Below are positions 1-25,918 of a stretch of DNA of 25,918 nt, piece by piece. This DNA is from a virus. Every line of letters starts with the position of its first letter. The first letter of the stretch is position 1. A program made the position numbers and the translations under genes. Under the pieces are notes generated by a model. The model made no database searches. It was not told the origin of the DNA and was given only the letters and a program-made list of their open reading frames with translations. Location of the stretch: positions 1-25,918 of the IMG/VR virus record IMGVR_UViG_3300028298_000029. One strand, written 5' to 3'.

Positions 1-54
1 GAAATACAATTACAGCCAACAAAAACAGGGCAAACTATTTTAAAACATTAAGTT

Positions 55-342
55 ATGTATGACCATTTAAGAACTGTTATAGTAAAAAAGACGCGCAAAG
101 AGCATGAGTGCAATGCAAGTATTTGGCTAAGTGAGCAACTGTGCGAAATAAGATCAGGATGGGTTCATTTAACCTTTACCGAATGGCGGGCGGTTATTAG
201 AATGATGCGAAACCATTGGAAAATACCAAAGGGGAGTACGTGTGAATATTTTGTAGGTATTTATGATGGTGATTTTTTTGCAACATACAACGATCCGGAA
301 ATACACAGAATATGTGTTAAATATGAATTGTATGATGACTAA
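55..342 (+). CDS. Hypothetical small phage protein
   Basis: This 95-residue soluble protein has no confident family match. The layout RKEHEC near residue 18, then IPKGSTCEYF, then DGDFFATYNDPEIHRIC, loosely resembles small phage proteins in which an H-x-C/CxxC knuckle precedes a GxxY strand and a closing HxxC. The usual second cysteine of the CxxC pair is absent here, so metal binding is doubtful. There are no membrane segments. The gene is followed by a 136-base gap holding a palindromic operator and a promoter, so it probably ends the upstream transcription unit. No function can be assigned. Confidence 0.6.
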   Translation: MYDHLRTVIVKKTRKEHECNASIWLSEQLCEIRSGWVHLTFTEWRAVIRMMRNHWKIPKGSTCEYFVGIYDGDFFATYNDPEIHRICVKYELYDD

Positions 343-346
343 AAAC

Positions 347-360
347 ATGTTGCACAACAT
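347..360. promoter_or_regulatory. Palindromic operator candidate, site 1
   Basis: ATGTTGCACAACAT is a 14-bp inverted repeat broken only at the central base pair. It is nearly identical to the perfect palindrome ATGTTGTACAACAT at 23962. It lies 33 bp upstream of a degenerate copy at 380-393, about three helical turns, which suits cooperative binding by a dimeric repressor. That the site binds protein is inference. Confidence 0.6.
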
Positions 361-379
361 AAAAAAAAACGCTCAAAAC

Positions 380-393
380 ATGCTTTACAACAT
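380..393. promoter_or_regulatory. Palindromic operator candidate, site 2 (degenerate)
   Basis: ATGCTTTACAACAT keeps the right half-site ACAACAT and an imperfect left half. The distance from its end to the downstream TTTACATCA string is exactly the same as that from the perfect palindrome at 23962 to its own TTTACATCA. This suggests that the two upstream regions derive from one module. Confidence 0.5.
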
Positions 394-402
394 ACGAAAT
401 TA

Positions 403-434
403 TTTGCAAATACATAATATATGTATTATATTTA
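403..434 (+). promoter_or_regulatory. Bacteroidota-type promoter for the left small-gene operon
   Basis: TTTG at 403-406 is followed after 20 bases by TATATTTA at 427-434. This is one base away from the TTTG / TAnnTTTG consensus of the primary sigma factor of Bacteroidota. A 7-bp inverted repeat, ATACATA-ATA-TATGTAT, fills much of the spacer. A 25-bp stretch around the -7 box is repeated almost exactly near 23997-24021. Confidence 0.55.
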
Positions 435-478
435 CATCATCAAACAGAACGATCTGGGAGATATAAAACTTGCAAATC

Positions 479-754
479 ATGAAAACGCTAAACGGAATTT
501 TTGAGGTAAAAGACTTAGAACAATTATTAATCGAATGTGAATTTGATAATGAAGATTGTCAAGAAGCAACAGAGAGAGCAATCAAAAATATACCTCTCTT
601 AGAAGCAACATATTCAGAGGGCCTGGGTCAGTCAATGTATCTCACATTTTCAGAAGGGGATAGGGGTTATTGTATCCTTTCTTTCAATAAGGATGAAGAT
701 ATTGTGAATGATACTATTGATCGGATTGAATCACTGATTGAAATTATTGATTAA
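479..754 (+). CDS. Hypothetical acidic protein
   Basis: The product is a 91-residue acidic soluble protein of unrecognised family. The ATG at 479 is preferred to the in-frame TTG at 470 because the preceding bases are A-rich, as is usual for Bacteroidota starts, and because the TTG extension adds only three residues. The C-terminus (EDIVNDTIDRIESLIEIID) is probably helical. It is the first gene behind the palindrome/promoter module at 347-434, so it may be expressed under the same control as the pentapeptide-repeat gene at 24099. A structured RNA element separates it from the next gene. Confidence 0.65.
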   Translation: MKTLNGIFEVKDLEQLLIECEFDNEDCQEATERAIKNIPLLEATYSEGLGQSMYLTFSEGDRGYCILSFNKDEDIVNDTIDRIESLIEIID

Positions 755-757
755 CCC

Positions 758-824
758 CCGCCAAGTTCCTGCAAGTCTTTTGCGGGGCACGCCTCCAACT
801 CACCAGGGTTGGGGGTTTTGGCGG
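758..824 (+). ncRNA. Three-way-junction structured RNA leader
   Basis: The closing stem CCGCCAA (758-764) pairs with TTGGCGG (818-824). Inside it are two 7-bp hairpins. The first is CCTGCAA/TTGCGGG (768-774/780-786) with a 5-base loop, and the second is CTCCAAC/GTTGGGG (793-799/808-814) with an 8-base loop. Each hairpin uses one G-U wobble. The element is GC-rich in an AT-rich gap. It ends in a run of A rather than U, so it is not a normal intrinsic terminator. It lies 16 bases before the ATG at 841, which suggests a cis-acting leader, a processing site or an mRNA stabiliser. Confidence 0.6.
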
Positions 825-840
825 CAAAAAAAAACTTATT

Positions 841-1056
841 ATGAACGAAATTAAGTATTTTAAGTCAGGTAGAATTTATTACAAGTTTACAAATTACACT
901 TTTGAGAAAGTTTACGCATTCAAATACTGTTTTGGCATTGAAAAGAATCTGAGGGCAAGTATTAACATTGAATACGACGATGTTGATGGTTATGAGATAA
1001 CAGCAGCTCAGTACAACCGTGCCCGCCGTTTAATCCTTTTAAAACTTACAAAATGA
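841..1056 (+). CDS. Hypothetical small protein
   Basis: This 71-residue basic protein is rich in tyrosine and arginine and has no recognised family. The ATG follows an A-rich tract immediately downstream of the three-way-junction RNA at 758-824, so that RNA may control its translation. Its stop overlaps the next start in an ATGA arrangement, which implies translational coupling with the zinc-ribbon gene. Confidence 0.6.
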   Translation: MNEIKYFKSGRIYYKFTNYTFEKVYAFKYCFGIEKNLRASINIEYDDVDGYEITAAQYNRARRLILLKLTK

Positions 1057-1244
1057 AACCACACGACCCCGAATTTAAGTGCCCTATTTGTGAGTGCGAA
1101 TCAATCATGAAGGTATCAGCAACCCCCTTCACTACTAACGGCGTTTGTCGTGAATGCTTTCATAAGGCTAATATTGACCAGTTCGCCGTTGAGGATGAAC
1201 AGGAAAGAGCGGATCAAATTGCAAATTATTACGACTACCAATGA
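1053..1244 (+). CDS. Small zinc-ribbon protein
   Basis: The 63-residue protein carries CPIC at residues 10-13 and CREC at residues 32-35, the two CxxC knuckles of a treble-clef or zinc-ribbon fold. An additional cysteine (CEC) follows the first knuckle. The C-terminal third is acidic and helical. Such mini zinc ribbons are common in phage accessory operons and often contact nucleic acid or protein partners, but no target is evident here. The gene overlaps both neighbours by four bases (ATGA), so the three genes 841-1525 are probably translated as a coupled set. Confidence 0.65.
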   Translation: MKPHDPEFKCPICECESIMKVSATPFTTNGVCRECFHKANIDQFAVEDEQERADQIANYYDYQ

Positions 1245-1525
1245 AAACAATAACAGATGAACAGATTCGGGAAGAAGCGGAAAAGTGGATAGACCTTAAT
1301 CAAGACAATTATCCAAGTCACTGTGTGCAGAGTAGATTTTGGACAATTAAAATGCTGTCGGAGTGGTATCGCTCCCAAACAGGGCAGGAATGGGTTGATG
1401 GTAATGAGAGGTTGCCAGAAGATAATCACATCGTAGCACCAGGTCAACCTCAGACAAAAATAGTTCTTCTAAATGACGGAACTGTTTTGATGGGAAAATA
1501 CGAATCACACGTTTGGAATATTTAG
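1241..1525 (+). CDS. Hypothetical protein with a DUF551-like stretch
   Basis: The 94-residue protein contains WVDGNERLPEDNHIVAPGQ and then VLLNDGTVLMGKYES. This recalls the W-x(4-6)-LP / variable / G-x-Y pattern of the short DUF551 proteins found in phages. The resemblance is by eye only. The N-terminal half is helical and acidic. It is the last clear gene of the left operon, and a weak terminator follows at 1537-1560. Confidence 0.55.
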   Translation: MKTITDEQIREEAEKWIDLNQDNYPSHCVQSRFWTIKMLSEWYRSQTGQEWVDGNERLPEDNHIVAPGQPQTKIVLLNDGTVLMGKYESHVWNI

Positions 1526-1605
1526 CGGTAATAGCCACAGTTAACGCAGCACTGTTTTTTGTGTGGGTAATGATTGAGAAAAATGTGAGTGATACAAGGT
1601 ATTGA
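1513..1605 (+). CDS. Possible 30-residue single-pass membrane peptide
   Basis: From a TTG at 1513 a short frame reads MEYLAVIATVNAALFFVWVM followed by a charged tail, ending in TGA at 1603-1605. It overlaps the end of the preceding gene by 13 bases. The strongly hydrophobic core and polar C-terminus look like a small membrane protein. However, the start is non-ATG, and a weak terminator-like hairpin (1537-1560) lies within it. Treat as speculative. Confidence 0.22.
   Translation: MEYLAVIATVNAALFFVWVMIEKNVSDTRY
1537..1560 (+). terminator. Weak intrinsic terminator after the left operon
   Basis: ACAGT (1537-1541) pairs with ACTGT (1551-1555) across a 9-base loop and runs into six T residues (1555-1560). 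The stem is only 5 bp, so efficiency is uncertain. Its position between the small-gene operon and the terminase promoter is appropriate. Confidence 0.35.
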
Positions 1606-1614
1606 AAAATTGTT

Positions 1615-1622
1615 TAATTTTG
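1615..1622 (+). promoter_or_regulatory. Promoter -7 box before the terminase genes
   Basis: TAATTTTG matches the Bacteroidota TAnnTTTG box exactly and lies 47 bases before the small terminase start. No good TTTG is present at the -33 position. The surrounding string ATTGAAAAA-(n)-TTGTTTAATTTT recurs before the gene at 17373. Confidence 0.45.
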
Positions 1623-1668
1623 ACAAAGCATAAAAAGATATTTTAGTCTTTTACAATGTATTTACAAC

Positions 1669-2031
1669 GTGAGAAGAGGTAACCCACATACAATCAAAGG
1701 GAAAGGATTTGACGCACATCCTGAAAACATCAATCGCAAGGGACAGCCGCGCAAGCTGCCTGAATTGGCTGTATTAATGGCTGAGGGAGTTAGTCAATCC
1801 GACCTTTTAGCGATTATTAAGGCTATGTCATTAAGGGCAAAGAAGGGAGATACCAGGGCAGCTGACTTTGTTTTTGATCGTGGTTACGGAAAGCCAAAAC
1901 AGTCAACAGACGTAACTACCAACGGAAAAGACTTGACACCGCAAACAATCATAGTAAAAGACCAGCAGACAGCCAATAATCTAACTGAACTAAAAAAACG
2001 GCTTCATGGAAGCAACGACAGTATTCAGTAA
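1669..2031 (+). CDS. Terminase small subunit-like DNA-packaging protein
   Basis: The 120-residue product has an N-terminal KGKGFDAHPENINRKGQPRK segment, the DUF5681-like GxP/GRP-type motif seen at the start of many phage small terminase proteins. A helical region (LPELAVLMAEGVSQSDLLAI) and a basic, polar tail follow. Its place directly upstream of the large terminase supports a role in recognising the packaging site. The start is GTG, since no in-frame ATG lies nearby. The gene overlaps the large terminase by 26 bases. Family assignment is by motif and context, not by a full domain match. Confidence 0.7.
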   Translation: MRRGNPHTIKGKGFDAHPENINRKGQPRKLPELAVLMAEGVSQSDLLAIIKAMSLRAKKGDTRAADFVFDRGYGKPKQSTDVTTNGKDLTPQTIIVKDQQTANNLTELKKRLHGSNDSIQ

Positions 2032-3136
2032 GAACCTGGAAGCCTATTTATCAGGAAGCAGCCTTATAGTCAATCAGGGCGGAACACGATCATCAAAGAC
2101 CTATTCAATACTTCAGTTACTGGCCTATATCGCTCAGGAGTCAATAGAACCCTTAATAATTTCTGTAGTATCGCAACACCTTCCACACCTAAAGTTAGGT
2201 GCAATGCGTGACATGGATAACATTCTCATTTCTTTGGGTTATGTACCGGATGACATTAAAAACAAAACTGACAATTTTTACAGAATAGGCAAATCAATCA
2301 TAGAGTTTTTTGGTACGGACAACATAGGAAAGGTTCACGGACCATCGCGGGATATACTATTTGCCAACGAGGGCAATTACATGAAGTATGACATTTTTGA
2401 TCATTTGATGGTCCGTACAAAGAAAACCGCTTTTTTGGATTTTAACCCTAACCGGTCATTTTGGTATCATGATAACATACAAGGAAAACAGCCGCACACA
2501 TTCATAAAATCAACCTATCTGGATAATGAATACCTCACACCTGAACAGATCGAACGCATCGAAGCAAAGCGAACCAACCCTTATTGGTGGCAAGTGTACG
2601 GATTAGGGGAGTTGGGTAAACTTGAGGGCACTATATTCAACTGGCAATGGGGAGACTTTGACAATGCACTACCTTACATTTATGGTTTGGACTTTGGGGT
2701 GAAAGACCCGGACGCGATGGTAAAAGTGGCAATTGACAAGGGAAATAAAAAGCTGTATTGGAAGCAGGAAATATATCAAAACAGTTTAAGCACTCAACAG
2801 TTAGGGCAGATCATCAGAAGCAGGGGAGTTAAACAAAATCTTATCGTTGCGGATAACGCAGGACTAAGGACAATAAACGACCTGAGAAATGAAGGATTTA
2901 ACATTGTCCCAATCATTAAACCTAAGATAATCGAACGTATTAAATATATCTGGGATTATGAACTAATCATTGATCCTGGTTCGTTTGATCTTGAAAAAGA
3001 GTTAAACACGTATGTTTGGCTTGACAAAAAGGGCGAGGTGCCGATTGATGAAGATAACCACTTGCTTGATGCGGGCGGGTATGCCACATGGTATTTCAGT
3101 CCTGGATATAGTGGAAGTTATGTAATTTCATATTAA
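2006..3136 (+). CDS. Terminase large subunit (packaging ATPase and nuclease)
   Basis: The 376-residue protein is the motor that pumps DNA into the prohead and cuts concatemers. The ATPase domain has a Walker A loop GGTRSSKT at residues 25-32 and a Walker B strand ILFANE at 118-123. The C-terminal RNase H-like nuclease has three acidic positions in the expected order: GLDFG (D230), VADNA (D284) and LLDAGGY (D356). This arrangement fits the PBSX/Terminase_3 type. It is slightly shorter than the common 400-450 residues, but both domains are complete. A promoter-bearing gap follows, before the portal. Confidence 0.93.
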   Translation: MEATTVFSKNLEAYLSGSSLIVNQGGTRSSKTYSILQLLAYIAQESIEPLIISVVSQHLPHLKLGAMRDMDNILISLGYVPDDIKNKTDNFYRIGKSIIEFFGTDNIGKVHGPSRDILFANEGNYMKYDIFDHLMVRTKKTAFLDFNPNRSFWYHDNIQGKQPHTFIKSTYLDNEYLTPEQIERIEAKRTNPYWWQVYGLGELGKLEGTIFNWQWGDFDNALPYIYGLDFGVKDPDAMVKVAIDKGNKKLYWKQEIYQNSLSTQQLGQIIRSRGVKQNLIVADNAGLRTINDLRNEGFNIVPIIKPKIIERIKYIWDYELIIDPGSFDLEKELNTYVWLDKKGEVPIDEDNHLLDAGGYATWYFSPGYSGSYVISY

Positions 3137-3169
3137 TTTGCATTTGTTTAAATATTATTTGTAATTTTG
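3137..3169 (+). promoter_or_regulatory. Promoter for the portal/head operon
   Basis: TTTG at 3137-3140, a 21-base AT-rich spacer and an exact TAATTTTG at 3162-3169 make a good Bacteroidota-type promoter. It lies 16 bases before the portal ATG at 3185 in the gap after the terminase gene, giving a very short leader. Confidence 0.55.
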
Positions 3170-3184
3170 ATAAAAAATATTAAT

Positions 3185-4492
3185 ATGGGCTTACTCAATT
3201 GGTTTGGAAAGAAGTCATACGAGCAAGTTAACGACCCTGTTAACAACGCTCTTTTAGAAGCTCTTTATAAATTTGCCACTCATTCAGGTTTTGCTCATGT
3301 AATGACAGATGACCCAACGTCCTATCTGAAGCAGGGTTATTCTGGTAATGCTGACGTTTATTCGATCATCAACAGGATAAACCGAATGGCATCACAGGCA
3401 CGTTTGGCACTGTACAAAATAGAGAATGGTAAATGGGTTGAAATACCGGATCATGAGCTTACAATGTTTATCAACGAGGTCAACCCAACGATGAAAACGA
3501 GTGATTTTATTCAAGGCCATTTGATATATAAACTTTCGTTAGGCAATTCATATTGGTACAAGCCAACACTTCAAAACGGATTAAACAAGGGTAAGACGAT
3601 TGAGCTGTGGTTGCTTCCTGCAAACAATGTCCGAATAATGGCGGGGGCAACATGGATGAATCCCATAGGAGGGTATCAGCTCGATACAAATACTACCGTC
3701 ACATTTGACATTAACGATGTTTATCATTCAAAGTTTTTCAATCCGCTGTTTGGAACCGAGACAAGCCTATACGGACAGTCTCCGTTAAAAGCCGCCGCCG
3801 AAACGGTAAGCAAACAGAACCAGGCAGAACTAACCGAGCTAAAACAATTTGAAAACCAGTCTCCGCCGTTTGCCCTGTTTCGCAAAGCAAAGTCAATGAC
3901 CGACCGACTCACGGAGACACAGCGAAAAGAGATAGGCGACATAATGAAGGACGCTACCAAAGCATCAAACAAAGGAAAGCCGGTTATATTTCCAGATGAT
4001 TTTGGAAAGATTGATTTTGGTATCAGTCCTGTTGATTTGAATATTCTTAACTCAAGTATCGAGGGAAGAAGGATCTTATGTAACATATATGGGTTTCCTG
4101 CACAATTAATGAATGACGCCGCAGCTACAACGGATAATAATGTAATGGAAAGTAGGCGTATGGCATGGACTGATTGTATTATTCCAAATCTCAATGACTT
4201 TGCAAGTGATTTAACATCGTTTCTGATTAAGCCGGTCAAAGCGTATGAAGGTTTGTTTTTTGCTTTTGACTATTCGGCTGTCGCTGAACTTCAGAAAGAT
4301 TTGGCAGTACAGGTAACTTGGATGAAGTCTGCCAATTGGACACCTAACGAGATACGGGAAGCAACCGGAGCCAAGCCGATTGATAACCCAATGATGAATG
4401 AACCTTGGTTTGGAATGAGTGAAACACCTTTGAGTGCAATGGCACTTGATGCACAGCCGCCAATCATCCCAAATAAAGGAGACTACAAATAA
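3185..4492 (+). CDS. Portal protein, HK97 family
   Basis: The 435-residue protein forms the dodecameric ring at the capsid vertex through which DNA passes. It starts MGLLNWFGKK and has an early YSIINRINRMAS helix. Its C-terminal half has the portal-family pattern IYGFPAQLMNDAAATTDNN followed by ESRRMAWTDCIIPNLNDF. The ATG at 3185 is preferred to the in-frame TTG at 3167, which lies inside the promoter box. Length and position between terminase and head genes are normal for the family (Phage_portal). Confidence 0.92.
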   Translation: MGLLNWFGKKSYEQVNDPVNNALLEALYKFATHSGFAHVMTDDPTSYLKQGYSGNADVYSIINRINRMASQARLALYKIENGKWVEIPDHELTMFINEVNPTMKTSDFIQGHLIYKLSLGNSYWYKPTLQNGLNKGKTIELWLLPANNVRIMAGATWMNPIGGYQLDTNTTVTFDINDVYHSKFFNPLFGTETSLYGQSPLKAAAETVSKQNQAELTELKQFENQSPPFALFRKAKSMTDRLTETQRKEIGDIMKDATKASNKGKPVIFPDDFGKIDFGISPVDLNILNSSIEGRRILCNIYGFPAQLMNDAAATTDNNVMESRRMAWTDCIIPNLNDFASDLTSFLIKPVKAYEGLFFAFDYSAVAELQKDLAVQVTWMKSANWTPNEIREATGAKPIDNPMMNEPWFGMSETPLSAMALDAQPPIIPNKGDYK

Positions 4493-4548
4493 ATTGATCT
4501 CCGCTCGCTGACGAAATAAGACTAATTGAGTAAATAAGGTTAATATTA

Positions 4549-5319
4549 ATGAAGCCTATCGAACGCAAAGTAATCCTACAACGCAACCGACTAATTAAAA
4601 ACGGTCGTAAGATATTCGCTAACGCTATCAGGCAACAATATCAACAGGCTATTAACACACTTGAAAATTCATCCTTTGATGATATGGTCGAGAATCTTCG
4701 GGGTACAATCACTGACGAACCGATTCAAAAAGTTTATGCACCGTATTATTCAAGTGCGGCCGATATCGCCCTTACGTGGAGAAAATACCACACGAGAGGC
4801 CGTAAATCATTAGAGGATGATCTGTATTACTCAAAATTTATGCGTTCATTGCATGATTATGGGATCAGACTTGGCAAAAGCAGGATCAAAGACATAACGA
4901 CCACGACAGAGGAGAACATTATCAGAGTTGCACAGCAGTCAGTAACAGAGGGGTTAATGGAGGGTCATTCAGTTGACACGGTGCGCAATATGATCATGAG
5001 CGCAGTCAATGACCAATACACCGAAATAACAGCAGCACGCGCGCAGCTCATCGCACAAACAGAGATGATAGCAGCAAGCAATCAGGCAGCAATGGAGGGC
5101 ACAGCCTCAACAGAATTACCGTTTAGGAAGTTTTGGAGCACGTCAGGAATAGGCAATAGCAGGGAATCCCACATGGAAGCTGAGGCGGACAGCATTGCCG
5201 TAGGTGGATACATGGAGAATGAAGCATTTTCAAACGGCTTGCAGTTTCCGGGAGACCCCTCTGGAGACGCTTCAGAGATTTGTAATTGTCATTGTACGTT
5301 ACTAACTGAAATAATTTAA
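4549..5319 (+). CDS. Minor head protein, Mu gpF-like
   Basis: The 256-residue protein matches the phage head morphogenesis family (Mu F / SPP1 gp7-like). The N-terminal 90 residues are helical and basic. The core contains RAQLIAQTEMIAASNQAAMEG, a FWSTSGIGNSRESHMEAEA segment, and a closing GDPSGDASEICNCHCTL motif, the usual cysteine-containing end of this domain. These proteins are thought to sit inside or at the portal vertex and help assembly or DNA ejection. It directly follows the portal gene, as is typical. Confidence 0.88.
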   Translation: MKPIERKVILQRNRLIKNGRKIFANAIRQQYQQAINTLENSSFDDMVENLRGTITDEPIQKVYAPYYSSAADIALTWRKYHTRGRKSLEDDLYYSKFMRSLHDYGIRLGKSRIKDITTTTEENIIRVAQQSVTEGLMEGHSVDTVRNMIMSAVNDQYTEITAARAQLIAQTEMIAASNQAAMEGTASTELPFRKFWSTSGIGNSRESHMEAEADSIAVGGYMENEAFSNGLQFPGDPSGDASEICNCHCTLLTEII

Positions 5320-5326
5320 TAAAAAC

Positions 5327-5340
5327 ATGTTATATAACAT
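5327..5340. promoter_or_regulatory. Palindromic operator candidate, site 3
   Basis: ATGTTATATAACAT is a perfect 14-bp palindrome of the same form (ATGTT-N4-AACAT) as those at 347 and 23962. It occupies the position where the -33 element of the downstream promoter should lie, so a bound protein would be expected to block transcription of the protease/capsid unit. Confidence 0.5.
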
Positions 5341-5350
5341 ATTTATTTTA

Positions 5351-5358
5351 TACTTTTG
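5351..5358 (+). promoter_or_regulatory. Promoter -7 box before the prohead protease
   Basis: TACTTTTG matches TAnnTTTG exactly and lies 15 bases before the protease ATG at 5374. There is no TTTG at -33, because that place is taken by the palindrome at 5327-5340. Confidence 0.45.
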
Positions 5359-5373
5359 ATAAAAATTAAGGTT

Positions 5374-6054
5374 ATGAAGCACGATCTGAGATTCAAAAAT
5401 TTCAAGGTTGACGGATTCAAGCAAGACGATATCAATCAACTTATCATAAATGGATGGGCTGCTGTCTTTGGAAATGTTGACAGTTACGGAGATGTGATAC
5501 AGCCTGGAGCCTTTGCCAAAACAATCACAGACAGAAAAGACCGGATAGCGTTCTGTTATCAGCACGAGATGGATGAACCGATCGGAAAGATTCTTTTACT
5601 CGAAGAGCGTCCGTTTGGTTTATGGGTCGAGGTGGCTATCTCAGCATCAGAAGGGGATATTCAAACAAAGATCAAAGAAGGTATTTTAAAGGAAATGTCC
5701 ATAGGATACCGAACTATCAACAGCACCGAAACGATTGTTAATGAACAGACAATCTATAATCTGACAGAGATTAAGCTATACGAGATTAGCCTTGTAACTA
5801 TTGCGGCCAACGAACTGGCAACCATAGAGGGCATGAAATCAGAGGAAAAGAAAACCTATTTTGATGATGCTTTTGAAAGGTTGATTGTTACAGAACGGGG
5901 AGAAAAGAAAAGATTTGAATTAATGAAACTTAAAGCACAAATAATTGCACTCATTGACAGGGAGCCGGAGACCAATAAGGAACACACTCCAGACACTGAG
6001 CCGCCGCAGATATTCGACATTGACAGTAAAAAACTTATTAATCTTTTATTTTAA
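5374..6054 (+). CDS. Prohead protease, HK97 (S78) family
   Basis: The 226-residue serine protease matures the capsid by cutting scaffold and capsid precursors inside the prohead. The early NGWAAVFGNVDSYGDVIQPGAF signature is typical. The catalytic histidine is His64 in FCYQHEMDEPIGKI, and the catalytic serine is Ser109 in LKEMSIGYR. A charged tail after about residue 160 is probably the self-processed or scaffold-like part. The ATG at 5374 is chosen over an in-frame upstream TTG within the promoter box. The capsid gene, its expected substrate, begins 5 bases downstream. Confidence 0.93.
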   Translation: MKHDLRFKNFKVDGFKQDDINQLIINGWAAVFGNVDSYGDVIQPGAFAKTITDRKDRIAFCYQHEMDEPIGKILLLEERPFGLWVEVAISASEGDIQTKIKEGILKEMSIGYRTINSTETIVNEQTIYNLTEIKLYEISLVTIAANELATIEGMKSEEKKTYFDDAFERLIVTERGEKKRFELMKLKAQIIALIDREPETNKEHTPDTEPPQIFDIDSKKLINLLF

Positions 6055-6059
6055 AAACC

Positions 6060-7295
6060 ATGAATGAACTCGAATTAAAAGCTGCCATTGACGCAGCTGA
6101 CAAAAAGAGGGATGAGATGAAAGCAGAATTGAAAACTGCCATCGATACCCAAAAAACTGAACTTCTTGCAAAATTGGAAGAGGTTGAAACTCTTCGCAAA
6201 ACCATGCAGACTCAACTGGATGAAATTGCAACCGAACAGGCCAAAGCAAAAAAAGAAGGAGTATCAAAAGAGACTGTAACTTTTGCAGCCGAACTGAAAT
6301 CAGAACTTCAGGCCAAGATTGCAGAATTGCAGTCATTGAAAGCTCGTAAGGGAGGGGCTGTTTCGATCGAACTGAAATCATTTTTGGAAAGCGCAAATGC
6401 TTCCATCACTACCGGATCGTTATTGCCAACACCTCAATTTGAGGTAGGAGTTTCAAAAGCTCCTGACCGGATGCCTTTCCTGTTAGACATCATCACTACC
6501 GGATTTTCATCCAGTAACGTAGTGTATTGGGTACAACGCAAAACTCGCACCGACAACAGCGGAACAGTTACAGAGGGCACAGTTACGAAAGTCGGCGGCG
6601 GTTCTGTTACTCAATCCGTTTTGAGTTACGAAACCAAAAACGCTACGATGCAGGACATGTTGGCATTCATTAAAGTTTCAAACAACTCCATTGATGATAT
6701 CGACTGGCTGTTGTCTGAGGTTCAAACCGAATTGCTGACACTCATGGCACTTGATTTGGATGCAAATCTTTTGACTGGTGCAATTGCAACCGAAGGCTAC
6801 GATGGTATTTTGACCGGAGCAACAGCATTCGCAGCCGGTGGTAAAAAATTGAAAGCAGAAGTAGTTCCGAACAATTATGATGCTCTCAAATTTGCCGCAA
6901 CGCAAATCAAGAAAGCTCATCATCGTCCGAACTATGTCGTTCTCAACCCAGACGACCTTTTAGCGATGGAATTGGAAAGGGATGCAGACGGAGCATATTT
7001 GTTCCCTCCTTATCTGGCCGTACAGCCTCAATTTGCCGGTGTTCGTATCATCGAAAATACAGGTATCACATCGGGAACTTACCTGATTGGTGACTTTTCA
7101 AAAGCAAAATTCTGGATGCGTAAGGGGATGGATCTGAAAATCCACGATCAAAACGAGGATGACGCTATCACCCAATTGAAAACCGTCACTCTCTACATGA
7201 GGGGTGTACTGGTTGTAAAAGCAGCAGATGCAACAGCATTTGTTACCGACACTTTCGCTGATACTATCGCTGAGATCACTTCGGCAGGAGCATAA
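6060..7295 (+). CDS. Major capsid protein, HK97 fold, with N-terminal scaffold
   Basis: The 411-residue protein builds the icosahedral shell. Residues 1 to about 95 are a highly charged heptad-patterned coiled coil, the delta domain that acts as internal scaffold. A likely maturation cut lies near residues 95-105 (ARKGGAVSIELK). The HK97 fold follows, including the SANASITTGSLLPTPQ start, a long-helix region with ALDLDANLLTGA, the NPDDLLAME peptide, and a C-terminal LYMRGVLVVKAADA strand. Its position directly after the protease is canonical. A GC-rich hairpin follows the stop. Confidence 0.94.
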   Translation: MNELELKAAIDAADKKRDEMKAELKTAIDTQKTELLAKLEEVETLRKTMQTQLDEIATEQAKAKKEGVSKETVTFAAELKSELQAKIAELQSLKARKGGAVSIELKSFLESANASITTGSLLPTPQFEVGVSKAPDRMPFLLDIITTGFSSSNVVYWVQRKTRTDNSGTVTEGTVTKVGGGSVTQSVLSYETKNATMQDMLAFIKVSNNSIDDIDWLLSEVQTELLTLMALDLDANLLTGAIATEGYDGILTGATAFAAGGKKLKAEVVPNNYDALKFAATQIKKAHHRPNYVVLNPDDLLAMELERDADGAYLFPPYLAVQPQFAGVRIIENTGITSGTYLIGDFSKAKFWMRKGMDLKIHDQNEDDAITQLKTVTLYMRGVLVVKAADATAFVTDTFADTIAEITSAGA

Positions 7296-7302
7296 TTAAC
7301 CA

Positions 7303-7320
7303 GGGAGGGTAACACCTCCC
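7303..7320 (+). promoter_or_regulatory. Hairpin after the major capsid gene
   Basis: GGGAGG (7303-7308) pairs perfectly with CCTCCC (7315-7320) over a 6-base loop. There is no continuous T tract after it, so it is more likely an mRNA 3'-end stabiliser or a partial attenuator than a strong terminator. It could help keep capsid mRNA more abundant than downstream messages. Confidence 0.5.
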
Positions 7321-7337
7321 ATTAATACATTTTAAAT

Positions 7338-7787
7338 ATGAAGAAGTTATTTATAGTTCTTTCGCTGGTTTTTGCAGTATTAATCAGCAACGCCCAAATG
7401 GCAACAGTTTACGTGCCTGTTAATCAGACATACGTTGCAGCTCCTACCACTTATGTATTAACAGATGCAGTTACACAATATCTTTTAATAAAAGCACCTC
7501 AGCACAATGTAGCAACGCAGGATTTACTCGTGAAGCTTGATTCTCTTACGGGGAACCATACTTATATTGCAGTTGGACTGTATGGGAGAAAATTTGACAC
7601 CTCTGCATGGGTGCAAATCGGTTCAACAGTAACTTGGAAGGGAACTACATCTTCACATGATACTACTCTTGTGATAAGTAATACAACCGGAAATCGCTAT
7701 AGGGATTATAAAGTCAGTTATACCGGTACCGGTACAGGCACAAGTAGAATCACACTACAACAGTTTAAGCTATATTTTGAGAATTAA
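7338..7787 (+). CDS. Exported protein of unknown function within the head block
   Basis: The 149-residue protein begins with a clear Sec signal peptide: MKK, a hydrophobic core, and SNA|Q with likely cleavage after residue 19. The mature part is rich in Thr, Ser, Tyr and Val and probably all beta. Its C-terminal GTGTGTSRITLQQFKLYFEN could close a jelly-roll or Ig-like sandwich. Immediately after a capsid gene one would expect a decoration or connector protein, but the signal peptide argues for export from the infected cell. It is bracketed by GC-rich hairpins (7303-7320 and 7788-7828), as if it were an inserted cassette. No family is recognised. Confidence 0.75.
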   Translation: MKKLFIVLSLVFAVLISNAQMATVYVPVNQTYVAAPTTYVLTDAVTQYLLIKAPQHNVATQDLLVKLDSLTGNHTYIAVGLYGRKFDTSAWVQIGSTVTWKGTTSSHDTTLVISNTTGNRYRDYKVSYTGTGTGTSRITLQQFKLYFEN

Positions 7788-7828
7788 CCGTATTTGGAAT
7801 TTCGGGGGAGTTCGTTTCTCCCCTACGG
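7788..7828 (+). promoter_or_regulatory. Bulged GC-rich hairpin
   Basis: CCGTA (7788-7792) pairs with TACGG (7824-7828), and GGGGAG (7805-7810) pairs with CTCCCC (7818-7823), directly stacked on the 3' side. No T tract follows. It begins two bases after the stop of the exported protein and lies 22 bases before the next ATG, so it may be a processing, stability or translational control element. Confidence 0.45.
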
Positions 7829-7850
7829 TTCAATGTTTAATCTATATATT

Positions 7851-8045
7851 ATGAGTAAGTTTAAACTTTTAAGGAATTGGAACGGTCATTATCTGGGAGA
7901 GGAAGTTACCGTTCATGATCAATTAGACGCGCGTATGATTCGCCATAATATAGGCGTTATGGTCAATGGGGTTAAAGCTATCGAAGTAGCACCCGAAAAC
8001 AAAGCCATTACAAAAGCTCCAAAAAACAAACGTAAAAATGTTTGA
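7851..8045 (+). CDS. Hypothetical small basic protein
   Basis: The 64-residue protein starts MSKFKLLRNWNGHYLGEEVTV and ends in a lysine-rich tail (KAPKNKRKNV). The N-terminal strands (LGEEVTVHDQLDARMIRHNIGVMV) resemble the small proteins placed before head-tail connectors in many phages, but no named family is evident. The ATG at 7851 is used rather than the in-frame TTG at 7794, which lies inside the hairpin. It overlaps the connector gene by 8 bases. Confidence 0.65.
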   Translation: MSKFKLLRNWNGHYLGEEVTVHDQLDARMIRHNIGVMVNGVKAIEVAPENKAITKAPKNKRKNV

Positions 8046-8565
8046 CGTTAAACGAACAGCGACAGGGGCAGAGCCGGTGACAGTTGCAGAACTGAAGGCG
8101 TATATCATGAATCGTTACGACCCAACGGATCAAGATATTGCCTCAGAGCTTGATTCTGTTATTACCGCAGCACGTGAATTGGCAGAGCAATACTGTAATC
8201 GTTCATTCGTTGTTCAGGAGATAGAATACACAGAATACATTAAAGGTTGTTGGAGCGATGATGTACCTGAGTTTATTTTACCTTTCCCTAATCATCTGAC
8301 TGTTGACCAGGTAAAAGTCAATGACGAGGTGACAAGTGATTACACTGTAATAGGGTTAAACAAAATGACGGTTCAATTTACATCGCGTTATTTTACGACA
8401 GGAACCGAGGGGACAAAATTTTACATCAAATACACAGCTGGTGAATGTCCTTACATGGCAAAACAGGCTATCATGCAGATTGCAAAAGATATGTATGAGA
8501 ACAAGGGCGCAACCGCTATGAATGCGAACGGATTTAATTTACTCAACTCACTTATAGTCTATTAA
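8038..8565 (+). CDS. Head-tail connector, gp6-like
   Basis: The 175-residue protein has the connector pattern VTVAELKAYIMNRYDPTDQD, then a helix with ITAARELAEQYCNRSFVVQE, and beta strands ending in KFYIKYTAGECP and a final AIMQIAKDMYEN helix. This is the HK97 gp6 / phiE125 gp8-like adaptor that forms a ring beneath the portal and seals DNA. It lies in the canonical place before the gp10-like and tail-terminator genes. The next gene begins immediately after its stop. Confidence 0.85.
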   Translation: MFDVKRTATGAEPVTVAELKAYIMNRYDPTDQDIASELDSVITAARELAEQYCNRSFVVQEIEYTEYIKGCWSDDVPEFILPFPNHLTVDQVKVNDEVTSDYTVIGLNKMTVQFTSRYFTTGTEGTKFYIKYTAGECPYMAKQAIMQIAKDMYENKGATAMNANGFNLLNSLIVY

Positions 8566-9021
8566 ATGGGTGCTTCGATTACATTAGACAAAGCAAGTTT
8601 AGATCATTTGAATAAGCAGTTTGAAGTGCTTAGACAAGCAGGACCGCGCTCTGTTTATTCAGCGATCATGAAAGTAGCCGGCAAGATTGTAAGCGATGCA
8701 AAGCTAAGACTTAAAGGAAGGGGGCACGTTGTAACGTCACGGTTGAGAAATTCATTGTTCATTAAAACAGCAATGAAACCAACAGATAATTATTCAGACA
8801 ATGACGGTAAATCGTTCACTGCTGAACTTGCAACGGTCACACTATCTAAAAACGAGGTCGCAATAGGTACTAATGTTGAATACGCTCAAAAGATTGAGGA
8901 CAGAGATTCGTACCTTCAATGGGCTGTTCAAAATGTTGATCTATCAAAGAGCCTGGCAGAGGATGTAAAACAGAACCTTGAAAATGCAATGAGATACGGA
9001 TTAGGAATACTACCAAAATGA
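8566..9021 (+). CDS. Neck/tail-joining protein, HK97 gp10-like
   Basis: The 151-residue protein shows the gp10 pattern: a helical KASLDHLNKQFEVLRQAG start, GKIVSDAKLRLKGRGHVVTSRLRNSL with the conserved T/S-x-L-R-N-S-L turn, and NVEYAQKIEDRDSYL. It is expected to act at the head-tail interface. It abuts the connector gene and overlaps the tail terminator by four bases (ATGA). Length and order fit the family. Confidence 0.85.
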   Translation: MGASITLDKASLDHLNKQFEVLRQAGPRSVYSAIMKVAGKIVSDAKLRLKGRGHVVTSRLRNSLFIKTAMKPTDNYSDNDGKSFTAELATVTLSKNEVAIGTNVEYAQKIEDRDSYLQWAVQNVDLSKSLAEDVKQNLENAMRYGLGILPK

Positions 9022-9425
9022 CAGATGTACGCACCATATTGATAACAGCTTTAGTTTCTGCACTGGCAACAGCAACAGGGCGCAAGGTTTATGGTGATAT
9101 GCCGGTACAATTAGAAGGGACAAAAGTATTCCCGCGAATTGACATTGCTGATGTTTTGGTACAGGAGGATGGTCCCAAAAATTCATATCATTATCAGGCA
9201 GATGTGCTAATCGAAATAGTCCATAAAAACCTTACCTCGATGTCAACTATGCACAATGATCTGAATAATGCTTTGGGGATTGTGAATAATGCCGTTCCTT
9301 TTGCCCTTGCTTCGCCTTACTCAATCATGGACTGCCGGTTGAACACCGTGACAACCTCAAAGGCAACAGCCGACAAAGGATTGGTAGATGTAGGAATAAT
9401 TCGTTTAATTTTTCGCATAAAATAA
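9018..9425 (+). CDS. Tail terminator / tail completion protein
   Basis: The 135-residue protein has the layout of DUF3168/gpU-like tail terminators: an N-terminal helix with LITALVSALATATG, a GDMPVQLEGTKVFPRIDI segment, a central strand YHYQADVLIEIVHKN, and a C-terminal strand VGIIRLIFRIK. Such proteins cap the tail tube and join it to the head. It sits exactly between the gp10-like and tube genes. Assignment is by position and pattern. Confidence 0.75.
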   Translation: MTDVRTILITALVSALATATGRKVYGDMPVQLEGTKVFPRIDIADVLVQEDGPKNSYHYQADVLIEIVHKNLTSMSTMHNDLNNALGIVNNAVPFALASPYSIMDCRLNTVTTSKATADKGLVDVGIIRLIFRIK

Positions 9426-9443
9426 CCTTTTAAAAATAAAGCT

Positions 9444-9872
9444 ATGACAAACGTAGGTACTTTAGTGATGTTGAAACTGGGAACTATCCTGGTAGTAGGT
9501 GAATCATCAACATCTTTTAAGTCCGCTCAGACGATGATCGAGGTGAGCAATAAAGGACTTGGTAATGTTGCTTCGTTCAAGGCCGGACGGATTACACAAA
9601 CTATGTCCGTAAGTTCTTTGGGGTCTACCGATCCATCGGCATCAACATACGGATTTAAAGCCGCCCTTGATGCACAGGTAGCACTAACTCCGGTAGCATT
9701 CATCCTGACGGAATATACGGCGGCCAACGGAACCACCCCGGCAACTGGAGCAATTAAGTTGACTGGGAACTGTCTGTTATCAAACGTATCTGTTGAGTTT
9801 CCTGATAACGACAAAATTACTTTTTCATTGGATCTTCAGATCACTGACGGCACAACAGTAGGGACAAACTAA
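9444..9872 (+). CDS. Major tail tube-like protein, copy A
   Basis: The 142-residue protein is all-beta in appearance and contains SSTSFKSAQTMIEVSNKG, GRITQTMSVSSLGSTD, a variable GFKAALDAQ loop and a closing DKITFSLDLQITDGT strand. This is the tail-tube pattern of Bacteroidota siphophages. The neighbour at 9872 repeats the whole framework, so the pair arose by tandem duplication. Its last stop base is the first base of the next ATG, so the two are translationally coupled. Either copy could be the principal tube subunit. Confidence 0.75.
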   Translation: MTNVGTLVMLKLGTILVVGESSTSFKSAQTMIEVSNKGLGNVASFKAGRITQTMSVSSLGSTDPSASTYGFKAALDAQVALTPVAFILTEYTAANGTTPATGAIKLTGNCLLSNVSVEFPDNDKITFSLDLQITDGTTVGTN

Positions 9873-10591
9873 TGACCAACATCGGAACCCTTGTCTTGTT
9901 GAAGTTAGAGGCACGACAAAGGGAGATCATCACACTAACTGGCACAAGTGGCACGGCAAATGTCGGAGCTGTCGGAGGATTGACTAAATTGGCAACCTTT
10001 ACAACCGACCTCTCTACATCGGCGAAAAACTTTGTCACTTCGCACGCCGCAGCTTATTTGGCTGTTGGGGTAGTAGTTACTTGTTCAGGTGCAAAGCTAT
10101 GTTTTAAACCTACTTTGCTCAACACGGCAATAACTGCCCCGACAATAACCAATGCAAGCGGAACGCTGGCCGGTACTATTGCACACGTGAACGCAAACAA
10201 TGGAGTGTTACAGTGTATCGGTGAAACATCTACTTCGCTGAAATCAGCACAAACGATGATCGAAGTGAGTAGCAAGATCAATCAAAACAAAGCATCGTTC
10301 AAAGCCGGGCGGATTACGCGCACTTTGTCTGTTTCTTCCATCGCTTCAACCGATACCGCTACAACTGAATACGGCCATGAGGACGCACTCGCGGCACAGG
10401 TTCAATTAGTGCCGGTTGATTTTACGTTGACAGAATACGATAGTTCAGGAGTGAAAGTACCAGGGGCTATTATCATATCGGGCGGTACGCTTTTGTCAAA
10501 TGTCGCACTCGAAAATCCCGACAATGACAAAACAACCTTTTCACTCGATTTGCAGATTTCAGACACAATGACCGTAGATGTAAACCCATGA
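9872..10591 (+). CDS. Major tail tube-like protein, copy B, with an inserted domain
   Basis: The 239-residue protein repeats copy A from TSTSLKSAQTMIEVSSK through TTFSLDLQISDTM. Between the first strand (TLVLLKLEA) and the next (VLQCIGE) it carries about 90 extra residues: TLTGTSGTANVGAVGGLTK, TDLSTSAKNFVTSHAAAYL and GTLAGTIAHVNANNG. The insert resembles a beta-rich repeat seen in phage virion proteins. It probably forms a domain projecting from the tube, or makes this copy a minor or specialised tube protein. It overlaps the chaperone gene by four bases. Confidence 0.72.
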   Translation: MTNIGTLVLLKLEARQREIITLTGTSGTANVGAVGGLTKLATFTTDLSTSAKNFVTSHAAAYLAVGVVVTCSGAKLCFKPTLLNTAITAPTITNASGTLAGTIAHVNANNGVLQCIGETSTSLKSAQTMIEVSSKINQNKASFKAGRITRTLSVSSIASTDTATTEYGHEDALAAQVQLVPVDFTLTEYDSSGVKVPGAIIISGGTLLSNVALENPDNDKTTFSLDLQISDTMTVDVNP

Positions 10592-10974
10592 AAGACGAAC
10601 TAATAGTTTTTTTGCCTTACCCTCACAAGTTGTTAGGGTTGACCGTTTCCACAAATAAGAAAGTAGGTTTTCTGTTTACAAACCTTTCAATCTATCAATT
10701 TCGTGAAAATAACAACATCGCAACCAGTGAAGAGTACACCAAATGGATCAAAGAGAATGGAGAATCGCGCTTAGTTACTGAAATGATGTACGGAGCGGCT
10801 CAGGCGTATTGCATGGACAGGTCAATAAAACAGACCTTTACAAAATCAAAACTGACGGCTGCAATTGCTTTATCCGGCGCTGATGTTCAAAAATCTATTG
10901 TCGATGCGTGGCGTAAGTCGCAAACCTTCGGACTGGTTGAGAGTAAAAAAAAAGTGATGGCAAAAGCGAGTTAG
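10588..10974 (+). CDS. Tail assembly chaperone G
   Basis: The 128-residue protein lies between the tail tube and tape measure genes, the standard place for the lambda gpG analogue that coats the tape measure during tail assembly. It is mostly helical in its C-terminal half (SRLVTEMMYGAAQAYCMDRS, LTAAIALSGADVQKSIVD). The A9 run at 10945-10953, eight codons before the stop, allows a -1 shift into the downstream frame to give the G-T fusion. Sequence similarity to lambda gpG is not obvious; the call rests on position, size and the slippery site. Confidence 0.75.
   Translation: MKDELIVFLPYPHKLLGLTVSTNKKVGFLFTNLSIYQFRENNNIATSEEYTKWIKENGESRLVTEMMYGAAQAYCMDRSIKQTFTKSKLTAAIALSGADVQKSIVDAWRKSQTFGLVESKKKVMAKAS
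10945..10953 (+). promoter_or_regulatory. -1 frameshift (slippery A9) site
   Basis: Nine consecutive A residues begin in register with zero-frame codons AAA AAA AAA, followed by GTG. A slip of one base back gives AAA AAA AAA AGT GAT and stays open to the stop at 11276. The zero frame stops at 10972-10974. This matches the X-XXY-YYZ type site (A-AAA-AAA) used in tail chaperone genes. Polymerase slippage on A9 could give the same product. Confidence 0.72.
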
Positions 10975-11276
10975 TTGACTACTCGAGAGAATATGCGTTC
11001 TGTATCGGTGAACTTGGACTGACGAAAGAAGAATATTTCGCATTGACTCCGGCAGAGACAACAGCCAAAGTGCAAGGGTATATCCGCAATTTAGACAGAA
11101 TGTCGGCTAATTTCAGGGCTTTGTTTTGGTTGTCATTTAATCAATTTGCGAAGACGCCTAAAAAAGCTGAATCACTTTGGCCTCTTTCAATCGATGGTGA
11201 CAAAACTGGCGGAGTAGCTGACGAAGATATGTACGAACGTAATGCACGAATCATAAAGGCGATGGGTAGTAACTAA
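10953..11276 (+). CDS. Tail assembly chaperone T domain (made as a G-T frameshift fusion)
   Basis: After the -1 shift at 10953 the frame reads SDGKSELVDYSREYAFCIGE, then LGLTKEEYFALTPAET and a helical C-terminus ending IIKAMGSN, 107 residues in all. Together with the 122 upstream codons this gives a fusion of about 229 residues, the equivalent of lambda gpG-T, which recruits tail tube subunits to the tape measure. The region before 11043 has no plausible independent start, yet the frame is protein-like from the slip site on, which supports frameshift expression. The tape measure gene follows. Confidence 0.75.
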   Translation, partial: SDGKSELVDYSREYAFCIGELGLTKEEYFALTPAETTAKVQGYIRNLDRMSANFRALFWLSFNQFAKTPKKAESLWPLSIDGDKTGGVADEDMYERNARIIKAMGSN

Positions 11277-11287
11277 TCGCTTTTTTT
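11259..11287 (+). terminator. Weak terminator between chaperone and tape measure genes
   Basis: GCGAT (11259-11263) pairs with ATCGC (11276-11280) over a 12-base loop and is followed by seven T residues (11281-11287). The stem overlaps the end of the chaperone reading frame, so strong termination would be limited by translating ribosomes. Confidence 0.4.
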
Positions 11288-11288
11288 G

Positions 11289-11296
11289 TAACTTTG
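11289..11296 (+). promoter_or_regulatory. Promoter -7 box before the tape measure gene
   Basis: TAACTTTG matches TAnnTTTG exactly and is directly downstream of the T run, 21 bases before the tape measure ATG. No TTTG is seen at -33. Confidence 0.38.
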
Positions 11297-11317
11297 AATA
11301 ACTAAAAACCTGAAGCG

Positions 11318-12955
11318 ATGGGAATGATTGGAGATTTATTTGTAAAGCTGGGTTTAAAATCAGACGAGTTTAATAAAGGACTCGATGATTCAAAAAAGAA
11401 AGCTGAGGGGTTTGGATCATCAATTGGAAATATCTTTAAGCAAATGGCCTCCGCTTTGGGGTTAGATGGACTTTTATCAAAATTCACATCTGCAACACAA
11501 GGAATACAGGCATTTTTTGTATCAATGAAAGCGGCGGCTGCGGGAGGTACTATTTTCAGTGGTGCGATGAAGATAGTTCAAGCTGCCTTAGTATCTACAG
11601 GAATTGGTGCCATTGTCGTTGCATTGGGTGCGCTTGTATCATATTTCACAATGACAGAACGGGGAGCAGAATCACTTGAAAGAGGATTGGCAGGATTAAA
11701 GGCTGCATTCTCTGTTTTGGTAGATAGGGCTTCTGCATTTGGCGAAGGGTTAGTTAATATATTTTCAGGTAAATTTTCTGATGGATGGGATAAAATTAAA
11801 GGTTCAGTCAAAGGTGTAGGTGCGGAAATGAATAAAGAGGTATCTACTGCTATGCAATTAGCCTCACAGTTGCAAGACCTGGAGGATAAGGAAAGGAATT
11901 TAACCGTTTCATTGGAAGAACGGAGGGCAAAGGCCGCACAGTTAAGGGTTGAATCAAGAGAAGAGGGTAAGACAGCAGCCGAAAGAAAGGCACTGATTAA
12001 CGAGGCGGCCGCACTATATAAATCAGTATTCAAAGACGAAAAAGCGATAGAATCAGAGAGGGCACGGATCATGCAAGCCCAGATAGATTTAGGAGAAACA
12101 CGTGACGAGGACTTACTTAAATTAGAACAGACCAAAGCAAAAGCCATTCAAAAAGATACAGAGTTGGCAATGACATTAAAAATGTTGAGCCGAGAAATGG
12201 GAGCTATTAATGGAGCTTTGGCCTCAGAATTAAAATTAAGGAACGATGTTAACGATGCGCTTTCTAAGCCCATGAAAGCTAATCAGGAAATAATAGGAAC
12301 GATAAAAAAGAATATAACCGTTGAAAATGGATTATTTAAAGCACCGACAGAAGGGTTAATGGATATAAAGACAGGCGATTTAGGTCTTGCTGATATAGAA
12401 TCTAAAATGACTACCGGAGACGCTGCGATGGCTGCGGCAATGGAAGAAAAGAAGACACAAGTTAAACAATTCAATGACAGCCTAAATGGATTGATCGCTT
12501 CAGGTATGGCATCGGCTGCAATGACTTTCGGGGCGGGTATCGGTTCGCTAATGTCTGGGGATATGAACGTGGGTGAGTTTGGAATGTCTCTGCTCGCTTC
12601 GGTCGGTAATTTCATTGTGCAGTTTGGAGAAATGATGATAACACAGGCTTTGGCACAAGCGGCGCTATTAGCTTCAATCTCTAATCCTTTAATGTGGCCT
12701 TTGGCTTTGGCTGCTGGTGTTGCTTTGGTCGCGGCTGGTACTGCACTATCGAACATATCAAAGAAAGGATTAAGCGGAGGGGCTTCATCCGGCGGAGGTG
12801 GTGGAGGAGGTAGTGCTGCATCGGGATACACGGGCAAACAAAATCAATCATCAGCATCTGACGCATTGGCAGGAAATGTTACCTTTGAGATACAGGGAAA
12901 TAAATTAATTGGGGTTATGAACAACGTTGACAGACGCAACCAAAATTTTAAATAG
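11318..12955 (+). CDS. Tape measure protein
   Basis: The 545-residue protein sets tail length and is ejected into the host envelope. It begins MGMIGDLFVKLGLKSDEFNKGLDDSKKK, the usual tape-measure opening. It has a hydrophobic stretch at about residues 80-112, a long charged coiled coil at about 165-300, a second hydrophobic block at about 420-485, and a Gly/Ser-rich linker near the end (SSGGGGGGGSAASG). By the usual rule of about 0.15 nm per residue, the tail would be near 80 nm. It is short for the family. Gene order (chaperones, then tape measure) confirms the call. Confidence 0.88.
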   Translation: MGMIGDLFVKLGLKSDEFNKGLDDSKKKAEGFGSSIGNIFKQMASALGLDGLLSKFTSATQGIQAFFVSMKAAAAGGTIFSGAMKIVQAALVSTGIGAIVVALGALVSYFTMTERGAESLERGLAGLKAAFSVLVDRASAFGEGLVNIFSGKFSDGWDKIKGSVKGVGAEMNKEVSTAMQLASQLQDLEDKERNLTVSLEERRAKAAQLRVESREEGKTAAERKALINEAAALYKSVFKDEKAIESERARIMQAQIDLGETRDEDLLKLEQTKAKAIQKDTELAMTLKMLSREMGAINGALASELKLRNDVNDALSKPMKANQEIIGTIKKNITVENGLFKAPTEGLMDIKTGDLGLADIESKMTTGDAAMAAAMEEKKTQVKQFNDSLNGLIASGMASAAMTFGAGIGSLMSGDMNVGEFGMSLLASVGNFIVQFGEMMITQALAQAALLASISNPLMWPLALAAGVALVAAGTALSNISKKGLSGGASSGGGGGGGSAASGYTGKQNQSSASDALAGNVTFEIQGNKLIGVMNNVDRRNQNFK

Positions 12956-15055
12956 ATGGCATACCAGAAAAAATATTGGTTTGAATTTACTTCGCTTGAC
13001 AATAAAGTTAATCGGGTCGAACTATGGCAGGATACAGTTATTACCCTGACAGCCGAGGAAGTTGAATCAATGGGTATGCCTTTTTCAATTGAAATGCCGG
13101 ACCTATCCCATAAATTCCAAGTGGCACGCGGGACGGGTTGCGAGATTAATCTACTCAGTTCATCAGATCGTAAGTTTTTTGCAGGGTTATACCATACCCA
13201 AATGAAAGAATTTATGATTAAGCACTATATTGATAATACAATCAATTGGCTTGGATATCTGAACAGCGAGATGGTCCGAGAATCATATAGCGAATATGTC
13301 AACTATCCTTTTCAGATCACAGGAAATGACGGCTTTGCTTTATTGGATCGGTTGCAGTTTCTTTCAGATACAGGATTAAAATATTCAGGTATTTCGTCGA
13401 TTTATTTGCTTCTAAAAATAGCATTGGATCGCATCGGGTTACCGTTTGGAAGTATATTTATTTCCCTTTCGTCAACTTTTACAGCTTATAGCGGGTCGGC
13501 AAGTAGCTCAATCCTGCATGAAATGTTCGTAGATACAGCTAATTTTTACAATGAGGACGGCATAGCTGAAACGATGCGTAAAGTTATAGAGGGTTGTTTG
13601 CAACCTTTCGGGGCTTGTATCACGCAAATAGGCGGCGACATTTGGATAACCGATTCACATACATTAGCAACTGGTTCGGGATCGTTCAAAGAGTTTGATT
13701 TTGCTACCGATGCTTATGTAGCAACGGCAACAGTTAATCTGATTAAAGATATTTCAGATATTGGCTATATGGGTACAGGGTCAGATATTGAGATGAGCGG
13801 AGGTAAGAATAAACAGGTAGTAACCTATTCGCCTTACCCGCTTAAAACGGTATTTCCTGAATCTCTTTTAAACGAGAGCGAGTGTGATCCAATTGCGCCA
13901 GAAGTTACATGGTCAACAAAAGATCCTTCAAATCAAGGGTATGCAACGAGATATCTACATTACAAATCTGCTGCAAATCACGCTGTTTATAATGTTTATT
14001 CTCCTGGATTGTTAGAATTAAGTTATGCACAGAACGATAGAGGATTGTCTTTAATTGGTGAATTAGAAGAGGATGCTTGTATAAATATTTATACTAAAGG
14101 TTCGACTGGTGCATCCACAAAAATACTGGATTTAAAGACAGCGCAGGAGGCGTATATTTCAGGTGCTATTAGTAAAAGTTTATCTGATACTAAAACAAAT
14201 AGAGGGTTAAAAATAAAGATTAGTGGCGAGGTTTATTTACGGGTAAATTTGGCAGATAATAAAGGTATCGGATCACTTGCTTTAAAATGCATGCTAAGAA
14301 TAGGAAGCAAATCATTGAGCGATACGGGTGAATTCTTAGCTGCAACAGAATCGGCATGGGTTGCATACCCTGGAGCACCGCAAACATATCACTACATCAA
14401 AATAAACAAAAACGGAAAAGACATTAAGCATGGTTGGGTTCCGTTTGAGTTTGACGGAAATCCTCACAATATAGAAATAAAAACATCGGTAGGAGGAATA
14501 ATTTATTTTGAAATATACTCGGATTATGAGTTTCAGCGTTTTGATGGAACGTTGCACCGGAATAATGCAGACTGGTCAAACGCTATTAGAATACGAAAAT
14601 TAACCCTGTCAATGACAGATATTGATACAGAGGAAGAGGTAGGCGACAAAGACGTAGAGTTTCAGGGATATTTAGATAAGACCGTAAAAGAAGAAGCCGA
14701 ACAAATCAGATTGATATGTGGTACTGATACAACAGGAATTGATAGAGGTAAGTTGATGTATGCCGATTCAGGAGCTTACACACCAATAACAGCCTTCACC
14801 CGCGCAAGTCAGACGCAAAAAATTGAATATCTTTTATTAAATTCGCTTTCGTCAAATTATCGTTTCGGGTATCTCACAATCAATGCTTTGAAACTTGAAA
14901 ACAAGTTCAACCAATTGTCGGTAATTACAGATACAGGCATAATTTCGGATAAAAAGTTCATGGTTAAATCCATGTCTGTAAACTTCAGGGATAACTTAGT
15001 TGAAACAGCAATAACAGAGTTAAGAGTAGATTCATTAACAATAACACCTTACTAA
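12956..15055 (+). CDS. Tail tip / baseplate protein of Bacteroidota siphophages
   Basis: The 699-residue protein follows the tape measure gene directly, its ATG starting just after the preceding stop. This is the usual place of the distal-tail/tail-associated (Dit/Tal) proteins. The N-terminal 120 residues are beta-rich and contain SIEMPDLSHKF and INWLGYLNSEMVRESYSEYV followed by YPFQITGNDGFALLDRL, a pattern I associate with Bacteroidota phage baseplate hubs. A middle part contains Cys- and Gly-rich strands (GGDIWITDSHTLATGSG). The C-terminus again looks beta-rich (MSVNFRDNLVETAITELRV). No enzymatic motif is seen. The exact part it forms (Dit, hub or both) is inferred. Confidence 0.7.
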   Translation: MAYQKKYWFEFTSLDNKVNRVELWQDTVITLTAEEVESMGMPFSIEMPDLSHKFQVARGTGCEINLLSSSDRKFFAGLYHTQMKEFMIKHYIDNTINWLGYLNSEMVRESYSEYVNYPFQITGNDGFALLDRLQFLSDTGLKYSGISSIYLLLKIALDRIGLPFGSIFISLSSTFTAYSGSASSSILHEMFVDTANFYNEDGIAETMRKVIEGCLQPFGACITQIGGDIWITDSHTLATGSGSFKEFDFATDAYVATATVNLIKDISDIGYMGTGSDIEMSGGKNKQVVTYSPYPLKTVFPESLLNESECDPIAPEVTWSTKDPSNQGYATRYLHYKSAANHAVYNVYSPGLLELSYAQNDRGLSLIGELEEDACINIYTKGSTGASTKILDLKTAQEAYISGAISKSLSDTKTNRGLKIKISGEVYLRVNLADNKGIGSLALKCMLRIGSKSLSDTGEFLAATESAWVAYPGAPQTYHYIKINKNGKDIKHGWVPFEFDGNPHNIEIKTSVGGIIYFEIYSDYEFQRFDGTLHRNNADWSNAIRIRKLTLSMTDIDTEEEVGDKDVEFQGYLDKTVKEEAEQIRLICGTDTTGIDRGKLMYADSGAYTPITAFTRASQTQKIEYLLLNSLSSNYRFGYLTINALKLENKFNQLSVITDTGIISDKKFMVKSMSVNFRDNLVETAITELRVDSLTITPY

Positions 15056-15445
15056 ATGAGTAGTGTTTACGTTTTGGATATTGGAACGCCAAGAATGCCA
15101 CGTAACGGAAGGCAGCTAAACGGTATCGGGGGTAATTCGTACACTTCGGTCACGACAGGCATAGGCACAACCGCTCCGCCTGTTACCGCATTAACGCCTG
15201 ATATAGTTGCTTTCACAGCCAACGCATTGCCAACGGTTACAGACTATAATACTCTATACGCTCCGAAACACGGCCAATACCCGCGAATTGATATGATCAT
15301 TGATAACGGGGACGGCACGAGATACCGCAGCCAATTACAGCCGCAATTTACAACCCTTACAAGCGGAGGCGGACAGGATGATTTAATAGATACAATCTTT
15401 TTTGACATTGGAGAAGAGTTAACCGGATGGATAATAATTTACTGA
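15056..15445 (+). CDS. Putative minor tail protein
   Basis: The 129-residue protein begins immediately after the tail-tip stop. It has an IGTPRMPRNGRQLNGIGGNS start, a Pro/Thr-rich linker, a YAPKHGQYPRIDMIIDNGDG segment with beta character, and ends in a strand FFDIGEELTGWIIIY. The N-terminal half looks flexible and the C-terminal part like a small beta sandwich, as in fibre-attachment proteins. No named family is recognised. It probably connects the tip to the fibre proteins encoded next. Confidence 0.6.
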   Translation: MSSVYVLDIGTPRMPRNGRQLNGIGGNSYTSVTTGIGTTAPPVTALTPDIVAFTANALPTVTDYNTLYAPKHGQYPRIDMIIDNGDGTRYRSQLQPQFTTLTSGGGQDDLIDTIFFDIGEELTGWIIIY

Positions 15446-15446
15446 T

Positions 15447-16559
15447 ATGAAAAAACTAATATTATATGTATTATTAATTTGCTCTTTCGCAGCACAGGGG
15501 CAATTCTCAAAACCATCGGGAGCAGTTTCGATTCCTACATATTCATTTTATCGGACGCCGGCCGATAGTTCAATTACGATTTATCAAGGGTCGGTAAATC
15601 TTTACAACCCGTTGAAAATGGCATGGGATAGCACGAAATCAACCGGATATACAAGCCGACAGAGACTAAGCACCGAACTATTTAAAAAGATCAGCAAAAC
15701 AGCCGGTGGTTCATCGAAATTCCAAATGGCCGACGGATCGGTAAGGGATAGTGTATACCAGCCTAAATTAACAGGAGGTACGGCAAATGTAGTACCTAAA
15801 TGGAGCGGGGCAAGTGCATTAACAAATAGCATACTATACTCATATGCTTCTTATGTGTCAATTGCTACACCAACGCAATACAATTCCGCTGTGCTTAATG
15901 TCAATGGTAGTTTAACGGTTATTGATCATTTATACTTGCATGGTGCGGGGTCGCGAATTTATCTAAATGGCAATGCTGGAACTGCGGGGCAGATATTAAC
16001 ATCTGCGGGCCCGTCAAATGTACCGACATGGGAAAATAATACAGCTAAATCAGCAGCCGACTCAACGGCAAATAAAGGGTTTAAAACCCGTTATCAAGAC
16101 CGAATTGCGGACACGACAAACAATGCAACCTACTATCCGATGTTCGCCAATGCATCGAGCGGAATATCTTACAGGGCATTTGTCACATCGTCTAAGCTGA
16201 CATTTAACCCTTCTACTGGAGTAATGGTATCGACTAACTTTCAACTGTCAGATCGAAGGTTGAAAAAAGATATTGAACCCTTAACGCTTTACGACTACTT
16301 TAAAATCCGTTCTATTCCGTTTGTAAAGTATATCATGAAAGATGATCCTAAAAATAAGGTTCATTTCGGGGTCATTGCTCAGGACGTTGAGGCTGTTTAT
16401 CCTGAAATGGTTAATACCGATGATAAAGGGATTAAATCAGTTAATTACATTGAGTTACTTTTGGCGAAAATTGCTGATCTTGAAAACAGGGTTCAGGTAT
16501 TGGAAAAGACAACTAAGAAAAAATGGAGGGCAGAAAAATGCACTATCGTTACACCTTAA
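15447..16559 (+). CDS. Fibre-like protein with signal peptide and S74 self-cleaving chaperone domain
   Basis: The 370-residue protein starts with a Sec signal peptide (MKKLILYVLLICSFAAQG|Q, cut near residue 18). A beta-rich, Ser/Thr/Gly-rich shaft follows. The C-terminus is an intramolecular chaperone (Peptidase_S74) with SDRRLKKDIEPL: Ser268 and Lys273 are spaced as in the known Ser-Lys dyad, so autocleavage is expected just before Ser268. HFGVIAQDVEAVYPEMV and a trimeric coiled coil (IADLENRVQVLEK) complete that domain. S74 domains normally fold trimeric phage fibres, while many Bacteroidota encode exported S74 proteins. This gene combines both contexts, in a tail operon. Its end overlaps the next gene. 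Confidence 0.85.
   Translation: MKKLILYVLLICSFAAQGQFSKPSGAVSIPTYSFYRTPADSSITIYQGSVNLYNPLKMAWDSTKSTGYTSRQRLSTELFKKISKTAGGSSKFQMADGSVRDSVYQPKLTGGTANVVPKWSGASALTNSILYSYASYVSIATPTQYNSAVLNVNGSLTVIDHLYLHGAGSRIYLNGNAGTAGQILTSAGPSNVPTWENNTAKSAADSTANKGFKTRYQDRIADTTNNATYYPMFANASSGISYRAFVTSSKLTFNPSTGVMVSTNFQLSDRRLKKDIEPLTLYDYFKIRSIPFVKYIMKDDPKNKVHFGVIAQDVEAVYPEMVNTDDKGIKSVNYIELLLAKIADLENRVQVLEKTTKKKWRAEKCTIVTP
16525..16529 (+). promoter_or_regulatory. Shine-Dalgarno-like site that favours the 16538 start
   Basis: GGAGG ends 8 bases before the ATG at 16538. Such sequences are rare in this window. It supports the 16538 start over the in-frame ATG at 16523, and the 16538 start also gives a canonical signal peptide. 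Confidence 0.5.
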
Positions 16560-17332
16560 TATTACTCTTTGCCTGGTTTGGTGCGATTGGACAAACAACC
16601 GTACCGAATACGAATACCTTCAAACTATCGGATGTTACGGCAGTGGTCGGAGGCAATAATTTGGTAACGGCCTTTACTAATTCGGTTGATGCTTATTTTG
16701 ATCCAACATACAAGGGTTCAAAAAATCAGCTTTACAACTTTCGCAACTATAAAAAAAGCGATGTAGCCGTAACAAGCCAATCAGCAACAGCAACCGGTTC
16801 AAGTTCGGCGAGTGTAACGTTTGATATTTCAAGCACGAATTATGATTTGACCGATTGGGCTATTCTTTGCTATACATCAGGTTTTTCATATGTGGGTCGT
16901 TTGGACGGGTCGGCAAGCGGAACCTCTCAATCTGTGTCAGAATCTTACACCGGATTAAATCCAAGTTCGACATATTTATTTCAGTGTTTTGGAGTTGATG
17001 CGAGTGGTAACGCCGCTGCTGAATGGACAAACGAAATAACCACTTCGGGATGTACCCGACCAGGAGGATTAACCGCCGGATCATTTGTATATTCCGTTGG
17101 AGGCGTAACGGTAACGAGCGGTAATGTTTGCGACGTATGGGCGGCGTGTGGTACATGCTTAGACATTACGGTTCAGTCAACTTATGCCGAAGGGGCAGAC
17201 GTTTACGCGGGTACAGGATCGGATTGTACAAAAGCATCGGATGGATATTACCTTGTTTGGGTTCCGACCGAGGGGGGTTATTGGGTTCCGGTTCAGATCA
17301 GCGGGGGTAAATTATATTATGTAGCGTGTTAA
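16538..17332 (+). CDS. Exported FN3-like adhesin-type protein in the tail block
   Basis: The 264-residue protein has an N-terminal signal peptide (MHYRYTLILLFAWFGAIG|Q). A conserved-looking segment SVDAYFDPTYKGSKNQLYNF follows, then a fibronectin-III-like sandwich (about residues 75-165, with YTGLNPSSTYLFQCFGVDASGN) and a Cys-rich C-terminal part with at least six cysteines (GCTRPGG, NVCDVWAACGTCLD, GSDCTK, final VAC). Disulfide formation would require export, consistent with the signal peptide. The start overlaps the S74 gene by 22 bases. It could be a surface-exposed binding protein of the infected cell or an unusual tail appendage. Confidence 0.72.
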   Translation: MHYRYTLILLFAWFGAIGQTTVPNTNTFKLSDVTAVVGGNNLVTAFTNSVDAYFDPTYKGSKNQLYNFRNYKKSDVAVTSQSATATGSSSASVTFDISSTNYDLTDWAILCYTSGFSYVGRLDGSASGTSQSVSESYTGLNPSSTYLFQCFGVDASGNAAAEWTNEITTSGCTRPGGLTAGSFVYSVGGVTVTSGNVCDVWAACGTCLDITVQSTYAEGADVYAGTGSDCTKASDGYYLVWVPTEGGYWVPVQISGGKLYYVAC

Positions 17333-17348
17333 ATTGAAAAATATTGTT

Positions 17349-17356
17349 TAATTTTA
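17349..17356 (+). promoter_or_regulatory. Promoter-like box before the 17373 gene
   Basis: TAATTTTA differs from TAnnTTTG at one position and is preceded by ATTGAAAAATATTGTT, almost the same string as before the terminase box at 1615. It starts 24 bases before the ATG. Confidence 0.35.
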
Positions 17357-17372
17357 TAAAAACTTTAAGACT

Positions 17373-17756
17373 ATGTCTGATATAACGAGAGCTATTTTAA
17401 GTTATGATGATGTAATTAAATTAGATGAATTTGAAAGAGTATTTGAACTCGTCACTAATATTGATTGCGTTGGAAAGACGTTTATATTTCAGGTGCGCAG
17501 GAATCCAGGAGATACCTTGATTTTAGACTTTAAAGAATCAGATAATTCACTTCATGTTAGCGCAGCCACAGCGATACCCAATACAGACAAAACGTCAAGA
17601 ACAATAACGCTTTATAAATCAGGTAGCAATATGAATGTTAATCCCTCAATTTATAAATGTGGACTTTCTGTTTATACTGACGAATCGGACAAAACATTAC
17701 TTACAACCGGTTATTTTGCTATTACAAATGAAATACCACAAATACCAACGATATGA
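17373..17756 (+). CDS. Putative baseplate/fibre-attachment protein
   Basis: The 127-residue protein begins a new sub-operon after a short gap. It has the pattern VTNIDCVGKTFIFQVRRNPGDT followed by strands with TLYKSGSNMNVNPSIYKCGL and a closing DESDKTLLTTGYFAITNEI. This resembles the N-terminal attachment domains (BppU-type) of phage fibre subunits, which read as an input specification plus a GxF strand. The next gene, a 14-residue-repeat stalk, overlaps it by four bases (ATGA), suggesting the two are co-assembled. The match is by pattern only. Confidence 0.55.
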   Translation: MSDITRAILSYDDVIKLDEFERVFELVTNIDCVGKTFIFQVRRNPGDTLILDFKESDNSLHVSAATAIPNTDKTSRTITLYKSGSNMNVNPSIYKCGLSVYTDESDKTLLTTGYFAITNEIPQIPTI

Positions 17757-18352
17757 GTACAACTGTTGAAGTATTTAAAAAAGGAGATACAGGGCTATCG
17801 GCGTATGAGTTCGCTGTCGAGGGTGGTTACACTGGAACAGAACAGCAGTTTATAGATGGATTAGTGAACTCTGCTGAATATGCTTCTAATGCCGCCGTTT
17901 CTGCTTCTGCTGCTTTACAGTCAGAACAAAACGCTTCAGCTTCTGAGATACAAACAGGATTAGACGCAATAGCAACCAATGCCGATAGAGTTCAGACCGG
18001 ACTGGATGTAATTGCTTCTGCGGCTGATCGAGTGCAAACTGGTTTAGATGCTATTGCTACGGCAGCCGATAGGGTGCAAACAGGACTTGACGTTGTGCAA
18101 ACCGGAGAGGATCGCACACAAACCGGACTTGATAAAATTGCTACCAATGCCGATAGAGTTCAGACCGGACTGGATGTAAGTGCTTCTGCGGCTGATCGAG
18201 TGCAAACTGGTTTAGATGCTATTGCTACGGCAGCCGATAGGGTGCAAACAGGCTTGGATGTTGTTTCGTCTGCACAATCAGCCGCAGACGCACTGGCAGC
18301 GAATAGTTCCGATGAGATTGAGTTTTCTATGAGTATGTCATACAGATATTAA
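17753..18352 (+). CDS. Tail fibre stalk with 14-residue repeats
   Basis: The 199-residue protein has an N-terminal head (VEVFKKGDTGLSAYEFAVEG, as in phage fibre starts). An alanine-rich helix follows, and then eight consecutive 14-residue units of the form QTGLDxIAxxADRV from about residue 67 to 178. Fourteen residues are two heptads, so a trimeric coiled-coil rod is likely. The short C-terminus (EIEFSMSMSYRY) may be an assembly tip. At DNA level two 110-bp blocks are almost identical (17975-18084 and 18143-18252). Confidence 0.7.
   Translation: MSTTVEVFKKGDTGLSAYEFAVEGGYTGTEQQFIDGLVNSAEYASNAAVSASAALQSEQNASASEIQTGLDAIATNADRVQTGLDVIASAADRVQTGLDAIATAADRVQTGLDVVQTGEDRTQTGLDKIATNADRVQTGLDVSASAADRVQTGLDAIATAADRVQTGLDVVSSAQSAADALAANSSDEIEFSMSMSYRY
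17975..18252 (+). repeat. 110-bp direct repeat inside the fibre-stalk gene
   Basis: Bases 17975-18084 and 18143-18252 agree except for one base (t versus g in GTAATTG/GTAAGTG). The offset is 168 bp, exactly four 42-bp coding units. This indicates recent in-frame duplication and a ready route to changes in stalk length. Confidence 0.85.
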
Positions 18353-18371
18353 CACTTTAAAAAATAAAATT

Positions 18372-18845
18372 ATGTCATTAGCAGCAGTTAATTTACCAAA
18401 ATACGCAACCGTCTTGAATGGTGGTGTGGCAGTATTGGGAACAGGGGCTTCAACGGTAGGGGCTACGGCTATCAATGTTGATGGTATCTCGGCAGACGCA
18501 AAGGTTTGCTACACAGCAGGGGCATACGGCGGAATCGTTGAGAGTATCACTATCAGCACGACAGATACGGCAGCCGTAACCGCTATTATCTACGCAATGG
18601 ATGGGGCAACGGTTCACCATTACGGAGTTGTAGTAATCCCTTTGAGTTCAGGTAATCTTGGGACGGCTCCGGCTGTTGACGCACTGAACGCCTCTTTGGG
18701 TTTGGGTAGTTTGCCGATGAACTATGTTTTCAGGCGTTACATTCCTTTGCGCCCAAACATGACTTTAAAAGTAGCTGTTTTGGCAGCTATGACAGCAAAC
18801 AAATTGTTGATCTGTAAAACGACCGGAGTTGACTTTGTAGCATGA
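18372..18845 (+). CDS. Putative virion-associated beta-rich protein
   Basis: The 157-residue protein is rich in Ala, Val, Thr and Gly, has no signal peptide, and has alternating strands such as KYATVLNGGVAVLG, GGIVESITISTTDTAAVTAI and a closing NMTLKVAVLAAMTANKLLIC. This looks like the jelly-roll decoration or tail-tip adaptor proteins of Bacteroidota phages, but no named family is certain. It lies between the stalk and the large receptor-binding candidate and overlaps the latter by four bases, suggesting it links them. Confidence 0.6.
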   Translation: MSLAAVNLPKYATVLNGGVAVLGTGASTVGATAINVDGISADAKVCYTAGAYGGIVESITISTTDTAAVTAIIYAMDGATVHHYGVVVIPLSSGNLGTAPAVDALNASLGLGSLPMNYVFRRYIPLRPNMTLKVAVLAAMTANKLLICKTTGVDFVA

Positions 18846-20773
18846 TACCAATTATAAACGGAACATTCAACGGGCTTAGAAATAGTATCCAGGGCATTCA
18901 TAAACGCCTTGTAAATTATCTTGCTTATTTCGGGGCGTATCTCAGTCGGGTTACTTCGGACGGGGGCACTATCTCTAATCAAAATCTGACCCGCGAGTAC
19001 TTCCGTATGTGCGAACAGAACGGAATCTCACGCTCCATCCTATTGGCCGTATTTGCGGGGTCGGGGGCAAAGTTCCGCACTTCGACAATTTACAGCTATT
19101 TCTCAAAGCTGTACTCTTTCTTTGGTACTAATGACGCCGTACAATCTACCGACCTAAATCAGCCGTATCTTAGTGGGAATATTGCTCCCAATGAGAGGTA
19201 TGCAATGCTTAATCCGAATGGGTCAGGAAGATTAATTGTGCATCCTACTATATCCTTTGGTGCTTCCGATCCGTGGAGTCTAACACTTGTTATTAATTGG
19301 TTTGGTTATTACGCTTATTCGCAATTTTTTGCCTCAAACGGATCTACTAATTATTTGTATTTAAAAACTTCAAACGGAAATAGAATACAAGCACTTTTGA
19401 ACGGCACTTATATTTTTGCTGACAAGTCTACAAATAAGATTATAGGCAAAAATTCTATTTTACATCTCGTAGCCGGTGGAGATAACTCATTAAAAGCATA
19501 TATTGGCGGGGAAGAGATAGCACTGACCTCAGCAGGAACAACAACCGCTATGTCACTATCTATATTGATGCAATCTGTATTTGGAAAAATATTATCCTAT
19601 ACGCTTCGCAACATTGCCCTTACCCAATCCCAAATAACAGCAGAAGCAAATTTTTTCCGCTCCATTTATCCCGAAATTCCTTCTGTAGTAATCGGAACGC
19701 AAGAATGGGCAACGAGTAATTTGTATGTTGTCTGCACACCACAAGGCAACGTGATCAATGAGATCACGGATAATGCGAATGTAGAGCTTATTGCTGGAGG
19801 AGATATGGAAGGAGGATTAGTAATCGAAAGAGTAGATGAAAATGGATCTGCTTCTACTTTAACTTTAAATACTACCTCTCCTATATCTGGGACAAAGGAT
19901 GCTAAATTAGTTATAACAACAGGAAAAAGTAATCGTCCTTTAATAAGACCAACTAATTTTGGATCAATTACTACCGTAATTGGTAAATACTATAAATATT
20001 CTTTTAATTATAAAGTAAATTCAGGAAGTCCAGTAATTTATGGGTATTTTAATGGAGTATCTGCTATAGTATTAAATCAAAGTTTAACAGGGTCAGGAAC
20101 ATTCTCTATAATATTTAAAGCACAAGGTACTTCTTCTGTTGGTACTATGTATATGGGAAATGCTGTTTGTGATATGCAAATAGATTCTTATTCCTTACAA
20201 CTTGTTGGTTGGTCAGGTCTCACCGAAGTCTATGATGCTATCTATGCAGCCACTTCGGGTAGTGCAGCCGTAAAAGATCAAGCCGGATGTTTGGCAGCAG
20301 CAGCCTGGTGCCATTACAATAATGATTCAGCAGTAGGAGCTATTTATGGCAAATTATATAATTGGTATGCAGCAAGGACACTTCAATATGATATTGACGC
20401 TTATAATGCTGCTAATCCTTCAACTCCGTGGGGGTGGAGAGTACCAACACAAGCCGACTTTACAACTCTTCAGACAACTTTGGGAGGGTCAACGGTTGCC
20501 GGAGGAAAGATGAAAAAAGAGGGGTTGAGTTATTGGGGTACTCCTAATACCGGAGCAGATAACTCAAGCGGGTTTACGGCATTATCGGCGGGGAGAAGAG
20601 TTTATACAGATGGATCATTTGCTCAGCTTGCAACAGCAGCATGCTTCTTTTCTACGACAAATCCATCCAGCACCTTCGCCTATGGGCTTATTATTGTTTA
20701 TAACTCAGAAGCAACAGTCGATGACAACGGAAATAGAATGAGTGGTTATTCAGTTCGTTTAATAAAATCATAA
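18842..20773 (+). CDS. Receptor-binding candidate: LamG-like domain, inserted CBM-like domain, Fibrobacter-type lectin-like domain
   Basis: The 643-residue protein looks like a tail adhesin. The first ~100 residues are a helical attachment part. Residues ~110-275 form a LamG/concanavalin-like sandwich (PWSLTLVINWFG, LVAGGDNSLKAYIGGEEIAL, NIALTQSQITAEANFF). IGTQEWATSNLYVVCTPQGN (~282-302) opens a Fibrobacter succinogenes major domain (Fib_succ_major). It is interrupted at ~312-455 by a jelly-roll domain starting NVELIAGGDMEGG, and resumes with WCHYNNDS, IYGKLYNWYAA, WGWRVPTQADFTTL, SGFTALSAGRR and a terminal GYSVRLIKS. The inserted part is visibly more AT-rich. The terminal fold is related to C-type-lectin-like folds used for variable binding. 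Confidence 0.75.
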   Translation: MIPIINGTFNGLRNSIQGIHKRLVNYLAYFGAYLSRVTSDGGTISNQNLTREYFRMCEQNGISRSILLAVFAGSGAKFRTSTIYSYFSKLYSFFGTNDAVQSTDLNQPYLSGNIAPNERYAMLNPNGSGRLIVHPTISFGASDPWSLTLVINWFGYYAYSQFFASNGSTNYLYLKTSNGNRIQALLNGTYIFADKSTNKIIGKNSILHLVAGGDNSLKAYIGGEEIALTSAGTTTAMSLSILMQSVFGKILSYTLRNIALTQSQITAEANFFRSIYPEIPSVVIGTQEWATSNLYVVCTPQGNVINEITDNANVELIAGGDMEGGLVIERVDENGSASTLTLNTTSPISGTKDAKLVITTGKSNRPLIRPTNFGSITTVIGKYYKYSFNYKVNSGSPVIYGYFNGVSAIVLNQSLTGSGTFSIIFKAQGTSSVGTMYMGNAVCDMQIDSYSLQLVGWSGLTEVYDAIYAATSGSAAVKDQAGCLAAAAWCHYNNDSAVGAIYGKLYNWYAARTLQYDIDAYNAANPSTPWGWRVPTQADFTTLQTTLGGSTVAGGKMKKEGLSYWGTPNTGADNSSGFTALSAGRRVYTDGSFAQLATAACFFSTTNPSSTFAYGLIIVYNSEATVDDNGNRMSGYSVRLIKS

Positions 20774-21051
20774 TGGAAGAGATACAAGACACCCCGCAAT
20801 TCAAGACGATGTTCGCCAAGTTGCCAACATTGGAAGCCTATTCAATTTTAAACGATGCAATAGGAAGGGCAAAGAGCTATCCCGATGAAAGGTCAGATAC
20901 CTTTTTTTACAGCGATCCAAATCCAACTTCAGTCAACGGTCTTTATTTTATGGAGATCACAGCAGAGGTGCAAGAAAAGTGGATGTCTGTTTTGGGGAAC
21001 GTTGAGTTGGTTGAACAAATACCTGAAATTGAAAGCGATGATCTGGATTAA
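20773..21051 (+). CDS. Hypothetical small acidic protein
   Basis: The 92-residue protein starts on the last base of the adhesin stop codon and is acidic (MEEIQDTPQFKTMF, ending EIESDDLD). It contains FFYSDPNPTSVNGLYFMEI. No membrane segment or known motif is present. Its tight coupling to the receptor-binding gene could mean a fibre assembly chaperone, but there is no sequence evidence for this. It overlaps the next gene by 14 bases. Confidence 0.6.
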   Translation: MEEIQDTPQFKTMFAKLPTLEAYSILNDAIGRAKSYPDERSDTFFYSDPNPTSVNGLYFMEITAEVQEKWMSVLGNVELVEQIPEIESDDLD

Positions 21052-21355
21052 AACAAAACGATTCCCGCCTGAAGGTTATGAAGCCGTGACGCTTTGGCCT
21101 TTTGTCTTTTACAAGGGCGAAAAGACGGCTGCAATGATCAGGCATGAAATGTATCACCAACGCCAGTACCTTATTTGGTGGTTAGTTGGTTGCTTGATTT
21201 TAGGGGTTAAAACGTGGCTATTCGGGGCTGTTTTGAATTGGCTATTTATACCGTTGCCGTTTGTGCTGTTTTATCTTATTTGGGCTGTTGGGTTCGTTTT
21301 TAAAGGGTATGAAATGAAGTTAGAAGATAACGCAAAGAATGATGAATTAAAATAA
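21038..21355 (+). CDS. Small membrane protein with HExxH metallopeptidase motif
   Basis: The 105-residue protein has HEMYHQRQ (HExxH at residues 36-40), then two membrane segments (about 47-66 and 68-87), then YEMKLEDNA, where Glu92 could be the third zinc ligand. The order HExxHxxQ ... Phe/Tyr-Glu-x-x-Ala resembles short Bacteroidota membrane proteins of HExxH-xxQ / FExEAY type. I know of no characterised phage member. The ATG at 21038 is chosen because earlier in-frame starts lie deep inside the neighbouring gene and their extra residues look like an out-of-frame copy. It precedes the lysis genes. Confidence 0.65.
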   Translation: MIWIKTKRFPPEGYEAVTLWPFVFYKGEKTAAMIRHEMYHQRQYLIWWLVGCLILGVKTWLFGAVLNWLFIPLPFVLFYLIWAVGFVFKGYEMKLEDNAKNDELK

Positions 21356-21361
21356 TTTGCT

Positions 21362-21688
21362 ATGAGTGAAAAACAAGAAATTGAACTGATTGAAGAAAAG
21401 AAAGAAACAACAATCTACAAAGGACTTAACACTATTTTGCTCTCAGCTATTGGTATCGGCGTAACCTTAAATCTGGCTTTTAACTATAAGATATCTGAAA
21501 CGCAAACATGGCAGGGTAATGAAATTGTAAGACTTGATACCAATCAAAAGGCAGTCATGGAGGTCGTCAAAGAAATGAAAAAAGAAGACGAGGCAATAAA
21601 AAAAGATGTTAACAGTATTCGTTCAGAATGGATTGAGTCCTTGAAACAATGGACAGAACAAAACTATATAAGAAAGCCGCAAAAATGA
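21362..21688 (+). CDS. Single-pass membrane protein with coiled coil
   Basis: The 108-residue protein has a charged N-terminus, one membrane helix (about residues 22-42, TILLSAIGIGVTLNLAF) and a long charged C-terminal helix (residues 55-100, KAVMEVVKEMKKEDEAIKKD). This topology suits a phage envelope or lysis-associated protein, possibly a partner of the spanin-like protein or a holin regulator. No family is recognised. It overlaps the next gene by four bases (ATGA). Confidence 0.6.
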   Translation: MSEKQEIELIEEKKETTIYKGLNTILLSAIGIGVTLNLAFNYKISETQTWQGNEIVRLDTNQKAVMEVVKEMKKEDEAIKKDVNSIRSEWIESLKQWTEQNYIRKPQK

Positions 21689-22017
21689 AACTTAACGATT
21701 ACATTTGCTTTAAACCTCCCACCGTCTATGATATGATAATGACATTAGGGCTGTTCCTGGTTCTGACTTCATCGTATTTCATCCAAAAGTCACAGGCTCA
21801 GATGGCCAAAGATTATGTTACAAAAGAGTACATTTACAACTTTTACATAACTAAGGATCAATTCAAGATTATCGAAGACCAGAGGCCAAAATACATAGCT
21901 CGGATAGTATCAGGAGAAAACAAAGAGGCTGTAAATGTTGACTTCACACAATTTGTAGACAGGATAATTTCACTTCGCATCAGGGGACTTGACGAAACTA
22001 AATACAAACCACAATGA
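21685..22017 (+). CDS. Membrane-anchored hypothetical protein
   Basis: The 110-residue protein has one hydrophobic segment (MIMTLGLFLVLTSSYFI, about residues 17-33). A periplasm-type domain follows, with KEYIYNFYITKDQFKIIEDQ and VNVDFTQFVDRIISLRI. The ATG at 21685 is chosen because it overlaps the upstream stop by four bases, like most junctions here. The in-frame ATG at 21649 would add a polar 12-residue extension. It belongs to the small-protein run before the endolysin. No function can be given. Confidence 0.6.
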   Translation: MKLNDYICFKPPTVYDMIMTLGLFLVLTSSYFIQKSQAQMAKDYVTKEYIYNFYITKDQFKIIEDQRPKYIARIVSGENKEAVNVDFTQFVDRIISLRIRGLDETKYKPQ

Positions 22018-22127
22018 ACGATAAGATAGTTGCAACGGTTGACGACATTAAAGAGATGGATTCTATCTTTGCCGAAATTGATCTGAAGGATTATTCAAAG
22101 GAAATAGAAGAAATTGATAGGCTATGA
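22014..22127 (+). CDS. 37-residue acidic microprotein
   Basis: The frame encodes MNDKIVATVDDIKEMDSIFA and a helical acidic end (EIDLKDYSKEIEEIDRL). It overlaps the upstream gene by four bases and the endolysin start by four bases, both as ATGA. That perfect stitching between two real genes is strong evidence that it is translated. The sequence is amphipathic and acidic with no membrane segment. It may regulate or bind the lysis proteins, but this is only suggested by position. Confidence 0.7.
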   Translation: MNDKIVATVDDIKEMDSIFAEIDLKDYSKEIEEIDRL

Positions 22128-22639
22128 AAACAAGTCAAAACGGAATTGATCTGATTCAACATTACGAAAGTATGCATGATGGTGATTTGTCCGATATTGG
22201 CCTAACTCCGAAACAAGATCCTAAAGGCATTTGGACAGAGGGCTATGGTCATGCGATGTTCTATAATGGTCGCTATTTGAACGGCGATACAGACCAGGCA
22301 AAAGCTATTGAATTAAGCGTTATTCATACCGTAGAGGATGCAATAAGGGTTCTGCAAAGTGATCTATTTAAAAATGAGAAGCTATTGGATTCGCTTTCAC
22401 TACCATTAAATCAAAACCAATTCGATGCGTTAATTTCATTTGTTTTCAATATCGGTTCAGGTAATTTTGCCTCGTCAACACTTTTAAGACGTATCGTTAT
22501 GAAGACAGAACCTGACTTGATTACAGACGCTTTTTTGATGTGGAATAAATGTGCTGGCAAAGAATTGAAGGGTTTAACTTATCGCAGACAATCGGAGGCT
22601 TTATTATATACAACTGGGGAACTAAAATATTTTAACTGA
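22124..22639 (+). CDS. Endolysin, GH24 lysozyme
   Basis: The 171-residue enzyme cleaves the glycan backbone of peptidoglycan. GH24 marks are the catalytic Glu15 in HYESMHDGD, the WTEGYGHAM strand (residues 37-45), LNQNQFDALISFVFNIGSGNF and a WNKCAGKELKGLTYRRQSE end, as in T4-type lysozymes. There is no signal peptide, so release needs the holin encoded next. Length is normal. It sits between the microprotein and the holin with overlapping starts and stops. Confidence 0.93.
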   Translation: MKTSQNGIDLIQHYESMHDGDLSDIGLTPKQDPKGIWTEGYGHAMFYNGRYLNGDTDQAKAIELSVIHTVEDAIRVLQSDLFKNEKLLDSLSLPLNQNQFDALISFVFNIGSGNFASSTLLRRIVMKTEPDLITDAFLMWNKCAGKELKGLTYRRQSEALLYTTGELKYFN

Positions 22640-22872
22640 TGAAAACAAAAGACATTTTTATGTATAGCCTCGGGGCATTGATTACAATTGGATTCTTTGC
22701 CACGCTTGGTTTTTTGATCGTTTCAGGTAAATATCCTGACGCTGTAAACTTGGTTATCGGGACACTGCTAACCACGTTTGGGACTGTTGTAGGCTACTTT
22801 TACGGATCATCAAAAGGTAGTGCAGAAAAGAATGAGATGATCGCTAATTCAACACCAAATCCACAGCCATGA
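22639..22872 (+). CDS. Holin (two membrane segments)
   Basis: The 77-residue protein has two predicted membrane helices (about residues 9-31 and 39-58), a FYGSSKGSAEKNEMI segment after the second, and a polar tail. This size, topology and position directly after the endolysin fit a small holin that opens the inner membrane at the end of infection. It shares its first base with the endolysin stop and overlaps the spanin-like gene by four bases. Confidence 0.8.
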   Translation: MKTKDIFMYSLGALITIGFFATLGFLIVSGKYPDAVNLVIGTLLTTFGTVVGYFYGSSKGSAEKNEMIANSTPNPQP

Positions 22873-23447
22873 CCATATTACTAAAGTATTGGAAACCTAT
22901 TTTAATCCTGTTACTTTTTATCGGGTTGGGACTGACTTTTAACACGGTCGTTAAACTTCGTGCCGACAATAACCGATTGAAAGCAAACCAGGAGAATTTA
23001 ACCGCTTTGCATGATCGGGAATTAACCCTGAGCAAAAAGGAATACAACGACCTGAACACTGTTTGGAAAACCAAACTTGATGATGTGCTAAAGGATAATG
23101 AGATTAAGCTCCGCAACGTTCAACAGGCTACCGTTATCCAGACTGTATTCAGAGACACTGGATCAACGAAGATAATTTACAAGGACGTTATTCAACTCCC
23201 TGATAAATCGTTTAAAATACCCGTATCAGTGGCGGAGGAATGTTGGGGAATGAAAGGTTTCGTTAATTCAACCGATCCAAATTCGCAGTTAGAGATAACC
23301 GAACGCACCGGATTAAACTCTGTTCAACTGATTGTCGTTCGAAAACGGTTTTTAGGGGTCCTTTGGTTCAACGGCAAAACGGATTTTAAAGCCTTTAGTG
23401 ATTGTGGTAATGTGGACGTGACAAAGATCAATTTTCAGAAAAAATAA
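22869..23447 (+). CDS. Spanin-like (i-spanin type) membrane protein
   Basis: The 192-residue protein has an N-terminal membrane anchor (about residues 9-27), a coiled coil rich in Lys, Asn and Leu (about 30-85), and a beta-rich C-terminal domain (about 95-190). This is the build of inner-membrane spanins that help disrupt the outer membrane after endolysin action. It closes the lysis cassette and is followed by a strong terminator. No separate outer-membrane lipoprotein gene was found nested within it. Confidence 0.7.
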   Translation: MTILLKYWKPILILLLFIGLGLTFNTVVKLRADNNRLKANQENLTALHDRELTLSKKEYNDLNTVWKTKLDDVLKDNEIKLRNVQQATVIQTVFRDTGSTKIIYKDVIQLPDKSFKIPVSVAEECWGMKGFVNSTDPNSQLEITERTGLNSVQLIVVRKRFLGVLWFNGKTDFKAFSDCGNVDVTKINFQKK

Positions 23448-23483
23448 ACCTGCTTTCTTTTCGTTTTTTCATTTCTTTCTTTA

Positions 23484-23517
23484 GGAGTGCTGGCATTTGG
23501 CTGGCACTCTTTTTTTT
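23484..23517 (+). terminator. Intrinsic terminator of the late operon
   Basis: GAGTGC (23485-23490) pairs with GCACTC (23504-23509), with a 13-base loop and a run of eight T residues directly after the stem. It lies 40 bases after the spanin stop and separates the late genes from the small-RNA region. Confidence 0.8.
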
Positions 23518-23527
23518 AAAAAAATGT

Positions 23528-23555
23528 TTTGGTATTAAATAATATTGTATATTTG
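23528..23555 (+). promoter_or_regulatory. Promoter for the candidate small RNA
   Basis: An exact TATATTTG (-7 box) lies at 23548-23555, with TTTG at 23528-23531 upstream. The spacer is 16 bases, shorter than the usual ~19-21. Transcription would begin near 23561, just before the first stem of the RNA. Confidence 0.5.
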
Positions 23556-23560
23556 TACTG

Positions 23561-23655
23561 TTGATGTCGGGTCAATAGAGAAACGAAATTGGATCGAAAA
23601 GGTCTAAAAACTACCGCTGGAATGATGCCCGACACTTCACTTCAGCGGTTTTTTT
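23561..23655 (+). ncRNA. Candidate pseudoknot small RNA with its own terminator
   Basis: Two 7-bp helices are interleaved: TGTCGGG (23565-23571) with CCCGACA (23628-23634), and ACCGCTG (23613-23619) with CAGCGGT (23643-23649). The order A-B-A'-B' is a pseudoknot. B/B' also forms an intrinsic terminator with a seven-T tail (23649-23655). The A-rich linker (23572-23612) is 41 bases, and the other two connectors are 8 bases each. The element lies between a terminator and a promoter-bearing gap, and no convincing protein frame covers it. The RNA would be about 95 nt and abundant if the promoter is active. Its target is unknown. Confidence 0.65.
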
Positions 23656-23955
23656 ATTATCAAAAATTCGGGTTTTTGATACAGTTTTTCCCGCTGCTGA
23701 TTATATCGAGCAAAATCCAAAACAAAGGTGATTTAGTCAAACAGGAAACGCCAGAGGGTGCAATGTTTAAACCGACAACATCCGACTTGAATAGTTTTAA
23801 AGTTTCCTGCGATTCTGAAAACGGTAAAATCCGTCTACTGGAGTAGTTCAAGGCAGAGTTACTAAATTACAGTTAAATTTGATTTAACTCCATCCTTAGA
23901 TTATTCAAGGATAAAAGGTTTCTTTTCCCTAAACTAAACTGATCAAATATAATTG
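23656..23955. other. Non-coding region with clustered hairpins
   Basis: No convincing gene is seen on either strand. There are several perfect inverted repeats. ATCAAAAA/TTTTTGAT (23659-23666/23673-23680) closes a 6-base loop. CAGGAAAC/GTTTCCTG (23742-23749/23802-23809) encloses 52 bases. CTAC-TGGA-GTAG spans 23835-23846, GTTAAAT-TTG-ATTTAAC spans 23872-23888, and TCCTT/AAGGA spans 23893-23911. The density suggests a second structured RNA or a regulatory hub upstream of the accessory operon. Confidence 0.45.
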
Positions 23956-23961
23956 CAAAAC

Positions 23962-23975
23962 ATGTTGTACAACAT
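23962..23975. promoter_or_regulatory. Palindromic operator candidate, site 4 (perfect)
   Basis: ATGTTGTACAACAT is a perfect 14-bp palindrome, one base different from site 1 (347) and sharing its half-site ACAACAT with site 2 (380). Its spacing to the downstream promoter equals that of site 2 to the left promoter. Confidence 0.65.
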
Positions 23976-23984
23976 ATAAAATAA

Positions 23985-24016
23985 TTAGGTAATATGTAAT
24001 ATATGTATCATATTTA
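23985..24016 (+). promoter_or_regulatory. Promoter for the pentapeptide/accessory operon
   Basis: TTAG at 23985-23988 and CATATTTA at 24009-24016 lie 20 bases apart, each near the Bacteroidota TTTG / TAnnTTTG elements. The 25-bp stretch TAATATATGTAT-C-ATATTTACATCA repeats that near 415-439 with a single change. The leader to the ATG at 24099 is about 75 bases. Confidence 0.5.
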
Positions 24017-24098
24017 CATCAGTTAAGAAACAATTAAAAAACGACAAAGGGGCGATATTCTATTTTTTAATATTTATTCACAATAATTTGAAACGAAA

Positions 24099-24746
24099 AT
24101 GAAAACGAAAATCGAGATTAAATCTATTTGGGGTTCAGTATTGTTTTCACATGAAAAAGAAGACAACACAATTAAAGATACTTTGCAGGGAGCCAATTTG
24201 CGGGAAGCCAATTTGCAGGGAGCCGATTTGCAGGAAGCCGATTTGCAGGGAGCCGATTTGCAGGGAGCCGATTTGCAGGGAGCCGATTTGCAGGAAGCCG
24301 ATTTGCAGGGAGCCGATTTGCAGGAAGCCGATTTGCAGGGAGCCGATTTGCAGGGAGCCGATTTGCAGGGAGCCGATTTGCAGGGAGCCGATTTGCGGGA
24401 AGCCGATTTGCAGGGAGCCGATTTGCAGGGAGCCGATTTGCAGGGAGCCGATTTGCAGGGAGCCAATTTGCGGGAAGCCGATTTGCAGGGAGCCAATTTG
24501 CAGGGAGCCAATTTGCAGGGAGCCGATTTGGATATGTGTGCTTATTCTTTATCATGTGCCAGTCTAAAATTCAAGTCAGATTTGCGAATCAGAACACAAA
24601 TGGCATTTCATTTTGCTTCACTAATTGCAAATGCCGATCAGGAAAACGTAACAGACGTAGAAAGAAAAATCTATTCTACAATGCTTGAGTATGTCAATCG
24701 GTTTCATCGGACAGACGTTGCCAAACTTCCAACATTAGAGCCATAA
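24099..24746 (+). CDS. Pentapeptide-repeat protein
   Basis: The 215-residue protein has a 28-residue N-terminal part (MKTKIEIKSIWGSVLFSHEK...), then 23 consecutive pentapeptides of the form L-(Q/R)-(G/E)-A-(D/N) at residues 29-143, and a 72-residue helical C-terminus ending HRTDVAKLPTLEP. Pentapeptide arrays form a right-handed quadrilateral beta helix. Some family members mimic DNA and bind gyrase, but the function of phage members with such a C-terminal domain is unknown. It is the first gene after the palindrome/promoter module, so it is probably expressed early or under the same repressor as the left operon. Confidence 0.85.
   Translation: MKTKIEIKSIWGSVLFSHEKEDNTIKDTLQGANLREANLQGADLQEADLQGADLQGADLQGADLQEADLQGADLQEADLQGADLQGADLQGADLQGADLREADLQGADLQGADLQGADLQGANLREADLQGANLQGANLQGADLDMCAYSLSCASLKFKSDLRIRTQMAFHFASLIANADQENVTDVERKIYSTMLEYVNRFHRTDVAKLPTLEP
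24183..24527 (+). repeat. 15-bp tandem repeat array (23 units)
   Basis: The unit TTGCAGGGAGCCGAT is repeated 23 times in frame. Only three base positions vary: CAG/CGG, GGA/GAA and GAT/AAT. All synonymous third positions are constant, so the array has been homogenised or expanded recently. The same repeat keeps long frames open on both strands (reading PICRE, PCKSA and NRLPA units), which are not considered genes. Confidence 0.92.
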
Positions 24747-24810
24747 AAAAAGCAGCAGAGATTTTAACAGCATTTTTGATCTTTTTATTAACCTTTTTAT
24801 TGTTACAGAT

Positions 24811-25023
24811 ATGACAGCAACAGTATCACAAAACGAGGCCATCAAAGCACATTTACTCAGCGGTAAAAGCCTGACAAGTTTGGAAGCTCTTTATAAATTC
24901 TCATGTCTCCGATTAGGTGCAAGAATTTGGGAACTGAAAAAACAAGGGATGAACATTAAGCCTGAGTTCATCGAAATCAACGGAAAGCACATTGTTAAAT
25001 ATTCATTAAACTTTTTATCATGA
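24811..25023 (+). CDS. Small helix-turn-helix protein (HTH_39-like)
   Basis: The 70-residue protein reads TVSQNEAIKAHLLSGKSLTS, LEALYKFSCLRLGARIWELK, then KQGMNIKPEFIEINGKHIVKYSL. It closely follows the pattern of the HTH_39 helix-turn-helix family found in Bacteroidota phages and mobile elements (QN-x-I-x-x-L-x-x-G-x-S-x-T-x-x-E-A..RL-x-x-R-I-x-x-L). It is a DNA-binding candidate and could act on the palindromic sites in this window, though the fold is often monomeric. It overlaps the next gene by four bases (ATGA). Confidence 0.75.
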   Translation: MTATVSQNEAIKAHLLSGKSLTSLEALYKFSCLRLGARIWELKKQGMNIKPEFIEINGKHIVKYSLNFLS

Positions 25024-25184
25024 CAGACAGCAGAGGACCAAAGCCAAAACCAGCCGGACAGACGGTTAAAAACGTCACTATCTACGTCAAAGAACTCGAC
25101 ATAATCGCACTGGGCGGGATCGTTCGGGTACGGATGATCGTAAAGGACTTCATTGCAAACGAACTTAAAAAACTTCAGCCATGA
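25020..25184 (+). CDS. 54-residue basic protein, possible ribbon-helix-helix regulator
   Basis: This small frame encodes MTDSRGPKPKPAGQTVKNVT followed by IYVKELDIIALGGIVRVRMI and VKDFIANELKKLQP. The basic N-terminus, a beta strand (KNVTIYV) and two helices match a ribbon-helix-helix layout. Similar GPKPK-start proteins occur beside HTH_39 genes in Bacteroidota phages. It overlaps both neighbours by four bases, which supports translation. Ribbon-helix-helix proteins are obligate dimers that bind palindromes, so it is a reasonable candidate for the ATGTT-N4-AACAT sites. This is inference. Confidence 0.65.
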   Translation: MTDSRGPKPKPAGQTVKNVTIYVKELDIIALGGIVRVRMIVKDFIANELKKLQP

Positions 25185-25411
25185 AAAAAATAATATGGTG
25201 GATGTGTTACCTGTTAATTTGCGCTTCTTGGTTCTGTTTAGGACTTAAGATAAATAAAGACAAAAACGATGACCTGATTAGGCTTACTTTTAAAAATGGG
25301 TACTACAAAGGAGCATTAAGCCAATGGAACAAAGAAGGAAATTATAGCATGCTTCGTTGCCAATTCAAAATCGACTCAATTTATTTTGAAAATACTTACA
25401 TTAAAAACTAA
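25181..25411 (+). CDS. Small membrane-anchored protein
   Basis: The 76-residue protein has an N-terminal hydrophobic segment (MKKIIWWMCYLLICASWFCL, about residues 4-22). A polar domain of about 50 residues follows, containing NGYYKGALSQWNKEG and CQFKIDSIYFEN. It could be an uncleaved anchor; no lipobox is convincing, though cysteines are present in the hydrophobic part. No family is recognised. It overlaps the preceding gene by four bases and belongs to the same operon. Confidence 0.6.
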   Translation: MKKIIWWMCYLLICASWFCLGLKINKDKNDDLIRLTFKNGYYKGALSQWNKEGNYSMLRCQFKIDSIYFENTYIKN

Positions 25412-25415
25412 ACAA

Positions 25416-25652
25416 ATGACAGCACTATTAGCAGCACTATTCTTTTTTATCCTATCGTTATCCTGTTACGTTGTCTATCAGCTTCAGGTTGAAAAAAACA
25501 AGCGTAAACAGCACGAAAGCGAAACCAGGAAGCTACTCAGGAACCAAGACCCTGACGACATTAGAGACCGTAAGATGATCGAAGAGGTCAGAAAGTACAA
25601 ATGGAATCATGAATTTGATGAAACAAAGTACAGCGATGAAGTCTACCGGTAA
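25416..25652 (+). CDS. Small single-pass membrane protein
   Basis: The 78-residue protein has one N-terminal membrane helix (TALLAALFFFILSLSCYVVY) followed by a highly charged cytoplasm-type tail of about 55 residues (QVEKNKRKQHESETRKLLRN). The ATG at 25416 is chosen. A longer version starting at a TTG (25386) would overlap the upstream gene. No function can be assigned. The stop is directly followed by the inverted-repeat region that brackets the next start. Confidence 0.6.
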   Translation: MTALLAALFFFILSLSCYVVYQLQVEKNKRKQHESETRKLLRNQDPDDIRDRKMIEEVRKYKWNHEFDETKYSDEVYR

Positions 25653-25658
25653 CGTATG

Positions 25659-25768
25659 GTGGTATGGTTAGTTGGGGATTAGAGACCGACAACCTATCCA
25701 CCGAGTATAAACTTAATAAATTGATATAATGACGAATAACGCAGAAAAACCCCAATTAACTATACCAC
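25659..25768 (+). promoter_or_regulatory. Long-range RNA helix around the last gene's start
   Basis: GTGGTATGGTTAGTTGGGG (25659-25677) pairs along 19 bases without interruption to CCCCAATTAACTATACCAC (25750-25768), with two G-U wobbles. The loop of 72 bases contains the ATG at 25729. A competing shorter stem GGTGG/CCACC (25658-25662/25698-25702) uses the same 5' strand. This looks like a translation-control switch. There is no T tract. Confidence 0.55.
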
Positions 25769-25918
25769 GTGTTATCGGCTGCTTTTCTCATCGTGATTTG
25801 TGTTTTAAGGCTGCAAAATACCTTAGAAATAAAGGAATACAGCCATTTCATAAAAGCCAATACGTTGTTTGCGAATTGGAAAGAGTTGGAGAAAGCCCAG
25901 ATGCTTTTGGTTTTGGTG
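25729..25918 (+). CDS. Truncated gene, possible PD-(D/E)XK nuclease (5' part only)
   Basis: The frame starts at ATG 25729 and runs off the window, giving 63 residues: PQLTIPRVIGCFSHRDLCFK, then AAKYLRNKGIQPFHKSQYVV and CELERVGESPDAFGFG. The final VGESPDAFGFG resembles the first catalytic segment (G-x-x-PD-x-x-G) of PD-(D/E)XK nucleases of the kind with a later E-x-K motif (MmcB-like or phage endonucleases). The second motif would lie beyond the window, so the call cannot be confirmed here. The inverted repeat at 25659-25768 covers its start. Confidence 0.5.
   Translation, partial: MTNNAEKPQLTIPRVIGCFSHRDLCFKAAKYLRNKGIQPFHKSQYVVCELERVGESPDAFGFG

Follow-up and report, generated by a model that had tools for sequence, protein, structure and literature searches.

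Predicted Cur sites in the phage genome

The DNA analysed here (the window) is the complete 25,918-base virus record IMGVR_UViG_3300028298_000029. It carries palindromes upstream of its operons that are likely to be sites for the host carbon-limitation regulator Cur (BT4338 of Bacteroides thetaiotaomicron), which is predicted to activate these phage operons; the expression of the virus genes is probably tied in this way to the nutritional state of the host. The step from sequence to binding relies on the published motif of the regulator, and the direction of control was inferred from the position of the sites.

The window encodes a terminase, portal, head protease, major head protein and endolysin. 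The genes that bear on the proposed regulation are as follows.

479 to 754, plus strand: first small ORF of the left operon, no assigned function
841 to 1525, plus strand: further small ORFs (841-1056, 1053-1244 and 1241-1525), preceding terS/terL
5374 to 6054, plus strand: head maturation protease (phrog_80); the major head protein is encoded after it, at 6060-7295
24099 to 24746, plus strand: pentapeptide-repeat protein, first gene of the right operon (PF00805, E 1.2e-58)
24811 to 25023, plus strand: small HTH_39 winged-helix protein (PF14090, E 2.8e-11)
25020 to 25184, plus strand: 54-aa protein, no family found

The TerL protein is closest to those of Bacteroides and Parabacteroides phages (38%) and the capsid protein to those of Flavobacterium phages (31%). 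The palindromic motif and the TerL relatives together point to a Bacteroidales-type bacterium as the host. A terL prophage search for the host gave only 31-41% matches in genomes, an alignment scan with TerL gave no further relatives, and no DNA relatives were found among deposited phages. The small ORFs at 841-1525 have homologues at the same place in contig L001. The left operon has a GC-rich inverted repeat (ccgccaag...ttggcgg) at 755-830, separating its first two small ORFs, possibly an attenuator or terminator.

Using the search pattern ATGTT-N4-AACAT, in which a central TA was not demanded, four palindromes were located.

347 to 360, no strand: Cur-type palindrome, perfect, ATGTTGCACAACAT, a tandem upstream copy 33 bp above the copy at 380
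380 to 393, no strand: Cur-type palindrome with one mismatch to ATGTT-N4-AACAT, ATGCTTTACAACAT
5327 to 5340, no strand: Cur-type palindrome, perfect, ATGTTATATAACAT, overlapping the -33 region of the head-protease/capsid promoter
23962 to 23975, no strand: Cur-type palindrome, perfect, ATGTTGTACAACAT

A preliminary description of this DNA had given ATGTT-N4-AACAT palindromes at 380 and 23962 and listed an extra copy at 347; the copies at 23962 and 347 are indeed perfect, but the one at 380 is not, and the perfect copy at 5327, before the capsid operon, had been overlooked. The latter sits directly before the head-protease start at 5374 and has the highest box profile score in the window (28.3 bits, against 19.9 bits at 347). 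Three perfect palindromes compare with a mean of 0.10 in shuffled sequence, and none of 300 shuffles contained three or more. When two mismatches are tolerated, the motif does not rise above background (31 matches, 26.6 expected), so that only near-perfect copies are meaningful.

The consensus wwwTATGTTnTAnAACATAwww was derived for the Crp-like BT4338 by Ravcheev and colleagues (PMC3878776), and the window palindromes match its core, with perfect arms at 347, 5327 and 23962 and one mismatch at 380. The central TA of the consensus is present at 380, 5327 and 23962, while 347 has CA instead, and in all four palindromes the core is preceded by C where the consensus has T. At the fusA2 promoter a 22-bp box of this form is required: without it, BT4338 neither bound the promoter nor activated it when carbon was limiting, as Townsend and colleagues showed by deletion (PMC6989115).

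Promoter modules

Downstream of the palindromes lie the following promoter elements.

403 to 406, plus strand: -33 element TTTG, 9 bp after the palindrome at 380, a spacing as in chromosomal modules
427 to 434, plus strand: -7 element TATATTTA, 5/6 of TAnnTTTG, 33 bp after the palindrome at 380
5351 to 5358, plus strand: full -7 element TACTTTTG, 10 bp after the palindrome at 5327
23985 to 23988, plus strand: -33 element TTAG, 9 bp after the palindrome at 23962
24009 to 24016, plus strand: weak -7 element CATATTTA (4/6), 33 bp after the palindrome at 23962

The modules at 380 and 23962 share the arrangement palindrome-N9-TT(T/A)G-N20-(T/C)ATATTTA. The Bacteroidetes promoter TTTG-N19..20-TAnnTTTG fits the left module as TTTG-N20-TATATTTA, and TTAG-N20-CATATTTA in the right module is a weak match to it; the threshold for listing -7 elements was 5/6 matches, and CATATTTA, which falls below it, was read from the sequence. 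It had been proposed that each palindrome lies 37 bases upstream of a shared TTTACATCA box within nearly identical 25-bp promoter DNA. The distance is exact (to 431-439 and 24013-24021) and the 25-bp stretches (415-439 and 23997-24021) differ at one base. The TTTACATCA sequence is present in both modules as described, but it is the 3' half of the -7 element plus the following bases, and was rejected as a separate binding box; with one mismatch it occurs 14 times in the window (12.2 expected) and is not distinctive. Over 66 bp the two modules are 83% identical, and since this likeness exceeds the palindrome itself, a shared origin of the modules is likely.

A module profile was built from 103 chromosomal modules of bacteria, with no viral input. 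This profile gave 37.5 bits at 23962 and 36.1 bits at 380, whereas the next site in the window reached -1.7 bits and shuffled windows at most 2.1 bits. The 33-bp distance from box to promoter, which matches the chromosomal peak of 33-34 bp, holds at 380 and 23962 but not at 5327 (10 bp). A chance origin of the palindromes is ruled out by the shuffles, the spacing and the independent chromosomal profile.

Conservation in related phages

Two related phage records were searched for the motif. G001 (IMG/VR 3300028176_000020, 24 kb), with 98% DNA identity over 1033-4493, overlaps the right end of the window and supplies the early region. It contains five perfect palindromes, each before an operon.

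G001, 334: before the pentapeptide gene
G001, 4981: before a RecT-like gene
G001, 8073: before a helicase-methylase
G001, 12724: before the small-gene operon preceding terS
G001, 18673: before the head protease

The G001 promoter at 12724 is homologous to the left one of the window, with TTTG-N20-TAAATTTG and the same distance from box to -7 element. In G002, a diverged relative (80% TerL identity), boxes were found before the helicase (10967, one mismatch) and before the head protease (21992). A palindrome at the head-protease promoter is kept in all three phages, although its central bases differ and its distance to the -7 element is 10 bp in the window (5327), 19 bp in G001 (18673) and 30 bp in G002 (21992). 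No clear -7 element is recognisable 33 bp from the boxes before recT and helicase. Of the ten boxes of this phage group, which include one near-identical pair, seven have the central TA of the Cur consensus. A further module-profile match in G002, at 13879, was discarded as a promoter without a palindrome.

These relatives bear on whether the likeness of the two window ends is just a duplicated promoter stretch without regulatory meaning. The 83% identity continuing past the palindrome would fit such an event, but the palindrome at 5327 belongs to a different promoter, and boxes are kept at the same operons in relatives while spacer length and central bases change. We therefore regard a meaningless duplication as extremely improbable.

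The relatives also differ from the window in gene content. Window and G001 (contig L006) diverge right after TAACGTAT, with the first mismatch at 25658, and carry different accessory genes beyond this point; in the window (25650-25779) the next start after the divergence lies between the arms of a 19-bp inverted repeat, GTGGTATGGTTAGTTGGGG / CCCCAATTAACTATACCAC. Small genes of G001 at 1767-3790 are separated by TAACGTTG/GTTAGGTG-like repeats, of which one hairpin has a z of -3.95 while most folds are no better than shuffles. These repeat-flanked accessory genes resemble integron-type gene cassettes, here in a phage. The pentapeptide-repeat protein (window 24150-24540; L006 550-650) is 215 aa long in the window but 130 aa in G001; the two versions carry different numbers of GCCGATTTGCAGGGA-type repeats, and this number therefore changes quickly. 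Around the portal and head-morphogenesis genes of the relative, two inserted ORFs have no counterpart in the window (L001, 12534-13052 and 14096-14266); by eye they resemble a GIY-YIG nuclease and an AP2-domain protein, i.e. mobile endonuclease genes, and the ORF at 14096-14266 directly precedes the Cur-type box of the head-protease operon.

The module on bacterial chromosomes

In bacterial and archaeal genomes the strict module was found at no fewer than 119 loci, all but two of them Bacteroidota by title and most Bacteroidales, a count among matches listed or preselected by the pattern and hence not a frequency. The spacings among these 119 listed loci were 9+20 (80 loci), 10+19 (24), 10+20 (13) and 9+19 (2), the first two accounting for 104. 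From their translations, the downstream genes were read as including gdhA, greA, xylulokinase, serC and luxS. For a less selected test, 99 Bacteroidales genomes were searched for the palindrome with a -7 element at a distance of 19 to 48 bp and no demand for a -33 element. The resulting 133 sites showed peaks at 22-23 bp (25/133) and at 33-34 bp (28/133, p 5e-8), with a weaker hump at 42-44 bp that was not significant. If the -7 element starts near -11, these distances would place the palindrome centres near -41, -52 and -62. Of these, -41 corresponds to class II and -62 to class I of the classical CRP-dependent promoters. The pattern suggests that the box of Cur-type promoters can stand at more than one position, shifted by a helical turn (22-23 and 33-34 bp), for which no description was found in the literature searched.

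Geometry also bears on the direction of control. BT4338 has been reported both as an activator and as a repressor (PMC6989115), and Cur or a paralogue could bind mainly as a brake that holds the phage operons down in starvation; the box at 5327, which overlaps the -33 region of a capsid promoter with a full TACTTTTG -7 element, would suit such a role. The modules at 380 and 23962, however, have their boxes at 33 bp, a distance over-represented on host chromosomes, leave the -33 and -7 bases free of the box, and have weak -7 elements (5/6 and 4/6) as expected of activator-dependent promoters, which makes a brake unlikely as the main function.

The module in other viral contigs

IMG/VR was scanned for the palindrome with -33 and -7 elements at variable gaps, giving 98 stretches among the matches listed. 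In this set, 60 matches had a total distance of 33 bp over three gap combinations, or 20 per combination, as opposed to 0 to 6.3 per combination at other distances; like the bacterial counts these are not frequencies; contigs that are nearly the same were counted separately, and some sites appear under two gap settings. When the -33 requirement was dropped in a second scan, the matches listed again peaked at 33-34 bp. The 33-34 bp module was found in dozens of viral contigs (matches listed), which may hold prophage edges and host DNA, and among 79 distinct viral modules of this spacing a location within a long ORF is uncommon, and an ORF usually begins a short distance downstream. RecT-like annealing genes follow the module in L065, the L067 group, L263 and L357, and an antirepressor follows it in a contig also present in a Candidatus Azobacteroides assembly (L100, L172); in L257 the downstream gene is an integrase, and in L022 it is a head protease with portal and terminase genes next to it. 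Sites thus occur at promoters, above chance, in several phage lineages, including the RecT operons of several contigs.

The motif is not a general property of Bacteroides phages, as no perfect box was found in the three isolate phages BO1, PM116P4 and snusmum9-1. Module profile maxima were at most -1.6 bits in one Bacteroides and one Parabacteroides isolate phage and 11.0 bits in a Flavobacterium phage.

Identity of the regulator

The preliminary description had suggested that one dimeric regulator controls both operons, and the recurrence of a palindrome at a fixed distance upstream of the promoter supports this at the level of sequence. It had also named the proteins encoded at 24811 and 25020 as candidates, and this part did not hold up: the motif is that of Cur/BT4338, it occurs in the same geometry on Bacteroidales chromosomes, and nothing ties the HTH_39 product of 24811 to it.

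A phage-encoded dimeric regulator (the HTH_39 protein, the 54-aa protein or the product of an unseen gene) does have some points in its favour, in that the 24811 product is a winged-helix domain whose gene lies inside the operon driven by the 23962 promoter, and an RHH protein upstream of the G001 recT box is another candidate. The case for the HTH_39 and 54-aa proteins amounted to their presence, and both were set aside. The palindromes match the published Cur consensus, HTH_39 has no known link to a palindrome of this kind, and the same motif with 33-bp geometry stands before metabolic genes on host chromosomes and in many viral contigs, so that we consider a phage regulator very unlikely. 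No PF13545 (Crp-family) protein was detected in the three phage records G000, G001 and G002, all fragments, which do contain small HTH and RHH proteins, while all four bacterial genomes examined have PF13545 proteins. The regulator of the phage boxes is therefore most likely the host's own; because the records are fragments, a phage-encoded one may possibly lie outside them.

Within the host, the several PF13545 proteins of Bacteroidales-type genomes, up to seven in a Prolixibacteraceae genome, raise the question of whether another Crp/Fnr-family paralogue is responsible. In the literature searched, a published match to the motif exists for Cur only. With a published BT4338 primer as a landmark, Cur orthologues were located in five same-family genomes; identity to the Crp proteins was 72-74% in Bacteroides sp. 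Marseille-P3684, 52-57% in Prevotella and 50-53% in Tangfeifania (Prolixibacteraceae), and the recognition-helix segment NMTTSNAIRTLS is kept in all three genera. The Tangfeifania orthologue has a one-mismatch box, ATGCTGTAAAACAT, 29 bp before its start, in line with the proposed autoregulation of BT4338, and its altered half-site is the same as that at 380 in the window. A paralogue other than Cur thus appears quite improbable.

BT4338 is now named Cur; it is silenced by glucose or fructose and governs gut colonisation and sugar use in Bacteroides (PMC10294740), and it is thought to work without cAMP (PMC12548429). Once preferred sugars are exhausted, host Cur would become active and its dimer would bind the boxes at 380 and 23962, where it may recruit or stimulate RNA polymerase at the weak -7 elements 33 bp downstream. 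Bound at 380, Cur would switch on the small-gene operon before terS, with 347 as a putative tandem upstream site three 11-bp steps away, and at 23962 it would switch on the pentapeptide/HTH_39 operon. At 5327, where the box overlaps the -33 region of the capsid promoter, repression would be as likely as activation.

Comparison with known systems and significance

The phage sites resemble those of the Cur/BT4338 regulon, such as the fusA2 box, in the 14-bp core, the preference for a central TA, the A after the core and the position before a TAnnTTTG -7 element; they differ in being predicted sites in a phage genome, before phage operons, and in having C rather than T before the core. The use of host master regulators by phages is already known. 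CtrA is used by phages of Alphaproteobacteria for lytic deferment (PMC9437464), likewise with master-regulator sites at the promoters of unrelated phages; that case concerns another regulator and phylum and a cell-cycle rather than a nutritional signal, and binding and regulation were shown there by experiment, whereas the sites here are predictions from sequence. Host PhoBR controls cyanophage genes (PMC10976474) and is also a nutrient-limitation regulator, but it senses phosphate through a two-component system, as opposed to carbon and a Crp-like regulator here. CRP controls pir of phage T1 (PMC6737242), so that there too a Crp-family protein couples phage decisions to sugar supply, although through cAMP-CRP at one phage regulator gene in Escherichia coli, compared here with predicted control of several operons by a regulator believed to be cAMP-independent. 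No report of phage use of Cur or of Cur boxes in phages was found in the open-access literature searched, and the one paper joining phage and Cur, about surface-layer resistance, found little role for Cur; as far as this search goes, Cur boxes in phages are new.

It is in our view an evenly balanced question whether the Cur regulon has been joined independently by the recombination, early and packaging operons of many unrelated Bacteroidota phages, so that host starvation, in place of a regulator encoded by the phage, times or scales infection. The interest of the system lies in a carbon-supply signal in gut-type bacteria and in the presence of the module in many viral contigs. The 33-bp-spaced module is easy to scan for, which makes the link between phages and Cur testable across viromes, and it offers a hint, drawn from regulation, as to which host group an orphan viral contig belongs to. 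If phages do read Cur, the expression of their genes in Bacteroides-type bacteria would be set directly by diet and starvation.
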